Positions 1 through 64,000 of a stretch of 64,000 nt of DNA are shown in pieces. Position numbers and translations under genes: made by a program. The notes under the pieces were generated by a model. That model was not told the DNA's origin and searched no databases. It saw nothing but the letters and a program-made list of their open reading frames with translations. How positions within the stretch are numbered: the stretch's first letter is position 1; the number at the start of each line of letters is the position of its first letter. The DNA comes from Micromonospora sp. NBC_00421 (GTDB lineage Bacteria > Actinomycetota > Actinomycetes > Mycobacteriales > Micromonosporaceae). The stretch spans positions 6,127,001-6,191,000 of the forward strand of contig NZ_CP107929.1 of assembly GCF_036017915.1 (NCBI RefSeq), written 5' to 3'.

Positions 1-209
1 GCCAGCGCGTCCCGGGCGGTGTCCGCCGGGGCGGGTGCCGGATCGGAGGGCGGCCCGGTCGATGGCGCGGGCGGGTCGTCGGCGGTGCAGCCGGCCAGCA
101 GCACCAGCGGCGCGAGCAGCACCAGCAGGACCAACCGGGCCGGCGGCGCCGGCCGGAACGGGGCGGGAACGCCGATCGGCCGGCGGGCCGCGCGGGGGTG
201 GGCATGCAC
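1..209 (-). CDS. Putative lipoprotein, N-terminal part, cut by window edge
   Basis: The reverse strand reads from a GTG at 209 into a charged, Arg/Pro-rich start, then a hydrophobic stretch ending in a lipobox, LVLLAGC, with the modified cysteine at about residue 41. A Pro/Ala/Asp-rich linker follows and runs off the window. This is the typical start of an exported lipoprotein anchored on the outer face of the membrane. The function is not visible because the mature domain is outside the window. The start is uncertain; an ATG at 205 is out of frame with the lipobox. Confidence 0.5.
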
Positions 210-454
210 CGGGTCATTCTGCGCCGGGTGGCCGTCCACCACCGCCCCGCAGAGAACCGGTACCGGGGCCGGCGTGTCGGGTCCGGCACCGCGGGGAATG
301 CCTGTCCGGATCGGCGACCTGCGCCGGATGGTGGGATCACCTGACCCGCACTCGCGTACCGCCCGATACCCTGGGGTGGTCTGACACGCGCCGCCGGACA
401 TCAGCCGGCGGCGTCGGCACGCTCAGGGTCGTCGCTGGGAGGGAGTGCGCCGTC

Positions 455-1720
<1,266 letters not shown>

Positions 1721-1724
1721 CCCG

Positions 1725-2792
1725 GTGGCACCGCAGCCCACCCTGGCCGTGGTCGGGGCGACGGGGGCTGTCGGCACCGTGCTGTGCGACCTGCTCTCCG
1801 CCCGGCGCAACGTCTGGGGCGAGATCCGGCTGCTCGCCTCGGCCCGCTCGGTCGGGCGGAAGGTGCGTTGCCGGGGCGAGGAGCTGACCGTCGGCGCGCT
1901 CACCCCGGAGGCGTTCGACGGCGTCGACGTGGCGGTCTTCGACGTGCCCGACGAGGTGTCGGCGCACTGGGCGCCGATCGCCGTCGACCGGGGTGCGGTG
2001 GTCGTCGACAACTCCGGCGTGTTCCGGATGGACCGGGACGTCCCGTTGGTGGTGCCCGAGATCAATCCGGACCAGGTGCGGCACCGCCCGAAGGGGATCA
2101 TCGCCAACGCCAACTGCACCACCCTGACCATGATCGTGGCGATCGCCCCGCTGCACCGCGAGTACGGCCTGCGGGAGCTGGTGCTCGCGTCGTACCAGGC
2201 GGTGTCGGGGGCGGGTCAGGCCGGTGTGGACGCGTTGCACCTGCAACTCGGCAAGATCGCCGGGGACCGGGTGCTCGGCTCCCGACCCGGCGACGTCCGG
2301 CAGGCGGTCGGCGACGACCTGGGCCCCTTCCCGGCGCCGCTGGCGTTGAACGTGGTGCCCTGGGCGGGCTCGCTCGTCGACCACGGATGGTCCTCCGAGG
2401 AGATGAAGGTCCGTAACGAGTCCCGCAAGATCCTCGACCTGCCCGACCTGAAGGTCTCCGCCACCTGCGTACGGGTGCCGGTGGTGACCGGCCACTCGGT
2501 CGCGGTGCACGCGGTCTTCGCGACCGAGGTGGACGCGGAAGGCGCCCGGGAGGTACTGCGCAACGCTCCCGGCGTGATCCTGGTCGACGACCCGGCCGCC
2601 GGCGAGTTCCCGATGCCGATCGACGCGGTCGGCACCGACCCCTCCTGGGTCGGACGCATCCGCCGGGCCGTCGACGACCCCCGTGCCCTCGACCTCTTCG
2701 TCACCGGCGACAACCTCCGCAAGGGCGCCGCCCTCAACACCGCCCAGATCGCCGAACTCGTCGTCAAACCCCCCTCCCGCCCCCGCCCCTGA
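1725..2792 (+). CDS. asd: Aspartate-semialdehyde dehydrogenase
   Basis: NADPH-dependent reduction of aspartyl phosphate to aspartate semialdehyde, the step after aspartokinase. 355 residues. The dinucleotide-binding loop VVGATGAVG is at the N-terminus, the nucleophilic cysteine is in NANCTT (about residue 130) and the catalytic histidine is in GHSVAVHA (about residue 256). The GTG start lies 4 nt behind ask with AGGGCGG in the ask tail acting as ribosome site, so the two form an operon. The last residues are Pro-rich because the reading frame runs into a C-rich downstream tract. Confidence 0.95.
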   Translation: MAPQPTLAVVGATGAVGTVLCDLLSARRNVWGEIRLLASARSVGRKVRCRGEELTVGALTPEAFDGVDVAVFDVPDEVSAHWAPIAVDRGAVVVDNSGVFRMDRDVPLVVPEINPDQVRHRPKGIIANANCTTLTMIVAIAPLHREYGLRELVLASYQAVSGAGQAGVDALHLQLGKIAGDRVLGSRPGDVRQAVGDDLGPFPAPLALNVVPWAGSLVDHGWSSEEMKVRNESRKILDLPDLKVSATCVRVPVVTGHSVAVHAVFATEVDAEGAREVLRNAPGVILVDDPAAGEFPMPIDAVGTDPSWVGRIRRAVDDPRALDLFVTGDNLRKGAALNTAQIAELVVKPPSRPRP

Positions 2793-2892
2793 CCCACCCC
2801 CTGCCCCGCCCCCGCCCCTGGCCCCCCTCCCCCCTCCCCCCTTCCCTGCCCTTCCCTGCCCACTCCCTGCCCTCCCCGCGCCGCCTGCCGGT

Positions 2893-2966
2893 GTCGATCA
2901 TGGAGTTGTGGTGCTCTCAAAGGACTCGGGACGGGGCAAATCCCCCACCACGACTCCATGATCGAC
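2893..2966. repeat. Long inverted repeat between convergent genes (CCATGATC family, copy 1)
   Basis: Left arm 2893-2913 and right arm 2946-2966 are 21 nt each with a single mismatch, separated by 32 nt. The arms contain GATCATGGAG / CTCCATGATC. A related hairpin with the same CCATGATC core lies at 33813-33883. It sits between the convergent ends of asd and the GGDEF gene, so it may act as a two-way terminator. Confidence 0.7.
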
Positions 2967-3056
2967 GCGACGCGACGCGACGCGACGCGACGCGGGGCGG
3001 GGCGGGGTGGGGTGACGCGGGGTGGGGCAGTGGGGTGGGGTGGGTTAGGGGGTGGA
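2962..3056. repeat. GACGC microsatellite and G-run tract
   Basis: About seven GACGC-type pentamers in tandem run from about 2962 to 2997. They are followed by many runs of four or more G, such as GGGGCGGGGCGGGG, up to the stop codon of the leftward GGDEF gene. On the leftward transcript this is a C-rich 3' end. The opposite side of the hairpin, 2765-2880, is C-rich on the rightward asd transcript. Confidence 0.6.
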
Positions 3057-4466
3057 GAGGTGGACGGTGTCTCGGCCCTGGTGCTTGGCGGCGTAGAGGG
3101 CCTGGTCGGCGCGGTGCAGGGTGCGGTCGGCTGGTTCGCCGGGGTGGGGGAGGGCCACTCCGACGCTGATCGTGCGGCCGGTGCGGCGGGCCGCCTCGGT
3201 GAGGCGTTCGGCGATCCGGACCGCCTCGTCCGGGTGGGCCACCTCGATCACCGCGACGAACTCGTCGCCCCCGGTGCGGTACAGCTCGTCGCCGTGCCGT
3301 AGCGCCGCTTCCAGGGCGCGGGCCAGCCCCACCAGCAGTCGGTCCCCGGCCTGGTGACCGTAGGTGTCGTTGACCGTCTTGAAGCCGTCCACGTCGATGG
3401 CGAGCAGCGCGGTACGCCCGGGGGTGGCCGCCGCGATCCGCCGGCCGAACGTGCCGGTGTGCCGCAGCCCGGTGAGCGGGTCGAGGCTGGCCTGTTCCCG
3501 CAGCTGGGCCAGGGTGCGCAGCCGCTCCGACGCCCCCCACGCCTGTCCGGCGAGCAACTCCATCAGGTTGACAGTGGTCGGGTCGGGGCGCAGCAACCGG
3601 CCGTCGGCGACCAGCAGCACCCCGCCGCCGTCCGGTGGCCCGACCGGCACCGACACCAGGGTGCGTACCCCGGCGCGGGCCAGCGCGACATGTTCCTCGG
3701 TGGGCGGGCACCCCACCTCACCCAGGGTGTACGCCGCACCGTACCGGTGGGCCCGGACGATGAGCCGGCCGAGCTGGTCGGCCGACGCCCCGGCCAACTC
3801 GGCACGGATCCGGGACTCCAACTCCCCCGGGGTGCCGGTGGGCGCACCGAGTCGGGGGCCGCGTCGACCGGTGAGCACCAGCACGGCGGCGGAGAGGGTG
3901 GAGACTTCCCGGGCTGCGGTGATCGCGACGGTCATCAAATCCCAGTCGGTGGGGGCGGAGGTCATCGCGGTGGTGTGCCGGAGCAGTTTCTCGCTGCGAC
4001 TTTCGGCGGGCGGGCCGCCCAGCGCCGTGATCCGGGCACCGAGCAGCCCGGCGAGCCGCTCGGCGGCCTCCCGCCAGGGGGTGAGGTCCACCGGCCCGCT
4101 CCACTGGAGGTCGAGCACGCCTACCGGTCGGCCCGCCGGGTCGCGTACCGGCACGCAGACCTCGGCGGTGACGTCCGGGCGTAGCGGCAGGTAGTCGGGG
4201 TCGGCGGTGACGTCGTCGACGGTGGCGCCCACGCCGGAGGCGTACACCCGGCCGACGATGCCCGACTTCGGCGGGACGGCGGAGAAGACCTGCCAGGCGC
4301 CGGTCGCGGCGACGCAGCGGAGCCGGTCGTGCACCTGGAGCAGGACGGAGACCGTGGCGGGGACGTACCGGGCGAGCGCGGTCACCGTCCAGTGGCACGC
4401 CTCGGTGGCGGTCGACGCCATCGACAGGCGGACCGTGACGTCCCGGACGACTCGCTCGTGATCCAC
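3045..4466 (-). CDS. GAF-GGDEF diguanylate cyclase
   Basis: Predicted cytosolic enzyme making cyclic di-GMP from two GTP. 473 residues. The first about 165 residues resemble a GAF sensor domain, a second GAF-like stretch follows to about 310, and the last about 150 are the GGDEF domain. The active-site signature is intact as GGDEF (about residue 398). RHGD lies exactly five residues before it, which is the RxxD product-inhibition site. The metal-binding IDVDGFK and N-x-x-x-G-H-x-x-G-D loops are present. There is no transmembrane segment and no EAL domain. The ATG has a GGAAG ribosome site. Confidence 0.93.
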   Translation of the reverse strand: MDHERVVRDVTVRLSMASTATEACHWTVTALARYVPATVSVLLQVHDRLRCVAATGAWQVFSAVPPKSGIVGRVYASGVGATVDDVTADPDYLPLRPDVTAEVCVPVRDPAGRPVGVLDLQWSGPVDLTPWREAAERLAGLLGARITALGGPPAESRSEKLLRHTTAMTSAPTDWDLMTVAITAAREVSTLSAAVLVLTGRRGPRLGAPTGTPGELESRIRAELAGASADQLGRLIVRAHRYGAAYTLGEVGCPPTEEHVALARAGVRTLVSVPVGPPDGGGVLLVADGRLLRPDPTTVNLMELLAGQAWGASERLRTLAQLREQASLDPLTGLRHTGTFGRRIAAATPGRTALLAIDVDGFKTVNDTYGHQAGDRLLVGLARALEAALRHGDELYRTGGDEFVAVIEVAHPDEAVRIAERLTEAARRTGRTISVGVALPHPGEPADRTLHRADQALYAAKHQGRDTVHLSTP

Positions 4467-4626
4467 GTTCTTCCAGGTGAGAATGGCCCGGCGGGTGCCG
4501 GGGGCTGCGATCTAGCGTACTCAGCGCCGCACGGGCCACCCGCGTCAAGATCACTTCGTTCGTACACATGTTTCATCCACAGGCTGTGGACCCAGCGTGT
4601 GGATTCCGGTCTTGGAAGGGGGCGGG

Positions 4627-5301
4627 GTGGAGCTGCTCTGGTACGTCGCCTACGGGTCGAACCTGCACGCCGCCCGGCTCGGCTACTACCTCGCCGGGGG
4701 CCGCCCACCCGGCGGGCTGCGGTCGTACCCCGGCTGTCGGGACTGCCGACCACCGCGCCGGACGCTGCCGGTGTGGATCCCCGGCGGCGTCTACTTCGCC
4801 GGGAAGTCCCGGGCCTGGACCGGCGGGATGGCCTTCTACGACCCGGAGCTGCCCGGGGTCGCGGCGGCCAGGGGCTACCTGCTCAGCCGGGCGCAGTTCG
4901 CCGACCTGGCCGCCCAGGAGATGTACCGGCCACCCGGTGCCGACCTGCCCGCGCTCGACGAGGCGGTGGCCGCCGGTCGGGCCACCCTCGGGCCGGGCCG
5001 CTACGAGACCCTGCTGCGGGTCGGCACCCGCGACGGGCTGCCGATGCTCACCTTCACCGCGCCGGGGCGGGCGGCCGACGTGGCGTGGACCCCGCCCGCC
5101 CCGGTCTACCTGCGGATGATCGCCGACGGGTTGCGGGAGGCGCACGGCTGGTCGCCGCCCGCGACTGTCGACTACCTGGCCGACCGGCCGGGAGTGGCCG
5201 GGCACTGGTCCCGGCCCCGACTGGCCGCCCTGCTCCGCCCGGCGGGGGAGGGTGGATCGGTGGAAGGGACGCCTCCGACAGGCCGATCGCGTCGCCCATG
5301 A
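4627..5301 (+). CDS. Gamma-glutamylcyclotransferase-like fold protein
   Basis: 224 residues beginning VELLWYVAYGSNL. The YGSNL loop near the N-terminus is the hallmark of the GGCT/AIG2-like fold, which binds a gamma-glutamyl or similar small substrate. The remaining sequence (YFAGKSRAWTGGMAFY) fits the beta-barrel of that fold. The substrate cannot be read from sequence. The GTG at 4627 is chosen because GGAAGGGGG directly precedes it; an ATG 30 nt upstream is in frame but has no ribosome site. The gene is divergent from the GGDEF gene. Confidence 0.72.
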   Translation: MELLWYVAYGSNLHAARLGYYLAGGRPPGGLRSYPGCRDCRPPRRTLPVWIPGGVYFAGKSRAWTGGMAFYDPELPGVAAARGYLLSRAQFADLAAQEMYRPPGADLPALDEAVAAGRATLGPGRYETLLRVGTRDGLPMLTFTAPGRAADVAWTPPAPVYLRMIADGLREAHGWSPPATVDYLADRPGVAGHWSRPRLAALLRPAGEGGSVEGTPPTGRSRRP

Positions 5302-5454
5302 TCGCCATTAGGGTCCCGTTGCCGGGACTGGCGGGTCTGTTTGTCGGCGCGGCGCCCTTCCGGCCCACGACGACGGGCCGGTGTGGATAGCCTCGGCCGA
5401 ATTTCCGTGGCGGGCCTCGGATCGAGGCCGGCCCGTGAACCTGTGGGGGTACGC

Positions 5455-5913
5455 GTGAAGCACAACAGACTCGTCGGATTCGCCGCGACGCTCGCCGTCG
5501 CCATCGGCGGCTCGTTCACCGTCGCCGCGCCGGCCCGGGCCGCCGCGCCGGCAGTGGAGATCACGAAGGTCTACTACGACTCCCCGGGCAAGGACGACCG
5601 CTCCAACAAGAGCCTGAACGCCGAGTACGTCAAGCTGACCAACCGGCGCGGCTCGACGCTCAGCCTGAAATCCTGGACGCTGCGCGACAAGGCCAACCAC
5701 GTCTACACGTTCTCCGGCGACTTCCGGCTCGCCAAGGGCGCCAGCGTCTACATCCACACCGGTAGGGGCACCAACACCTCCACCCACCGGTACTGGGGCT
5801 CCGGGAACTACGTGTGGAACAACACCGGGGACACCGCCTACCTGCGCAACTCCGCAGGCACCGGGATCGACTCCTGCAAGTGGGGGAGCGGGGGCAGCTA
5901 CACGAACTGCTGA
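5455..5913 (+). CDS. Secreted lamin-tail-domain protein
   Basis: 152 residues. A signal peptide with a hydrophobic core ends at about ARA-AAP. The rest is a single lamin tail (LTD) immunoglobulin-like domain: VEITKVYYDSPG, an NAEYVKLTN strand, SWTLRDKANHVYTF and a VYIHTGRG loop. In bacteria such domains occur on exported nucleases and surface proteins, but here nothing else is attached. Two C-terminal cysteines (DSCKW and the terminal TNC) could form a disulfide. The GTG at 5455 follows GTGGGGG. Confidence 0.8.
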   Translation: MKHNRLVGFAATLAVAIGGSFTVAAPARAAAPAVEITKVYYDSPGKDDRSNKSLNAEYVKLTNRRGSTLSLKSWTLRDKANHVYTFSGDFRLAKGASVYIHTGRGTNTSTHRYWGSGNYVWNNTGDTAYLRNSAGTGIDSCKWGSGGSYTNC

Positions 5914-6007
5914 TCACCAAGCCGGAGGACGGCCGTACGGGGGCATCCGCGGTGACCGGCGCGCAGAGGGGCGACCGCCGGGCACCGTCCGACCGCCCCG
6001 GGAAGGT

Positions 6008-6039
6008 GGCGGCGACTCCTCGCACCGGGAGCCGCCGCC
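6008..6039 (+). terminator. Possible terminator hairpin after the LTD gene
   Basis: An 11-bp stem with one mismatch (6008-6018 with 6029-6039) and a 10-nt loop. There is no U-tract, as is usual in high-GC actinobacteria. The rest of the roughly 240-bp gap holds no recognisable gene. Confidence 0.35.
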
Positions 6040-6154
6040 CCGCCCCGGGGCGGTCGACCCGTCTCAGCCCCCGGTCGGGTCCGTCCTGCCCGGTGGGGCC
6101 TGGGCCGGTGACCGGCGGTCGGTGCGTACCTGTCGGTTCTGCCATGCTGGCCCG

Positions 6155-6631
6155 GTGACCGTGACCTGGCGACACCTACCCGCCCCGGCCCGCGAGATCG
6201 CGGTGGCCGCCACCGAAGCGGTGGAGGCCGCACAGGCCCACGACGGCGTCGCGTACGACCGGGCGGTGCTCCGGCTCGCCGGTGCCGACCGCGCCGGGCT
6301 GGTCCTCGGCGGGGTGGTCCGACTGCTGCTGGAACAGGCCCACCCCGACGGGCTGGACGGCGACGACGTCCGGCAGGTGCTGGAACACTGCGTCCGGGCC
6401 GCCGCGCACTGGCAACCCGACGTCGATCCGCACGCCGTGCTGGTGCTGCTGGCCGGGGCGCTCGGTGTCTACGACCCGGGTGACGACGACGCGCCGCCCG
6501 ATCCGGCCGCCGTCGCCCGCCACGCCCCGCTGCTGGTGACCGACCTGCTCGCGGCGACCGGGGTGCCGCTCGCCGGCTGCCTGGAGGCGGCGTTCGCCGA
6601 GGTCGCCCGCACCGAGCGCCACGACGACTGA
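6155..6631 (+). CDS. Uncharacterised acidic helical protein
   Basis: 158 residues from GTG 6155. Ala- and Asp-rich, mostly helical, without signal peptide or membrane segment. No catalytic motif is recognised. Codon use is strongly GC3 and the length is consistent with a real gene. An ATG at 6122 would add 11 residues. The 370-bp gap after it, up to the SRPBCC gene, has no clear gene. Confidence 0.6.
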   Translation: MTVTWRHLPAPAREIAVAATEAVEAAQAHDGVAYDRAVLRLAGADRAGLVLGGVVRLLLEQAHPDGLDGDDVRQVLEHCVRAAAHWQPDVDPHAVLVLLAGALGVYDPGDDDAPPDPAAVARHAPLLVTDLLAATGVPLAGCLEAAFAEVARTERHDD

Positions 6632-7006
6632 CGGCGGCCCGGGCCCACCGCCCCGCAACGACTGCGGGGAGGTCACCGGTCGCCCGGTGAGCTCCCCGCC
6701 GCTGCGTTCCCACCGCTCAGGAGGTGGCGGCCACCTGGAACGAGGACTGTCCTCCCGAGTACCGTCCGGGCGTCCGCCCCGACAGTTACCGGCATCAAAA
6801 CGTCGGGGTGCGACGTCGGCAACCGCCTTTCGGTCGTGCCGGCTGCGGAACTCGGCCACCCGTCGTCGGTGCCGGCCTGACATACGGCCGCCGCGCGCCG
6901 CGCGGGCCTCGGTTGGCTCGGCTGCCCAGGGGGTACGGGGGACGTGGCATCCCGAGGACCAGCTCCCTCCCGGCGAGCGGGCTCGACCGGAGTGAGGAGG
7001 AATGCC

Positions 7007-7528
7007 ATGACCACCAGGGTCGAGAGGTCGATCGAGGTCGGCGTCCCGGTCAGCATCGCCTACAACCAGTGGACCCAGTTCGAGGAGTTCCCCCGGTTCA
7101 TGGGTGGCGTCGAGGAGGTCCGCCAGCTCGACGACCGTCAGTTGCACTGGGTCGCCCGGATCGCCGGGGTGCGCCGCGAGTGGGACGCCACGGTGCTCGA
7201 ACAGGTGCCTGACGAGAAGGTGGCCTGGGCCGCGAGCGACGGCGTCACGAACGCCGGGGCGGTCTACTTCCAGCGGATCGGCCCGGACCGCACCCGGGTG
7301 CTGCTGTGCCTGGAGTACGAGCCGGACGGGCTGGTCGAGAAGGCCGGGGACCGGCTGCACGTGGTGGCCCGGCAGGCCGAGGCGGACCTCGAGCGGTTCA
7401 GGTCCTACCTGGAGGCCCGGGGCGCGGAGACCGGCGCGTGGCGCGGTTCGGTCGGCTCGGGGCGCGGCGTGGGCACCCCGGGCGTGGCCCAGGCCGGTCC
7501 CGATGGTGACTCCGGTGTCGACAGGTGA
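7007..7528 (+). CDS. SRPBCC-family (polyketide cyclase/dehydrase-like) protein
   Basis: 173 residues. The N-terminus TTRVERSIEVGVPVSIAYN, followed by WTQFEEFPRFM and a later WAASDG segment, is the START/Bet v1-like SRPBCC pattern of stand-alone coenzyme Q10-type or cyclase_dehydrase proteins that enclose a hydrophobic ligand. The C-terminal about 30 residues are a disordered Gly/Ser tail. The ATG at 7007 has an excellent GAGGAGGAA ribosome site. The ligand is unknown. The gene converges with the truncated M23 gene, 4 nt apart. Confidence 0.82.
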   Translation: MTTRVERSIEVGVPVSIAYNQWTQFEEFPRFMGGVEEVRQLDDRQLHWVARIAGVRREWDATVLEQVPDEKVAWAASDGVTNAGAVYFQRIGPDRTRVLLCLEYEPDGLVEKAGDRLHVVARQAEADLERFRSYLEARGAETGAWRGSVGSGRGVGTPGVAQAGPDGDSGVDR

Positions 7529-7532
7529 CCCG

Positions 7533-7979
7533 TCACGACGGCTCGACCACCTCCGCCTCGCCGGAAACGCCCTGCCCCCGGCGCTCGGCCAGCTCGACGA
7601 TCACGTGGTTGCCGGCGATGGCGCCCGCGCCCCGGCGGACCCGGGCCGCCTGGGTCAGGGCGTAGGACAGCAGCGCGGACGGCGACCGACGGGCCTCGTG
7701 GTCCACCTCGCCGTCGTGCGCGGACACCACCCGACCGGCGGCGGGGGCGAGAATCGGCTGCCCGAAGGCGAGGAACCGCTGCGGCGGCTCGGTCGCGAGC
7801 AGCGTGCGCCAGTCCCGGACGGTCGCCGTCCGTCGCCCCCGCACCGCCACGAAATCCATCGCGTACGTGGTGGCGAAGAGGTCGGTGCCGTGGCTGGGCA
7901 CCCGCCGGGCGGGACTGTTCTGGACCAGCCAGCTGCCCCGGAACGGCAACGCGAGCATGACCGGCCCGGTGGTGGACAT
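7533..7979 (-). CDS. Truncated M23-type peptidase
   Basis: 148 residues. It starts like an M23/LytM peptidoglycan endopeptidase: SHGTDLFATTYAMDF matches the HxxxD zinc-ligand strand and LAPAAGRVVSAHDG the next hairpin. It stops after GNHVIVEL, before the H-x-H strand that supplies the other zinc ligand and the catalytic histidine. There is no signal peptide. The ATG has a GGAGG ribosome site, so the fragment may still be translated, but it should be inactive as a peptidase. Probably a decaying gene cut at its 3' end by the neighbouring SRPBCC locus. Confidence 0.6.
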   Translation of the reverse strand: MSTTGPVMLALPFRGSWLVQNSPARRVPSHGTDLFATTYAMDFVAVRGRRTATVRDWRTLLATEPPQRFLAFGQPILAPAAGRVVSAHDGEVDHEARRSPSALLSYALTQAARVRRGAGAIAGNHVIVELAERRGQGVSGEAEVVEPS

Positions 7980-8058
7980 GAGCGGCCTCCGAAGGTGGTC
8001 AGGTCGGATGGGGCAAGCAGGTCGGCAGATACGCCCACCCAGTTGTAGACGACCATGC

Positions 8059-8088
8059 GGCCTGCCGGCCCGGAAGGGCCGGCAGGCC
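8059..8088 (-). terminator. Strong GC hairpin downstream of the secreted I36-like gene
   Basis: A perfect 13-bp stem (8059-8071 with 8076-8088) closed by a GGAA loop. It lies about 90 nt past the stop of the leftward gene ending at 8180 and before the truncated M23 gene, so it is a likely intrinsic terminator. Confidence 0.65.
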
Positions 8089-8179
8089 GAGCCAGGGCGG
8101 CTTGCCGTCGAGCAGGCTTACCGCGTGGCCCTCGATCCTCCATCCGCGCTGTCCGGGCAGGTGGGGTGGAATACCACCG

Positions 8180-8788
8180 TCAGCAAGGTCGGACGGTCCA
8201 CACCGGCGTCCAGTCGCCGACCGAATCGGACGAGTAGGCGCCAGGCGTGGTGTAGATCAAGCTGCCCGAACTGCCGTACATCCTGGCTCGGGTTCCGGTG
8301 GACTGGTTGTTCTTCCACGACCCGTTGCCGCCCCACGGAATGGAGTAGGAACGGCAGGAGACCATGTCGATGACACTGCCCGAGTAGGACGTCCCGCTGA
8401 ACGCGCAGAAGTGGTAGTAGCTGCAGGTGTACAGCGCCCCTACCTCGCCCGACGCGCTCACCTCACGGGCCCGGTCCTGGCCGGGGAGCGGCAGGACGAT
8501 CGTGCCCGTGCCGTTCAGATCGATCTTGTTGAGAGATACCTGAGTACCACCGGAACGCGCCAGGGCGGAGTCCACCTGGCTCTGGAGCGCCTCCGCCTGA
8601 GCGACAGTCAGACCGGCGGTGCCGGCCTGCTCTGCGAAGCCCGGGTGGGCGGAAGCAGGGCCGACCTCGGTCACGATGTTGGCCTGTGGGTGAACCTGGG
8701 GCGGTGCGGCGGCGGCCGGCGCGGCAACTCCGCTGACCACGAAGGCCGCACCGAGGACGGTGCCCATGAGGGCATGACGGATTCCCAT
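8180..8788 (-). CDS. Secreted protein with C-terminal peptidase-inhibitor I36-like domain
   Basis: 202 residues. A signal peptide (ALMGTVLGAAFVVSGVAAPAAA) is followed by a short helical pro-region and then a Cys/Gly/Ser/Tyr-rich domain: YTCSYYHFCAFSGTSYSG, SCRSYSIPWGG and a terminal VRPC. The C-x5-6-C-x-F start and the small disulfide-rich beta fold resemble the I36/gamma-crystallin-like inhibitors common in actinomycetes. Assignment to that family is moderate. The ATG at 8788 is chosen for its GGAAGGAG ribosome site. A divergent promoter region of 169 bp separates it from the regulator at 8958. Confidence 0.75.
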   Translation of the reverse strand: MGIRHALMGTVLGAAFVVSGVAAPAAAAPPQVHPQANIVTEVGPASAHPGFAEQAGTAGLTVAQAEALQSQVDSALARSGGTQVSLNKIDLNGTGTIVLPLPGQDRAREVSASGEVGALYTCSYYHFCAFSGTSYSGSVIDMVSCRSYSIPWGGNGSWKNNQSTGTRARMYGSSGSLIYTTPGAYSSDSVGDWTPVWTVRPC

Positions 8789-8957
8789 GTCTCTCCTTCC
8801 GAGAGGTAAAGGGATCAATGCCCAAAAGAAGGGGCATCGACTGCCATCACGGTATGGTTGCCGGGTTCCCGTAGTCGCTTTGTTTCGGTTCTGGCCGAAG
8901 TGCCACCGTCGCCTCTGTTCGAGGGCTGGTGCTGATCCTGGTTTGGGAGGGCCACGG

Positions 8958-9941
8958 ATGGTCTACCGGATTCACTTCACCGCCGAGGACCTGAGGCGCA
9001 TCCGCGTGATCGGGTCGCCGTCACCTCTGATGGAGACCCTGCGGATGGTCCGTGGGTTGTGGAAGCCCTCGCTGATGCGGCATGTCCCCTGGAAGGGTCG
9101 GGTGGTCCCGCGCCTGCCGGCCGAGGCCCGTCTGGTCTTCGACCTGGCGCCGCCTCGTGGCTACGCGCCGGACTTCCTGTCCCCGGCACGGCCCGGGGAT
9201 GCCCAGGAGTGTATCGAGCAGATCCGGTCCACACCCCGGTCGGTGATCCGTCGGGAGATGACCCAGTTCGCCCAGGAACGGCCAGTGCCGGGCTGGGCAC
9301 GCCGACTCGACGACGACCCGCAGGTCCTCGAACGCCTTGCCGACACCCTCGGTCAACTGCACGCCATGCTGGTCGCCCCGTACTGGGACCAGGTGACCGC
9401 CCAGGCGGCCGTCGACCGGGCCGCCCGGGCCCGGGATATGGTCGATCACGGGGTCGACCACCTGCTACGCAGCCTGTGTCCACCGCAGATCCGCTGGAAC
9501 CCACCCATCCTGGAGATCCACACCGGGCTCACCGGCGAGCTGCACCTCAACGGCCGCGGACTGCTGTTGATCCCCACCGTGTTCGGCTCTGGCATGCCCA
9601 GCGTCAACTGCGACGCCGAACCCCAACCGTGGTTGAACTATCCCGCCCACCACGACGGGTATCCCACCCTCGGCGTACCCCCACCAACGGCTCCGGCGGC
9701 GGTGCCCCGGCAGATGGTCGCACTGCTGGGCCGCACCCGCGCCACTGTCCTGCACGCCATCGCCCACCAACCCGGCTGCACCACGGGCGAACTCGCCGCC
9801 GCCGCACGCATCAGCCTGAGCAGCGCCAGCGAACACGCCACCGTACTCCGCGCCGCCGGCCTCGTCGCCACCACCCGCCGCCGGCAGAGCGTCCTCCACG
9901 TCCTCACCCCGACCGGCCAGTCCCTCCTCGTGTCGTCGTAA
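8958..9941 (+). CDS. ArsR-like winged-helix transcriptional regulator (DUF5937-type N-terminus)
   Basis: 327 residues. The N-terminal about 240 residues (YRIHFTAEDLRRIRV, PLMETLRMV, then LIPTVFGSGMPSVN) match the long effector-like region found before ArsR-type domains in actinomycete regulators. The last about 80 residues are a winged helix: LGRTRATVLHAIAH, GCTTGELAAAARISLSSASEHATVL as helix-turn-helix, and RRQSVLHVLTPTG as wing. It is probably a cytosolic DNA-binding regulator, possibly of the divergent secreted gene. The ATG has a GGGAGG site. Confidence 0.83.
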   Translation: MVYRIHFTAEDLRRIRVIGSPSPLMETLRMVRGLWKPSLMRHVPWKGRVVPRLPAEARLVFDLAPPRGYAPDFLSPARPGDAQECIEQIRSTPRSVIRREMTQFAQERPVPGWARRLDDDPQVLERLADTLGQLHAMLVAPYWDQVTAQAAVDRAARARDMVDHGVDHLLRSLCPPQIRWNPPILEIHTGLTGELHLNGRGLLLIPTVFGSGMPSVNCDAEPQPWLNYPAHHDGYPTLGVPPPTAPAAVPRQMVALLGRTRATVLHAIAHQPGCTTGELAAAARISLSSASEHATVLRAAGLVATTRRRQSVLHVLTPTGQSLLVSS

Positions 9942-10060
9942 TGGGAAGTGTGCACGCTGGCCGGTCTGGAGGCGGGGGTCCCGGTTAGCTGGTCCAGCGT
10001 CGGTGAAAGGGTCCTGACGGGCTGCCGCAGCAGTTACTACATCTACCTACGAATGCATCA

Positions 10061-10091
10061 GGGGCCACTCTCATCGATGGAGAGTGGCCCC
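10061..10091 (-). terminator. Displaced tRNA-Pro terminator hairpin (left end of element 1)
   Basis: An 11-bp perfect stem (GGGGCCACTCT / AGAGTGGCCCC) around a 9-nt loop containing ATCGATG. It lies just past the partial tRNA 3' end, in the same relation as the hairpins at 19454-19486 and 33568-33600 but with a different stem. It is probably the original chromosomal terminator of the tRNA gene, moved here by integration. Confidence 0.65.
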
Positions 10092-10099
10092 TGACCTCG

Positions 10100-10143
10100 G
10101 TCGGGGCGGCCGGATTCGAACCGGCGACCTCTTCGTCCCGAAC
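10100..10143. repeat. Attachment site 1: partial tRNA-Pro 3' end
   Basis: 44 bp matching positions 33607-33650 of the tRNA-Pro(CGG) gene with two substitutions. It covers the CCA-proximal end, T arm, variable region and anticodon-stem side, but has no 5' half, so it is not a functional tRNA. This is the left boundary of element 1 and, by the usual AICE mechanism, the displaced original tRNA end. Confidence 0.85.
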
Positions 10144-10228
10144 TGGCGGCGGGCCGGGTGGATCGGGTGTCATCCGAGGTCATCCGGCCTGCTGGGGTCG
10201 CCTCGGGTCGGGTTCGGTGGGCTGGGTT

Positions 10229-10248
10229 GCTGTACTTCGCTGCTGTAC
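10229..10248 (+). repeat. Terminal direct repeat of element 1, left copy
   Basis: GCTGTACTTCGCTGCTGTAC, matched at 19425-19444 with one substitution. Each copy contains GCTGTAC twice, 13 bp apart. Its position just inside both ends of element 1 suggests arm-type integrase or excisionase binding sites. Confidence 0.55.
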
Positions 10249-10290
10249 TGCTGGCGTCGGATGAGCTGCCTGCACCGAGTCGGTGGATCC

Positions 10291-10509
10291 TCATCGCATC
10301 CAGCCGAGGAATCGGTAGTGCAGGGTGCCTGCGGGGATATGGGCCAGGTCCTGGGCGGCGTCGACGAACTGGGCGGCCAGGTAGAGGGCCAGCGACACCG
10401 GGGCGCGGTCGTACTCCGCTCGCAACTCCTGACGGCGGGTGTGACAGGGCCATTCGGTATTGCAGCCGCCGCAGGTCCAGTCCGGGGTGAGCGGAAGGTG
10501 TGTGGTCAT
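10291..10509 (-). CDS. Small Cys-containing protein of element 1
   Basis: 72 residues. The N-terminal WTCGGCNTEWPCHTRR has a C-x2-C-x5-C pattern that could bind zinc. The helical part ASVALYLAAQ-like (SLALYLAAQFVDAAQDL) ends in HYRFLGWMR. The start overlaps the stop of the upstream gene by 4 nt, so the two are translationally coupled. I do not recognise a function; such pairs sit at the left end of several actinomycete elements. Confidence 0.6.
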   Translation of the reverse strand: MTTHLPLTPDWTCGGCNTEWPCHTRRQELRAEYDRAPVSLALYLAAQFVDAAQDLAHIPAGTLHYRFLGWMR

Positions 10510-10739
10510 CGCGGTGTCTCCCGGGTGGCCGGTTGATCGGATGGTGGGGCCACGGCCTGGCTGTGTTCAGAGGGCCAGTGGTCTCGGCCGATCGGAATCC
10601 GGTGTGTGGCGTGGCAGGGCAGCTCGCTACCGCATCGGCAGACCATCCGCCATCGCTTCCAGGACCAGACCGGTCGGTGTCGTCTCGACAGGGTGAGCGC
10701 GACGGCTGTCAGGTACTCCTCGTACGAGACGCGAGGCAC
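10506..10739 (-). CDS. Small Cys-containing protein of element 1, upstream partner
   Basis: 77 residues. It begins MPRVSYEEYLTAVALTLSRRHRP and contains CRCGSELPCHATHRIPIGRDHW, a C-x-C-x5-C-x2-H cluster similar to the neighbouring gene. It is coupled to the 10291 gene through an ATGA overlap. The gene is divergent from the GntR regulator, which may control it. Function unknown. Confidence 0.6.
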   Translation of the reverse strand: MPRVSYEEYLTAVALTLSRRHRPVWSWKRWRMVCRCGSELPCHATHRIPIGRDHWPSEHSQAVAPPSDQPATRETPR

Positions 10740-10822
10740 TGGTTCTCCCCTCGGTTGTCCTGGTGGTCGGGTGCCGGGCCGGCCTCTGGGGTCAACGCCA
10801 CGGCTCTTGTCACCGTAACGAC

Positions 10823-10855
10823 GTAGGACTGTAGATACAATAAGATGTAGAACTG
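10823..10855 (+). promoter_or_regulatory. Divergent promoter/operator of element 1 regulator
   Basis: A direct repeat GTAGRACTG at 10823-10831 and 10847-10855 (24 bp apart) flanks a good -10 hexamer, TACAAT at 10836-10841. The stretch is AT-rich against its surroundings and lies between the divergent small genes and the GntR gene. It is a candidate operator and promoter; no clear -35 is seen. Confidence 0.4.
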
Positions 10856-10877
10856 TTGGACACGTAGCGTCACTTTC

Positions 10878-11288
10878 GTGATCGACCCGAGTGCGGATCG
10901 CGCCGTGTTCCGGCAGCTCGCAGACCTTCTGCGAGACCGGATCACCTCTGGTGCCCTCGCGCCTGGGGCTTCACTGCCCAGCGAGCTGCGGTTGGCTCAG
11001 GAGTACGGGCTGAGTCGCACGAGCGTCCGACAAGCGGTAGCACTGCTCCGGTCGGAAGGGCTCGTCATCGTGGAACCACCGCGTGGCACGTTCGTCCGCG
11101 CCATCGAGCCGACCGAAACGGTGACTCTCCTCAAGGGCGACACCGCTACCGCCCGGATGCCTACCCCCGCCGAGCGACGCGAACTGGAGATGGGTGAGGG
11201 CATCCCGGTCATCGTGATCTTCCGCGCCGACGGCTCCCGCGAGCTGTACGCCGCCGATCGCATCCGCGTGGTCGCTGACCTCCCTTAA
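10878..11288 (+). CDS. GntR-family transcriptional regulator
   Basis: 136 residues. The first about 75 residues are a GntR winged helix: FRQLADLLRDRITSGALAPG, LPSELRLAQEYGLSRTSVRQAV and LLRSEGLV, with the PPRGTFVR wing. The remaining about 60 residues are too short for a full UTRA or FCD ligand domain. It starts at GTG 10878. It probably represses element 1 genes from the divergent promoter upstream, by analogy with AICE regulators. Confidence 0.85.
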   Translation: MIDPSADRAVFRQLADLLRDRITSGALAPGASLPSELRLAQEYGLSRTSVRQAVALLRSEGLVIVEPPRGTFVRAIEPTETVTLLKGDTATARMPTPAERRELEMGEGIPVIVIFRADGSRELYAADRIRVVADLP

Positions 11289-11522
11289 CTTTGGGGAACC
11301 CCGCCGGGGGATGAGGTACCAAAGTGTCGGCCGCTGTCGACCGCCCTCGATCCGCGTCGGCGAGCAGGCGATGGCCGCCGTCGAGTGCCCCTTGGAACCG
11401 GCCTTGATTTGATGGTCGCGCTGCCTTCTCGCTGCCTCGGTCCCGCCTGATGCCTCGCTTACAAGCCTTGGGCGTTACTTGCCGAACAGACTGGTTGCGC
11501 TGACCCGATACCTTCAACGACC

Positions 11523-11972
11523 GTGACGATCGATGATCTAGGCAGCCTCGGCGATGCAGTCAGCGGCCTCATTGCTGTCGTTCTCGGCGTAATAGCTTTG
11601 CTCGGCAGTCGCTCAGCTTGGGCAGACTGGCGAGCTCGGCAACAGGCTGAGAAGGAGCACGCTGAGGAGCAGACGAAGGAGCTTCGCCTGAACCGTGAGC
11701 GGACCATGCGGGGCTGGATGCATGGCGGGACTCAGGTCTACGGTGTTCAGCTTGTCACGGAGCCAGCGGAGCTTTCTCAAGCTGTCGATGAGCTGAAGGA
11801 CGGCGGCCCATCTGACTACGTGCTTCTACGGGTCAGCGAGTCCGAGACGGGTAACGTCAACCGGGCTTACAGCTTGCGCCAGATGGTCGTGTCACAGGGC
11901 TACATCGCCCAAGCACCGTCGACCGCTGAGTACGAAGCACTCCAGCGTGGTCGAGAGCTGACGAGTGACTAG
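11523..11972 (+). CDS. Uncharacterised protein with N-terminal membrane segment
   Basis: 149 residues from GTG. One hydrophobic segment (GLIAVVLGVIALLGS, residues about 14-30) is followed by a charged helix rich in Glu, Lys and Arg (WRARQQAEKEHAEEQTKEL) that could be a coiled coil. A soluble domain ending DYVLLRVSESETG and AYSLRQMVV follows. Less GC-biased codons than the chromosomal genes point to separate ancestry. The 230 bp between it and the GntR gene hold no clear gene. Confidence 0.6.
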   Translation: MTIDDLGSLGDAVSGLIAVVLGVIALLGSRSAWADWRARQQAEKEHAEEQTKELRLNRERTMRGWMHGGTQVYGVQLVTEPAELSQAVDELKDGGPSDYVLLRVSESETGNVNRAYSLRQMVVSQGYIAQAPSTAEYEALQRGRELTSD

Positions 11973-11992
11973 CGGATGGACCTCTTCTCAGG

Positions 11993-12810
11993 ATGGAATC
12001 GGCCATGATCGCTGCGCGACTCTGGCAGCGAAGGATGGACATGCGGCCTGACCAGCTACTGTACGACCTTGTGAGTCCAGATGTTGTCAGCGCGATCGGC
12101 TCCATCAGCAGCTCGCTGATCGCGGTGATTGCTGCAATCATTGCATTCTTTGCTTGGCGGACTTCAGTCAACGCAGCAGAGTCGAACAAGGCTCTGACGG
12201 TGATTGAGAAAGCGCGATGGCACGCCGACAATCGCCCGGAGTTCCTCGTCGAAGCGGAGGGGCTGGTCGAAAACGCCGGCTTGCTGCTTGCAGCGTTACC
12301 TTTATCGACTCGAAGTCGCTCGCTTGGGTCGACGTCGTTGCCTCTATCCGACACCGCAAGTTTGGTAGTGACTCCGACTTAGAAGATCCGGGTCCTTACC
12401 AGTGGGATCCGATGTCCGAACAGTTCGAAAGCCCGCTCAAGACCAAGCAGTTTCGCTTGTACGCTGGCGCAGATGCCACCCTCTGGATGGAGGCCGCGAC
12501 CAGCGAGGAGTGGCATAGGTATACGCGCCCGATCCGCCTATGGCTTCACTGCACAGCCGAGAATGGCGACACCTGGCTGGTGCCCGCATCCTGTCGACTT
12601 ACGCCTGTGCAACTGGTGGAGGCATCATTACCCGAGAGCAAATTGAGGCCGAATCTGAGATCAAGTGGGGGCCTGGATGACGGTCGGGCCCAAGCTTATC
12701 GGCTCGTACGGCACGCCCACCAGTTCACTATTAGCCGTGGCTGGCATCAATCGGCAGCGCGTCTACCAGCTCACCTACACAAGCAGGCTGACTCTGCGTC
12801 ATACGACTAG
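11993..12810 (+). pseudogene. Frameshifted membrane protein gene
   Basis: The first frame (from 11993) encodes a membrane segment, SSSLIAVIAAIIAFFAWRTS, then RWHADNRPEFLVEAEGLVENAG, and becomes non-protein-like near 12290 before stopping at 12382. From about 12285 a different frame continues with VTFIDSKSLAWVDVVASIRHR and LYAGADATLWMEA up to 12810. The two halves read as one TM plus C-terminal beta-domain protein, so a single-base indel near 12275-12300 is likely. The last about 50 codons of the second frame also look irregular. Confidence 0.5.
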
Positions 12811-12839
12811 CTCGTTTCGCTCGCGCTGATCGTCACTCA

Positions 12840-13247
12840 TTACCGGTGCCGCTGCCGGGACTCCGCTGTAACGTACAGCCGCCACGCAACCTCGTTGATC
12901 GACCGAAGCCATCGCCGGCCCACTGCGCCAGGCTGGGACGGCGCCAACTCGGCCCCGGCGGCCTCGTCCATCATCACGCAAAGCTTCTCGTGCTCCTCAA
13001 CGTCGAAGAACATGAGACAATAGGCCGCGAGCCGTAGCACGTCAGACCAGCCGTTCCGCTCCCGAAGCATGCGCGGCCAGATGTCGAGCTTCTCCATAAT
13101 GTAGGACTCGTCCGACCACGCTCTCGGGTGAGCACGTGCATAGTCTGCCCAGAACTCGCTCCGGCCGAGGTGACGAGCAGGCGGAGCCATTGCAAGCAGA
13201 TCGAGCAGTAGTCGAACGTCCGGATGGTCAAGCGGGGCACTGTCCAT
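12840..13247 (-). CDS. Uncharacterised helical protein
   Basis: 135 residues. Soluble and helical, with several Trp residues (EFWADYARAHPRAWSD, DIWPRMLRERNGWSDVL) and AAYCLMFFDVEEHEKL. No known motif, signal peptide or membrane segment. Coding is supported by coherent composition over the whole length. It faces the frameshifted gene. The 300 bp upstream (13248-13547) show no gene. Confidence 0.55.
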   Translation of the reverse strand: MDSAPLDHPDVRLLLDLLAMAPPARHLGRSEFWADYARAHPRAWSDESYIMEKLDIWPRMLRERNGWSDVLRLAAYCLMFFDVEEHEKLCVMMDEAAGAELAPSQPGAVGRRWLRSINEVAWRLYVTAESRQRHR

Positions 13248-13547
13248 CAGGCCAACCTAGCGGGGGGTCAACTCGTCAGGGACCAAGCCGAGCCTGTCGT
13301 AAGTCCGACAGGGCGGTGCATGAAGATCCCTCGCTTGTAAGTTCTGGGCGCTTCGTTCAGCGGAGTCCCTCCACGTCTGCGACCTCGGGCAGTTGTCGTC
13401 CACGTGCCGCCGCCGGCGGCTGTCCCGGTCCTGGCTCGCTGCTGTCGCCAGCTCCGAGCGCGCGGTTTAGGAACGGTCTAGCGGCAACCGGCGGGTCGTT
13501 ATCTCTCGCCAGGCACAAGGCTTGCAGGCCAGGCCTACAGTCACACC

Positions 13548-14096
13548 GTGACCACACCACGCACGCGCGGGTTGCTTTCGGCGCGCACTGTCGCCTGGAT
13601 CGAACTCGTGGCACTGATCGTTGCTATCGGTGCGCTTGCAAGAGACGTCTTCGACTTGAAGATTCCCGGCACTGCGAGCGAGGATCGACAGAAGATTCAA
13701 ATCGACGTTCCCGAGTCAGGAACGCTGTCAAGGTGTGCCACGCTGCAGGGCTCCGCTCCCCGCATCAAGGGCAAGACGCTGTGGATGGCCCACATCTCTT
13801 CAGATGGAAGATACAGCTTCGCGAAAGCCACCTACGACGACAACAGCCGATGGCGCGCGACGGACACGTTCGGCGGCGAAAGCGACGTGAACCAGCGCTT
13901 CCGTGTTGTCGTCTTCCTAGTTGACCAAGAAACCTCATCCTTTCTGACCGGAATCCGGGTTGAGAGAGCAGCAGACGGCAAGCCCAGCGACTACTGGGCA
14001 CAAGCACTCCCGCCTGGAGCAACTCACGAATCATCTCTCATGGTCACTCGGGACGGTAAGCGTGGCCAGCCCTACTGCGGGCAGCCAGAAGCGTAG
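13548..14096 (+). CDS. Uncharacterised membrane-anchored protein
   Basis: 182 residues from GTG 13548. A single membrane segment near the N-terminus (VAWIELVALIVAIGALA) with a positively charged start suggests an N-in anchor. The following about 150 residues contain strand-like segments (KTLWMAHISSDGRYSF, FRVVVFLVDQE) and one pair of cysteines. No recognised family. The layout, a short anchor plus a soluble beta-rich domain, resembles the broken gene at 11993 and the gene at 19803. Confidence 0.6.
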   Translation: MTTPRTRGLLSARTVAWIELVALIVAIGALARDVFDLKIPGTASEDRQKIQIDVPESGTLSRCATLQGSAPRIKGKTLWMAHISSDGRYSFAKATYDDNSRWRATDTFGGESDVNQRFRVVVFLVDQETSSFLTGIRVERAADGKPSDYWAQALPPGATHESSLMVTRDGKRGQPYCGQPEA

Positions 14097-14336
14097 CAGC
14101 GGGCCGCGAGCGTCGACAGCCTGAAGATGTCCACTGTCAGCTTGGGAAGTGTCTTGATCGCTAAGCAGGCCATCGTGAACCTGCTGGTGATAGGGCTCGT
14201 CGTCGAGCAAGCGAGTAAGAGTCCGGGCAGGGAACTCCCCGTTGCTGACCCCTGTTGACCCGACTGTCGGGCATGCAACGGGCACGCCCCAGCCCTGGGA
14301 GAATCTACACGCCCCTCCCCATGCAAGGAGCCATGA

Positions 14337-14534
14337 ATGGGCCGTATGGCCGATGGAACCCCGATCCCCGTACGGTGCGAGGGGACCGTGCTGCTGCATG
14401 AGGACGATACGGGCACGTGCGAGGAGCCGGGCTGTCCCGGGGCCGGGCTGCGTCACCGCGCCCTGATCGACGTATGCCGCCTCGATGACTGCATCCGTTG
14501 CCCTTCGGGACCGGCCTGGAGTGACCACCTCTGA
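14337..14534 (+). CDS. Small Cys-rich protein
   Basis: 65 residues with seven cysteines, including CEEPGCPG, VCRLDDCIRC, possibly a zinc-binding knuckle. An AAGGAG ribosome site lies 8 nt upstream. The composition looks coding, but it is short and no homolog is recognised; it could be chance. The 240 bp before it are non-coding. Confidence 0.4.
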   Translation: MGRMADGTPIPVRCEGTVLLHEDDTGTCEEPGCPGAGLRHRALIDVCRLDDCIRCPSGPAWSDHL

Positions 14535-14679
14535 TACTCGCCATCTCTCCAGGGCAAGTCAGTCGACGCCTTCGGTGTGAAGGAATGATCAGCCATCGAT
14601 GAGCTGCGCGAGCGTCAGGGCTGACCTGTACGAACGACCCATCAGCGTCCATGGGCGTCCGACACCCTCCGCACCTGTT

Positions 14680-14700
14680 ATCACCCAGTTAGTCAACCAG
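14680..14700 (+). repeat. Degenerate copy of element 2 terminal repeat inside element 1
   Basis: 21 bp matching the repeat at 19635 in 16 positions (ATCACCCAGTTAGTCAACCA). It lies in the non-coding gap just beyond the 3' end of the DUF4145 gene. It may mark an old element end or be a chance match. Confidence 0.3.
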
Positions 14701-14724
14701 CCCAAGGGTCCACTCTCAGCGCCC

Positions 14725-15339
14725 CTAAGGACCGGTCACATGGGATTGCGCCCGATGTTCCATCTCGTAAACAAGCCTTAGCAGCTGCGTGGTGAATGCG
14801 AGCGTATTCAATGCTCTTTCTTTGCTGGCTGCCTCTAGGCGATGAGTAGACAGGTTGCCATGCGTCCTTATGAGATCAAGCCAAGGACGCATTGGGGGAG
14901 TAATATAGCCAGTCGTTGTCAAATGGTCTAAATACTCGACGAATGTCTTGCCTTCCTGCGCGCCCTTGTCAACGGCGATATGCATGAGAATCTTTCGGCA
15001 CATGAGTTCACATGACGTAAAGGCTCCCGAGCCGGCCGTCTCTCGCGCCTCCAGGTAGGCAGCCCCAACCTCAGTCGGAAGACCTTCAACAGCCTCGCCC
15101 GCAAGAGTAGCGGGCGACATGATGTCCCCGTTGTGAACCACACCCTTGTGGCAGCCAAGGCAGCGGGACCAAGCTACGAGGTTGGATTGCTCCAAAGTGT
15201 ACGCAATTACTGCGGCGTTTGTCTGACTTCCGCAATGAGGGCACCGGTAAACGACTACCGCGTTCTCGTGAGAGACATGCTCAATTCTGACATCGCGCGC
15301 CGAGCCCGAAAAGTGCGCAATTCCATTGTGTCCTACCAC
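14725..15339 (-). CDS. DUF4145-like protein with N-terminal zinc ribbon
   Basis: 204 residues. The N-terminal half has two CxxC pairs, YRCPHCGSQ and SRCLGCHKG, forming a probable zinc ribbon. The C-terminal half is helical, with SCELMCRKILMHIAVDKGA, FVEYLDHLTTTGYITPPM and IRTHGNLSTH, which is the DUF4145 pattern. That domain also occurs in restriction and other defence proteins, but its activity is unknown. The GTG start has AGGTAGGG upstream. AT content is higher than in the chromosome. It is the only cargo gene of element 1 with a nameable domain. Confidence 0.7.
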   Translation of the reverse strand: MVGHNGIAHFSGSARDVRIEHVSHENAVVVYRCPHCGSQTNAAVIAYTLEQSNLVAWSRCLGCHKGVVHNGDIMSPATLAGEAVEGLPTEVGAAYLEARETAGSGAFTSCELMCRKILMHIAVDKGAQEGKTFVEYLDHLTTTGYITPPMRPWLDLIRTHGNLSTHRLEAASKERALNTLAFTTQLLRLVYEMEHRAQSHVTGP

Positions 15340-15458
15340 AGGTGTACCCTACCTGAGTGCTCCGGGAGCACCAACCATCATCTCCGCTCATGGTCAATGC
15401 CATCCCGTCTGCCGTCGACCCGCACTTCTGTGGAGCGGGCCGCCGCCCGGCCCGCCAC

Positions 15459-15475
15459 GTCAAGACGACCTTGAC
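15459..15475. repeat. Inverted repeat GTCAAG-N5-CTTGAC, copy 1
   Basis: GTCAAGACGACCTTGAC, a 6-bp stem (7 bp with the flanking C/G) and a 5-nt loop. The same 17-mer with one loop change occurs at 17656-17672 inside rep. Candidate Rep binding or nick-site hairpin. Confidence 0.45.
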
Positions 15476-15963
15476 GCCCGTACGGACGCTGGCGGGTCGG
15501 GCGGTGGTCTGCTCGGCTCGCCCGGGTCGACGGCGGGCGGGATGGCTCCCCACCGCCACCACCCACGGACCGCAAGCCGCCGACGGACCCCCGGCCATCC
15601 TGGAGCCGGAGCGCCCCCGCCGGAGGCGCAGTAACCGCAACCCCGCCACTCGTCCGCCAGCCGCCGACGGACCCGGCGTGCGCTCCCCTACGCCGCGCGG
15701 ACTGCTGGCCGCGCGGGCCCGGCCGGCTGCCGGCCCACCACACCACCGGGAAACGACCTGTCGTCATCCGGCGGCTCACCGGGCTACCCGCCCTCCGCGC
15801 CAGCCGCCGGGCGTGTTGCGTGACCGGAGTCGGAGCGACAGCGGAGCGACGGGCGCGCGCCCAGGCGGCGGCGCGTGCGGCCCGTTCAGGGCCGCCTTGA
15901 TAGACGTACAGAAAGTCCTCCCACACCGGTCGGCAGTCGGCCGCTCTGCGGGTTCACGGCGGG

Positions 15964-15991
15964 TTGACGTGTCCGTACCCGGTGCTACTCT
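15964..15991 (+). promoter_or_regulatory. Candidate rep promoter
   Basis: TTGACG (15964-15969), a 16-bp spacer and TACTCT (15986-15991), close to the actinobacterial housekeeping consensus, pointing to rep about 450 bp downstream. Confidence 0.4.
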
Positions 15992-16445
15992 GGCCCTCGT
16001 CGAGCACGTCAGCGCGGCCTTTCCGCCGGATCGCTGCACTCGACTTCGGAGTTGCCCAGCGGCCTTCCTGCCGCTAACGCGGGTCACGTCCCGCAGGCTC
16101 TCGATCGCACCGGCCACTGCGCCGACCCGGAATCCACTGAGCGGCCCAGCACGGCCTTCCCGCCGTCCACGATGGCCCTCGGATTCACGCACCTCGACGG
16201 ATGGGGATCGCCTGCGGCAACCACCGGAAGCCGACGACCAGGCACCCCACCCGTCCCGGCATCACCCAAGATCCATAGAACCCAGCTCCACGGCGGTCCA
16301 AGGTCGATGGCCTGCACCCGCCCTCCGGCGTGAGCCGCCCTCTCCGGCGGTGCCAGGAGACACCACGAACACCACCAACGGACACCGCTCCGGCGTCCGG
16401 TGGCAGTTCGTCGCCCGTCCCCTGCCACCCCTTGAGGAGAAAGCC

Positions 16446-18005
16446 GTGTCCACCCTCACCGCCGGCCGTGACGCCCAGGCCCTGCACCGCGCCGCCGCCC
16501 CGGACTACTTCGGCTGGCTGGAGCACACCCGCGCTGCCGGAGGCTGCACCCGCCCGATCCGCCTGACCGGCACCCTCACCACCGTCGAACCCGGCACCGG
16601 ACGCGTCCTAGCCGCGCAGCACACCGACGAGCTGCCCGACCGGACGATCTACAAGGCGTGCGGCAACCGCCGTGCCGCCCAGTGCCCGGACTGCGCCTGG
16701 GTCTACGCCGGTGACGCCTTCCAGGTCGTCCGCTGCGGCCTGACCGGCGGCAAGTCCATCCCCGCCACAGTCAACGCGCACCCGGTCGTCTTCGCCACCT
16801 TCACCGCCCCATCCTTCGGCCCGGTGCACCACCGGCACATCCCCCGGCACACCTGCACCCACCGGCGGCGCTGCGACTGCCGTCCCGCACCCTGCCGCGC
16901 CCGGAGCACCGCCGGCACCTGCCCACACGGGCGGCCCGCGGCCTGCTTCACCCGCCACGACGCCGACGACCCGCAGCTCGGTCGACCGCTCTGCCTGGAC
17001 TGCTGCGACCACGACCACCAGGTCATCTGGAACTACTCCTCGGGCGAGCTGTGGCGACGCACGAAACAGGCCATCGAACGCCACCTCACCGCCGTGTGCC
17101 GCCGACGCGGCATCCCCCACGTCCAGGTCTCCACCGACTCCGGCCGAATCCGGCGGGTGCCTCCGGTGCGGGTGTCCCACGGCAAGGTCGCCGAGATGCA
17201 ACGCCGGGGCGCGGTGCACTTCCACGTCCTGCTGCGCCTCGACGGCATCGACCCCGACGACCGGCACGCCCTGGTACCGCCGCCGGCCGGCATCACCGTC
17301 GACGACCTCGACGCCGCCGTCCACGCCGCCACCCGACAGATCACCGTCACCACCCCGCCCCATCCCGACCGCCCGCAGGGCTGGCAGGTCGCCTGGGGTG
17401 AGCAGATCGACGTACGCCGCATCGGCGTCAGCGACGGCGACGTGACCGACGGGAAGGTGGCCGCCTACCTCGCCAAGTACGCCACGAAGTCCACCGAGGT
17501 CACCGGCCACTGCTCCACCCGGCTCACCCCGGACACCGTCGACGCCTACGCCGACCCGGAAGGCGACCACCTCGCCCGCCTCATCGACGCCTGCTGGCGA
17601 CTCGGCCGCCCCACCCGGCACCACGTCACCCGGACAGCCGGGAAGACAGAAGACCGTCAAGGCGACCTTGACACCACATCGAACGAGTACGCCGGGCTGC
17701 GCCGATGGGCGCACATGCTCGGCTACGGCGGCCACTTCCTCACCAAGGCCCGCCGCTACTCGGTCACCTTCGGCCTGCTCCGCGACACCCGCGCCGCCTA
17801 CCGCCGCACCGAGCACACCGGCACCGCTAACAGCGACGACACCGCCGGCACGGTCACCGTGGGCACGCTGGCCTTCGTCGGCTCCGGCTGGCTGACCGAC
17901 GGCGACGCCCTGCTCGCCAACACCGCCGCCGCCCAACGCCGCGAACGCCAGCGCATCGGCCGGGAAGAACTCGCCCACGAGGCGTGGTCGGGGGTGGCGG
18001 CATGA
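16446..18005 (+). CDS. rep: Replication initiator (rolling-circle, HUH, RepSA-like)
   Basis: 519 residues. Predicted to nick the excised circular element and start rolling-circle replication. An N-terminal zinc-finger-like region (RAAQCPDCAWVYAG) and a further Cys/His cluster (residues about 135-200) precede the endonuclease core. GAVHFHVLLRL (about residue 257) is the H-u-H metal motif, and KVAAYLAKYATK (about 343) carries the nucleophilic tyrosine region. The GTG at 16446 has a strong TTGAGGAGAAA ribosome site; longer upstream frames are not coding. It overlaps xis by ATGA, so rep-xis-int form one operon as in pSAM2. Confidence 0.88.
   Translation: MSTLTAGRDAQALHRAAAPDYFGWLEHTRAAGGCTRPIRLTGTLTTVEPGTGRVLAAQHTDELPDRTIYKACGNRRAAQCPDCAWVYAGDAFQVVRCGLTGGKSIPATVNAHPVVFATFTAPSFGPVHHRHIPRHTCTHRRRCDCRPAPCRARSTAGTCPHGRPAACFTRHDADDPQLGRPLCLDCCDHDHQVIWNYSSGELWRRTKQAIERHLTAVCRRRGIPHVQVSTDSGRIRRVPPVRVSHGKVAEMQRRGAVHFHVLLRLDGIDPDDRHALVPPPAGITVDDLDAAVHAATRQITVTTPPHPDRPQGWQVAWGEQIDVRRIGVSDGDVTDGKVAAYLAKYATKSTEVTGHCSTRLTPDTVDAYADPEGDHLARLIDACWRLGRPTRHHVTRTAGKTEDRQGDLDTTSNEYAGLRRWAHMLGYGGHFLTKARRYSVTFGLLRDTRAAYRRTEHTGTANSDDTAGTVTVGTLAFVGSGWLTDGDALLANTAAAQRRERQRIGREELAHEAWSGVAA
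17656..17672. repeat. Inverted repeat GTCAAG-N5-CTTGAC, copy 2
   Basis: GTCAAGGCGACCTTGAC inside rep, matching the upstream copy at 15459-15475 in 16 of 17 positions. It falls just after the catalytic-tyrosine domain is encoded, where coding constraint is low. Confidence 0.45.
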
Positions 18006-18199
18006 CCCGGCACCTCACCCCACGCTGGTACTCGCCTGCCGAGGTCGCCGTCCTGCTCGGCTTCGGTCTGTCCAAGGTCAAGATGAAGATCGCCACCGGC
18101 GAGCTGCGCTCCATCAAGGACGGCAAGTACCGCCGCGTCCTGCCCGAGTGGGTCGACGAGTACGTCCGCGAGCAGGTCCAGCGGCAGGAGGCCGCCTGA
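18002..18199 (+). CDS. xis: Excisionase (helix-turn-helix)
   Basis: 65 residues. A MerR-like winged helix: WYSPAEVAVLLGFGLSKVKMKIATGELRSI, then a basic strand DGKYRRVLPEWVDEYV. It bends DNA at the attachment site to direct the integrase towards excision. It overlaps rep by 4 nt (ATGA) and int by 1 nt (TGATG). The order rep-xis-int is typical of AICEs. Confidence 0.9.
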   Translation: MTRHLTPRWYSPAEVAVLLGFGLSKVKMKIATGELRSIKDGKYRRVLPEWVDEYVREQVQRQEAA

Positions 18200-19416
18200 T
18201 GCCCGGACGCACCCGCGCCAACGGCGAAGGCTCGATCTTCCCGTACCGCAACGGCTTCGCCGCGTACGTCTGGGTCACCAAGCCCGACGGGAAGCGGACC
18301 CGCAAGTATGTCTACGGCCCGACCCGGGAGGCCGTCCACGACAAGTGGATCAAGCTGCACCAGCAGGCCAAGGCGGGGCCGGTCGCTACCCGGGTGCCGA
18401 GCCTTGGTGACTACCTGACCTACTGGCACCGGGAGGTCGTGCGGCCCAACCTCGCGCCGCTGACCTGCGCCACCTACGAGACGATCCTCCGGCTGTACGT
18501 GATCCCCGGCCTCGGCGGGAAGCGGCTCGACCGGCTCCAGGTGCGCGACGTGCAGACCTGGATCAACGAGGTGGCCCGCGCCTGCCAGTGCTGCGCCCAG
18601 GGCAAGGACGCCCGCCGCCCGGAACTCAAGAGGCGCTGCTGCGCGCTCGGCCGGTGCTGCATTGACGTGCCGTCCGCCCGCACGGTCAAGGACGTCCGGG
18701 GCGTGCTGCGCTCGGCGCTCAACCATGCGGCCACCGAGGAACTGGTCACCCGCAACGCCGCCGCCCTGGTCAAGCTCCCACCGGTCCGCCGCCGCAGGGG
18801 CCGGGCGTGGACCAGTGACGAGGCGCGTCGCTTCCTGGAGTCCGCGCGGGCCGACCGCGATCCGTTGTACGCCGCGTACGTGCTGATCCTGGTGCTCGGC
18901 CTGCGCAAGGGTGAGGTGCTCGGCCTCACCGGGGACGCCGTCGACCTGGCGGCGGGGGAGCTGTCGATCGGCTGGCAGTTGCAGCGGGTCGGCGGCCAAC
19001 TGCTGCACCGGGAGACCAAGACGCAGACCTCGGACGCCACGCTCCCGCTGCCGGACATCTGTGCGGCGGCACTCGACCTCCGCCAGCAGGCGAGGAAGGC
19101 CGACCGTGATGAGGCGGGCATCGCCTGGCAGGGCTCCCGGCTGCTGTTCACCACCCGCTACGGAACGCCGGTCGAGCCGCGCAACTTCAACCGTTCCTGG
19201 GATGCCCGCTGCGCCCGGGCCGGAGTCAGGAAGATCACCGTGCACGATGCGCGGCGTACCTGCGCGACGCTGCTCGTCGACCTGGACGTGCACCCGCGCG
19301 TCATCATGCAGGTGCTCCGGCACGCCGAGGTGTCGGTGACGATGGAGATCTATTCGCAGGCGTCCTCGGACGCCACCCGCGACGCCCTCAAGCGCTTGGG
19401 CGAGAGCCTGCGCTGA
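18199..19416 (+). CDS. int: Tyrosine recombinase integrase of element 1
   Basis: 405 residues. Catalyses recombination between attP and the tRNA-Pro 3' end. An N-terminal AP2-like arm-binding segment (GEGSIFPYRNGFAAYVWV) comes first, then a SAM-like core-binding domain with an inserted Cys-rich loop (CQCCAQG, RCCALGRCC, residues about 130-155). The catalytic domain has all expected residues: Arg in LGLRKGE (about 235), Lys in RETKTQ, His and Arg in HDARR (about 348), His in LRHAE (about 374) and Tyr in EIYSQ (about 384). Attachment site 2 lies 78 bp downstream. Confidence 0.95.
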   Translation: MPGRTRANGEGSIFPYRNGFAAYVWVTKPDGKRTRKYVYGPTREAVHDKWIKLHQQAKAGPVATRVPSLGDYLTYWHREVVRPNLAPLTCATYETILRLYVIPGLGGKRLDRLQVRDVQTWINEVARACQCCAQGKDARRPELKRRCCALGRCCIDVPSARTVKDVRGVLRSALNHAATEELVTRNAAALVKLPPVRRRRGRAWTSDEARRFLESARADRDPLYAAYVLILVLGLRKGEVLGLTGDAVDLAAGELSIGWQLQRVGGQLLHRETKTQTSDATLPLPDICAAALDLRQQARKADRDEAGIAWQGSRLLFTTRYGTPVEPRNFNRSWDARCARAGVRKITVHDARRTCATLLVDLDVHPRVIMQVLRHAEVSVTMEIYSQASSDATRDALKRLGESLR

Positions 19417-19424
19417 CCGCTGCT

Positions 19425-19444
19425 GCTGTACTTCACTGCTGTAC
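19425..19444 (+). repeat. Terminal direct repeat of element 1, right copy
   Basis: GCTGTACTTCACTGCTGTAC, 19 of 20 positions identical to 10229-10248. It lies between the int stop and the terminator hairpin of attachment site 2, where an arm-type integrase site would be expected. Confidence 0.55.
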
Positions 19445-19453
19445 AGAAGCACT

Positions 19454-19486
19454 AGAGGGCACATCCATGGATCGGATGTGCCCTCT
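19454..19486 (-). terminator. tRNA-type terminator hairpin at attachment site 2
   Basis: A perfect 13-bp stem (AGAGGGCACATCC / GGATGTGCCCTCT) and a 7-nt loop. It is identical in the stem to the hairpin behind the intact tRNA at 33568-33600. It also lies 38 nt after int, so it may terminate the int transcript. Confidence 0.7.
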
Positions 19487-19493
19487 GACCTCT

Positions 19494-19540
19494 GTCGGGG
19501 TGGCCGGATTCGAACCGACGACCTCTTCGTCCCGAACGAA
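19494..19540. repeat. Attachment site 2: partial tRNA-Pro 3' end
   Basis: 47 bp identical to 33607-33653 of the intact tRNA-Pro gene, with no 5' half. It is the junction of the two elements. With the hairpin to its left, the near-identity to the 33.56-33.65 kb region extends over about 90 bp with a 1-nt length difference. Confidence 0.9.
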
Positions 19541-19634
19541 TGATCATGAATCCTTCAGCAGTGGAAGGGCTTCACTTCACCTCGGCAGATAGTCCATCAT
19601 CGTTCGCCAGAGTCCGCCGACGTGCGGGCCGGTT

Positions 19635-19654
19635 GTCACTCAGTTGGTCACGCA
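19635..19654 (+). repeat. Terminal direct repeat of element 2, left copy
   Basis: GTCACTCAGTTGGTCACGCA, 18 of 20 positions identical to 33539-33558. Each copy has GTCAC twice, 12 bp apart. Candidate arm-type binding site for the element 2 integrase. The rest of 19541-19802 shows no gene. Confidence 0.5.
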
Positions 19655-19802
19655 GTCAAGGATCTTGCGCGCCCGCCTCCGGAGGGAGATGCCTCTTCCG
19701 GCCGCATCTAGTCATTGAGCTGGTCTGATGCCAGCCGAGATGGGTACGAACGGTCGACTTCGGCATGCATTGGGCACAAGGGCTTCCGCACCGGCGGCTA
19801 CA

Positions 19803-20402
19803 TCACTCGATGCCGGGCCGTGAGTGTGGCAGTTCGTGAAGGTAGCCGCTTCGATCGCGTAGCCAGTACCGACCTGCGGCGTCGCGGAACTCAAGGCTGA
19901 CGACAAGCCCGTCATGCCGCTCATCGTCGGTGAGGTCATCGGGGGCGATGTCGTTGACATTCACAATCAGTTCTCCGCGATACGGCGGCACGACCTTGAT
20001 CGGTCGGCTAAGCCAAGATGTCTTTTCGGGGTTAGGCCGATAGAATCTGACAACTGCGTCGTAAATCGGTGATTCGGAGGCATTCACGATCCAGGCACCC
20101 CAGTCGTAGACAACCCAGCCCGATAGGCCCGCTACCACCTGCCTGGCTGTCGTGCTGCGGCCGTACCAGACCGCGACGAGAGACGCCTGACTACGCCTCT
20201 CGTCCGCCCTTCGTTCCCGGCGGTCTAGCTCGGCTCGGGCGTCGCGCCCAGACTCGACCTTGTACACGCGGTATCCGACCATGGCCGCAGCCAGGGCGAG
20301 GATGACGGTGGCGACGTTGGCCAGTGCGCCGATCCACGTTGCCACGTCGCCCAGTTCCCACGGCCGGGTGGCAAGATAGGCCATCGTTGCGGGTGCGATC
20401 AC
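19803..20402 (-). CDS. Uncharacterised membrane-anchored protein
   Basis: 199 residues. One N-terminal membrane segment (WIGALANVATVILALAAAMVGY) is followed by a highly charged helix (ARAELDRRERRADERR) and a beta-rich domain with WIVNASESPIYDAVVRFY and LEFRDAAGRYWLRD. The NASxxPIYDV type of C-terminal domain recurs in small actinomycete membrane proteins of unknown role. It lies 149 bp after the Ntn-like gene and may be in the same operon. The start could be GTG 20402 or ATG 20384; neither has a good ribosome site. Confidence 0.65.
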   Translation of the reverse strand: MIAPATMAYLATRPWELGDVATWIGALANVATVILALAAAMVGYRVYKVESGRDARAELDRRERRADERRSQASLVAVWYGRSTTARQVVAGLSGWVVYDWGAWIVNASESPIYDAVVRFYRPNPEKTSWLSRPIKVVPPYRGELIVNVNDIAPDDLTDDERHDGLVVSLEFRDAAGRYWLRDRSGYLHELPHSRPGIE

Positions 20403-20551
20403 GTGGTCAGGCTAGGCCGCTCCTGCAACAGCCTCGCGGCCGTAGTTGTAGCCGCCGGCAAGTGACTCTGTGCTCTGTAGTGGCTTAGCCCAACTTGCAG
20501 CCCCGACGATCACCGCAGCAGAAGGCCGGGTGTCCCGGCCGATCACAGTCC

Positions 20552-21472
20552 CTAGCCCCGCCAGCCGGGTCGACGCTGCCGGGAAAGTCCACCATAGTCA
20601 AAAACGGGAGAAGAATTTGCGCGCTCGAACGTAATCGGATGCAAGCCACCCCAATGGATATCGGTCAAACCTCCCCGCATCACGAGGGGGGTGGCAGTCA
20701 CATTCGGAAAAAGAATGAATGGAGTATACACATCATAATCAGAAAGAGGGGTTGCGGGCAAATACTTGATGTTGATTCGACCTTCCAGGGACCTTAACTG
20801 AACAGACATGCAATCGGAGCCAATTGTTGAACATAAATCACTTGCTCTTCTAATCGCGGATACCGCGATCTTCTCAAGTACCTCGACCGTGTGGAAAGTG
20901 CCAGGCTTCAAGGCGCTTATTCGTTGCTGAATGTCTTGCTCGGGTCTCGATGTCAGATCCCCATTCGCGAATACATAAAACTTGTCTCGCTTCCAGGTCA
21001 TCGGTCGAGTTTCGGCATGGAACAGTCTAGTGCTATCGCCCCTCCGGCCAGTGTGGTCAAGTCGATAGAAGACCGGCCGTGAAGCTAACCTTCGAACGCG
21101 CTGTTGGCCTACCACCTGGACGGTAAGGGGGGCGCCGTGCGTTGCCTTTAGGTAATGTTGATCAATTGCTTCCCTGAGGCGGATTAGATACCACCCCAGG
21201 TCTCGTTCATGGCCTCGGTGGCCAAAGCGAGTGCCCTCATGGTGATAGCCGGGGTCCAAAATCCTGCTGATCCATACGTCGGTCGGCTCGCCCTTTATGT
21301 GAGCGATACCCGTATACCCGAGCGTTACAGTTGCATTACTCGCTTGAAAGAGTATTGCCTTGTTGGCTGCCGTGTCATGCGGCCTATAGCTCCTCCCTCG
21401 TCTAGTTGTCACCAAGCGATCACTGACATGCAGCGCGAACTCTGGCGTGATAATCGATACAAGTAGCGTCAC
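20552..21472 (-). CDS. Putative stand-alone Ntn-hydrolase (proteasome-like) on element 2
   Basis: 306 residues from GTG 21472, 6 nt after the HAD gene stop. The start MTLLVSIITPEFALHVSDR would, after Met removal, expose Thr1. Asp then falls at position 17, and a Lys follows in ANKAILF (position 37, four past the proteasomal Lys33). A hydrophobic strand and GYTGIA come next, and a later GSDCMSVQL could supply the Asp166/Ser169 region. This fits the N-terminal-nucleophile hydrolase pattern of HslV/20S beta subunits. The remaining about 200 residues are unfamiliar. Family assignment is inference; no such activity is shown. Codons are visibly AT-richer than in the chromosome. Confidence 0.6.
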   Translation of the reverse strand: MTLLVSIITPEFALHVSDRLVTTRRGRSYRPHDTAANKAILFQASNATVTLGYTGIAHIKGEPTDVWISRILDPGYHHEGTRFGHRGHERDLGWYLIRLREAIDQHYLKATHGAPLTVQVVGQQRVRRLASRPVFYRLDHTGRRGDSTRLFHAETRPMTWKRDKFYVFANGDLTSRPEQDIQQRISALKPGTFHTVEVLEKIAVSAIRRASDLCSTIGSDCMSVQLRSLEGRINIKYLPATPLSDYDVYTPFILFPNVTATPLVMRGGLTDIHWGGLHPITFERANSSPVFDYGGLSRQRRPGWRG

Positions 21473-21478
21473 GGGACG

Positions 21479-22174
21479 TTATCCGCCAATACGTTTGATC
21501 AGAACCTCGGCTATCTCTATCATGTCTGTGATTACCACATCCGCCGAGGCGGCTTGGAATTCCTCAATCTTGGCCTGTCGATTCGCATACCCAACCACCC
21601 GAACACCGGCCGCCCTCGATCCCTCAATGTCGGAAAGTGAGTCACCGATCAGAACGCATCGACGCGGCTGTTCGCCGAGGACTCGGACGGCTTGCAGGAT
21701 AGGTGCCGGATTGGGCTTCATGTAATCCGGAGCGGAGTATGCCCGGCCGACTACTGGCGATACGCAGCTGGCTAGCCGATGAGCTGCCAGGTAGGCACCC
21801 ACCGCACCGGCTGAGTTGTTGCTGACCACTGCCACCGGGATGCCGGCCTGCCGGGCTGCCACGATGACTTCCCGGCCGTACGGCGTGGGTTCGGCAGTCT
21901 CGACGGCGCGGCGCTCGGCTGCGCAGAGTGCGTCCTCTACCGCCCGCGTGACGTCCTGGCCGCTGGTTGCGCCGACGCGGCGTAGCACCTCTAGCGGGTC
22001 TGGTTCGCCGGCCAGGTCGGGCGGCACGTCGACGCTGTGCTTTCGAAGGACGTCGACCAACTCGGCGGCAACCTGCGGCGCCGGGTAGCCGGCGAAGACG
22101 CTGCACACTGGGCCGTCGAAGTCGAGCAGCAGCGCGCCGACCCCGGCTAGTAACCGGTCAAGGTCGGCGTTCAT
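21479..22174 (-). CDS. HAD-family phosphatase
   Basis: 231 residues. All four HAD motifs are present: LLLDFDGPV (nucleophile Asp and acid Asp), VVSNNSAGAV (motif II), KPNP (motif III lysine) and GDSLSDIEGSRAAG (motif IV). A helical cap lies between motifs I and II, as in phosphoglycolate-phosphatase-like enzymes of subfamily I. The substrate is unknown. The ATG overlaps the stop of the upstream GntR gene (ATGA) and the next gene follows after 6 nt, so GntR, HAD and the Ntn-like protein are co-translated. Confidence 0.88.
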   Translation of the reverse strand: MNADLDRLLAGVGALLLDFDGPVCSVFAGYPAPQVAAELVDVLRKHSVDVPPDLAGEPDPLEVLRRVGATSGQDVTRAVEDALCAAERRAVETAEPTPYGREVIVAARQAGIPVAVVSNNSAGAVGAYLAAHRLASCVSPVVGRAYSAPDYMKPNPAPILQAVRVLGEQPRRCVLIGDSLSDIEGSRAAGVRVVGYANRQAKIEEFQAASADVVITDMIEIAEVLIKRIGG

Positions 22175-23037
22175 GCGTCGTACCGGTAGGCGATGGTCGA
22201 CCACACGGAGTCGAACCACTGGCGGGACGCTTCCACGAACTGCGTGCCGTGGGAGGCGTCGTCATCGGTCACCGCGTAGTGGAATAGCGGCACGTCCTTG
22301 CCCATTAGGTCGTAGATCGCCATGGGCTCACCCTTGATCGAGACGGTGCGCTCGACTACAGGATAGAAGCCGTAGAAGACCTCTTCGCCGTTCAAGATGT
22401 AGAGCTTGAACAAGGGCGACGCTCGATGCACCCGTACCTCTACGGTGGTCGATCGGATCAGGCCGAGGTCGCCCAACTCGGCCACTTGGTCGATGATGCC
22501 GTCTGCCGCCCGGCGCGTGATGCGCTCGGCTCGCTCTCGCACCGCCGGATCATCCGCCTGAGTCTCAGCCCGAGCGGGCAGCGCCATGGGCATCGTCATG
22601 TCAGAGATCAGCACCCGTACCGCGATCGTCTCCGGCGCGAGCCTGCCCACCCGCACCTTGTCGAGCGCTTCGGCAAGCGCGTCTCGCAACGTCTCGCCCG
22701 AGAACCCGGCGAAGTCGATGGTGACGTGCGGCCTCTCGAATGCGGCTTCGATGTGTGGCCGCAGCTCTACGGCTCGCTGTGTCTGCGCCCGGACGAACGC
22801 GCCGCTGCCCTGCCGGGACACGATCAGCCGTTCCGCGCGGAGCAGGTCTAAGGCTCGCTTGACTGTCTCCCGCGCAACGCCGTACCGGGCGGCTAGGTCG
22901 GGTTGTGACGGCAGCTTGTCACCGGGCGCGAGTCGACGCGTGAGGATGGCCGCTCGCAGCTTGTTCGCGATCTGCTGCGAAGCCTGTTTGGGGTCGTCGG
23001 GGTCCAGTTCGCCGAGGAAGTCAAGGTTCTCGCTCAC
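22171..23037 (-). CDS. GntR-family repressor (UTRA-like C-terminal domain), element 2 master regulator
   Basis: 288 residues. The N-terminal winged helix (KQASQQIANKLRAAILTRRLAPG, LPSQPDLAARYGVARETVKRAL, RQGSGAFVR) is followed by an effector-type C-terminal domain of about 190 residues. I start it at GTG 23037. The 9-codon extension to TTG 23064 would run through the first operator palindrome. Three related palindromes lie just upstream, one of them inside the rightward promoter, so it probably represses itself and the transfer operon. This matches the role of KorSA/StoR-type regulators, which is family knowledge. Confidence 0.88.
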   Translation of the reverse strand: MSENLDFLGELDPDDPKQASQQIANKLRAAILTRRLAPGDKLPSQPDLAARYGVARETVKRALDLLRAERLIVSRQGSGAFVRAQTQRAVELRPHIEAAFERPHVTIDFAGFSGETLRDALAEALDKVRVGRLAPETIAVRVLISDMTMPMALPARAETQADDPAVRERAERITRRAADGIIDQVAELGDLGLIRSTTVEVRVHRASPLFKLYILNGEEVFYGFYPVVERTVSIKGEPMAIYDLMGKDVPLFHYAVTDDDASHGTQFVEASRQWFDSVWSTIAYRYDA

Positions 23038-23052
23038 CCCCTCACGGTAGCG

Positions 23053-23069
23053 CTGACTAGCCAAGTCAG
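23053..23069. promoter_or_regulatory. GntR operator site 1
   Basis: CTGACTAGCCAAGTCAG, a 6-bp inverted repeat (CTGACT/AGTCAG). It lies 16 bp upstream of the GntR GTG, where a repressor would block its own transcription. Confidence 0.65.
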
Positions 23070-23088
23070 GAAAGTTCGCCGCACCCCC

Positions 23089-23118
23089 TTGACCTGACTA
23101 GCCAAGCCAGCTTAGGTT
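23089..23118 (+). promoter_or_regulatory. Rightward transfer-operon promoter containing operator 2
   Basis: TTGACC (23089-23094), an 18-bp spacer and TAGGTT (23113-23118). The spacer consists almost entirely of operator site 2, CTGACTAGCCAAGCCAG (23094-23110), which differs from site 1 by one base. A repressor bound there would exclude RNA polymerase. The first gene served is at 23499, leaving a 380-nt leader in which I see no gene. Confidence 0.6.
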
Positions 23119-23132
23119 CATCAACGTCCGAC

Positions 23133-23149
23133 CTGGCTAGCCAGGCAGG
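23133..23149. promoter_or_regulatory. GntR operator site 3
   Basis: Contains the perfect 14-bp palindrome CCTGGCTAGCCAGG (23132-23145), which shares the GRCTAGCCARG core with sites 1 and 2. The sites are spaced about 40 bp apart, roughly four helical turns, so they would lie on the same face of the DNA. Confidence 0.6.
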
Positions 23150-23498
23150 GCAAGCCGAACGGAAGTCGGGGAAGGTTGGCGCGCGCCGCGCCGCACGCCC
23201 ACGGGCCGCTCGTGTGGTCGTTCATTGAGAACTTCACAGCAGAAGCGCCGCGTTTGATCCGTCTGCGGCATGTCCGCCTTGATCCACATGGTGGCCGACC
23301 TCGGTAGATCCCGAGCGAGCGGACCGAGTGGGCTGATCTTGGCGCGCGGTTGCTTCTGCCTCTGATCCCCCGTCGTGGGTGGGGTCGCGCTGTCCTGGCG
23401 CGGCCCCCGGCCCCGGCGCTCTGCTGCTGGTCCGTGTGACGCCCGGACCGCCCTGTCTACCCAACCTGACCTACCCCTGTGGGAGAGGTGATCCCGCT

Positions 23499-23666
23499 AT
23501 GTCCGTGATTGCTACGTGTGTGCGTGTCACGACCAAGAGCCGCGCTACCTGGCGTACCTGCACGGCGTGCGGGGCGCTCGCTCCGCTGGCCCCTGACGAG
23601 AACTCCTGCCGGGCTTGCCCGCAGCCGGTGCGTTCTCGCCGTACCGAGAGGAACCGATCGAAGTGA
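23499..23666 (+). CDS. Small zinc-ribbon protein, first gene of transfer operon
   Basis: 55 residues. The C-T-A-C and C-R-A-C pairs (WRTCTACGALAPLAPDENSC) make a zinc ribbon; the C-terminus is strongly basic. GAGAGG precedes the ATG. The stop overlaps the next start (GTGA). Probably a small nucleic-acid-binding accessory protein of the element. Confidence 0.6.
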   Translation: MSVIATCVRVTTKSRATWRTCTACGALAPLAPDENSCRACPQPVRSRRTERNRSK

Positions 23667-23908
23667 CCCCCGCCGAGATGGAGCCGACCCCGGTTGACCT
23701 GGCCGCGATTGACGCCGAGTGGCCGTTGATCGCCGCTGAGTTGGACGTGCTCGACGCTGAGATCAGCCTGTTCTACGCCGACGACCGGGGCGGCCCGTCG
23801 CCGTTGGACTGGCGCAGGTTGCGCCGGGCCGAAGCCCGCGTCACCCGCGTCGCCGCCGAGATGGCCGGGCGACCGGCCACCGGGCAGGCCGCGTTCCGGG
23901 TCGCCTGA
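23663..23908 (+). CDS. DUF6284-like small protein
   Basis: 81 residues from GTG 23663, overlapping the previous stop by 4 nt. The sequence VDLAAIDAEWPLIAAELDVLDAEI followed by DWRRLRRAEARVTRVAAEM is the helical DUF6284 pattern seen in transfer operons of actinomycete elements. Function unknown. It overlaps the following gene by 1 nt. Confidence 0.68.
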   Translation: MTPAEMEPTPVDLAAIDAEWPLIAAELDVLDAEISLFYADDRGGPSPLDWRRLRRAEARVTRVAAEMAGRPATGQAAFRVA

Positions 23909-24276
23909 TGCCCCGCATCCGGGCCGCCTTCCACGATCCGGACGGCAAGCGGTTCGGCATCCCTACCTACTGGTGGCAGGGTGCCCCGCCCGGTTACGCC
24001 ACCCGCCGTCAACTCCGTGCCGCAGGCCTGCGGCCTGCCGGGCAGCCGATCGCTGCTCAGGTGCTCTGGCGTGGTGTCGGCGGCATCCGCGCCGCGTACC
24101 TGTACCGGGTTGATCTGGCCCGACCGAAGCGCACCGCCACCCCTGCCCAGCTCCGCGCCGTCCGCGCCGCGCTGACCGCTCGCCGTACCTGCCGCATCTG
24201 CGAGCGGGTGCAGCCCTACTACATCCCGCGCTCGCTGAACGAGTGCCTTGACTGCTTCGAAGGAGTCCCCTCGTGA
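23908..24276 (+). CDS. RRQRL-motif zinc-binding protein
   Basis: 122 residues. GKRFGIPTYWW, TRRQLRAAGLRPAGQP and AAYLYRVDLARPKRTATPAQ form the conserved core of the RRQRL-motif family of AICE proteins. The C-terminal CRICERVQPYYIPRSLNECLDC has two CxxC pairs for zinc. The role in transfer or replication is unknown. Start and stop are both overlapped by neighbours (TGATG and GTGA). Confidence 0.75.
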   Translation: MPRIRAAFHDPDGKRFGIPTYWWQGAPPGYATRRQLRAAGLRPAGQPIAAQVLWRGVGGIRAAYLYRVDLARPKRTATPAQLRAVRAALTARRTCRICERVQPYYIPRSLNECLDCFEGVPS

Positions 24277-24386
24277 TCTGGCTGTTCCTGATCCTGCTGG
24301 GCGGGCCGCTGGTGATGCTCGCCCCGTTCGCCCTGGCCCACGCCCTCAACAGCGCCACCCCGACCGTGAAGGAGACGCTGCGATGA
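24273..24386 (+). CDS. Very small membrane protein in transfer operon
   Basis: 37 residues from GTG 24273, which overlaps the previous stop. The sequence VIWLFLILLGGPLVMLAPFA is one membrane-spanning helix, followed by AHALNSATPTVKETLR. An AAGGAG ribosome site lies 8 nt upstream. Its own end overlaps the next ATG by 4 nt, so it sits in a chain of coupled genes, which supports real coding despite its size. Confidence 0.6.
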   Translation: MIWLFLILLGGPLVMLAPFALAHALNSATPTVKETLR

Positions 24387-24724
24387 CCGTCCGTAAGACC
24401 CGCCGCGCCGTGATGGCCGAACTGATTCTGCTGGCCGACCCGGCCTTCATCCGGGTTCACACCCCGGGCGTGTCGCTGTCGGTCACCTTCGACAGCGTCG
24501 CCGCCCTGAAGTCGTGGCTGCATCTGGCTGGACTCGACGACCCGGACATGCTGGTCGGCGAGCACGACGGCACCACCGACGACGGTCGCCCGTACCGGTC
24601 GATGAACGCCTATCCGACGTGGCACGGCTGGGAGTTCTACGCCAGCGCCACCGAGTACACCGACCCTGTCGAACCGCTCGACTCGTCGACGGCTGACCGG
24701 CTCGCCGCGTTGGCGGTGGCCTGA
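24383..24724 (+). CDS. Uncharacterised AICE protein
   Basis: 113 residues. Begins MTVRKTRRAVMAELILLADPAF and contains VSLSVTFDSVAALKSWLHLAG and a C-terminal YPTWHGWEFYASATEYT. A soluble alpha/beta protein with no known motif, coupled at both ends (ATGA and TGATG). It is regularly part of such operons, by position, but the function is unknown. Confidence 0.65.
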   Translation: MTVRKTRRAVMAELILLADPAFIRVHTPGVSLSVTFDSVAALKSWLHLAGLDDPDMLVGEHDGTTDDGRPYRSMNAYPTWHGWEFYASATEYTDPVEPLDSSTADRLAALAVA

Positions 24725-25593
24725 TGACCGCGCCGACGCTGAGCATCTACCCCCGAACGGTGGACGAGTTGATGCCCGAGGCGCACGCCCTGGTCGCCCG
24801 TCTCGGCACGGTCCCGTCGCGGAACCGGATCAAGACCGAGTTGCGGGTGGGTGGTCCGAAGGCGGACGCCATTATCGACCGGCTGACCCGCCCCCCGGTC
24901 GACCCGGCCACCACCCCGACCGGCAGCACCCCCGCCCCGGACGCCGCCGACGGGCCACCGGTCGACCTGGACCCGCACCCGGACGCCGACCCGCCCGCGC
25001 CGGACGCGCTCACAGCCCCGGTGCCGCCCACCCCGCCCACCCCGCCCGCCCCGGCCCCGGCCCCGGACATGCCCGAGGCACCCGACGTCGCGTCGGGGCA
25101 GGCAGCACCCGCCGTAGACCCGGGTTCCAACATCACCACCACCCGGACCGCCGGCCGTCCGACGGGCCGGGGGTGGGCGTACGTCGGGGTGATCCTGGGC
25201 GGGGTGGTGTCGATCGCGGCGAACGTGGCCCACACCTACCTGCCGAAGCCGGCCGACGGCACGCCCGCCGGTTGGGCACCGGACCCGGGGTGGTCCCCGT
25301 CGCCGCTGGCGGTGGCGTTGTCGGTGTTCTGGCCGGTCGCTCTGTTCGTGACGGTGGAGATCCTGACGCGCATCCCCTGGGGCGACGGAGTGAGTTCGGT
25401 GTTCGCCCGGGTGGCCGGTGTGCTGCCGGTCGCGGTGGTCGCCGCCGTTGTGTCCTACCGGCACCTGTCCGGGCTGCTGGCCCACTTCGGTGAGGACCCG
25501 CTCACCATCGCCATCGGCCCTCTCGCTGTCGACGGGCTGATGGTGATGGCGTCCGCTGCGCTGCTGGTGACCAGCCGCCGCAGCCGTTCCTGA
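24724..25593 (+). CDS. DUF2637 membrane protein (SpdB-like spread protein)
   Basis: 289 residues. An N-terminal HTH-like segment (VARLGTVPSRNRIKTELRVGGPKADAIIDRL) is followed by a long Pro/Ala/Asp linker (residues about 55-150). The C-terminal domain has about four membrane helices, including AYVGVILGGVVSIAANVAHTYL, LSVFWPVALFVTVEIL and VLPVAVVAAVVSYRHL. This is the DUF2637 architecture found in Streptomyces plasmids and AICEs, proposed to help spread the element through the recipient mycelium. A hairpin follows at 25600. Confidence 0.82.
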   Translation: MTAPTLSIYPRTVDELMPEAHALVARLGTVPSRNRIKTELRVGGPKADAIIDRLTRPPVDPATTPTGSTPAPDAADGPPVDLDPHPDADPPAPDALTAPVPPTPPTPPAPAPAPDMPEAPDVASGQAAPAVDPGSNITTTRTAGRPTGRGWAYVGVILGGVVSIAANVAHTYLPKPADGTPAGWAPDPGWSPSPLAVALSVFWPVALFVTVEILTRIPWGDGVSSVFARVAGVLPVAVVAAVVSYRHLSGLLAHFGEDPLTIAIGPLAVDGLMVMASAALLVTSRRSRS

Positions 25594-25599
25594 CCCCGC

Positions 25600-25645
25600 C
25601 CGGCGGCACAGCCCCATGGCCTGGAAACCCGTGCTGTGCCGCCGG
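25600..25645 (+). terminator. Hairpin inside the transfer operon
   Basis: A perfect 13-bp stem (25600-25612 with 25633-25645) and a 20-nt loop in the 92-bp gap after the DUF2637 gene. It is not followed by a U-tract. It could attenuate or process the transcript, since the remaining operon genes point the same way. Confidence 0.5.
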
Positions 25646-25685
25646 TCCGGTCACCCAACCCCCATGTGAGAGGAGGGCATCTCTG

Positions 25686-26153
25686 ATGGTGCCAGTACCC
25701 GACCCGGCGTGGTTCACCGACCGGATCGCCGAAGTCCGCGCCGAGCTGGCGCGCGCCGACACCAAAGCGTCCACGTTGATGGCCGTCGCCGGTGCGGCCG
25801 TGACGGTCGGCGTGGCGATCCTCGCCCGCACTGACCTGCCCGGCCCCGCGCTGGCCGCCGGGGTCACCACCGTCGCCCTGGTCGGCACGGCGGTGGGACT
25901 GCTGGCCGGTGCGGTCCGCCCGTGCCTGGGCGGTGGTCACGGCCTGATCCACTACGCGGCTGCTGCGCCGGGTGACCTGATGACCGAGGCCACCGCCGCA
26001 CCGCTGACCGCCGCCGCCGAACGGGCGCACCACCTCGTGTGGCTGTCCCGCACGGCCATCCGCAAGTACCGGCGGGTCCGCACCGCCGTAGATCTGCTGC
26101 TGGCCGGCCTGGCTGGCACCGCGCTCACTGCCCTGCTCGCCACTCTCGCCTGA
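25686..26153 (+). CDS. Pycsar-effector-like (PycTM/DUF5706) membrane protein
   Basis: 155 residues. An N-terminal helix with ARADTKASTLMAVAGAAVTVGVAIL, a second membrane segment (AAGVTTVALVGTAVGLLAGAV), a cytoplasmic helical pair (LSRTAIRKYRRVRTAV) and a last membrane segment. The ADTKAS start and overall layout match the DUF5706/Pycsar TM effectors, which bind cUMP or cCMP and damage the membrane in anti-phage defence. No nucleotide cyclase gene is adjacent, and the position within a transfer operon suggests a transfer or spread role instead. The ATG has GGAGGG upstream. Confidence 0.7.
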   Translation: MVPVPDPAWFTDRIAEVRAELARADTKASTLMAVAGAAVTVGVAILARTDLPGPALAAGVTTVALVGTAVGLLAGAVRPCLGGGHGLIHYAAAAPGDLMTEATAAPLTAAAERAHHLVWLSRTAIRKYRRVRTAVDLLLAGLAGTALTALLATLA

Positions 26154-26175
26154 CTGATCACGAAGGAGTCGTTTC

Positions 26176-26553
26176 GTGTCGAACACCAGCCCGTCGGGTC
26201 GCACGTTGTTCTCCGGTGCGGATTCCCTGACGGATAACCACGCTTTGATCGAGTGGTGCGAGAGCACCCGCCGAATTCTGCACGCCGCCGCCCTGGAACT
26301 CGGGATTACCGCCAGCGAGTTGGACGCCCGCTTGCGTCGGGTCGGCGGTGGAGCCGTCGTGGTCGGTGGCTTGACCGCGCGGGCGCGTGCCCGGCAGGTC
26401 GCCAAGCCGATCCAGCAGGCCAGTGAGGCTCTGGTGATCGCGAGTCAGTACGTGATCACGGCGAACAACCGGTTCGTCACCGCCTACATGCCCGAGTTGG
26501 AGCAGGTCGGCTACCGGGGCACCCGCCGCCCCGACTTCAAGTTCACCGCCTGA
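26176..26553 (+). CDS. TraA-like small transfer protein
   Basis: 125 residues from GTG with a GAAGGAG site. Pattern GRTLFSGADSLTDNHALIEWCESTRRIL, a central GLTARARARQVAKPIQQASEALVIASQYVITAN and a basic DFKFTA end. Short helical proteins of this layout precede traB in AICE transfer operons and are named TraA in some annotations; I recognise the resemblance only weakly. It is 20 bp from traB. Confidence 0.6.
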   Translation: MSNTSPSGRTLFSGADSLTDNHALIEWCESTRRILHAAALELGITASELDARLRRVGGGAVVVGGLTARARARQVAKPIQQASEALVIASQYVITANNRFVTAYMPELEQVGYRGTRRPDFKFTA

Positions 26554-26573
26554 TCAGGAAGGGAGGAACAGTC

Positions 26574-28508
26574 GTGAAGTCACGGATGCCGAAGAACGGC
26601 GGGATCTCCGACCCGTCCGGGCTGGCCGCTGTGCACACGGTGCGGCTGCCGTTGTGGCCCTACCTCGTCACCCCGACCGGGTCGGTCGGCCTGGCCGTCG
26701 CTACCGGCCTGGCCCACTGGCGATGGGGCGACCAACCCACCTCCATCGGCGCTGCCGCCGCCGGCCTGACCCTCGCCGGCACCGCCCTGACGTCGTTGAC
26801 GTGGCGGGCCGCCGCCGCCCGGGGCATCGTCCGCCGCGCCGTCGCCACCACCACGTGTGTGGCCGGGTCGGTGTGGGCGATCGGCGCGACGATCGCCGGC
26901 CCCTGGTCGTCGCCCTGGTCGGACATGTGGCTGATTGGCGCACCGACGGCGAGCATCGCCATGGCGGTGGTGCGGGTGCTGCGCAATGGCGACGGCGAGG
27001 ATCCGGCCGCCGCTGGTGGTGGGCTGGCTGACGCGGTCAAGAGTCTGCGGAACGCCAGCGTCGCCCGACCCACGATCAAGGGCGCGAAGGCCGCAGCCGC
27101 GGTGACCCTGGAAGCGGGTACGTCGGTGCGGGAACTCGCCGCCGACCGGGCCGCGCTCGCCTCCGCGCTGGATGTGCCGGAGACGGCGGTGCGGGTCATC
27201 CCCGACCCGGACTCTGCCCGACGCGGCCGGCTGGAAGTCGTCCCCGTCGACCAACTCCGCACCATGATCCCCTGGCCCGGCCTGTCCGCCCCCGGCCGAT
27301 CCATCGCCGAACCGATCGTGCTCGGGGTGATGGAAGACGGCGAACCGCTGACCCTGTGGCTGCCAGGCGACCACGCCGCCGGGCGGAACGCGGCGCACTT
27401 CCTGATCGTGGGCATGTCCGGCGCAGGCAAAACCGAAGTCATCCTCAACATCGCCGCCGAAGTCATCTCCCGCACCGACGCCGAACTGTGGCTGGCCGAC
27501 CCCCGCAAGTTCGACCAACTCCCCGCATGGGCCATCCAAGGGGCCGCCCGGACCGCCGGCACCGAAGACGACACGAACGAACTCCTCGAAGACCTCTACA
27601 CCGACATCACCGGCAGGGCACGCCAGATCGGCGCACACGGCCACAAGCAGTGGACCAAGGGTTGCCGGCAATGCCCCCGCTACCGCGTCGCCATCATCGA
27701 CGAAGCCTCCCAAGTCGCCGCCGGGAACCCCCTGGTCACGGAACTCACCGAAGCCGCCCGGTCCGCCGGCATCAGCCTGGTGTTCGGGTTGCAGCGCGCC
27801 AGCCACGACCGGTTCCCCACCTCGGCCCGAGCCAACATCCCCGGATCGATCTGCCTCGGCGTCGACAAAGACGTCGACGCCGGCATGGCCCTGTCCGAGG
27901 CCACCCTCGACGCCGGGGCAATGCCATGGGCATGGAAGAACACCAAGCCGGGCTACCTCTACGCCGAGGTCCCCGGCACCGACACCACCCGCTGGTCAAT
28001 GCCCTGCCGCAGCTACGTCGCCAACGAAGACCACCGCACGCAAGCCGTCGCGCCGTACCTCGGCGGACAACCCACCACCGGCCCCACCCACCCGGAGCCA
28101 GCGCGCCCGGCACCCCACCCCCGCCCGCAGCCCATCCCGACCGACAACGACAGCGACCACGACGACGAACCCAACCAGGCCATCAACCCCAACGACCCAC
28201 CCGACAACGTCGACCCCGCCGAACCGATCCGCATCCCACCCGGCATGCCCCGCATCCCCCTCGGACTCCGCCAACCCGCGATGAGCACCGATGAGGCGTA
28301 CGAGCACCTACGCGGGCACCTGCACGACCTACACGACGCGGGCGTCAACGTCGTGCGACCCGGGGACCTCGGTGACGTCATCGCCGCTACCGGCCTGTCC
28401 GGCGACTGGGTACGCAAGGCACTCGGCCGACTCTCCACCGGCCCCGACGCCATGCTCCGCAAGACCGACCGGGGCACCTACAAGATCCGCATCCCCGAAC
28501 CGGCGTAA
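26574..28508 (+). CDS. traB: FtsK/SpoIIIE-type DNA translocase TraB
   Basis: 644 residues. The conjugation motor: it moves double-stranded DNA between mycelial cells. Two or three N-terminal membrane helices (LALA-type segments, residues about 25-125), a motor domain with Walker A GMSGAGKTE (about 280-288) and Walker B YRVAIIDEAS (about 373), a Pro/Asp linker (500-555), and a C-terminal winged helix (LGDVIAATGLSGDWVRKALGRL) expected to read short clt repeats. The gene starts at GTG 26574 with GGGAGGA. The repeat cluster directly after the stop is the expected target. Confidence 0.93.
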   Translation: MKSRMPKNGGISDPSGLAAVHTVRLPLWPYLVTPTGSVGLAVATGLAHWRWGDQPTSIGAAAAGLTLAGTALTSLTWRAAAARGIVRRAVATTTCVAGSVWAIGATIAGPWSSPWSDMWLIGAPTASIAMAVVRVLRNGDGEDPAAAGGGLADAVKSLRNASVARPTIKGAKAAAAVTLEAGTSVRELAADRAALASALDVPETAVRVIPDPDSARRGRLEVVPVDQLRTMIPWPGLSAPGRSIAEPIVLGVMEDGEPLTLWLPGDHAAGRNAAHFLIVGMSGAGKTEVILNIAAEVISRTDAELWLADPRKFDQLPAWAIQGAARTAGTEDDTNELLEDLYTDITGRARQIGAHGHKQWTKGCRQCPRYRVAIIDEASQVAAGNPLVTELTEAARSAGISLVFGLQRASHDRFPTSARANIPGSICLGVDKDVDAGMALSEATLDAGAMPWAWKNTKPGYLYAEVPGTDTTRWSMPCRSYVANEDHRTQAVAPYLGGQPTTGPTHPEPARPAPHPRPQPIPTDNDSDHDDEPNQAINPNDPPDNVDPAEPIRIPPGMPRIPLGLRQPAMSTDEAYEHLRGHLHDLHDAGVNVVRPGDLGDVIAATGLSGDWVRKALGRLSTGPDAMLRKTDRGTYKIRIPEPA

Positions 28509-28527
28509 CCCACCGTCACCACACCCG

Positions 28528-28622
28528 GGGGTCGTCCGGACGGTCCGGACCGTCCGGACGACCCCACCAGGGTCCAAGTAGGAAGCCGTCCGGACGCCAC
28601 CATCCGGACCGTCCGGACGGCC
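28528..28622. repeat. Candidate clt: clustered GTCCGGAC repeats after traB
   Basis: Five copies of the palindromic 8-mer GTCCGGAC (28534, 28543, 28552, 28588 and 28611) and one ATCCGGAC (28602). The first three and the last two are phased at 9 bp. The first three lie within a perfect 38-bp palindrome (28528-28565). Streptomyces TraB proteins recognise clusters of 8-bp repeats near traB, so this is the likely transfer locus. The palindrome might also act as a traB terminator. Confidence 0.65.
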
Positions 28623-28689
28623 CCCGCCACCCTCATGCCATCGCAGCCCGTAACCGACATTGCCCGCGCATACCCACCGGGAGAACCCC

Positions 28690-28917
28690 ATGCTGACCGT
28701 CGCCGCGCTCGTCCTGGGCGCGCTACTCGGCCTGATCCTCGGCGTGCCGCTCGGCCGTCGCGTCGAACGCGTCGCCTGGTACGCCGACGCCACCCTCGCC
28801 CGCGCCCGCATGACCGGATGGCTCCTGCGCGACCTCAGCGGCTGGCTGCTGGCCGTCGTGGTGGTCGTGGCCGTCGTCGTGTTCGTGGTCTGGGCGCTGT
28901 TGCGGCCCCACCGCTAA
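28690..28917 (+). CDS. Small two-helix membrane protein
   Basis: 75 residues. Two membrane segments (TVAALVLGALLGLILGVPLG and WLLAVVVVVAVVVFVVWALL) flank a basic helix (RRVERVAWYADATLARARM). GGGAG lies 8 nt before the ATG. Its place between traB and the replication genes suggests a transfer or spread accessory. Unknown family. Confidence 0.6.
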   Translation: MLTVAALVLGALLGLILGVPLGRRVERVAWYADATLARARMTGWLLRDLSGWLLAVVVVVAVVVFVVWALLRPHR

Positions 28918-29013
28918 CACCTCTGAACGGCGCGCTTCGCGCTCTCACCCCCGAATGGCCAGTGCCGCCCGGCGCTGGCCATCGTCACGCCGCACCCGGG
29001 AAGGAGCGGCCTG

Positions 29014-30078
29014 ATGTTCCTACACGGCACCCGGTGCGGGCACTGGATCGGCACGGAACGGCGCTACTGCCACCACCCCGGCGGTGTCCGCCCCTACCTG
29101 CAAGGGCCACGCTGCCCGGCCCACACCCCCAACGCCCTGGCCGGACGGCCCGAGCCCCCATCGACGTCCCTGAACGAACCCGAGAGGAGCGCCATGCCCG
29201 ACACGTCTCCGCTGGTCGCCGCCGCCCTCACCTACGCCCGTCGCGGGTGGCCGGTGTTCATGCTCGCCCGCTCGAAACGACCCGTCGCCAACTGCCAGCC
29301 CTGCGCCGACGCCGGCCCCGACCACGACCGGGAAGGCTGCGTGTGCCTGACCTGCCACGGCTTCTACGCCGCGAGCACCGACCCGGCACGGGTCGCCGCG
29401 ATCGTGGCAGCCGTGCCGCGCGGGCAACTCGCCATGCGCACCGGGGCCGCGTCCGGGACGGTGGTCGTGGACGTAGACCCACGGCACGGTGGTCACAACA
29501 GCATGGCCGCGCTCATCGCCGAAGGACTCCTACCCCGCACTCGTTACGCCGCTACCGGGTCCGACGGGCTGCACCTGTACTACCGGCACCCCGGAATCTC
29601 GGTGATCTCCCGGCCGATGCCCGGTCGGCACGGCATCGACATCAAGGCCGATGGCGGCTACGTGGTGCTGCCGCCGAGCAGACACCAGCGCACCGGCCGC
29701 CCGTACCGGTGGGCTGACGGCGAACACGACCTGATTGAGATGGCCCCCGCCCTGCTCGACGCCTGCCAGGCCACACCGACCCGCACCGTCAGCGACACGA
29801 CCAGGTCGACCCGCACGCCCGGGGGAGGGGCCATCTCATCCCCTGACGCGTTGCTCGCCTCCATCCTGGCCACCGTCGCCGCCGCCCCCAAGGGACGCCA
29901 CCGCGTGACCCTCTACGGCGCCGCCCGAGGCGTCGCCCGGATGGTCGCCGCCGGGGCCATCAGCCACGCCGACGCGGTTGTCGCTCTCACCGACACCGGC
30001 CGCGCCGCCCAGCAGACCGAACGCGAAATCCGCGGTGCCATCACCGGCGGATTCCGAGACGAAGGAGTTGCCCCATGA
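29014..30078 (+). CDS. Bifunctional DNA primase/polymerase (Prim-Pol) with N-terminal Cys/His module
   Basis: 354 residues. From about residue 61 it is an archaeo-eukaryotic-type Prim-Pol: GWPVFML, a zinc-like Cys cluster (NCQPCADAG, CVCLTCHGF), the catalytic VVVDVDPRHGG (about 152-162), TGSDGLHLYYRHP and GIDIKADGGYVVLPPS. The first 60 residues, with HGTRCGHWIGTERRYCHH and GPRCPAH, look like a separate small zinc protein fused in frame. Both ATG 29014 (GGAAGGAG) and ATG 29194 (GAGAGGAG) have strong ribosome sites, so two products are possible. It overlaps the next gene by ATGA. Confidence 0.87.
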   Translation: MFLHGTRCGHWIGTERRYCHHPGGVRPYLQGPRCPAHTPNALAGRPEPPSTSLNEPERSAMPDTSPLVAAALTYARRGWPVFMLARSKRPVANCQPCADAGPDHDREGCVCLTCHGFYAASTDPARVAAIVAAVPRGQLAMRTGAASGTVVVDVDPRHGGHNSMAALIAEGLLPRTRYAATGSDGLHLYYRHPGISVISRPMPGRHGIDIKADGGYVVLPPSRHQRTGRPYRWADGEHDLIEMAPALLDACQATPTRTVSDTTRSTRTPGGGAISSPDALLASILATVAAAPKGRHRVTLYGAARGVARMVAAGAISHADAVVALTDTGRAAQQTEREIRGAITGGFRDEGVAP

Positions 30079-31382
30079 GCCACGCCGACCAGGTCGACGG
30101 TGCCGCGATCCTCGACGCCGTTCATGCCGCGCTGACCCGCTACGTCGTCCTGCCCTCCACCGAGGCAGTCGACGCGGTGGCGCTGTGGGTTGCAGCCACC
30201 CACGCCCAGGCCGCGTGGGCGCACGCGCCCCGGCTGGTCATCCGCGCGCCGGAACGGCGCTGCGGCAAGTCCCGCCTCCTCGACGTAGTCGAGAGCACCT
30301 GCCACAACCCGCTCATCACCGTCAACGCCTCGCCGGCCGCCGTCTACCGCGCGATCGGCACTGACAACCCGCCCACCCTGCTCATCGATGAGGCCGACAC
30401 CATCTTCGGCGGGAAGAACGCCGACGCCAACGAAGACCTACGCGGCCTGCTCAACGCCGGTCACCAGCGCAACCGGCCCACCATCCGATGGGACAACAAC
30501 ACCCGCAGCCTGGAGAAGATCCCCACCTTCGCCATGGCTGCGCTCGCCGGCATCGGCGCGATGCCCGACACCATCGAAGACCGCGCCGTGGTCGTGCGGA
30601 TGCGCCGACGAGCCGCCGGGGAGAAGGTCGCCCCGTACCGGATGCGCCGCGACGGCCCGCCGCTGCGCGCCCTCGCCGAGCAGCTCGCCGCGTGGCTACG
30701 CCCACACCTGACTGCCCTGGAAGCCGCCGAACCCGCCATGCCCCTGGAAGACCGCGCCGCCGACACCTGGGAACCCCTTATCGCCGTTGCCGACCTGGCG
30801 GGCGGCACCTGGCCCGCCCGCGCCCGCAAAGCCGCCGACATCCTCACCACTGAGCACACCGACACCGCCGCCGCATCCGACCGCATCCGGCTCCTCGCGG
30901 ACTGCCGCACCGCCTTCGGTGATCTCGACGCCATCCCGACCAGCGTCCTGCTCGACCGACTCCGCGCCGACCCCGAAGCACCCTGGGCCGACTACGGCCC
31001 CGCCGGACTTACCGCCGTCAAGCTCGGCACCCTGCTGCGCGAGTACGACATAACCTCGGCGAACATCCGCTTTCCCGCCCCGATCGGCCAGGTCAAGGGC
31101 TACCAGCGACACGCGTTCATCGACGCGTGGACCCGGTATTGCCCCCTGCCCGACCCCACCCCCGCACCCGCGCCGTCCCACCCGTCCCACCCGTCCCTGC
31201 CCAGCTCAACCCCGGGACGGCACAACCCGTGGGACGGCACGACCCGTCCCAACCACCACCCCCACCGGGACGGGTCAACCCGTCCCGCCCTCCAAGCCGT
31301 CCCGCCCCTGACGAGCGCAGGGACGGGTGGGACGGGTGGGACGGACACCCCCCGCAACCACGCCAACGGTGGTGCGGCATGA
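30075..31382 (+). CDS. DUF3631 ATPase, replication helicase-like
   Basis: 435 residues. P-loop RAPERRCGKSRLLD (about residues 57-70) and Walker B TLLIDEADTIFGG (about 101-113) precede the conserved DUF3631 core (RGLLNAGHQRNRPTIRWDNN, IPTFAMAALAGIGAMPDTIEDRAV). Such proteins pair with Prim-Pol in AICEs and plasmids as a replicative helicase-like partner. The last about 70 residues are low-complexity Pro/His/Ser because the DNA there is a repeat cluster. Coupled by ATGA to the Prim-Pol gene and to xis. Confidence 0.87.
   Translation: MSHADQVDGAAILDAVHAALTRYVVLPSTEAVDAVALWVAATHAQAAWAHAPRLVIRAPERRCGKSRLLDVVESTCHNPLITVNASPAAVYRAIGTDNPPTLLIDEADTIFGGKNADANEDLRGLLNAGHQRNRPTIRWDNNTRSLEKIPTFAMAALAGIGAMPDTIEDRAVVVRMRRRAAGEKVAPYRMRRDGPPLRALAEQLAAWLRPHLTALEAAEPAMPLEDRAADTWEPLIAVADLAGGTWPARARKAADILTTEHTDTAAASDRIRLLADCRTAFGDLDAIPTSVLLDRLRADPEAPWADYGPAGLTAVKLGTLLREYDITSANIRFPAPIGQVKGYQRHAFIDAWTRYCPLPDPTPAPAPSHPSHPSLPSSTPGRHNPWDGTTRPNHHPHRDGSTRPALQAVPPLTSAGTGGTGGTDTPRNHANGGAA
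31173..31344. repeat. Iteron-like CGTCCC/GGGACG repeats at the end of the DUF3631 gene
   Basis: Twelve copies of CGTCCC or its complement GGGACG in about 170 bp, many extended to CCCGTCCC/GGGACGGG and some phased at 9 bp (GGGACGGGTGGGACGGGTGG). The encoded tail is disordered, so selection is probably on the DNA. Candidate replication origin or second transfer locus. Confidence 0.55.
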
Positions 31383-31627
31383 CTAACCGCCTCGGCCCAG
31401 CGATGGGAGGACACCCGTCGGTGAAGACCTCGGCTGGCAAAGCCCTCTACCGGATCACCGAAGCCATGGGCCTACTCAGCATGAGCCGCACCGTCATCTA
31501 CCAGGAGATGCGCGCCGGTCGACTCCGCTACGTCCGCCAGGGCAGCGACCGCCGCATCACTGCTGCCGCCATCACCGAATACGTCGCGCTGCTAGAGCGG
31601 GAGACCGCACAAGGAGTTGCCGCCTGA
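31379..31627 (+). CDS. xis: Excisionase (helix-turn-helix)
   Basis: 82 residues. ALYRITEAMGLLSMSRTVIYQEMRAGRLRYV and QGSDRRITAAAITEYVALLE form the MerR/Xis winged helix. It starts at ATG 31379 overlapping the DUF3631 stop; a later GTG at 31421 would remove 14 residues. It ends in a TGATG overlap with int. Controls the direction of site-specific recombination. Confidence 0.88.
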   Translation: MTNRLGPAMGGHPSVKTSAGKALYRITEAMGLLSMSRTVIYQEMRAGRLRYVRQGSDRRITAAAITEYVALLERETAQGVAA

Positions 31628-32790
31628 TGAGCAAGCGTCGAAGCCGTGGCGACGGCGGATTGCACTGGGACGAAGCCCGTCAACGCTGGATCGCATCCGT
31701 CACCACCGGCTACACCCCCGCCGGGAAGCGCATCGTCCGCCGAGGCAGCGGCAAGACCAAGACTGAGGCCAAGGCGAAGCTCAAGGAGGTGCTGCGCGAC
31801 CACGAAGACGGCCTGACCATCGCCCCCCAGGGGTTCACCGTTGCCGATGCGGTCAATGACTGGCTAGCGTACGGCCTCAGCGGCGTGGCCAAGGGCACCG
31901 TCGACAAGAACGGGTATCTCTGCCGGGGGCACATCATTCCCGCTCTCGGCGCTCGCAAGCTGCGCGATCTGGGCGCCGAGGACATCGACCGATGGTTGGC
32001 GGACAAGTCCAAGACGCTGAGTACCCGCACGCTTCGGGACCTGCATGCCTGCCTGAATCGTGTGGTGAACCGGGCTATGGCCCGTGACAAGGTCAAGCGA
32101 AACGTGGTGGCGCTCTGCGCGACTCCGAAGGGGCAGCAGGGCCGGCCGTCGAAGTCGCTGACGCTCGACCAGGCCAAGACGCTGCTCAGCGCTGCCGAGG
32201 ACACCCGGCTATACGCCTACGTCGTGCTGTCTCTGCTGACGGGTGCGCGGACCGAGGAACTACGGGCGCTCACCTGGGAACACGTCGACCTCGACGGCCG
32301 ACCCGATGCCGACCCGCCCGTGCCGCCCTCCATCTCGGTATGGCACTCGGTGCGTGCCGGTGGTGACACCAAGACCAGGAAGTCCCGGCGCACCTTGGCG
32401 CTGCCGCTCCGGTGCGTGACCGCACTCCGACGACACCGTTCATTGCAGGACCGAGAGCGAGAGAAGGCCGGGAATGGCTGGCAGTCTCGGAACCTCGTGT
32501 TCGCGAACGTGGTCGGCGGTGCCCTGGACGCGGCCAACGTGCGGCGAGCATTCCGCCGGGTGGCGAACAAGGCGGGACTCACGGCTGCGGACTGGACGCC
32601 GCGTGAACTCCGGCACAGCTTCGTGTCCGTCCTGTCCAGCAGCGGCGTCAGTCTGGAGGACATCGCCGATCTCTGCGGACACTCCGGCACCACGGTCACG
32701 GAGAAGATCTACCGGCACCAGCTCCGGCCCGTGCTTCTCAGCGGCGCGGTCGCCATGGACCGCATCTTCGCTATCACCTCTGAGAGGTAA
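31627..32790 (+). CDS. int: Tyrosine recombinase integrase of element 2
   Basis: 387 residues. An N-terminal arm-binding domain (GDGGLHWDEARQRWIASVTTG), then a core-binding domain, then a catalytic domain with Arg in TGARTEELRAL (about 206), Lys in KTRKSRR, His and Arg in RELRHSF (about 328), His in CGHSG (about 351) and Tyr in KIYRHQ (about 361). It differs throughout from the element 1 integrase yet uses the same tRNA site. The attachment site lies about 820 bp downstream, farther than in element 1, because two small leftward genes are in between. Confidence 0.95.
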   Translation: MSKRRSRGDGGLHWDEARQRWIASVTTGYTPAGKRIVRRGSGKTKTEAKAKLKEVLRDHEDGLTIAPQGFTVADAVNDWLAYGLSGVAKGTVDKNGYLCRGHIIPALGARKLRDLGAEDIDRWLADKSKTLSTRTLRDLHACLNRVVNRAMARDKVKRNVVALCATPKGQQGRPSKSLTLDQAKTLLSAAEDTRLYAYVVLSLLTGARTEELRALTWEHVDLDGRPDADPPVPPSISVWHSVRAGGDTKTRKSRRTLALPLRCVTALRRHRSLQDREREKAGNGWQSRNLVFANVVGGALDAANVRRAFRRVANKAGLTAADWTPRELRHSFVSVLSSSGVSLEDIADLCGHSGTTVTEKIYRHQLRPVLLSGAVAMDRIFAITSER

Positions 32791-32793
32791 GGC

Positions 32794-32831
32794 GGGGTGC
32801 CCTGTCCTGCGGTAACAGAACAGGGCACCCC
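32794..32831. terminator. Bidirectional terminator after int
   Basis: A perfect 12-bp stem (32794-32805 with 32820-32831), a 14-nt loop, followed by TTCTT on the int side. It sits between int and the convergent small membrane-protein gene. Confidence 0.8.
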
Positions 32832-32844
32832 TTCTTGCGACTTG

Positions 32845-33183
32845 CTACTGAACGAGCTTGTGAAGCTTGTTGGCCACCACCAGGGCAGTCGTGACGAGGG
32901 CGACAACGCCTGCGGCGATGCCGAGCGCCACGCTAGGGCTAAATCCGAGAGCTTCGTTGGTCTGCATTGCGACGGTCAGTCCTGAGACGACGGCCGCCAA
33001 CAGTCCGACTACCGAAGTGATCAGGAGGATCAGGAGGTCACGTGCCGTCAGCAGGTAACGATCTTCGCTGCCTGTTCGGCTGCCGCTCCGGTTCCTCTCC
33101 TTGGAGAGCCGGGGTAGGGGCACGCGGGAAGGGCTAGGCTTCGTCGCGCGCGTAGCTGTCTTTCGAGGGCTGTTCTGGGCCAT
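32845..33183 (-). CDS. Small two-helix membrane protein
   Basis: 112 residues. A basic, Ser/Arg-rich N-terminal 40 residues precede two membrane segments (LLILLITSVVGLLAAVVSGLTVA and SVALGIAAGVVALVTTALVV). No known family. It ends against the int terminator. Possibly an accessory or immunity function of the element; nothing in the sequence decides this. Confidence 0.55.
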   Translation of the reverse strand: MAQNSPRKTATRATKPSPSRVPLPRLSKERNRSGSRTGSEDRYLLTARDLLILLITSVVGLLAAVVSGLTVAMQTNEALGFSPSVALGIAAGVVALVTTALVVANKLHKLVQ

Positions 33184-33192
33184 CTGCTCTCT

Positions 33193-33543
33193 CTACCGGT
33201 CGTAGTAACACTTACCTCGGACGAGAAGTTCCCAGCCGGGGGGTGTCGCCTGTCCGGTTACCGCCGGATCGACGCAGTCTGGGTTCTTCTGCCCTGGATA
33301 ACGAGTTACGTTCGTGACCGTGACGTGGAGGATGCCACTATGGGGTGTGTGATGCGGGTAACTTGCCCCGTAGCTCGTGCAAGATTTTCTCGTTAAAGCA
33401 GCCGAGGGTGGACCGATCTGCTGGGACTGGTGCACGCCTCGGACAGAACGGCTCCCTGTTACCGCAGGGGGCCGTTCGCCCTCCCTCGGCCGGGAGCGGG
33501 CGGCAGAGCAGCCTTGCCTCGTGACCCGTTGGGCGGTAGTCAC
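33193..33543 (-). CDS. Doubtful small protein near the right end of element 2
   Basis: Up to 116 residues. Only the last about 45 ([34 protein letters not shown]) read like protein, and no good start is visible for that part. The upstream portion is composition-driven and overlaps the terminal direct repeat. It lies 9 nt before the next leftward gene. Confidence 0.25.
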
Positions 33544-33558
33544 TCAATTGGTCACTCA
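33539..33558 (+). repeat. Terminal direct repeat of element 2, right copy
   Basis: GTCACTCAATTGGTCACTCA, 18 of 20 positions identical to 19635-19654. It lies immediately before the tRNA terminator hairpin, in the same position as the GCTGTAC repeat at the right end of element 1. Confidence 0.5.
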
Positions 33559-33567
33559 GGATGCACT

Positions 33568-33600
33568 AGAGGGCACATCCATCGATCGGATGTGCCCTCT
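33568..33600 (-). terminator. Terminator of the intact tRNA-Pro gene
   Basis: A 13-bp perfect stem (AGAGGGCACATCC / GGATGTGCCCTCT) around a 7-nt loop, 4 nt past the tRNA CCA end in the tRNA direction. Its stem is the same as at 19454-19486, but not as at 10061-10091. Confidence 0.75.
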
Positions 33601-33604
33601 TACC

Positions 33605-33681
<77 letters not shown>

Positions 33682-33812
33682 AGGCGTGCGGTGAAATAGT
33701 AGCCCACCCGCTCCGCCGATCAAACTCGGTACCCCCGGCCCCGGCCTCCCGCTGGCCGGGGTGACTTCACAGCCCGGCTCCACCCCGCCGCTGACCAGCT
33801 CATCCCGCCAGT

Positions 33813-33883
33813 TCCATGATCAGGTTGCGTTTTTGCGCAGAGGTGACGGCGTGTCGTCTCCATTTCCGCAACCTGATCATGGA
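33813..33883. repeat. Long inverted repeat (CCATGATC family, copy 2)
   Basis: Perfect 17-nt arms, 33813-33829 and 33867-33883 (TCCATGATCAGGTTGCG and its complement). Outer CCCGCC/GGGCGG and CTGACC/GGTCAG pairings extend it to about 33791-33897. It overlaps the stop of the metallophosphoesterase gene and probably terminates it. It shares the CCATGATC core and 3'-end location with 2893-2966. Confidence 0.7.
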
Positions 33884-33892
33884 GCGGGCGGG

Positions 33893-34786
33893 TCAGCGGG
33901 GGGTGAGGGTGAGGATGCTGGCTTCGGGGGGGCAGGCGAAGCGGACCGGGGCGGTGGGGTGGGTGCCGAGGCCGGCCGAGACGTGCAGCCAGGAGTCGGA
34001 ACCGGGCCAGCGGTGCAGGCCCTTCGCCATCGACCGGGGCAGCCCGCAGTTGGTGACCAGCGCGCCGTAGCCGGGTACGCAGACCTGGCCGCCGTGGGTG
34101 TGCCCGGCCAGCAGCAGGCCGAAACCGTCAGCGGCCATCTGGTCGAGCAGGGCGGGTTCCGGGGCGTGGGCGAGCGCGATGGACAGGTCGGCGGCGGGGC
34201 TGACCGGGCCGGCGACGGCGGGGTAGTCGTCCTGCCCGATGTGCGGGTCGTCCACGCCGACCAGTTCGAGGAGGCGGCCACCGGCCTTGACCGAGGTGCG
34301 GGCGTTGTTGAGGTCCGCCCAGCCGGCGCCGGTGAGGACGTCGCGCAGTTCCTCGTACGGCAGGGCGGCGCCCTCGGCGTACTCCCGGTTCGGCAGGAAG
34401 TAGGTGAAGGGGTTCTTCCAGACCGGCCCGGTGTAGTCGTTGGAGCCGAAGACGAATGCCCCCGGGTAGTCGAGCAGGGGTTGCAGGGCGCGCAACACCC
34501 CGGGGACGGCGTCGGGGTGGGCCATGTTGTCCCCGGTGACCACGACCAGGTCCGGGTCGAGGGCGGCGAGCGACGCCACCCACTGCTGCTTGCGTCGCTG
34601 GTCGGGCATCATGTGCAGGTCCGACAGGTGTAGCACGCGCAGTGGCTCGGCGTCGGCCGGCAGCACCGGCACGTCGTACCGGCGCAGGGTGAACATGTTG
34701 CGTTCGACGAGGGACGCGTACGCCAGGGTGGCCGCTCCGGCGGCGACGGTCCCGGCGGCGAGGCCGAATAGTGTGCGCTTTCGCAT
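33893..34786 (-). CDS. Metallophosphoesterase, membrane-anchored
   Basis: 297 residues. A basic start and one hydrophobic helix (RTLFGLAAGTVAAGAATLAYASL) anchor it, active side outside. The calcineurin-like metal motifs are complete: HLSDLHMMP, VVVTGDNMAH, GSNDYTG and AGHTHGGQV. Similar to the YaeI/Rv3683 group, which acts on phospho-lipid or nucleotide headgroups. The ATG at 34786 is only 25 bp from the divergent yqeY start. Synteny with ponA2 and whiB4 matches mycobacteria. Confidence 0.9.
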   Translation of the reverse strand: MRKRTLFGLAAGTVAAGAATLAYASLVERNMFTLRRYDVPVLPADAEPLRVLHLSDLHMMPDQRRKQQWVASLAALDPDLVVVTGDNMAHPDAVPGVLRALQPLLDYPGAFVFGSNDYTGPVWKNPFTYFLPNREYAEGAALPYEELRDVLTGAGWADLNNARTSVKAGGRLLELVGVDDPHIGQDDYPAVAGPVSPAADLSIALAHAPEPALLDQMAADGFGLLLAGHTHGGQVCVPGYGALVTNCGLPRSMAKGLHRWPGSDSWLHVSAGLGTHPTAPVRFACPPEASILTLTPR

Positions 34787-34811
34787 GCCGACCAGGGTAG
34801 TTTGACCGTCC

Positions 34812-35267
34812 ATGAGCACGCTGAAGGACCGCCTGACCGCAGACATGCGCGCCGCCCTCAAGGCACGCGACGAGCTGACCACCTCCACGTTGCGGATGGC
34901 CCTGGCCGCCGTCGGCAACGCCGAGGTCGCCGGCAAGGCCAAGCGCGAGCTCTCCGACGACGAGGTGCTCGCGGTGCTGACCAAGGAGGCGAAGAAGCGC
35001 CGGGAGGCGGCTGCCGCCTTCGCCGACGCGGGTCGCGCCGAGCAGGCCGACAAGGAGACCGCCGAGGGCGTGGTGCTGGACCGCTACCTGCCGAAGCAGC
35101 TCTCCGCGCAGGAGCTGACGGAGCTGGTCTCGGGGGCGCTCGCCGCAGGCGGCTACACCGAGAAGTCCCAGATGGGGGCGGCGATGAAGACGGCCCAGGC
35201 AGCGGTGGCCGGCCGGGCCGAGGGTGGTCGCGTCGCCGCCGAGGTACGCCGACAGCTCGGCCTCTGA
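34812..35267 (+). CDS. GatB/YqeY domain protein
   Basis: 151 residues. LKDRLTADMRAALKARDELTTSTLRM, RELSDDEVLAVLTKEAKKRREAA and VVLDRYLPKQLSAQELTEL are the YqeY pattern: an N-terminal helical domain plus the GatB tail-like domain. Role unclear in general; the GatB relative helps tRNA-dependent amidation. TAGTTT at 34798-34803 ends 8 nt before the ATG, and there is no ribosome site, so the mRNA is probably leaderless. Confidence 0.93.
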   Translation: MSTLKDRLTADMRAALKARDELTTSTLRMALAAVGNAEVAGKAKRELSDDEVLAVLTKEAKKRREAAAAFADAGRAEQADKETAEGVVLDRYLPKQLSAQELTELVSGALAAGGYTEKSQMGAAMKTAQAAVAGRAEGGRVAAEVRRQLGL

Positions 35268-35409
35268 ACCCACCGTCCCCGGTAGGGACCGGCGCTGCTT
35301 CGGCCCGAAGCACCCGGCTCGACGCGGCGGCGGCGGGTCAGGTCGAAGTGCCGGATCGGTGCGGCGGCGGGTCAGGTCGATACGCCCGGACAGATGAGGT
35401 GGATGCGAA

Positions 35410-35444
35410 ACGGGCGGGCACCCCGAAGTGGGGTGCCCGCCCGT
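35410..35444. terminator. Bidirectional terminator between yqeY and ponA2
   Basis: A 15-bp stem (35410-35424 with 35430-35444) with loop GAAGT, immediately past the stop of the leftward ponA2-like gene and about 140 nt after yqeY. The gap also holds two copies of GCGGCGGCGGGTCAGGTCGA-like sequence about 35 bp apart. Confidence 0.8.
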
Positions 35445-35459
35445 CGTCGTCGGTACGGC

Positions 35460-37889
35460 TCAGTTGTTGCCCGGTGGGCGACCTGGTGGGTTGCCGGGGT
35501 TGCCGGGCGTGTTCCCCGCGTTCGCGGGGGTGCCGCCGCCGCTGCTCACCTCGATGGTGACCACGCCGCCCTTGATGGTGCGGCCGTTCGGGCTGGTGCC
35601 GGCGGCGGTGCCGGCCGGGCAGTCCGAGGTGACCTTGTTGTCGGAGACGACCACGGAGAAGCCGGCCTCCTTGAGCTCGCCCCGGGCGCTGTCCACCGAC
35701 TGGCACTTCACGTTCGGGATGGACCGCTGATCGCCATTTATGATCTTGCCGTTGGGTGGGGTGAACTCGATGCCGGGCTTACCCTTCATGGCGTCCCGCA
35801 GCGTCTCGTAGACCGGCGGGTTGATGCCGGTCGCCGTGTCGTGGCCCATCTGCTGGGTGGTCTGCGGCCAGTCCGGGTCGGCCATGATGCCGGCCACCGC
35901 GAACTGCTTGGTCATCGCCACCAGGGCCGAGGTCTTCTCGCCGTCGGTGGTGCCGGACTTGCCGGCCACCGGCTTGCCGACGATGCCCCGGACGTTGCGG
36001 GCGGTCGCCCCGGAGCACTTGGAGACCGAGGAGTGGTCACCGACCGGGCAGCGGGCCGCGTCCACGGCGGCCCGCGCCACCTCGGTGCTGATCCGCTGCT
36101 CGCAGCGCGGGTTGGCGACGTCGAGCTTGTTGCCCTCCGGGTCCTTGATCTGCTGCACCGGGATCGGCTCGCAGAACTTCCCGTCGGCCGCCAGGGTGGC
36201 GTAGGCGTTCGCCAGCTCCAGCGGGGTGGTCGCGGAGACGCCGAGAGTGAAGGAGCCCCACTGGTTGGCGCCGCCCTCCTTGGTGGCCCGCCGGGCGTCG
36301 TCGCTGCTGCGGAAGGTGATGCCGAGCTTCTGCGCCGCCTTGATCACGTTCTCCGCGCCGACCTGCTGCTCCAGCGGGACGAAGTAGGTGTTTACCGAGT
36401 TGCCGAACGCGGTCCACATGTTGTGCACGCCGGCCATGCTCGCCGAGGCGTTCTTGGGGCAGTAGAAGTGCGTCCCCGCGCAGGCGGCCGGGGAGTTCTG
36501 CTCGACGATGTACTCCGACTTGAACTCCGCCGGCGAGTTGATCTGGTAAGCGAGCGGGATGCCCTTCTCCAGCGCGGCCACCATGGTGAACATCTTGAAC
36601 GTCGAGCCGGCCTGGTAGCCGGAGATGCCCTGGCCGCCGCTGAGCAGCGGGATCACCGTGTTGGGATAGTTGCCCCGGACCTTCTTCTTGGCCTTCTTGG
36701 GGTCGCTGGAGAGCTTGTTCTGCGGCTTCTTCGGATCATCGATCTTGAAGTTCCGGTTGACCGACAGCGCCCGGACCCGGCCGGTGCCCGGCTCGATCGC
36801 GGCGACCATCCGGGCGGCCTTGCTGTTCACCCCGAGGTTCTTGCGGACGGCCCGGTCGGCACCGTTCTGCGCCTGCACGTCAAGGGTGGTGGTGATGGTG
36901 TAGCCGCCGCTCTTGAGCCGCCGCTCCCGGTCGTACGTGGTGGAGCCGAAGGTCTCCTGCCCGAGCCACCAGCGGTAGAAGTAGTCGCAGAAGAAGCCCC
37001 AGTCCTTCTTGTTGGTGGCGACGCAGCCGTTCGGGGTGCGCTTGTCCTTCACCGCCAGCTTGACCGCCTTGGCGGCGTCCGCCTCCTGCTGGGTGATGGC
37101 CTGGGTCTTGACCATGTTGTCGATGACGTAGTTGCGTCGGTCGAGCGCGAGCGGGTAGCCGCTGGGCGTGGTCGGGTCGTTGGTGGTCGGCGCCTTGACC
37201 ATGCCGGCCAGCAGCGCCGCCTCCTCGATCTTGAGGTTCTTGGGAGACTTGCCGAAGTAGACCTGGCTGGCGGCGAAGACGCCGTACGCGCCGTTGCCGA
37301 AGGAGGCGAGGTTCAGGTAGCGGGTGAGGATCTCGTCCTTCGGGAACTCCTTGTCGACCTGGAGGGCCAGCTTCATCTCGCGCAGCTTGCGCTCGCTGGT
37401 GTCCTCGGTCGCGGCGACCACGTCGGCCGGGTGGGTGGCCGAGTAGGCGATGGCCAGCCGGACGTACTGCATGGTCAGCGTGGACGCGCCCTGCTGGGAG
37501 TTGGCGCCGGACTGGTTGTTGACGAAGGCCCGGGCGATGCCGTTCAGGTCGACGCCGTTGTGCTTGTAGAAGTCGTGGTCCTCCGCGGCGATGATCGCCT
37601 TCTGCATGTACGGGGAGATGTCCGCGAGCTTGACGTCACGCCGGTTCTCGTCGTACAGGGTCGCCAGCGGGGTCTTGCTGTCGTTGGCGAGCAGGTAGCT
37701 GATCTGTGGCGCGCGGGCCACGGTCAGCTCCTTGGGCAGCGCGCCGAAGGTCTCGGCGCCGGCCTTCGCGGCCAGGCCGGACATCGCCACCGCGGGGAAG
37801 GCCGCTGCCGCCACCACCACACCGGCCAGCAGGCCGCAGATCAGCAGCGATGCGGCGTTGGTGAAGACATTGTGGTCACGTTTCCGCAT
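35460..37889 (-). CDS. ponA2: Bifunctional class A penicillin-binding protein with PASTA domain
   Basis: 809 residues. Polymerises and cross-links peptidoglycan on the outer face of the membrane. Cytoplasmic basic start, one TM (about 10-36), glycosyltransferase 51 domain with EDHDFYKHNGVD (catalytic Glu about 103), transpeptidase with GSTFK (about 427), SVN (about 497) and KSGTTDG (about 643), then one PASTA domain (about 718-785) and a Gly/Pro/Asn tail. The ATG at 37889 has GAGGTGAC; a longer frame upstream is not coding. Neighbours identify it as the PonA2 type. Confidence 0.95.
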   Translation of the reverse strand: MRKRDHNVFTNAASLLICGLLAGVVVAAAAFPAVAMSGLAAKAGAETFGALPKELTVARAPQISYLLANDSKTPLATLYDENRRDVKLADISPYMQKAIIAAEDHDFYKHNGVDLNGIARAFVNNQSGANSQQGASTLTMQYVRLAIAYSATHPADVVAATEDTSERKLREMKLALQVDKEFPKDEILTRYLNLASFGNGAYGVFAASQVYFGKSPKNLKIEEAALLAGMVKAPTTNDPTTPSGYPLALDRRNYVIDNMVKTQAITQQEADAAKAVKLAVKDKRTPNGCVATNKKDWGFFCDYFYRWWLGQETFGSTTYDRERRLKSGGYTITTTLDVQAQNGADRAVRKNLGVNSKAARMVAAIEPGTGRVRALSVNRNFKIDDPKKPQNKLSSDPKKAKKKVRGNYPNTVIPLLSGGQGISGYQAGSTFKMFTMVAALEKGIPLAYQINSPAEFKSEYIVEQNSPAACAGTHFYCPKNASASMAGVHNMWTAFGNSVNTYFVPLEQQVGAENVIKAAQKLGITFRSSDDARRATKEGGANQWGSFTLGVSATTPLELANAYATLAADGKFCEPIPVQQIKDPEGNKLDVANPRCEQRISTEVARAAVDAARCPVGDHSSVSKCSGATARNVRGIVGKPVAGKSGTTDGEKTSALVAMTKQFAVAGIMADPDWPQTTQQMGHDTATGINPPVYETLRDAMKGKPGIEFTPPNGKIINGDQRSIPNVKCQSVDSARGELKEAGFSVVVSDNKVTSDCPAGTAAGTSPNGRTIKGGVVTIEVSSGGGTPANAGNTPGNPGNPPGRPPGNN

Positions 37890-38026
37890 CCAGGTCACCT
37901 CGACAGGGTACGCGAGTAGGGAACGAGGGGCGCCGGGGCGTTCTTTCCCCATTTCCTGCTTGCGCCGACCTCGTTGTGCTAAACGCACGACCCCCGGTGT
38001 GTGGTTGCGTGTGACCCGCGCCGAGT

Positions 38027-38044
38027 CTCCACCGATCGGTGGAG
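38027..38044. promoter_or_regulatory. Perfect 18-bp palindrome between ponA2 and whiB4
   Basis: CTCCACCGATCGGTGGAG in the roughly 400-bp divergent intergenic region, 138 bp upstream of ponA2 and 249 bp upstream of whiB4. Candidate operator for an unknown dimeric regulator. TTGCGT-18-CATGAT at 38140-38169 could be a whiB4 promoter. Confidence 0.5.
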
Positions 38045-38292
38045 CCCGCGCAGCGTTTTCACGTACTTCGACGGGGTAAGCGGCGACCGAACGCCCGGGA
38101 AGCCGGGACTGTCCGGAATGTTGGATTTCGCCGACAACGTTGCGTAATCGTGCGACTACAGAGCATGATGGTGGCGGCGACAGAGCCACACGTCGTCCGC
38201 GCCTCCTTGGGGAAGGACGGGCCGGACGGCCGGGGGGAATCGACGGCTGGTCGCGCGAGGTCGGTAGGTACTGCAAGGGGGGACGGGTACAG

Positions 38293-38613
38293 ATGGGGAT
38301 GATCACTGACTGGCCGTCGCTGGCGGCGTGTCAGAACGGGGATCCGGACGCGTTGTTCGTACAGGGTGCCGAGCAGAACGTGGCGAAGCGGATCTGCCGC
38401 AGCTGCCCGGTGCGGTACGAGTGTCTGGCCGACGCGCTGGACAACCGCATCGAGTTCGGGGTGTGGGGTGGCATGACCGAACGGGAACGCCGGGCGTTGC
38501 TGCGCCGGCACCCGCAGGTGACGAGCTGGCGCAAGATGTTCGAGGCGGCGATGAAGAAGAACGCCAAGGACAAGACCGGCAAGGACAAGATCCTGGTCAC
38601 CGCCGCCAGCTGA
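38293..38613 (+). CDS. whiB4: WhiB-family iron-sulfur regulator (WhiB4/WblA-like)
   Basis: 106 residues. Four cysteines in the WhiB pattern: AACQNGDPD, then KRICRSCPVRYECLADAL, which ligate a 4Fe-4S cluster. The GVWGGMTERERR turn and a basic Lys-rich tail (AAMKKNAKDKTGKDK) contact RNA polymerase and DNA. The position between ponA2 and two ArsA-type ATPases is that of mycobacterial whiB4 and Streptomyces wblA, a redox-sensing regulator. ATG with a GGGGGG stretch upstream. Confidence 0.93.
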   Translation: MGMITDWPSLAACQNGDPDALFVQGAEQNVAKRICRSCPVRYECLADALDNRIEFGVWGGMTERERRALLRRHPQVTSWRKMFEAAMKKNAKDKTGKDKILVTAAS

Positions 38614-38742
38614 CGCCGGCCCGACCGCCGGACGCTGGCCTGGCCGCTGGCTGACCCGGCCCGTCCGAACGGTCGGCGGCTGACGCCCGCCAGGCCGAGC
38701 GGTCGCCTGGTGCGGGGTCGGCCCGGTGGGCCCGCCCGCCGT

Positions 38743-39888
38743 TCAGGATCGGCTGATCGCCGCGCCGATCGTCCGCAGCCCGTCGACGTCGTGCACGTCG
38801 GCGGGCTGCGCCGTCACCGACACCGTCGGCACGGCCGGGAACGCCTCGGTGAACCGCCGGGCCACCTGCCGTTCGCGGACCTCCTGCTGCGCCAGGGCCG
38901 CGTGCGCCCGCAGCACGTCGACAGTGGCGTCGTGCCCACCCAGCCCGGCCAGCCGGTCGGCCGCCGCCCGGCTCTCCGCCGCGCCCAGGGTCACCGCGGG
39001 CCGGTGCACCCGGTTGAGCACCAGCCCGGCCAGCGGCATCCGCTCCGCGCCCAACCGCCCGGCGAAGTAGGCCGCCTCCCGGACCGCGTCCGGCTCCGGC
39101 GTCGCCACCAGCAGGAACGCCGTCTCCCCGGCCTGGAGGATCCGGTACGTCTGCTCGGCCCGCTGCCGGAAGCCGCCGAACATCGAGTCGAGCGCGGCGA
39201 CGAAGCCCGAGAGGTCGGTCAGCAACTGGGCGCCGAGCACCTTCTGCACCACCCGGGAGAACATCCCGAAGCTGGCGGTGACGAAGCTGAACATGCTCCG
39301 CCCCCCGCTGCGGGCCGGGGCGAGCAGCAGCCGCAACATCCGGCCGTCCAGGAAGCGGGAGAGCCGGGCCGGGGCGTCCAGGAAGTCAAGCGCCGAGCGG
39401 GACGGCGGGGTGTCCACCACGATCAGGTCCCACTCGCCCCGGGCGTGCAGCTGACCCAGCTTCTCCATCGCCATGTATTCCTGGGTGCCGGCGAAGGTCG
39501 AGCTCATGGCCTGGTAGAACGGGTTGGCGAAGATCTCCGCCGCCTTCGCCGGGTCGGTGTGCTGGAGCACCACGTCGTCGAAGGTGCGCTTCATGTCCAG
39601 CATCATGGCGTGCAGCTCACCGCCGCCGGTCTCGACGTCGATCCCCTTGACCCGGCGAGGGGTGTTGTCGAGCTCGGTCAGGCCGAGCGACTGGGCCAGC
39701 CGGCGGGCCGGGTCGATGGTGAGCACCACGGTCCGCCGGCCGTGCCGCTCGGCCGCCCGCAGCGCCAACGCCGCCGCGGTGGTCGTCTTGCCCACCCCGC
39801 CGGCGCCACAGCAGACGACGATCCGCACGCCGGGGTCGGCGAGGATCTGGTCGACGTCCAGCACGGGCGCCGCGTCTTCGGAAGGCAC
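38743..39888 (-). CDS. ArsA-family ATPase (Rv3680-like)
   Basis: 381 residues. Deviant Walker A CGAGGVGKTTTAAAL near the N-terminus, switch I-like TIDPARRLA, and DLIVVDTPPSRSALDF with the Walker B aspartate. It belongs to the ArsA/Get3 anion-transporting ATPase family. In mycobacteria the Rv3679/Rv3680 pair forms a complex implicated in tolerance to nitric oxide and acrolein. The partner gene follows upstream after 57 bp in the same direction. Confidence 0.9.
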   Translation of the reverse strand: MPSEDAAPVLDVDQILADPGVRIVVCCGAGGVGKTTTAAALALRAAERHGRRTVVLTIDPARRLAQSLGLTELDNTPRRVKGIDVETGGGELHAMMLDMKRTFDDVVLQHTDPAKAAEIFANPFYQAMSSTFAGTQEYMAMEKLGQLHARGEWDLIVVDTPPSRSALDFLDAPARLSRFLDGRMLRLLLAPARSGGRSMFSFVTASFGMFSRVVQKVLGAQLLTDLSGFVAALDSMFGGFRQRAEQTYRILQAGETAFLLVATPEPDAVREAAYFAGRLGAERMPLAGLVLNRVHRPAVTLGAAESRAAADRLAGLGGHDATVDVLRAHAALAQQEVRERQVARRFTEAFPAVPTVSVTAQPADVHDVDGLRTIGAAISRS

Positions 39889-39945
39889 TGATCGAGCGTA
39901 TCGGGCCGGTGGGGTCCGTGCGCCCGTGCCGACGTGAGCTGTGCG

Positions 39946-40923
39946 TCAATCCGCCCGGCGGAGGATCCCGGCGAAGGCCGTCAGCGCGGCGGAGTCCACC
40001 CCGTCGGGCAGCAGCGGCAGCTCGGTCACCGGTCGCCCCAGCTCCGCCAGGTCGGTCCGCAGGGAATCCTCCAGCTCCCGTCGTACCTGCTGGTCCCGGG
40101 CCTCGCCGGCGAGCCCGGCCACGGTGGTCGGGTCCGTCGGCAGGCCGGCGGCGGCCAGCCCGCGCTTCAGCTCCGCCCGGGTCACCTCCCGCCCGGTGGA
40201 AAGCGGCGGACGGGCGGCGTTGACGATCACCCGGCCCACCGGGAAACCGAGCTGGGTCAGCTCGGCGATCGCGTCCACCGTCTCCTGGACCGGCATCTCC
40301 TCCAGCAGCGTCACCACGTGCACGGCGGTCATCGGGGACCGCAGCAACGCCGAGACCCCCTCGCTCTGGGTCTTGATCGGGCCGACCTTGGCCAGCCGGG
40401 CGGTCTCCGCGGTGACGTTGAGGAAGCGACCGATCCGACCGGTGGGCGGGGCGTCCAGCACCACCGCGTCGTACGCCCGGCGTTGGCCGACGGTGCGGGT
40501 GGTGGCCTCCTTGACCTTGCCGGTGAGCAGCACGTCACGCAGGCCGGGCGCGATGGTGGTGGCGAAGTCGATCGCGCCGAGCTTACGCAGTGCCCGGCCG
40601 GCCGCGCCGAGCTTGTAGAACATGTCGAGGTACTCCAGCAACGCCTCCTCGGCGTCCACCGCCAGGGCGCGCACCTCGCCGCCGCCCGGGGCGTCGGCGA
40701 GGTGGCGCTCGGCGTACGGGAGGGGCTCGACGCCGAAGAGTTGGGCGATGCCCTGCCGCCCCTCCACCTCGACCAGCAGGGTGCGCCGGCCGTCGGTGGC
40801 CAGGGCGAGCGCCAGCGCCGCCGCCACGCTCGTCTTGCCCGTGCCGCCCTTGCCGGTCACCACGTGCAGGCGGGATGGCCATCCGGTGCCGGCCGGGTCG
40901 GCCGGCCGCTCAGCTGCTCGCAC
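39946..40923 (-). CDS. ArsA-family ATPase (Rv3679-like)
   Basis: 325 residues from GTG. HVVTGKGGTGKTSVAAAL is the ArsA/Get3 P-loop with the intra-dimer lysine, and AYDAVVLDAPPTGRIGRFL the Walker B region. The sequence differs clearly from the other ArsA-like gene, as in the mycobacterial heterodimer. Probably co-transcribed with it. Confidence 0.9.
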   Translation of the reverse strand: MRAAERPADPAGTGWPSRLHVVTGKGGTGKTSVAAALALALATDGRRTLLVEVEGRQGIAQLFGVEPLPYAERHLADAPGGGEVRALAVDAEEALLEYLDMFYKLGAAGRALRKLGAIDFATTIAPGLRDVLLTGKVKEATTRTVGQRRAYDAVVLDAPPTGRIGRFLNVTAETARLAKVGPIKTQSEGVSALLRSPMTAVHVVTLLEEMPVQETVDAIAELTQLGFPVGRVIVNAARPPLSTGREVTRAELKRGLAAAGLPTDPTTVAGLAGEARDQQVRRELEDSLRTDLAELGRPVTELPLLPDGVDSAALTAFAGILRRAD

Positions 40924-40949
40924 CGGTCGAGCCTATCCACCCCACGAGG

Positions 40950-41555
40950 TCAGCCGACCTCGCAGACCCACCAACCCGCCTTCCGTACCACGGTGAACCG
41001 CAGCGGTTGCTCGGCGATCCGCTCGTCGCCGGTGGTCATGGTCAGCTTGGTGGAGACCGTGGCCCGGTCACCGTTCTGACTGTCGACCGTCGGGCTGGAC
41101 CAGCGGAACCGTGGGTTGGTGTAGGTGGTCGCGTACTTCTGCACCTCGGCCACCTTCGCGCTGATCTTCTGCTGGTCGCGCGACTCGGAACAGACGAAGT
41201 TGGCCGCCTTGCCGGCGTCCCGGTCCTGGTAGACGGCGGTGAGGAAGCCGTCCACCGCCACCGTCGGCTCCTTGGCGCCCGACCCGCCCTCGCTGTCGCG
41301 CAGGGCCAGGAAGGCGAGTGTTCCGCCGCCACCGCAGAGCACCACGGCCGCGGCCAGCGCGAGCGAGGCGATCAGCACGCCGCGCCGCCGCTTCGGTGCC
41401 GGTGCCCGGTACGCCGGGTAGCCCGACGGTGGTGCCGGGATGGCGTCGGACGTGGCGCTGCCGGGGGCGGTCGTGCCGCCCGGGTCTGGTTTGTCGTGCC
41501 GCGACGCCGGGGCGCCTGGCGATCCGCTCGGGCCACCGAACGGTGGTTGGGTCAT
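40950..41555 (-). CDS. Pro-rich single-pass membrane protein
   Basis: 201 residues. A cytoplasmic Pro/Gly/Ser-rich N-terminus (about 50 residues), basic KRRRG, one TM (VLIASLALAAAVVLCGGGGTLAFLAL), then an extracytoplasmic alpha+beta domain with two cysteines (NFVCSESRD and WWVCEVG). The domain resembles the DUF4878/NTF2-like folds on actinomycete membrane proteins. No catalytic site is evident. The following 320 bp up to 41878 hold no gene but contain the palindrome-like GTCGCATATGTGAC at 41730. Confidence 0.72.
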   Translation of the reverse strand: MTQPPFGGPSGSPGAPASRHDKPDPGGTTAPGSATSDAIPAPPSGYPAYRAPAPKRRRGVLIASLALAAAVVLCGGGGTLAFLALRDSEGGSGAKEPTVAVDGFLTAVYQDRDAGKAANFVCSESRDQQKISAKVAEVQKYATTYTNPRFRWSSPTVDSQNGDRATVSTKLTMTTGDERIAEQPLRFTVVRKAGWWVCEVG

Positions 41556-41878
41556 GTGGTCCCCCGGGGGATGGGCGCCGTCGCCGCCCCTGGCGACGAC
41601 GCGGGTACGGGCGCGGCGGGCGACCCCTGATCGCCCGTCCGAGGCGCAAGGGTAACGGTCGATGGGCGGGCTGTGGCGGACTGCTCACGACCTGCGTTGG
41701 AGCGCGGTCAGCTTCCGGACCAAGCGAGTGTCGCATATGTGACTTGAGGTGAACGACCGTGCGCGTCCCGTTGTCCGTTACGCCGGCCGGGTCCTACGTT
41801 CGTCCGGGTGTGGGGGAGCGGATCGGGTCGGCGCCCGGTCCGGTCGGTCATTCACCGTACGAGGCCGGAGGCAGGTAC

Positions 41879-42361
41879 ATGCGCGACGCGGAGAACATCG
41901 CCCGATCCCAGTTCTCACCGGGAGATCGGGGGAGGCGGGCCGGTGCGGCCGGCGACGCGGACGGGCTGGGTGGTGGACTGCCGGTGAACGAGCGGTCCTA
42001 CCGGCGCTGCGCCGAGCCGTCCGAGGTGCTGCGGCTGCTCGGCTGCTCCGGCGAGCGGGGCCGGGACGACGAGGAGCCCGGTTACGTCATCCACCTGCCG
42101 ATCCGGGTGGCCGACCTGACGGCGGCGACCGCGCTGGCCGGCACCGTGGCCACCTCGCTCGGCTTCCTGGTCGAGCTGGACGCCGGCGAGACCACCGTCT
42201 CCGACGCCGACGACCAGAACAACAGACACCGGGTCTTCTGCGACCTGCTGCTGCCCGACCGGTCCCGCTGCCCCCAGCCGTACGACCACGCCGGGCAGTG
42301 CGGTGAGCAACCCACCGCCCCGGAGCAGCGTCCCGCGCCCAGTCCGTCGCCCGGACCGTAG
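41879..42361 (+). CDS. Uncharacterised protein
   Basis: 160 residues. The ATG at 41879 has GGAGG 5 nt upstream. A disordered N-terminus precedes YRRCAEPSEVLRLLGC and a possible small alpha/beta domain (VADLTAATALAGTVATSLGFLVEL). A C-terminal VFCDLLLPDRSRCPQPYDHAGQCG has cysteine and histidine residues that may bind zinc. Function unknown. Confidence 0.6.
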   Translation: MRDAENIARSQFSPGDRGRRAGAAGDADGLGGGLPVNERSYRRCAEPSEVLRLLGCSGERGRDDEEPGYVIHLPIRVADLTAATALAGTVATSLGFLVELDAGETTVSDADDQNNRHRVFCDLLLPDRSRCPQPYDHAGQCGEQPTAPEQRPAPSPSPGP

Positions 42362-42406
42362 GCTGTCGGCGGAACAGTCCACGTCAGGCAAGGGAGCCTT
42401 CCACCG

Positions 42407-42562
42407 ATGCAGAAGTGGGAATACGCCACGGTCCCGCTGCTGGTCCACGCGACCAAGCAGATCCTCGACAACTGGGGTGAGGACGGTTGGGAACTCGTCG
42501 CCGTGATCCCCGGCCCGAACCCGGACCAGTTGGTCGCCTACCTCAAGCGCCCCAAGGGCTGA
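42407..42562 (+). CDS. DUF4177-like small protein (Rv3678A-like)
   Basis: 51 residues, from ATG 42407. MQKWEYATVPLLVH, ILDNWGEDGWELVAVIPG and VAYLKRPKG are the whole DUF4177 beta-alpha-beta pattern. GGGAG lies upstream. It precedes the RidA-like gene by 10 bp, the same pair as in mycobacteria. Function unknown. Confidence 0.9.
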   Translation: MQKWEYATVPLLVHATKQILDNWGEDGWELVAVIPGPNPDQLVAYLKRPKG

Positions 42563-42572
42563 GGAGCCGACG

Positions 42573-43034
42573 ATGAGCAACGGACCCCACGCCAAGCTCG
42601 CCGAACTCGGTCTGGCCCTGCCCGACGTGGTGCCGCCGGTGGCCAGCTACGTCCCGGCCGTGCAGTCCGGCCAGCACGTCTACGTCTCCGGTCAGTTGCC
42701 GGTGGCCGAGGGCAAGCTGCTCGCCACCGGCCAGGTCGGCGCGGGTGTCTCGCCCGAGCAGGCCAAGGATCTCGCCGAGCGGTGCGCGCTGAACGCGCTC
42801 GCCGCGGTCGACTCGCTGGTCGGCCTGGAGAACATCGTCAAGATCGTGAAGCTGACCGGGTTCGTGGCGTCGGCACCGGGCTTCCACGGTCAGCCGGCCG
42901 TGATCAACGGCGCGTCCGACCTGCTCGGGGCCGTCTTCGGTGAGGCGGGTCGGCACGCCCGATCCGCCGTCGGGGTCGCCGAGCTCCCACTGGACGCCCC
43001 GGTGGAGGTCGAGTTGATCGTCGAGGTCGGCTGA
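42573..43034 (+). CDS. RidA/YjgF-family protein
   Basis: 153 residues. YVPAVQSGQHVYVSGQLPV, a helical CALNALAAVDSLVGLENI and ARSAVGVAELPLDAPVEVELIVEV are the RidA fold, a trimer whose archetype hydrolyses reactive enamines and imines. The RSAVGVAELP loop keeps the substrate-binding Arg-like residue. This is the longer actinobacterial variant (Rv3678c-like). GAGGAG precedes the ATG. Confidence 0.9.
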   Translation: MSNGPHAKLAELGLALPDVVPPVASYVPAVQSGQHVYVSGQLPVAEGKLLATGQVGAGVSPEQAKDLAERCALNALAAVDSLVGLENIVKIVKLTGFVASAPGFHGQPAVINGASDLLGAVFGEAGRHARSAVGVAELPLDAPVEVELIVEVG

Positions 43035-43155
43035 CCGGCACCGCCACTCCCCGCACCGCCGGCCGGTCCGGTCGAAAGCCGTGAACGGCCACAAACCAGT
43101 GGGCCGACTCGGCAAGATCGCGGGGAGTGGCGGACGGGGTCGTACGATCGCAGCC

Positions 43156-43956
43156 ATGACCGGGCATGTGACGGCACCGCCGGCCGCACTGGCCGACCGG
43201 CTGCCGGACTGGGTGACGTTGCTGCGTGCCCCCAACCCTGGGCCGATGACCCTGGAGGGCACCAATACCTGGCTGTTGCGCGCCCCCGGCGCGGAGCAGG
43301 CGATCGTCGTCGACCCGGGGCCGGCGGACGAGGGGCACCTGGCCGCCGTGGCGGCGTATGGGCCGGTCGGGCTGGTGCTGATCACCCACGGGCACCCCGA
43401 CCACACCGAGGGCGCGCCCCGCCTGAGCGAGCTGCTCGGCGGGGCACCCGTGCTCGCCGCCGACCCGGCGCACACCGTCGGCGGTGCGCCGCTGACCGGG
43501 GCGGCGGAACAGCTGGCCGGGTTCGGGCTGGCCATCGACCTGGTCGCCACCCCCGGGCACACCGCCGACTCGGTCTGCTTCGCGGTGTCGTACGACGCCG
43601 AGCGGGTGGTGCTGACCGGGGACACCATCCTCGGCCGGGGCACCACCGTCGTCGCCCACCCCGACGGCCACCTCGGCGACTACCTGGCCAGCCTGGGGCT
43701 GCTCTCGGCGTACCCGGGGATCGTGGCGCTGCCCGGGCACGGCCCGGCGCTTGCCGACTGCGGCGCGGCGGCCGACTTCTACCTGGCCCACCGCCGGGCC
43801 CGGCTCGACCAGGTCCGGGCCGCCGTCGCCGAGGGTGCCCGCACCGCGCCCGAGGTGGTGGCGAGGGTCTACGCGGACGTGGACCGGTCGCTGTGGTGGG
43901 CCGCCGAGTCGTCGGTCCGCGCCCAGCTGGAGTACCTCGGGGTGGAGCAGCCGTGA
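43156..43956 (+). CDS. Metallo-beta-lactamase-fold hydrolase (Rv3677c-like)
   Basis: 266 residues. Metal ligands THGHPDHTEG (HxHxDH), ATPGHTADS and LTGDTILGRG are intact, with LPGHGP near the end. A C-terminal helical extension (RTAPEVVARVYADVD, LEYLGVEQP) is typical of the LACTB2-like group acting on nucleic acids or thioesters. TACGAT at 43143 lies 7 nt before the ATG and no ribosome site is seen, so translation is probably leaderless. The stop overlaps the next gene by GTGA. Confidence 0.92.
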   Translation: MTGHVTAPPAALADRLPDWVTLLRAPNPGPMTLEGTNTWLLRAPGAEQAIVVDPGPADEGHLAAVAAYGPVGLVLITHGHPDHTEGAPRLSELLGGAPVLAADPAHTVGGAPLTGAAEQLAGFGLAIDLVATPGHTADSVCFAVSYDAERVVLTGDTILGRGTTVVAHPDGHLGDYLASLGLLSAYPGIVALPGHGPALADCGAAADFYLAHRRARLDQVRAAVAEGARTAPEVVARVYADVDRSLWWAAESSVRAQLEYLGVEQP

Positions 43957-46900
43957 CCTGCCCGGTGTGCGGCACGCTCGCCGTCCCGGGCGCGCGGTTC
44001 TGCCACAACTGCGGGGCGGCGCTGCCTGCCGCCGCCACCCTGCCGACCGCCGAACGTCGGGTGGTCACCGTGCTCTTCGGCGACCTGTCCGAGTTCACCT
44101 CGTGGTCGGAGGACCTCGACCCCGAGCGGGTCGGCGCGGTCACCGACCGGGTGCTCGCCGCGCTCGCCGGCGCGGTCAAGACGTTCGGCGGGCACGTCGA
44201 CAAGCTCACCGGCGACGGGATCATGGCGGTCTTCGGCGCCCCGGTGGCCCACGAGGACGACGCCGAGCGGGCCGTCCGGGCCGCCCTGTCGATGCAACGG
44301 GCGGTGCGCCGGGTGCTCGACGACGAGCGCGGCGGTGGAGCACCGCTCGGCCTGCGGGTCGGGCTGAACACCGGCGACGTGATCGCCGGCATCCAGGCCG
44401 CCATCGAGTACACGGTCATCGGGGACACGGTGAACACCGCCGCCCGGCTGGCCGACGCCGCCGCCGTCGGCGCGATCTACGCCGGTGCCCGGACCTCGTC
44501 GGCCACCCGGCACGTCGCCTCCTGGCGGGTGCTGCGCCCGCTGCGGCTCAAGGGCAAACGCGAGCCGGTCGAGGCGTACGAGCTGCTGGGGCTCCTGGAC
44601 GCTCCGGGCACCCGGTCGGGCCTCGGCGACGAAGCGCCCTTCGTCGGGCGGGAGACCGAGATCGGCCGGGTCGCCGGCCGGCTCGCCGAGGTGATCGACC
44701 GGGGCGAGCCCAAGGTGCTGCTGATGACCGCCGAGGCGGGGATCGGCAAGTCCCGGTTCGCCGCCGAGGTGGAGCGGCTGGCCGCCGGTTACGACGTCGG
44801 TGCCGGCCGGTACGCCGCCCACAGCGGTGCCCGGGTGCTCTCGGTGCGCTGTGCCGCCTTCGGTGAGCGGCGTCGGCTGGCCCCGCTGGCCGACCTGGTC
44901 CGGGCTGCCGTCGGCCTGCCCAACGACGCCTCCACCGCGCTCACCCGACCGGCCGTGGAGGAGCGTCTGCGCCGGCTCGGCCAGCGGCTCGGCCGGTTGC
45001 AGGTCGATGCGCCGCCGATCGCCGGCGACCAGTTGCTGGCCCTGCTCGGTTACGGCGAACTGCCCGGTAACGCGGGCGACCAGGACGGATGGGGTGCCAC
45101 CCCGCCGACCGCCGACGCCGAGGCGGTGCCGGTGGCGGTGGCCGGGCTGCTCAGCGCCCTGGCCGCCGAGGCGCCGCTGGTGATCGTCGTGGACGACCTG
45201 CACGACGCCACCGGCGAGACCATCGCCGCGCTCGGCGCGACCCTGTCCCGGCTCACCGGCCCGGTGCTGGTGATGCTGCTGGGCCGCCCGGAGCTGGTCC
45301 GGACGGCGGGAGCGCTTACCTGGATCGCCGACGCCGAGGTGCACGCCCTGCCGCCGCTGCGCGGTGCGGACGCCGCCCGCCTGCTCACCAGCTACCTCAA
45401 CGGTGGGAAGCTGCCGCAGGCCGACGCCGACCGCTTGCTCGCCACCGCCCAGGGCAACGCCTTCTACCTGGCCGAGTTGGTCACCCTGCTGCGGGAACGG
45501 GGGGCGTTGACCGCCGGACCGGACGGCGGCTGGCGGCTGGTGGCCGGTTCGCTGGGCAGCCGGCTGCTCTCCCGTGACCTGGCCGCCGTGCTCGCCGCCC
45601 GGATCGACGCGCTTCCGCCGGAGGCCCGCTCGGCGTTGCGGGACGCCGCGGTGGTCGGCGACGTCGTGCCCACCGGTGCGGTGGAGGCGCTGCGCGAGCT
45701 GCGGGCCGGGCGGGACGGTCGGCCCGCCGCGGTGGCCGCCGTCGAGCTGGAACGGGCCGTGGAGGAGCTGCTGCAACGCCGGATGCTGCACCGCAACCGG
45801 ACGGGCTTCGCGTTCGCCACCCCGCTGATGCGCGAGGCCGCCTATGCCGGGGTGAGCAAGGCCGAACTGGCCGAACGGCACGCCGCGCTGGCCCGGTGGG
45901 CCACCGGGGTGCCCGGTTCGTCGGTCGCCCCGCCGGGCGGGTTCACCGACGCCGCCCGGGACGACTTCGTCGCCGAGCAGGTCGAGCGGGCCGTCGTCCT
46001 CGCCGACGCGGTGAAGCTCCGCCCGGATTCGCCGGCCCGGACGGTAGCCGGACTGGGGGTGGCCGCGCTGGGCCGGGCCGCCCGCCGGGCGTTGCAGGTC
46101 GGTGAGCCGGCGTTGGCCGTCGAGTACGCCGAACGCGCCGCCGAACTGGCCCGCGAGGGGGTGCCCCCGGTCGACCGGGTGGCGCACGCACGGGCCCTGC
46201 TCCAGGTCGGCCGGGTCGGTGACGCGCTCGCCTTCGCCGAGAAGATCGCCGCCAACGCCGGTGACGACGCCGGCACCCGGGCCAGCGCCCTGCTGCTCGC
46301 CGGCCAGGCCCACCAGACCTCGGGCGACCAGGGCCGGGCGACGGCCTGCTGGCAGGAGGCGTTGCAGGTGGCCACGGCCGGGGAGGTGACCAACCTGCGC
46401 GCCTCGGCGATGCGCCGGCTCGGGATGGCCGACTTCGTCGCCGGGCGGCTCGGGCAGGCGAGCAGCCGGCTCGCGGCCTCCTACCAGATCAGCCTCGCCG
46501 CGAAGGATCCGCGGGGGCAGGCGTGGGCGTTGCAGAACCTGGCCTGGGTCACCACCACCCGGGGGGACTTCGCCGGCACCGACGCGGTGCTCGGCCGGGC
46601 CGCCCGGCTCTTCGCCGAGTTGAAGGACCCGTACGGGCGGGCCTGGCTGCGCGGCACCACCGCCTTCGCCCGGTTGCTGGCCGGTCGGCTGGGGGAGGCC
46701 TGCCGGCTGGCCGGTATCTTCCTGCCGTTCGGGGAGCGGGTCGGCGAGGCGTGGGCGGTGGGCACGCTGCGCGCGGTCGAGGCGTTCGCCGGGGCCGAGC
46801 TGGGCGAGGTGGCCGAGGCGGACCGGGCGGCCCGCCGGGCGTACCGGGATTTCGCCGCGGTCTCCGACGACTGGGGGCGGGGGTTCGCGCTTGTCGTACG

Positions 46901-47525
46901 GGGTGTGGTGGCGCGGGGGCTGGGCGAACCGGAGCACGCCGCCGACCTGTTCACCGACGCCCTCGCGTACGCCGGCCGGACCTCGCATCCGCTGCTCACC
47001 GGGATGGCCGGCACGCTGCGCGGCTTCGTCGCGCTGGACATGGGGGACTGCGAGACCGCCGAGCGGGACGCCAGGGCGGTGCTGACCGCCGTCGAACCGC
47101 ACAACCCGCAGGCACCGGCGCAGGCCGCTCCCCGGGTGCTGCTCGCCACCGCCCGGCTCGCCGCCGGGGACACGGCCACCGCGGTCGGGCTGCTCGCCCC
47201 GGTGGCGACGACCGCCGCGAGGACGCCGACGCTGCTCTTCTCCCGCCGACAGACGCTGGCCCGGTACGCCTCCGCGTTGCTCGCCCACGGTCAGTCGGAG
47301 CAGGCGTTGGACTGGGCCCGCCGGGCGGTCGCCACCCCGGCGGAGGATGTCCGCAGTCAGGTGATCGGGGCGGGGGTGCTGGCCGAGGCGCTGGCCGCCT
47401 GCGGATACCCGGCGGAGGCGTTGGCCAGCGCACAGGAGGCGGTCCGGCTCGCCCACGCGACCGAGCAGCGCAGCGAACGGGCCAGCGCCGACGCCCTGCG
47501 GGCCCGGCTGGCCGGCGAGGTCTGA
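43953..47525 (+). CDS. Zinc ribbon-class III adenylate cyclase-AAA ATPase-TPR protein
   Basis: 1190 residues from GTG 43953. Residues 2-24 are a zinc ribbon (CPVCG, CHNCG). About 35-220 are a class III cyclase: FGDLSEF and TGDGIMAVFG give the two metal Asp residues, DKLTGDG the purine-selecting Lys, and VIGDTVNTAARL the transition-state Asn and Arg, so it should make cAMP. AAA/STAND ATPase with FVGRETE and Walker A AEAGIGKS (about 260), then about 500 residues of TPR-like helices. No membrane segment or LuxR HTH. Translation is coupled to the metallo-hydrolase. The activating signal is unknown. Confidence 0.92.
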   Translation: MTCPVCGTLAVPGARFCHNCGAALPAAATLPTAERRVVTVLFGDLSEFTSWSEDLDPERVGAVTDRVLAALAGAVKTFGGHVDKLTGDGIMAVFGAPVAHEDDAERAVRAALSMQRAVRRVLDDERGGGAPLGLRVGLNTGDVIAGIQAAIEYTVIGDTVNTAARLADAAAVGAIYAGARTSSATRHVASWRVLRPLRLKGKREPVEAYELLGLLDAPGTRSGLGDEAPFVGRETEIGRVAGRLAEVIDRGEPKVLLMTAEAGIGKSRFAAEVERLAAGYDVGAGRYAAHSGARVLSVRCAAFGERRRLAPLADLVRAAVGLPNDASTALTRPAVEERLRRLGQRLGRLQVDAPPIAGDQLLALLGYGELPGNAGDQDGWGATPPTADAEAVPVAVAGLLSALAAEAPLVIVVDDLHDATGETIAALGATLSRLTGPVLVMLLGRPELVRTAGALTWIADAEVHALPPLRGADAARLLTSYLNGGKLPQADADRLLATAQGNAFYLAELVTLLRERGALTAGPDGGWRLVAGSLGSRLLSRDLAAVLAARIDALPPEARSALRDAAVVGDVVPTGAVEALRELRAGRDGRPAAVAAVELERAVEELLQRRMLHRNRTGFAFATPLMREAAYAGVSKAELAERHAALARWATGVPGSSVAPPGGFTDAARDDFVAEQVERAVVLADAVKLRPDSPARTVAGLGVAALGRAARRALQVGEPALAVEYAERAAELAREGVPPVDRVAHARALLQVGRVGDALAFAEKIAANAGDDAGTRASALLLAGQAHQTSGDQGRATACWQEALQVATAGEVTNLRASAMRRLGMADFVAGRLGQASSRLAASYQISLAAKDPRGQAWALQNLAWVTTTRGDFAGTDAVLGRAARLFAELKDPYGRAWLRGTTAFARLLAGRLGEACRLAGIFLPFGERVGEAWAVGTLRAVEAFAGAELGEVAEADRAARRAYRDFAAVSDDWGRGFALVVRGVVARGLGEPEHAADLFTDALAYAGRTSHPLLTGMAGTLRGFVALDMGDCETAERDARAVLTAVEPHNPQAPAQAAPRVLLATARLAAGDTATAVGLLAPVATTAARTPTLLFSRRQTLARYASALLAHGQSEQALDWARRAVATPAEDVRSQVIGAGVLAEALAACGYPAEALASAQEAVRLAHATEQRSERASADALRARLAGEV

Positions 47526-47563
47526 TCGATCCCGGCCGGTGGGTCTGATCGATCCCGGCCGGT
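47519..47563. repeat. 23-bp tandem repeat at the cyclase stop codon
   Basis: Two copies, 47519-47540 and 47542-47563, identical over 22 bp (GGTCTGATCGATCCCGGCCG and on), followed by a partial third (GGTCTG). The first copy includes the TGA stop. Probably a replication-slippage product; each copy contains the palindrome CGATCG-like GATCGATC. Confidence 0.6.
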
Positions 47564-47668
47564 AGGTCTGTCGGTTCCGGTGATGTGCGCTTCGGCGGGG
47601 GCGGTTAGCGTGTCACTTCACGCGACCGCCGCCCGGCGTCGGTCGTGCCGTCGGGGGTTGGGGAGCAG

Positions 47669-48115
47669 ATGAGGTTGCCGCGTTCGGGTGCCGGCTGGAC
47701 GATCGCGGTCTTCGGGGTGCTGGCGGTGCTGCTCGGCGCGCTCGGGCTGGTGTGGCCGGAGGCGCAGCTGCGGCTGCTCGGCTTCGAGGTGCCGGCGAAC
47801 CGGGCGCCCGGCGACTACACCGGGACCTTCCTCACCGCGTCCTCGATGGCCTCGTTCAACATGGGCGTCTACTACCTGCTCGCGGTGGCCACCGAGTGGC
47901 GGGCGTTCTACCGCTTCACGGTGGTCTTCCGGCTGGTCACCTTCACCGTCTTCACGCTGACCGTGCTGGCCGACGTGGCCCCGGACAGGTTCATCGGGGT
48001 GGCGCTCTGGGAGGGGGCGGGCGCGGTGGCGACCGCGCTCGGCCTGCGGTGGGACGCCCGCCGGGACACCGCCACCACCGCCGGGCCGGCCGTTGCCGCC
48101 GGTACGGATCGCTGA
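47669..48115 (+). CDS. Uncharacterised four-helix membrane protein
   Basis: 148 residues. Four hydrophobic segments: WTIAVFGVLAVLLGALGLVW, SMASFNMGVYYLLAVAT, FTVVFRLVTFTVFTLTVLADV and an amphipathic GVALWEGAGAVATALGL. The layout resembles small DoxX/DUF4345-like proteins, without a decisive motif. The ATG has GGGGAG. Confidence 0.7.
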   Translation: MRLPRSGAGWTIAVFGVLAVLLGALGLVWPEAQLRLLGFEVPANRAPGDYTGTFLTASSMASFNMGVYYLLAVATEWRAFYRFTVVFRLVTFTVFTLTVLADVAPDRFIGVALWEGAGAVATALGLRWDARRDTATTAGPAVAAGTDR

Positions 48116-48133
48116 GCGCTCCGGCGGAACGGG

Positions 48134-48145
48134 TATTTTCGAGCC
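48134..48145 (+). promoter_or_regulatory. Leaderless-type -10 element of the Ser/Thr kinase
   Basis: TATTTT (48134-48139) ends 6 nt before the GTG, with no ribosome site, which fits transcription starting at the start codon. Confidence 0.45.
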
Positions 48146-49702
48146 GTGACCGAGACCCCGCCCGGCGCCCTCCGGCTGCCCATCGTGCCCGGTCTGACCG
48201 ACTTGCAGGTCTTTGCCCGGGGTGGTTACGCCACCGTCTACCGGGCCACCCAGATCTCCGTCGGTCGGGAGGTCGCCGTCAAGGTGGAGAACCGCACCCT
48301 GGACAACGAGCGCGACCAGGCCCGGTTCCTGCGCGAGGCGCGGGCGGCCGGGCGGATGTCGTCGCACCCGCACGTCGTGGACCTCTTCGACGTGGGGGTG
48401 ACCGTCGACCAGCATCCGTACCTGATCATGGAGCTGTGCGACGGCTCGTACGCCGAACGGATGCGGACCTCGCCGCTCGACGCGTCCGAGAGCCGTGACC
48501 TCGGCATCAAGATCGCGGACGCGTTGGCCCACTCGCACGCGGCCGGGGTGCTGCACCGCGACGTCAAGCCGGCCAACATCCTGCACTCGCACTTCAACTC
48601 GGCGGTGCTCGCCGACTTCGGGCTGGCGGTGCTGGCCGAGGCGCGGGACGCCTCGGTCACCCTGGAGGTGCTCACCCCGGCCTACGCGCCGCCGGAGATG
48701 TTCAACCACAGCCCGCCGTCACCGGCCGTCGACGTGTACGCCCTCTGCGCCACCCTCTACGCGGTGATGACCGGCCGACCCCCACGCTGGCAGTCCGAGC
48801 GCAACCCGAGCCTGGTCACCGTGCTGGAACTGTTCCACCAGCCGATCCCCGACCTGCCCGGGGTGCCGACCGAACTGGTCGACGTGCTCCGTGCCGGGAT
48901 GTCCAACGACCCCGACGCCCGCCCCTCCGCGCTCGAACTGCGCGACCTGCTCACCGCGCTCCCCCTCGACCCGGCCCCCACCCCGGTCAGCGGCGTCCCG
49001 GTCTCCGGCGGGCCGTCCACCGGCGGTCCGGGCGGGGGGCCGTACACCGTCGGATGGACCACCGGTCAACCCGGGCGGATCACCGGCCAGCCGAGCCCGC
49101 GTCCACCCGTCCAGGACGACCAGCCGACGGTGCCCCACGGCGAGCGCCGGCGGCGGCGCTGGTTCCTCGGCGGGGCCGGGGTGCTCGCCCTGGCCGCCTC
49201 GGCGAGCGCCGGAGCATGGGTCGCCGGCGGTGCGCCACCGGTGGCCGGGCCGACAGCCACCCCGTCGGTCGTCGGCTCGTCGAGCCCGGCCGCCCGCTGG
49301 GGCACCCTGCCCGGCTGCGCGGCCGACGGCACGGCGGCGACCCTGCCGCCGGGTGCCCGCTGCGCCCCGGTGCTGGAGTGCTTCGGCCCGGTGCGGCTGC
49401 GCGGCGACCGGGCGGAGGCCGCCGAACTCTCCTGCGAGGGGCGGCACACCTGGGAGACGTACGTCGAGGGGCAGTTGCCCGCCGCGCTGGCCGCGGCCGG
49501 GCACGCCGCGATCAGCGCCGACCCGACGGTCCGGTCGGTGTGCAACGTGCGGACGTTCCGGCTGACCAGTGGGATCGACTACACCAACGGCTGGCACCTG
49601 GAGGTGTTGCCGCCCGCCGAGACGGATCTCGACCGGACCTACCGCTGCCTCGCCGGGCGGGGCGTGGACGCCCTGGTCGCGCCGACCCTCACTGGTCGCT
49701 GA
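48146..49702 (+). CDS. Receptor-like serine/threonine protein kinase
   Basis: 518 residues. Cytosolic Hanks-type kinase (about 15-275): Gly loop ARGGYATVY, VAVKVE lysine, HRDVKPANIL (about 137), DFG (about 157) and AYAPPE. A Pro/Gly linker, one TM (RWFLGGAGVLALAASASAGAWVA, about 340-363), and an extracytoplasmic domain of about 130 residues with six cysteines, likely three disulfides, instead of PASTA repeats. The ligand is unknown. The start is supported by a -10 just upstream. The 3' end overlaps the convergent membrane-protein gene by 14 bp. Confidence 0.93.
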   Translation: MTETPPGALRLPIVPGLTDLQVFARGGYATVYRATQISVGREVAVKVENRTLDNERDQARFLREARAAGRMSSHPHVVDLFDVGVTVDQHPYLIMELCDGSYAERMRTSPLDASESRDLGIKIADALAHSHAAGVLHRDVKPANILHSHFNSAVLADFGLAVLAEARDASVTLEVLTPAYAPPEMFNHSPPSPAVDVYALCATLYAVMTGRPPRWQSERNPSLVTVLELFHQPIPDLPGVPTELVDVLRAGMSNDPDARPSALELRDLLTALPLDPAPTPVSGVPVSGGPSTGGPGGGPYTVGWTTGQPGRITGQPSPRPPVQDDQPTVPHGERRRRRWFLGGAGVLALAASASAGAWVAGGAPPVAGPTATPSVVGSSSPAARWGTLPGCAADGTAATLPPGARCAPVLECFGPVRLRGDRAEAAELSCEGRHTWETYVEGQLPAALAAAGHAAISADPTVRSVCNVRTFRLTSGIDYTNGWHLEVLPPAETDLDRTYRCLAGRGVDALVAPTLTGR

Positions 49703-50015
49703 CCTCGCGCATCCGATGCAGCCGGCTCAGCACGGCCGCGCTGTCCAACGCGTCCAGGGTGTCGGCGTCGAGGAACGAACCCGATTCCGGCTGACCCGTG
49801 GGCGTCGCCCCGGACGGCTGCTGCCCGTCGTCGCGTTCGCGCAGCGCGGCCAGCGCGGTGCCGGTCACCGTCGCGAACAGGACGCCGAGCAGTGCCAGCC
49901 CCACTGTCAGGATGCCGGCGGGATGCCGGAAGGCCAGCGTCGCCAGGACCGCGCCGGTCGCCAGCGCCCCGACCACCGCCACCGCCCGCGCGTCCGGTCT
50001 CAGGATTCGCCTCAC
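49689..50015 (-). CDS. Small two-helix membrane protein
   Basis: 108 residues from GTG. Two adjacent membrane helices (VAVVGALATGAVLATLAF, ILTVGLALLGVLFATVTGTAL) are followed by an acidic cytosolic tail ending DSAAVLSRLHRMREVSD. Unknown family. Convergent with and overlapping the kinase gene. Confidence 0.65.
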   Translation of the reverse strand: MRRILRPDARAVAVVGALATGAVLATLAFRHPAGILTVGLALLGVLFATVTGTALAALRERDDGQQPSGATPTGQPESGSFLDADTLDALDSAAVLSRLHRMREVSDQ

Positions 50016-50144
50016 CTGACAAGCATGACCTGAACGGGCGCGCTGTCAAACCGTACGGCTCGGCGCGGTTGACCGTTATGCCTAGAGTGACGACGGTCGA
50101 GGTGTCGTCTCGACCTGTCCTGTTCCCCACCGGAAGGCAGCCAC

Positions 50145-51938
50145 GTGCCACAAAGAACCCGGTCCCTGGCCGCGGCGGGCATCGCCGGCCTGGTCCTCGC
50201 CACGGTGGCGGTCGTGCCGGCCGCCGCCGCACCCGGCAGCCCGCACACCCTCCCCGTCACTCCCGACCGGACCAGCCGCACCGAGGCCCGGCGCGTCGAC
50301 AGCGTGCCCACGCCGAAGCTCGACTGGTACGCCTGCTACGACTACGCCGAGTGCGCCACCGCCCGGCTGCCGCTGGACTACGACAAGCCGAAGGGCGCCA
50401 CCACCGAGGTCGCCCTGCTCCGGGTGAAGGCCCGTGACCGGCAGGCCCGGGTCGGCAGCCTCTTCCTCAACCCGGGTGGCCCGGGTGGCTCCGGCACCGA
50501 CATCGCGCTGGCCGCGCCGTACTTCCTCGGCGACGACCTGCTCGACCGGTTCGACATCGTCGGCATCGACCCGCGCGGCGTCGCCGCCAGCAGCAACGTC
50601 AAGTGCTTCCCGTCGGTCAAGGAGCAGACCAGGGCGTACGCCGGCCTGAACGTCGCCTTCCCGTGGACGAAGGCCGAGGAGCAGGCGTACCTGAAGTCGT
50701 CGAAGGCCGTCGGTCAGGCGTGCTCGACCACCGGCCGGCCGCTGACCTCGGCGATGTCCACCGCCGAGGTGGCCCGGGACATGGACGTGCTGCGCCGGGC
50801 GGTAGGCGACAAGAAGCTCAGCTACCTCGGCTTCAGCTACGGCACCGCCCTCGGCCAGTACTACGCGAACATGTTCCCGGACCGGGTCCGCGCGGTGGTC
50901 GTCGACGGGGTGCTCGACCCGAACGCCTGGGTTGGCCAGGGCAAGGCCCGCGACCAGCTCCAGGAGACCCGGCTGCGCAGCGCCGACGGGGCGTACCGGG
51001 CGCTGCGTGAGATCCTGGTCCGCTGCGACAAGGCCGGTCCGCAGGCGTGCTCCCTCGCCTCCGGTGACCCGGTCGCCTCGTACGAGCTGGTGGCGAAGCG
51101 GCTGCGCCAGAAGCCCGTGGTGGTCGACGATCCGGACGCCGGTTCGTTCACCGTCAGCTACGCCGACTTCGTGGGCGCCAGCCTCAGCGCGCTCTACAGC
51201 CCCTACGGCTGGGAGCCGATCGTGGACAGCACCGAGCAGTTGCTCGTTCTCACCGATCCGCAGTCGGTGTCGCCGGCCCGCCTCGCCGAGGCCCGCGCGG
51301 CGCTCGGTCGGCTCGCCGTGCAGGCCCGGGAGCAGCGACGGTTCGACTTCCCGTACTACAACGGGCTGGAGACCTTCCTCAGTGTCGACTGCACCGACGG
51401 GTACCACCCGAAGAAGCTCGCGGACTGGCCCGCGCTCAGCGCCCAGGAGGACAAGCGGGCGCCCTACTTCGGGCGGCTCTGGGCCTGGGGCACCGCGCCC
51501 TGCGCCCGGGACGCCTGGACGGTGCGCGACGCCGACGCCTGGACCGGGCCGTTCGACCGGCGGACCGCCGCGCCGGTGCTGGTGGTGGGCAACTACTGGG
51601 ACCCGGCCACCAACTACCAGGGCGCGGTGAGCTCGGCGCAGCTGCTGCCGAACAGCCGGCTGCTCAGCAGCGACAGTTGGGGTCACACGGCGTACGGGAC
51701 GTCGGCCTGTGTGACAGGGGCGGTCGACGCGTACCTGCTGCGGGGTGCGTTGCCGGCGAAGGGCACCGTCTGCGTCGGCGACGACCAGCCGTTCGTCGAG
51801 ACGCCGGAGCCGGCCGGGCGGGCCGCCACCTCCAAGGGCGCGCTGGCCGCCGCCGGGTTGCCGGCCCGGGGCGAGCCGAAGCGGCTGCCGCCGGTCGTCG
51901 CGCCGCTGCCCGCGTTGGGCTCGCTGGCCGTGCGCTGA
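50145..51938 (+). CDS. Secreted alpha/beta-hydrolase, tripeptidyl aminopeptidase (TAP/SlpD) type
   Basis: 597 residues from GTG. Signal peptide (SLAAAGIAGLVLATVAVVPAAAA). Substrate entry strand LFLNPGGPGGSG (oxyanion loop), DIVGIDPRGV, nucleophile GFSYGTALG (Ser about 230), Asp in VVGNYWDPATN and His in SWGHTAYG. The C-terminal TAP-like domain is present with several cysteines. Streptomyces relatives remove N-terminal tripeptides outside the cell. The actual substrate is unproven. Confidence 0.92.
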   Translation: MPQRTRSLAAAGIAGLVLATVAVVPAAAAPGSPHTLPVTPDRTSRTEARRVDSVPTPKLDWYACYDYAECATARLPLDYDKPKGATTEVALLRVKARDRQARVGSLFLNPGGPGGSGTDIALAAPYFLGDDLLDRFDIVGIDPRGVAASSNVKCFPSVKEQTRAYAGLNVAFPWTKAEEQAYLKSSKAVGQACSTTGRPLTSAMSTAEVARDMDVLRRAVGDKKLSYLGFSYGTALGQYYANMFPDRVRAVVVDGVLDPNAWVGQGKARDQLQETRLRSADGAYRALREILVRCDKAGPQACSLASGDPVASYELVAKRLRQKPVVVDDPDAGSFTVSYADFVGASLSALYSPYGWEPIVDSTEQLLVLTDPQSVSPARLAEARAALGRLAVQAREQRRFDFPYYNGLETFLSVDCTDGYHPKKLADWPALSAQEDKRAPYFGRLWAWGTAPCARDAWTVRDADAWTGPFDRRTAAPVLVVGNYWDPATNYQGAVSSAQLLPNSRLLSSDSWGHTAYGTSACVTGAVDAYLLRGALPAKGTVCVGDDQPFVETPEPAGRAATSKGALAAAGLPARGEPKRLPPVVAPLPALGSLAVR

Positions 51939-51945
51939 TCCGGTT

Positions 51946-51985
51946 CCGGGGTACGGCGGGCGCCCGGTCGTCCGTCGTACCCCGG
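51946..51985 (+). terminator. Terminator after the TAP-like hydrolase
   Basis: Arms CCGGGGTACGGCGG and its near complement TCGTACCCCGG (51946-51985), about 10 nt after the stop. The hairpin is interrupted by one mismatch and has a loop of about 12 nt. Confidence 0.6.
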
Positions 51986-52113
51986 GTTCCTCCCCTGGTC
52001 GGGTCGGATGGGCGTCGCGGCGGTCGACCCGTCACCGCGATGCGGCGGGACGCAGATGGACCCGAACGGCTACCCTCGGTGTCCCCCAGGCTGTCCGTCA
52101 GCGAGGTGCGCCG

Positions 52114-53055
52114 ATGAACGACGTCTCCGCCCGCCATCGGGTCCGTTCGGTCGCCACCACCCTGGCGGTGGCGCTGACCCTCACCCTGGCCGCCGCCGCC
52201 GGCTGCGACAACCGGCGCGAACCGTCGCTGCCCTCGGTCCGCGACAAACTGCGGGAGTCGCACATCGACGGTCAGTCGAAGATCAAGATCGGGGTGGCGA
52301 CCACCGAGCCCCTGATGGGCGAGTTGCGCAACGGCGCACACGTCGGCTTCGACGTGGAGATCGCCCGCTACGTCGCCTCCTACCTCGGCTACGAGGGTGA
52401 CCAGCGCATCGAGTGGGTCTCGGTGACCACCGAGGACCGCATCCCCGCCCTCCAGGGTGGCGTGGTCGACCTGGTGGTCTCCAGCTTCTCGATCACCGAG
52501 GAGCGGGAGAAGCTGGTCAGCTTCGCCGGGCCGTACTTCGTCACCACCCAGGAGGTGATGGTGCCGACCCGGCTCAAGGACAAGATCCGCACCATCGAGG
52601 ACCTCCGCGAACCGCAGTACAAGGTCTGCACCAGCGGCGGCTCCACCACCGAGGCCGAGTTGGCCAAGCACGACGTGAAGGCGCTCGTGGTCAAGGAGGT
52701 CGGCGACTGCGTCAAGGGGATCCGGGAGGGCCGCTACGACGCGGTCAGCTCCGACGAGACGATCCTCGCCGGTTTCCTCTCCCTCTACCCGACCGAGTTC
52801 GAGATCGTCGACATGCCGTTCGGTACCAGCGAGCTGCTCGGGATCGGTGTGCCGATAGGCGATCCGGCCCTGCGTGACCTGGTGGCCTTCGCCCTGCAGA
52901 AGAGCTACCTGCAGGGGCGCAACGGGATCAGCAGCCCGTGGCTCACCGCGTACAACCGGACCCTCGGGCCGTGGCTCAAGGCGGAGAAGGCGCAACCGCA
53001 GCCGCTGAACGTGCCGCAGCTGGTCGACTTCGACGACAAGGCGCCGACCCGGTGA
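52114..53055 (+). CDS. Solute-binding lipoprotein (amino-acid type)
   Basis: 313 residues. Lipobox LTLAAAAGCDN (Cys about 33). The periplasmic binding protein 3 fold is clear: IKIGVATTEPLMG, GFDVEIARYVASYLG, RIPALQGGVVDLVVSSFSIT, ERxxxVSFAGPYF and VCTSGGSTTEAEL. Ligands of relatives are polar amino acids such as glutamate. No permease or ABC ATPase gene is next to it; the coupled downstream gene (GTGA overlap) is an unrelated membrane protein. ATG with GAGGTG. Confidence 0.9.
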   Translation: MNDVSARHRVRSVATTLAVALTLTLAAAAGCDNRREPSLPSVRDKLRESHIDGQSKIKIGVATTEPLMGELRNGAHVGFDVEIARYVASYLGYEGDQRIEWVSVTTEDRIPALQGGVVDLVVSSFSITEEREKLVSFAGPYFVTTQEVMVPTRLKDKIRTIEDLREPQYKVCTSGGSTTEAELAKHDVKALVVKEVGDCVKGIREGRYDAVSSDETILAGFLSLYPTEFEIVDMPFGTSELLGIGVPIGDPALRDLVAFALQKSYLQGRNGISSPWLTAYNRTLGPWLKAEKAQPQPLNVPQLVDFDDKAPTR

Positions 53056-54092
53056 CCGCCCCGGCCGTACCGCAGGATCTGGGCGCCACCACCGTCGGAG
53101 TGCGTGACGGCTGGGACCCGGCGGTGGAGCGGCGGGCGCGGGCCAGCCAGTCGTTCTGGACGGCGGTGGTGGGCGTGCCGGCCATCTTCTCGGTGCTGCG
53201 CCTCGGTGTCGAGGCGGGCGGCGAACTCCAGACCACGCTGCTGCTGGTGGCGAACGTCGGGCCGGTGAACCTGCTGGCCGGTTTCCTGACCACCGCCGCC
53301 CGGCTGCTCTCCACCGGCCTGGTCGCGGTCTTCGCGCTCGGCGCGGTGCTGCGGGTCAGCGTCGAACGGATGCCGCCCACCGTCCGCCGCCCGCTCTTCG
53401 TCCGCTGGGCCGACCTCACCCCGGCCTGGTTCGTGCTGGCCAGCTTCCTGATGGCCCTGGTCACCTGGCAACTGCTCTACCTCCCGTTGCTGCTGCCGGC
53501 GTTCGTCGCCGCCTTCCAGCTCACCCCGGCACGCCTGCACGAACACGTCCTGCTCCGGACGCTGATCGTGATGGCGCTGCTCGCCGGCTACGGCTGGCTG
53601 CTCGCCCCCACCCTGGTCGACGCGTGGCAGCAGCGGGAACTGCTCGCCCTGGTGCTGCTCGTCGTCCCGCCGCTGCTCGCGCTGGCGGTGACCGGCCCGC
53701 TGCCCGGGGCGGTGATCCGGCCGCTCGCCTCGGTCACCGAGGCGGCGGTGCTGGCCATGCTGGTCTGGGCGGCGCTGCCGGTGATCACCACGCCGGTGCT
53801 GCCGCTCACCGTGACCACCGTGGAGTCCAGCCCCGGCGTCACCGAGGACGTCCGGGGACACGTGGTCACCGTGGACGACGTCAGCATGGTGCTGCTCCAG
53901 GAGCGCGGCGGCGTCCGGTACGTGCCGGTGGACGACGTCCGCGCCCAGGTGCTCTGCCCCAGCGAGGAGGAGCTGCCCCGGCACCGGCTGCGGATCCGGG
54001 ACTACCACGTCGAGGACTCGCTGCTGGAGGGGCTGGGCCGGCGGGTCCGCCCGGTGCACCGCACCGACGCGGCCTGCCGCACCCTGCGCTGA
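53052..54092 (+). CDS. Uncharacterised polytopic membrane protein coupled to the binding protein
   Basis: 346 residues from GTG 53052 overlapping the previous stop. About six membrane helices, e.g. LLVANVGPVNLLAGFLTTAARL, AWFVLASFLMALVTWQLLYL, LIVMALLAGYGWLLAP and LLALVLLVVPPLLALAVTG. A C-terminal soluble domain of about 90 residues follows, with a strand-rich start (VRGHVVTVDDVSMVLLQE). No ABC-permease EAA loop is visible. It may couple solute sensing to a membrane output. Confidence 0.75.
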   Translation: MTAPAVPQDLGATTVGVRDGWDPAVERRARASQSFWTAVVGVPAIFSVLRLGVEAGGELQTTLLLVANVGPVNLLAGFLTTAARLLSTGLVAVFALGAVLRVSVERMPPTVRRPLFVRWADLTPAWFVLASFLMALVTWQLLYLPLLLPAFVAAFQLTPARLHEHVLLRTLIVMALLAGYGWLLAPTLVDAWQQRELLALVLLVVPPLLALAVTGPLPGAVIRPLASVTEAAVLAMLVWAALPVITTPVLPLTVTTVESSPGVTEDVRGHVVTVDDVSMVLLQERGGVRYVPVDDVRAQVLCPSEEELPRHRLRIRDYHVEDSLLEGLGRRVRPVHRTDAACRTLR

Positions 54093-54099
54093 GCCGGGG

Positions 54100-55263
54100 T
54101 CAGTAGGACTTCTCCTGACCCAGCACGTGCTGGGCGACGAAGTTGAGGATCATCTCCCGGCTGACCGGGGCGATCCGGCCGGCCCGGACCGCGCCGAGCA
54201 GCGTCGCCACGCCGTACTCGGTGGTCATGCCGGCCCCGCCGAGGGCCTGCACGGCGGTGTCCACGGCCAGCGCGGCGGCCTCCCCGGCGGCGTACTTGGC
54301 CATGTTGCCGGAGACCCCGGCCTCCAGGTCGCGGCCCGCGTCGTACAGGGTGGCCGCCTTTCCGATCATGAGGCGGGCCAGCTCCACCTGCACCGCCGCG
54401 TGCGCCAGCGGGTGGGACACGCCCTGGTGTGCGCCGATGGTCCGGCCGCCCCAGACCTTGCGGGTGGCGGTGTACTCACTCGCCCGCTCGATGGCGTACC
54501 GACCGGTGCCGACGCCCATCGCGGCGACCGTGATCCGCTCCGGGTTCAGCCCGGCGAACAGCGCCGGCAGGCCGGCGTCCAACGACCCGCCGACAAGCGC
54601 GTCGGCGGGCAGTCGGACGTCGTCCAGGTAGAGCAGGAACTGGTTCTCCGGGGAGACGATCTCCATGTCCAGCCGGGACCGGGTCAGCCCGGCCGCGTCG
54701 GTCGGCACCACGAACAGCGCCGGCTTGAGCTTCCCGGTGGTCGCGTCCTCGGTCCGGGCCACCACCAGCACGTACTGCGCCTCGTCCACGCCGGAGATGT
54801 AGCACTTGCGGCCGGAGAGCAGCCAGTCGTCGCCGTCGCGGCGGGCCACCGTGCCGAGCCGGTGGAAGTTCGACCCGGCCTCCGGCTCGGTGATCGCGAA
54901 GACCACCTTCAGCGAGCCGTCGGCGAAGCCGGGCAGGAAGCGCTTGCGCTGCTCCTCGGTGCCGTGCCGGTTGATCACCGTGACGGCGATGGCCGGCGAG
55001 ACCACCAGCAGCAGCAGCGGGCAGCCGGCGGCGGCCAACTCCTCGCAGACGATGGCCAGCTCGGTGAGGCCGCCACCGCCGCCGCCGTACTCGGTGGGGA
55101 CGTTGACGCCCAGGTAGCCGAGCCGACCGGCCTCGTCCCACAGCTCGGTGGTGTGCCCGCCCGACCTCGCCTTCTCGACGAAGTAGGCGTGGCCGTACCG
55201 GCGGCCCAGCGCGCGGACGGCGTCGCGGAGCTGGTCCTGCTCGGGGGTGAGGTCGAAGTTCAT
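54100..55263 (-). CDS. Acyl-CoA dehydrogenase
   Basis: 387 residues, FAD flavoenzyme. Substrate and flavin motifs VVFAITEPEAGSN and DDWLLSGRKCYISGVDEA, and a C-terminal VDTAVQALGGAGMTTEYG. The usual YEGT loop with Glu is replaced by APVSREM; a Glu in NPERITVAA lies at the position used as base by isovaleryl-CoA dehydrogenases. It is the last gene of the leftward catabolic operon, overlapping the biotin carboxylase stop by ATGA. The exact acyl-CoA is unknown. Confidence 0.92.
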   Translation of the reverse strand: MNFDLTPEQDQLRDAVRALGRRYGHAYFVEKARSGGHTTELWDEAGRLGYLGVNVPTEYGGGGGGLTELAIVCEELAAAGCPLLLLVVSPAIAVTVINRHGTEEQRKRFLPGFADGSLKVVFAITEPEAGSNFHRLGTVARRDGDDWLLSGRKCYISGVDEAQYVLVVARTEDATTGKLKPALFVVPTDAAGLTRSRLDMEIVSPENQFLLYLDDVRLPADALVGGSLDAGLPALFAGLNPERITVAAMGVGTGRYAIERASEYTATRKVWGGRTIGAHQGVSHPLAHAAVQVELARLMIGKAATLYDAGRDLEAGVSGNMAKYAAGEAAALAVDTAVQALGGAGMTTEYGVATLLGAVRAGRIAPVSREMILNFVAQHVLGQEKSY

Positions 55264-57335
55264 CGGGGTGCCTCCTCGGGGTCGACCACGGCCAGCACCG
55301 CACCCGTCTCGACCTGCCCACCGGCGGACACCGGCAGGTCGGCGACCACGCCATCGGTCGGGGCGAGCACGGGATGTTCCAGCTTCATCGCCTCCAGGGT
55401 CAGCAGCAGGTCCCCGGCGGCGACCCGCTGACCTGGTTCGACGTGCACCCGGGTCACCGTGCCGGGCAACGGCGCGAGCAGCGACCCGGCGGCCGGCGCC
55501 ACCCGGGGCAGCGGGAAACGGGGCAGCTCGGTCAGCTCCGCCGCCCCGTCCGGGCCGTCCACGAAGACCACCGACCCCGCCCGGTGTACGCGGAACACCC
55601 GCCGCACCCCCGCCACGTCGAGCAGCACCCGGTCCGCCGCCGCCGTCACCAGCGTGACCACCGGCCCGGGCTCGGCGGCCGTCTGGGCGGCCGTCGTGGG
55701 ACCGGTGGTGTCCGTGCCGGCGGTGGTCGTGCCAGGTGCGGCGACGGTCGTGCTGGTGGGTGAGGCTGGCGGATCGGTGGACCAGTCGGCGAGACCGCCG
55801 GACCGGTCCAGCCGGTAGCGCACCTCGATCTCGTCGCCGGTGCGGCAGGCGTACCGGGCGAACTGGGGAAAGGCCGGCACGTTGCGCCAGCCCGACGGGA
55901 GGCCGGCGAGCACCGGGGCGTCGGCACGCCGCGCGGCGGCGCAGGCGAGCGCGGCGGCCAGCGCCGCGATCGGGAGCTGGTCGGGCGGCAGCAGTGGTGC
56001 GAAGACCTCGTCGTGTGCGTCCAGGAAACCGGTGTCCACCTGCGCCGATCCGAACTCGCGGCTGCGCAGCACGCGGACCAGCAGGTCCCGGTTGGTGGCC
56101 ACCCCGTGCAACTCGGCGCGGGCCAGCGCCCCGGCGAGCACCCGGGCCGCCCCGGCCCGGGTCGGTGCCCAGGCGACCAGCTTGGCGAGCATCGAGTCGT
56201 AGTGCACGCCCACCGCCGAACCGGTGCGTACCCCCGAGTCGAGCCGCACGCCCCGGGTCGGGGCGAACTCGCCGACCACCCCGGGGACCGCGAACCGGTG
56301 CAGGGTGCCGGTGGCCGGGCGGAACCCCTGCGTCGGGTCCTCCGCACAGAGCCGTACCTCGATGGCGTGGCCGTCAACCGACGGGGTCTCCGGCACCGGC
56401 AGCGCACCGCCCTCGGCGACGAGCAGTTGCAGCCGGACCAGGTCCAGCCCGGTGACCGCCTCGGTGACCGGATGCTCCACCTGGAGCCGGGTGTTCATCT
56501 CCAGGAAGAAGAACTCACCCGTCGGGGCGAGCAGGAACTCCACCGTCCCCGCCCCGACGTAGTCGACCGCCCGCCCGGCCGCGACCGCCGCCGCGTGCAG
56601 CCGCTCCCGGACCCCGTCGGGCAGCACCGCCGGGGCCTCCTCGACGATCTTCTGGTGCCGGCGCTGGATCGAGCAGTCCCGCTCACCGAGGGCCACCACC
56701 GTACCGGCGGTGTCGCCGAAGATCTGCACCTCGACGTGCCGGCCGCGTTCGACGTACCGCTCGACGAAGACAGTGCCGTCGCCGAACGCGGCGGCGGCCT
56801 CGCGGCGCGCGGAGTCGACGGCCGCCGGCAGGTCGGCGGGGTCGCGGACGACGCGCATCCCCCGGCCGCCGCCCCCGGCGGACGCCTTGACCAGCACCGG
56901 GAAGTCGGTGATCGCGTCGCCGTCGGTCCAGGTCGGCAGCATCGGCACGCCCGCACCGGCGAGCAGCGCCTTCGCCGCGATCTTGTCACCCATCGCCGCG
57001 ATCGCCCCGGCCGGCGGGCCGACCCAGGTCAGGCCGGCGTCGGTCACCGCCGCCGCGAACCCGGCGTGCTCGGCGAGGAAGCCGTAACCCGGGTGTACCG
57101 CGTCCGCACCGGTGCGCCGGGCCGCGTCCACGATCAGGTCGATCCGCAGGTACGTCTCGACTGGCGTGTTCCCCGGCAGTCGGACCGCCTCGTCGGCCTC
57201 GGCGACGTACGGCGCGTCGGCGTCGGCGTCGGAGTGCACGGCGACCGTCGCCACGCCGAGCGCCCGGCAGGTGGCGAAGACCCGCCGGGCGATCTCCCCC
57301 CGATTGGCCACCAACAGCTTCCCGATCACCCTCAC
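55260..57335 (-). CDS. Acyl-CoA carboxylase alpha subunit (biotin carboxylase + biotin carrier)
   Basis: 691 residues. Biotin carboxylase domain (about 4-450: LLVANRGEIARRVFATC, KASAGGGGRGMR, FLEMNTRLQVEHPVTE), a linker with a variable Thr/Pro stretch (about 525-555), then a biotinyl domain with EAMKLEH (Lys about 651) and PTDGVV. It carboxylates its own biotin with bicarbonate and ATP and hands CO2 to the carboxyltransferase encoded upstream. GTG start at 57335 or 57329. A triple 59-bp repeat separates it from the beta-subunit gene. Confidence 0.94.
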   Translation of the reverse strand: MRVIGKLLVANRGEIARRVFATCRALGVATVAVHSDADADAPYVAEADEAVRLPGNTPVETYLRIDLIVDAARRTGADAVHPGYGFLAEHAGFAAAVTDAGLTWVGPPAGAIAAMGDKIAAKALLAGAGVPMLPTWTDGDAITDFPVLVKASAGGGGRGMRVVRDPADLPAAVDSARREAAAAFGDGTVFVERYVERGRHVEVQIFGDTAGTVVALGERDCSIQRRHQKIVEEAPAVLPDGVRERLHAAAVAAGRAVDYVGAGTVEFLLAPTGEFFFLEMNTRLQVEHPVTEAVTGLDLVRLQLLVAEGGALPVPETPSVDGHAIEVRLCAEDPTQGFRPATGTLHRFAVPGVVGEFAPTRGVRLDSGVRTGSAVGVHYDSMLAKLVAWAPTRAGAARVLAGALARAELHGVATNRDLLVRVLRSREFGSAQVDTGFLDAHDEVFAPLLPPDQLPIAALAAALACAAARRADAPVLAGLPSGWRNVPAFPQFARYACRTGDEIEVRYRLDRSGGLADWSTDPPASPTSTTVAAPGTTTAGTDTTGPTTAAQTAAEPGPVVTLVTAAADRVLLDVAGVRRVFRVHRAGSVVFVDGPDGAAELTELPRFPLPRVAPAAGSLLAPLPGTVTRVHVEPGQRVAAGDLLLTLEAMKLEHPVLAPTDGVVADLPVSAGGQVETGAVLAVVDPEEAPR

Positions 57336-57342
57336 GGGATCC

Positions 57343-57515
57343 GCCTTTCGTTCGCGGCTGCGGGACTCCGCTGCGCTGCGTTCCTCGCGCTCACGGTGCC
57401 TGCCTTTCGTTCGCGGCTGCGGGACTCCGCTGCGCTGCGTTCCTCGCGCTCACGGTGCCTGCCTTTCGTTCGCGGCTGCGGGACTCCGCTGCGCTGCGTT
57501 CCTCGCGCTCACGGC
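57343..57515. repeat. Triplicated 59-bp extragenic repeat, array 1
   Basis: Three head-to-tail copies starting at 57343, 57402 and 57461 (the last about 55 bp). On the gene strand each reads GTGAGCGCGAGGA, a GC-rich middle containing GCGGAGTCCCGC, then GCGAACGAAAGGC. It fills the gap between the carboxylase beta and alpha subunit genes. The ends match array 2 at 59119-59300; the middle differs. Confidence 0.85.
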
Positions 57516-57516
57516 A

Positions 57517-59118
57517 CTACAGCCGGAAGACGCCGAAGGTGTCGGCGCCCTTCACCGGTGCGTTGTGGATCGCCGACAGGCAGAGCCCCAGGACGGTACG
57601 GGTGTCCCGGGGGTCGATCACCCCGTCGTCGTAGAGCCGGCCGGACAGGAACAGCGCCCCGGACTGCGACTCGATCTGCTGCTCGACCATCATCCGCATC
57701 GCCGCGTCGGAGTCCTCGTCGTAGTCCCGGCCCCGGGCGGCGGCGGCCTGCCGGGCGACGATCGACAGCACCCCGGCCAACTGCGCCGGTCCCATCACCG
57801 CCGACTTCGCGTTCGGCCAGGTGAACAGGAACCTCGGCTCGTACGCCCGGCCGCACATCCCGTAGTTGCCGGCACCGTAGGAGGCGCCCAGGTTGACAGT
57901 CAGGTGCGGCACCGTCGAGTTCGAGACCGCGTTGACCATCAGTGCGCCGTGCTTGATGATGCCGCGCTGCTCGTACTCGGTGCCGACCATGTAGCCGGTG
58001 GTGTTCTGGAGGAAGACCAGCGGGGTGTCGGTGGCGTTGGCGAGCTGGATGAACTGGGCCGCCTTCTGCGCCTCCGCGCTGAACAGCACCCCCCGGGCGT
58101 TCGCCAGCACGCCGACCGGGTAGCCGTGCAGCTCGCCCCAGCCGGTCACCAGGGCGGTGCCGTACGCCGGCTTGAACTCGTCGAACTCGCTGCCGTCGAG
58201 CACCCGGGCCAGCACCTCCCGTGGGTCGAACGGCACCTTCAGGTCGGCGCTGGCGATGCCGAGCAGCTCCTCCGGGTCGTATCTCGGTGGTCGGGGGGCC
58301 GGGTCGCGCGGCGGCGGACCCTGCTTGCGCCAGTTGCACCGGCGGATGCACCGGCGGGCCAGCCGGATACCGTCCCGTTCGTCCTCGGCGAGGTGGTCGG
58401 CGAGACCGGACGTGCCGGCGTGCATCGCCGCGCCGCCCAGCGACTCGTCGTCGGTGATCTCGCCGGTGGCCATCTTCACCAGCGGCGGCCCGGCCAGGTA
58501 GACCTGGGACCGGTCCCGGATCATGATCACGTGGTCGGACATCCCCGGCACGTACGCCCCACCGGCGGTGGCGTTGCCGAAGACCACGCTGACCGTGGGG
58601 ATCTTCGCGGCGGAGAGCCGGGTCAGGTCGCGGAACACCCGGCCGCCCGGGATGAAGATCTCCGCCTGGGTGGGCAGGTCCGCCCCGGCGCTCTCCACCA
58701 GGTTGACCATCGGCAGCCGGTTCGCCAGGGCGATCTCGCCGGCCCGCCGGGTCTTCGCCAGCGACCACGGGTTGACCGCGCCGCCGCGTACCGTCGGGTC
58801 GTTGGCGACGATCAGGCACTCCACGCCCTCGACCACGCCGATGCCGGTGACCACGCTCGCCCCGACCGGGAAGTCGGTGCCGTACCCGGCGACCGGCGAC
58901 AACTCCAGGAACGGGCTGTCCCGGTCGAGCAGCAACTCGATCCGCTCCCGGGGCAGCAGCTTGCCGCGCCCGTGGTGCCGGGCCACGTACTTCTCGCCAC
59001 CGCCGGCCCGCGCCTGGTCGAGGGCGGCGTCCAACTCGGCCAGCCGCTCCCGCAACGCGTCCCGGTTGGCCACGAACGCCGGCGCGGCCGGGTCGATCGC
59101 ACTCTCCAGTGTGGTCAC
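57517..59118 (-). CDS. Acyl-CoA carboxylase beta subunit (carboxyltransferase)
   Basis: 533 residues from GTG. Two crotonase-like halves typical of propionyl/methylcrotonyl-CoA carboxylase beta: HGRGKLLPRERIELLLD, VNLVESAGADLPTQ, FGNATAGGAYVPGMSD with the N-side oxyanion Gly-Gly, then FLQNTTGYMVGTEYE, LTVNLGASYGAGNYGMCGRAY and FTWPNAKSAVMG. The FLQNTTGYMVG motif resembles methylcrotonyl-CoA (LiuB/MccB) and geranyl-CoA carboxylases more than PccB, as far as I can judge by eye. Confidence 0.93.
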   Translation of the reverse strand: MTTLESAIDPAAPAFVANRDALRERLAELDAALDQARAGGGEKYVARHHGRGKLLPRERIELLLDRDSPFLELSPVAGYGTDFPVGASVVTGIGVVEGVECLIVANDPTVRGGAVNPWSLAKTRRAGEIALANRLPMVNLVESAGADLPTQAEIFIPGGRVFRDLTRLSAAKIPTVSVVFGNATAGGAYVPGMSDHVIMIRDRSQVYLAGPPLVKMATGEITDDESLGGAAMHAGTSGLADHLAEDERDGIRLARRCIRRCNWRKQGPPPRDPAPRPPRYDPEELLGIASADLKVPFDPREVLARVLDGSEFDEFKPAYGTALVTGWGELHGYPVGVLANARGVLFSAEAQKAAQFIQLANATDTPLVFLQNTTGYMVGTEYEQRGIIKHGALMVNAVSNSTVPHLTVNLGASYGAGNYGMCGRAYEPRFLFTWPNAKSAVMGPAQLAGVLSIVARQAAAARGRDYDEDSDAAMRMMVEQQIESQSGALFLSGRLYDDGVIDPRDTRTVLGLCLSAIHNAPVKGADTFGVFRL

Positions 59119-59300
59119 AGGTTCCCGTCTTTCGTTCGCGACTGCGGGGCTCGCAGGACCGGCTGACTCCTCGCGCTCACAGGTTCGTCTTTCGTTCGCG
59201 ACTGCGGGGCTCGCAAGACCGGCTCACTCCTCGCGCTCACAGGTTCGTCTTCGTTCGCGACTGCGGGGCTCGCAAGACCGGCTCACTCCTCGCGCTCACA
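59119..59300. repeat. Triplicated 59-60-bp extragenic repeat, array 2
   Basis: Three copies, about 59119-59180, 59181-59240 and 59241-59300. On the gene strand the unit is TGTGAGCGCGAGGAGTGAGC, then CGGTCTTGCGAGCCCCGCA, then GTCGCGAACGAAAG. It lies between the dehydrogenase and carboxyltransferase genes and overlaps the dehydrogenase stop by 5 bp. TGCG-CCC-CGCA here replaces GCGG-TC-CCGC of array 1 at the same place. Confidence 0.85.
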
Positions 59301-60492
59301 GGCCCAGGCCTTTCGCGATGATCTCGTTCATGATCTCGGTGGTGCCGCCGCCGATGCCGAGGATGCGGGCGTCCCGGTAGTGCCGCTCGACCTCGGCGTC
59401 GCGCAGGTAGCCGAACCCGCCGTGCAGTTGCAGCGCGGCGTCGACCACCTGGTCGCAGGCGGCCACCGCGACGTTCTTCGCCATCGCCACCTCGGTCACC
59501 ACCGGCTCGCCCGCCGCCACCCGGGCGGCCACCTGGTGCACGTACGCGCGGGCCGCCTCGGTACGGGTGTGCATCTCGGCCAGCCGGTGCCGGACCAGTT
59601 GCCGGCTGGCCAGTGGACGACCGAAGGTGGACCGGTCCCGGCACCAGCGGGTCGCCAGCTCCACGCAGCGCTGCGCGGTCGCGTACGCCTGGGTGGCCAG
59701 GGACAGGCGCTCGGTGGCGAAGTTCTGCATGATCGCCAGGAAGCCGGTGTCCTCCTCGCCGATCCGGTTGGCCACCGGGACCCGGACGTCGACGAAGGAC
59801 AGCTCGGCGGTGTCCGAGCAGTGCCAGCCGAGCTTCTTCAGCTTCCGGCCGACGGTGAACCCGGGCGTGCCCCTGTCGATCACCAGCAGGTGCAGCGACC
59901 CGCTGCCGGGGAAGTCGCCGCAGACCGCCGTGGTGACGAAGTCGGCGCGTACCCCGCTCGTGACGTACGACTTCGACCCGTTCACCAGGTAGTGGTCGCC
60001 GTCGCGGCGGGCGGTGGTGCGGATCGAGGCGACGTCGGAGCCGCCGTCCGGTTCGGTGATCGCCAGCGCGCCGATCAGCTCACCCGCCAGCGTCGGCCGG
60101 ACGTACCGGGTGACCAGGGGATCGTCGGCGGCGGACCGGCGGGTGGGGAGTCGACCACCGAGCGTGCCGCCGGTGCGCGCTCCGGCCGCCGCGACGATGT
60201 GCGGCAGCGCGATGCCATGGGTGAAGAGGGCGGCGACCAGCCCGGAGGAGCCACCGGAGCGGATGATCTCCTCGGTGACCACTATCGAGTCGAGCAGGTC
60301 ACCGCCGCTGCCGCCGACCGACTCGGGGAAGCCGATGCCGAGCAGGCCGATCTTCGCGGCGGTGGCGTGCAGCGTGCGGGGGACCTCGCCGGCCCGCTCC
60401 CAGTCGTCGAGGTGCGGCAGCACCTCCCGGGTCACGAAGGCCCGGGTCAACTCCCGCAACTGCCGCCGCTCCGGCGTGTCCACGATCGTCAT
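59296..60492 (-). CDS. Acyl-CoA dehydrogenase
   Basis: 398 residues. ALAITEPDGGSDVASIRTTA, HYLVNGSKSYVTSGVRADF, DRSTFGRPLASRQLVRHRLAEM and LQLHGGFGYLRDAEVERHYRDARI are standard family motifs. The end GIGGGTTEIMNEIIAKGLGL has Gly where medium-chain enzymes have the catalytic Glu; TERLSLA carries the alternative Glu of isovaleryl/long-chain types. An unusual insert of about 25 residues (about 105-130) lies before the flavin motif. ATGA overlap with the AtuA gene. Confidence 0.92.
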   Translation of the reverse strand: MTIVDTPERRQLRELTRAFVTREVLPHLDDWERAGEVPRTLHATAAKIGLLGIGFPESVGGSGGDLLDSIVVTEEIIRSGGSSGLVAALFTHGIALPHIVAAAGARTGGTLGGRLPTRRSAADDPLVTRYVRPTLAGELIGALAITEPDGGSDVASIRTTARRDGDHYLVNGSKSYVTSGVRADFVTTAVCGDFPGSGSLHLLVIDRGTPGFTVGRKLKKLGWHCSDTAELSFVDVRVPVANRIGEEDTGFLAIMQNFATERLSLATQAYATAQRCVELATRWCRDRSTFGRPLASRQLVRHRLAEMHTRTEAARAYVHQVAARVAAGEPVVTEVAMAKNVAVAACDQVVDAALQLHGGFGYLRDAEVERHYRDARILGIGGGTTEIMNEIIAKGLGL

Positions 60493-62279
60493 CCGTCCCC
60501 CTCCCCGGCTGCCGCTCCCGGCCCGGCTGCCGCTCCCGGCCGGTCTGCGGCGGGCGGGCCGGGAGTGAGGGCGGCGGGCAGGTCGACGATGCGCGAGCGG
60601 AGCAGCTCACCGAGCGCCTTGGCCTGCGGGTCGAACCGGGTGGAGGCGGCCACCCCCGGCCCGAGCAGGCCCCGGATCACGAAGTTGACCGCCCGCAGGT
60701 GCGGCAGCTCGTACCGTTCGACGGTCAACGCGGCGGTCTCCGGCAGCAGCTCGGCCAGCCGCGCGACGGTCAGCCATTCCCGCAGCCAGCCCCAGGTCGC
60801 GTCGGTGCGCGCCCAGACGCCGAGGTTGGCGTCGCCACCCTTGTCACCCGACCGGGCCCCGACCAGCTCACCCAACGGCCCCCGCCGGGTCGGCCCGGTC
60901 GCCGGTGCCGGGTCCACCGGTGCGGCGGGCCCCGCCGGAGCGGGCACCGGCCGGGTCTCGGCCTGTGGCGTGGCGTCCGGCGTGGTCTGTGGTGCGGTCT
61001 GCGGCGGCGGGGGGATCGGCAGCCGGGTGCCGTCCGGTAGCACGGCGACGTGGGGCACGTCGACCTGCGGCACGGCGTCGGCGGTGAAGACCCCGTACGG
61101 GGTGGCGTCGCCGGGCAGGGTGGTCAGCGTGCATCCCGGGTAGGAGGCGAGGGCCAGCTCCACCGCCGCCGCCGAGAAGGCCCGCCCGGCCCGCACCCGG
61201 TCACCGTCACGCAGGTGTACGTGCAGCAGCGCGCTCGCCGTCTCGGTGTCGACCGCGTCGACGTGGTCGGTACGGGCCAGCGTGAACTCCAGCCCGTCCG
61301 CGCCGACCGCCGCCTCGACCTGCCCCCGGACCAGGGCTGCCTTGGCGGGGATGTCCAGCCCGCAGAGCACGAACGTCATCGCGTTGCGGAAGCCGCCCAG
61401 GTTGTTGACGCCCACCTTGAGGGTGGCCGGCGGTGGGGTGCCCCGGACCCCGCCCACCCGCACCCGGTCCGGCCCGTCCTGGTGCAGCCGTACCGTGTCC
61501 AGTCGGGTCACCACGTCCGGGCCGAGGTAGTCGGGGCCGCCCACCTCGTACAACAGTTGGGCGGTGACGGTCTCGACGGTGACCGCGCCGCCGGTGCCGG
61601 GGTGCTTGGTGAGCACCGACGAGCCGTCCGGGTGGATCTCGGCGATCGGGAAGCCGGGTCGGCGTCCACCGTCGGGCAGTTCGGTGAAGAAGCTGAAGTT
61701 GCCGCCGGTGACCTGGGCCCCGCACTCGATCAGGTGCCCGGCGACTGTGGCGCCGGCCAGCGCGTCCAGGTCGTCGGGTCGCCAGCCGAACCGGGCGATG
61801 GCCGGCCCGACCGTCAGCGAGGCGTCGGTGACCCGCCCGGTGACCACCACGTCCGCCCCGGCGTCCAGGCAGGCGGCGATGCCGAACGCGCCGAGGTAGG
61901 CGTTGGCGGTGAGCGCGTCCGGTCGGGGCAGTGCGTCGCCCTCGACGTGGCCGACCCGGACGGCGAGGCCGAGCCGGTCGGCGAGCGCGCCGATCGCGGC
62001 GGCCAACCCGGCCGGGTGCAACCCGCCCGCGTTGGTGACGATCCGTACGCCCCGGTCCAGGGCGGTGCCGAGACAGCCTTCGAGCTGGCGCAGGAAGGTC
62101 TTCGCATAGCCGAGGTCCGGGTCGCGCAGCCGGTCCCGACCGAGGATCAGCATGGTCAGCTCGGCCAGGTAGTCGCCGGTCAGCACGTCCAGCTCACCGT
62201 CGTCGAGCATCTCCCGCCAGGCGGTGGACCGGTCACCGTAGAAGCCGGAGGCGTTGCCCACCCGGAGCACGCCGCTCAC
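60489..62279 (-). CDS. AtuA-like (acyclic terpene utilisation, DUF1446) protein
   Basis: 596 residues from GTG 62279. The N-terminal about 430 residues (LRVGNASGFYGDRS, LTGDYLAELTMLIL, VTNAGGLHPAGLAAAI, GADVVVTGRVTDASL, GHLIECGAQVTGGNF) are the DUF1446 domain. After a Pro/Thr-rich linker, LGELVGARSGDKGGDANLGV begins the C-terminal AtuA-like domain. In Pseudomonas AtuA is required for citronellol/geraniol breakdown, with unknown activity. It is coupled by overlaps at both ends to the dehydrogenase and isomerase-like genes. Confidence 0.9.
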   Translation of the reverse strand: MSGVLRVGNASGFYGDRSTAWREMLDDGELDVLTGDYLAELTMLILGRDRLRDPDLGYAKTFLRQLEGCLGTALDRGVRIVTNAGGLHPAGLAAAIGALADRLGLAVRVGHVEGDALPRPDALTANAYLGAFGIAACLDAGADVVVTGRVTDASLTVGPAIARFGWRPDDLDALAGATVAGHLIECGAQVTGGNFSFFTELPDGGRRPGFPIAEIHPDGSSVLTKHPGTGGAVTVETVTAQLLYEVGGPDYLGPDVVTRLDTVRLHQDGPDRVRVGGVRGTPPPATLKVGVNNLGGFRNAMTFVLCGLDIPAKAALVRGQVEAAVGADGLEFTLARTDHVDAVDTETASALLHVHLRDGDRVRAGRAFSAAAVELALASYPGCTLTTLPGDATPYGVFTADAVPQVDVPHVAVLPDGTRLPIPPPPQTAPQTTPDATPQAETRPVPAPAGPAAPVDPAPATGPTRRGPLGELVGARSGDKGGDANLGVWARTDATWGWLREWLTVARLAELLPETAALTVERYELPHLRAVNFVIRGLLGPGVAASTRFDPQAKALGELLRSRIVDLPAALTPGPPAADRPGAAAGPGAAAGEGDG

Positions 62280-63172
62280 GCCGTCGCCCCGGTGCGCTCG
62301 TCCCGGCCGTCCGGGGCCGCCGCGTCGCCGGCCCCGGACGCGCTGTCGCGCACCGTCGGTCGGCCGGCTTCCGGCGTGGCCCGTTCGCGGTCGGTGGTGC
62401 GTGGGTCGCGCCCGGCGCCCGGTGGGCCGGCGAAGGCCTGGGCCACGTCGAGCCAGGCGTCGGCGGTCGGGCCGGTGGCGGCCAGGGCGGTGTCGGCGCG
62501 GTGTCGGCGCTGGGTGACCAGCAGGCAGAAGTCGAGCGCCGGGCCGACGACCCGGTCCGCCGCGTCGGCCGGCCCGAAGGTCCAGCGTGACCCGTCCGGC
62601 GCGGCGAGTTCGACCCGCACCGGCACCGTCGGCACCGACCGGCCGTGGGCGGCGAAACCATGCCCGAGGGTACGGAATCCGAGGTACGCGACGTGCCGCA
62701 ACCGCGCCGTCGGGGTGCGGGTCACGCCGAGCGCCTCGGCGACGTCCTCGCCGTGTGCCCAGGTTTCCATGAGCCGGGCGGTGACCATCGAGGCGGCCGA
62801 CATCCGGGTGCCGTACCAGGGCAGTTTCTCCCCGGCCGGCACGGCGGCCAGGGCGGCGGTGAGACCGGCCCGGCCGGTGCGCCAACGGGTGAGCAGGGTG
62901 GCCGGCGGTGCCAGGAACTCCGCCGCCCCGTCCTCGACCAGCCGGCTCGGGTCGGCGGCCGAGGTGACCGAGGCGTGGAAGGCCGTCGGATCGGTGGCTG
63001 CCAACCGGGCGACGTGGTCGGTCCAGGCCAGGTGGGCGATCTGGTGGGCGACCGTCCAGCGGGGCGCGGGTGTGGGCCGCTTCCACGCCTCGTTGGGCAG
63101 CGCGGCGACGAGCGCGTCGAGCTGGTCGGACTCCTCGGCCAGGTCGGCGAGCAGTGCGGTCGGGTCGACCAT
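62276..63172 (-). CDS. Mycothiol-type maleylpyruvate isomerase-like (TIGR03084) protein
   Basis: 298 residues. The DinB-like four-helix metal site is visible: WTVAHQIAHLAWTDHVARL supplies His ligands and LMETWAHGEDVAEALG the C-terminal Glu/His pair. A C-terminal ligand-binding beta domain (LRHVAYLGFRTLGHGF, VRVELAAPDGSRWTFG, DFCLLVTQRRHR) follows, and the last about 45 residues are disordered. Family members use mycothiol or act in acyl-CoA clusters like this one. ATG with GGGAGG. Confidence 0.87.
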   Translation of the reverse strand: MVDPTALLADLAEESDQLDALVAALPNEAWKRPTPAPRWTVAHQIAHLAWTDHVARLAATDPTAFHASVTSAADPSRLVEDGAAEFLAPPATLLTRWRTGRAGLTAALAAVPAGEKLPWYGTRMSAASMVTARLMETWAHGEDVAEALGVTRTPTARLRHVAYLGFRTLGHGFAAHGRSVPTVPVRVELAAPDGSRWTFGPADAADRVVGPALDFCLLVTQRRHRADTALAATGPTADAWLDVAQAFAGPPGAGRDPRTTDRERATPEAGRPTVRDSASGAGDAAAPDGRDERTGATA

Positions 63173-63240
63173 GGTGCCTCCCGGGCGGGTGGGTCGATGA
63201 GCGCGGGTCAGGGCCGGTCGGGCCGGTGGGGTCGGGTCGG

Positions 63241-63873
63241 TCAGGGTTGGTCGAGGGGCGGGTGTGGTCCGGGGGTGAGCAGGGTGGCGAGCTGGCGTTT
63301 CCAGGTGTGCAACAGGGCGGTGCGGCGGGCCGAGTCGTCGTGGAGCAGGTTGGCCACGCCGAGCCCGCGGAGCAGGTCGAGGGTGGCCTGCACCGCCTCG
63401 CGGACCCCGGGGCGGCGCTCGTCCACGTCGAGCAGCGCGACGGTGAGCCGGTGCATCTCCCGACCCACCCTTGCCTCCAGTGGTACCAACGCGCCGCGTA
63501 GCTCCGGGTCGGTGCGGGCGGCCACCCACAGCTCCAGCGCGGCGACGAAGAGCGGCCCGGTGAAGGCGACGCCGAGCAGGTCGATCACCCGGTCGAGTCG
63601 CTGCGGGCCGACCGGCAGCGCCTCGGCCTCGACGCGCAGCTCTTCGGCGCGTCGCTCGGCGAGGTGGGCGACGGCGGCGGTGACCAGGGCCGCCTTGGTG
63701 GGGTAGTGGTGCAGCTGGGCGCCACGGGAGACCCCGGCGTGGCTGGCGACCACCGTGGTGGTGGTGCCCGACCAGCCGTACCGGACCAGGCAGTCGACAG
63801 TCGCTTCGAGCAGCCGGGCCCGGGTGGCGCGGCTGCGCTCCTGTTGGGGGACGCGGGTCGATGCGGCGGACAC
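63241..63873 (-). CDS. TetR-family repressor of the catabolic operon
   Basis: 210 residues. N-terminal HTH: RSRATRARLLEATVDCLVRYGWSGTTTTVVASHAGVSRGAQLHHYPTKAALV-type pattern with the conserved GVSRGAQLHHY recognition helix. The C-terminal ligand domain is helical (VGREMHRLTVALLDVDE). GTG 63873 is chosen; an in-frame ATG lies 27 nt upstream. A 14-bp palindrome 30 bp upstream is the likely operator. The 68 bp between it and the isomerase-like gene are short enough for one operon. Confidence 0.9.
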   Translation of the reverse strand: MSAASTRVPQQERSRATRARLLEATVDCLVRYGWSGTTTTVVASHAGVSRGAQLHHYPTKAALVTAAVAHLAERRAEELRVEAEALPVGPQRLDRVIDLLGVAFTGPLFVAALELWVAARTDPELRGALVPLEARVGREMHRLTVALLDVDERRPGVREAVQATLDLLRGLGVANLLHDDSARRTALLHTWKRQLATLLTPGPHPPLDQP

Positions 63874-63902
63874 GGGGACAGCGTGCCGCCGCCGAAACAA
63901 AC

Positions 63903-63916
63903 AGTCAAGCTTGACT
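63903..63916. promoter_or_regulatory. TetR operator palindrome
   Basis: AGTCAAGCTTGACT, a perfect 14-bp palindrome, in AT-richer DNA upstream of the TetR gene. It contains TTGACT on both strands, so it could overlap a -35 box of the operon and of a divergent gene. The last 84 bases of the window show nothing else. Confidence 0.65.
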
Positions 63917-64000
63917 TTTTCTGTGGCATCGGCTGATCGTTCCGGTCGGGCCCCAGGGGAGTGCGGCAGGGATCGGGGAGAGTTGTCGCCGCTCCCGCTC

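Follow-up and report, generated by a model that had tools for sequence, protein, structure and literature searches.

A lone proteasome-like threonine hydrolase as candidate defence cargo of an AICE in Micromonospora sp. NBC_00421

The 64,000-nucleotide stretch of Micromonospora sp. NBC_00421 analysed here (contig NZ_CP107929.1, positions 6,127,001 to 6,191,000; hereafter the window) encodes a 306-residue protein that is best explained as a self-activated, proteasome-like Thr hydrolase, carried as cargo in the variable slot of an AICE and most likely acting as a defence or superinfection-exclusion factor, an activity and function that we infer with a probability of roughly 0.57. The observations behind this reading are the gene geometry, the invariant residues, the start codon, the predicted fold, the position in the slot, the content of the slot elsewhere and the location of some relatives in phages. 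The gene stands directly behind two others on the same strand, preceded by a set of short repeats:

20552..21472 (-): proteasome-like Ntn hydrolase, 306 aa, GTG start at 21472, with Thr1/Asp17/Lys37/Gly54 in mature numbering
21479..22174 (-): HAD-family phosphatase, ATG start, AICE backbone gene (Pfam PF00702, 9.8e-15)
22171..23037 (-): GntR regulator, likely GTG start at 23037 (ORF opens at 23064; Pfam PF00392, 1.4e-19)
23053, 23094 and 23132/23133 (23053..23145, no strand): three operator-like CTGRCTAGCCARG sites, the only matches in the window

The close packing of the three genes reported in the preliminary description was found again, with the GntR stop codon (TGA, 22173-22171) overlapping the HAD start codon (ATG, 22174-22172) as ATGA (22171-22174), and 6 nt separating the HAD stop (21479) from the hydrolase GTG at 21472, whose ORF runs to 20552. 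The GntR gene probably starts at GTG 23037 and not at TTG 23064, because 10 of 29 near-identical GntR genes have an in-frame stop upstream of this position, at codon 6 or 9, and because TTG 23064 falls within the operator-like repeat. The three CTGRCTAGCCARG sites lie about 40 bp apart upstream of GntR, with 0 expected in shuffles, and are probable operators as far as can be predicted from their sequence.

The AICE setting proposed earlier was borne out by tRNA-Pro repeats, a tyrosine integrase, replication genes and the GntR regulator, all of which are present. Since a tRNA-Pro at 33605-33681 is matched by a 47-bp copy of its 3' end at 19494-19540, the segment 19494-33653 is read as one element, which also contains a DUF2637 gene and is laid out as follows:

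19494..19540 (no strand): left end of the element, formed by an att-like repeat of the tRNA-Pro 3' end (identical over 47 bp to 33607-33653)
19803..20402 (-): second cargo ORF, 199 aa, hydrophobic near its N-terminus, no Pfam match
21473..21603 (no strand): slot border at the HAD 3' end, where backbone DNA similarity with other genomes stops (blastn)
29014..31382 (+): replication genes (Prim-Pol, PF09250, 2e-39; DUF3631, PF12307, 2.9e-68)
31627..32790 (+): tyrosine integrase of the hydrolase-bearing element (Pfam PF00589, 1.4e-21)
33605..33681 (-): tRNA-Pro (CGG), right end of the element

When a TraB/FtsK-type transfer protein was sought, 26574-28508 matched only AAA_30, at 5.4e-5 and below the cut-off of that model; it was also the sole match to a generic AAA model among the ten window ORFs scanned. 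The interval from HAD to the left att copy holds the hydrolase and, on the att side, the 199-aa ORF. A relationship of this ORF to the one beside the G233 relative of the hydrolase was considered and rejected, as blastp gave no significant match. Immediately to the left of the hydrolase-bearing element lies another, which has a RepSA gene and an integrase of its own (15357-19416), and a shorter, imperfect copy of the tRNA 3' end is found at 10108-10143. Over 10108-33653, two different AICE-like elements stand in tandem at tRNA-Pro, and the tRNA 3' end recurs at 10108 (in imperfect form), 19494 and 33607.

The preliminary description had regarded the three genes as one functional module, in which transfer is under GntR control, HAD produces or degrades a small-molecule signal and a target of the same pathway is processed by the hydrolase. 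The overlap and the 6-nt gap favour this view insofar as they imply one likely transcript for all three genes, but comparison with other genomes speaks against it and makes it very improbable. Among 160 genomes of the genus, 52 have the GntR gene at E <= 1e-40, 51 besides the host itself, and the hydrolase profile matched in none of these 51 at E <= 1e-3. HAD follows GntR in 37 of 38 other fetched genomes, at 42-82% amino acid identity (L085 lacks HAD behind GntR, and in L072 HAD is in two pieces), again with no match to the hydrolase profile. By blastn, DNA similarity to 29 other loci covers GntR and HAD and stops at 21487-21603 in 28 of them, the 29th (L054) having no HAD and losing similarity at 22161. 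The base composition also differs, with 53% G+C in the hydrolase gene against 65% in HAD and GntR (window, 71%). Around the relatives of the hydrolase, tblastn detected HAD at 0 of 15 loci (3 to 18 kb) and no such GntR at 14 of 15, the match at the remaining locus (L016) being a MocR-like ORF 3 kb away. The three-gene module is thus mostly refuted by the genus survey, the loci of the relatives, the blastn border and the G+C content. By sequence comparison, GntR-HAD is the backbone of this AICE family, and the hydrolase an interchangeable cargo gene that came to lie immediately downstream of HAD, in the variable slot separating HAD from the attachment site; its expression by read-through from GntR-HAD is plausible, and would be incidental.

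The other part of the earlier proposal, a proteasome-type Thr hydrolase, has held up well, since neither of the two outcomes named there as refuting it, a different predicted fold or homologues without Thr, Ser or Cys as second residue, was observed. The structure model near-certainly places the protein (MTLLVSIITPEFALHVSDRL...NKAIL...GYTG...GSDCMSVQL, 306 aa) in the proteasome-type alpha-beta-beta-alpha sandwich, the predicted fold being that of proteasome subunits in a search with the model, where the best structural matches are Anbu and 20S proteasome beta subunits. In the Anbu matches the aligned range mostly begins at model residue 2 and chain residue 1, and the short C-terminal tail (residues 244-306) is mostly of low model confidence and lies outside the proteasome matches. 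Counted from Thr as residue 1, Asp17 and Lys37 stand where they had been placed before, and the Thr-to-Asp spacing is the same as in the proteasome (T1, D17). In an alignment of 18 rows, the window and 17 relatives, the only invariant columns are M1, T2, D18, K38 and G55, of which the last three are read as the equivalents of Asp17, Lys33 and Gly47 in 18 of 18 rows (Gly55 putatively). The M1 column counts any start codon as M (ATG in 10 rows, GTG in 6, TTG in 2), two of the rows, those of CarolAnn and Ruthy, are 96% alike, the L010 row starts at a contig end, and several rows have a frame that stays open upstream of the start codon. The invariance of Asp, Lys and Gly was partly selected, because the search patterns contained the Asp and Gly stretches, and one also the Lys stretch; Thr2 was part of none and is nonetheless present in every row, window included. 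As the sole invariant columns besides Met1, the Thr/Asp/Lys/Gly arrangement exceeds what chance would be expected to give.

By sequence profile the protein is harder to place. No match was obtained in Pfam or PDB sequences (both at E up to 10), in PHROGs (E up to 1) or in NCBIfam, and an assignment to PF00227 (Proteasome) was rejected, with 0 families found even at E 10. Profile comparison with PrcB gave Prob 39.5 and E 3e-4 in an alignment that does not include the Thr/Asp/Lys part, a combined PrcB and PrcA profile Prob 3.1, PrcA 0.2 and one PrcB alone 0.3; among the controls, a reversed beta subunit gave Prob 0.1 and HAD, as an unrelated protein, 0.4, no lower than the single PrcB. Kinship to PrcB by sequence profile was therefore rejected as proof, the match being weak and the catalytic stretch uncovered. 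By predicted fold and catalytic residues, the hydrolase belongs with the proteasome-like Ntn hydrolases.

Relatives of the hydrolase are few and scattered. Searches by tblastn identified them in the Gordonia phages CarolAnn, Blino and Ruthy (6 records), and a further one came from the structure search, which led to Nymphadora; its gp30 shares the motif and is present in 9 phage records of 6 phages. In genome searches, with the host's own genome counted, the family gave matches in 2 of 300 genomes, the phylum in 5 of 396, the order in 5 of 397 and the genus in 4 of 160, the order and genus counts including a match in G221 (E 8.5e-4, profile 230-317) that was judged spurious because its locus has no hydrolase-like ORF. 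Contig scans added relatives from Nocardia, two Mycobacterium and Marinimicrobium (4 of 30 pattern matches), and viral contig scans returned the same four contigs in 4 of 41 and 4 of 45 pattern matches. No relative was detected in plasmids searched by tblastn with three queries, in phages searched with the G233 relative, or in single-protein scans of genome and viral contigs, and the L010 protein searched against 20 genomes of the class found its own genome only.

The surroundings of these relatives were judged in part by inspecting ORF lists by eye. Both CarolAnn gene 36 and Nymphadora gene 30 point leftward and lie between the tail genes and the integrase, a placement that spans phages of two Gordonia clusters; speaking against a defence role, a phage relative in L009/L018 lies among virion genes with its frame broken. 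Next to one Mycobacterium relative, a SIR2_2 gene stands back to back with it (L017, 5470-6921 and 7001-7966), and a tRNA-Arg is found in the same stretch at 2524-2598; a few bases after the other Mycobacterium relative lies an HNH-like ORF (L016, 8002-8874; by eye, no Pfam match). More distant relatives in L007 and L008 (from 1501) continue from the hydrolase part into long C-terminal regions, which by eye appear TPR-like in L008 and repeat-like in L007.

The content of the slot in other genomes bears on what its cargo does. At E <= 1e-5, 12 of 30 slot proteins matched PADLOC models as against 1 of 32 chromosomal control ORFs (Fisher p 4e-4), a contrast weakened by the choice of the slot proteins by eye, from 22 of the 38 fetched genomes, and by a control that leans to core genes because third-position G+C over 0.82 was required; the control also left out 1 of 33 listed ORFs (L060, 1066 aa) without good reason. 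The lone control match was to mad2 (8.8e-9), the other five families having best E-values of 5.4e-5 or weaker. The contrast shrinks at the looser E <= 1e-3, with 15 of 30 slot proteins against 4 to 13 of 32 controls, where 13 counts member-family matches with the members not told apart, and 12 of the 22 scanned genomes had no scanned slot protein at E <= 1e-5. Matched proteins comprise a DzbB-like protein, two type II restriction-modification pairs, a type IV nuclease-like protein, two RmrA, a HATPase protein (type II REase model), a UvrD-type helicase, a PDC-M55C protein and DarG, to which Pfam added proteins with MrcB_N, HEPN, Schlafen-AlbA and PIN-TPR-GreABC. The slot behind HAD is variable across L057-L096, its outer border being defined only in the window and probably in L061, and some of its proteins have neither PADLOC nor Pfam match (L059, L061, L072); these could be candidates for undescribed defence systems.

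The hydrolase is probably a defence protein because the same slot often holds anti-virus genes in related elements and because related enzymes occur in phages near integration genes; the defence-type role suggested in the preliminary description is thus favoured by context, and a functional coupling to GntR-HAD is not supported. No propeptide would be needed, as a host aminopeptidase would remove Met and expose Thr1, which together with Asp17, Lys37 and Gly54 would form the catalytic site. Acting alone or as a homo-oligomer, the enzyme may then cut or modify a protein of a phage or competing element, or a host target upon an infection trigger.

Three other explanations have to be weighed against the defence reading. 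The hydrolase might instead serve the element itself, by cutting a repressor or transfer protein such as GntR, or by blocking redundant transfer as Pif does in pSAM2. Its location beside GntR-HAD and an att copy is in keeping with this, as is the conjugal immunity known to be borne by AICEs, Pif being a Nudix protein according to the part of the source seen (PMC3218068); since the family is also found in phages and at other loci without this GntR, and other AICEs with this GntR lack the hydrolase, such a service is improbable. It is likewise unlikely, if slightly less so, that the protein is a non-proteolytic Ntn enzyme, either a protein ligase or an enzyme that acts on a small molecule as an amidase or acylase. 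Ligase activity is described for connectase, which is a proteasome-like protein and monomeric (PMC8665760, in part), a lone subunit without an AAA+ partner may not be a general protease, and residues 244-306 extend beyond the proteasome matches, but no substrate or pathway gene was recognised adjoining the hydrolase; this alternative concerns the chemistry only and is compatible with a defence role. A passenger or decaying gene without current function would fit the frequent pseudogenisation of AICE cargo described in the portion of PMC9513070 seen, and the relatives in L006, L009 and L023 are short or broken. Against this, the ORF in the window is unbroken, its start codon is correctly placed and none of the invariant residues is missing, and the active-site residues are kept across rows with a median pairwise identity of 24% (15 rows), which leaves such decay a quite improbable account.

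The defence reading can be related to the published behaviour of CarolAnn lysogens, as far as the available part of PMC6426606 describes it. These lysogens transcribe genes 38, 39 and 43-45, and genes 34-36 at a lower level. Nymphadora, which itself carries a hydrolase relative (gene 30), is among the phages blocked by gp43/44 (PMC6426606). The lysogen also lowers plating of Wizard, Monty, Woes, Blueberry, UmaThurman and Utz (PMC6426606, Table 1), and the same six phages plate normally on a strain with CarolAnn genes 43-45; the defence of the lysogen is only partly explained. Weighing against the defence reading, the authors' candidate for a further defence gene is gene 39, not gene 36, which the text seen never mentions by itself. 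It is a tentative and, on present odds, rather unlikely extension that lone, self-activated proteasome-like Thr hydrolases are an anti-phage weapon shared by AICEs and temperate actinophages, and that CarolAnn gene 36 is all or part of a second defence system blocking phages such as Wizard, Monty and Woes.

Among known systems, the closest comparison is with the 22 subfamilies of prokaryotic proteasome-like homologues described by Fuchs, Alva and Lupas in 2021 (PMC8665760), for which that paper reports no genomic context suggestive of a specific function; its main text does not contain "Gordonia" or "conjugative". They share with the hydrolase the Thr1/Asp17/Lys33/Gly47 pattern, the proteasome fold and the lack of a propeptide and of a co-occurring AAA+ partner. 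Of these subfamilies, the likeliest guess for the one it most resembles, going by described distribution and C-terminal part and not by sequence, is DAH (distant actinobacterial proteasome homologue), which occurs in Actinobacteria and phages and likewise has an extra C-terminal part. PPH and AAH are carried by phages, as are relatives of the hydrolase, but PPH has only about 140 residues against 306, and Fuchs et al. found no Actinobacteria-specific phages with AAH (PMC8665760). Anbu and 20S beta subunits have the same fold, whereas the hydrolase lacks a PF00227 match, has 306 residues with a tail and is encoded alone; the host's own adjacent pair of PF00227 genes is located at C1:1908259-1909577. 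In position within the element or phage, the family corresponds to AICE cargo such as restriction-modification, predicted protection cargo being reported for AICEs (PMC9513070, in part), and to prophage-mediated defence genes of actinophages, among neither of which does the literature seen name a proteasome-like hydrolase. For proteasome-like defence proteins PMC8665760 alone appeared relevant by title, in a literature where subscription papers are thinly covered and absence proves little. The families themselves were thus described in 2021 (PMC8665760), and new here is the link of a proteasome-like fold to a defence slot: with a slot that often holds defence-type genes elsewhere, relatives in phages and one of these transcribed in a lysogen of partly explained defence, the role of lone proteasome subunits becomes approachable by a simple plating experiment.
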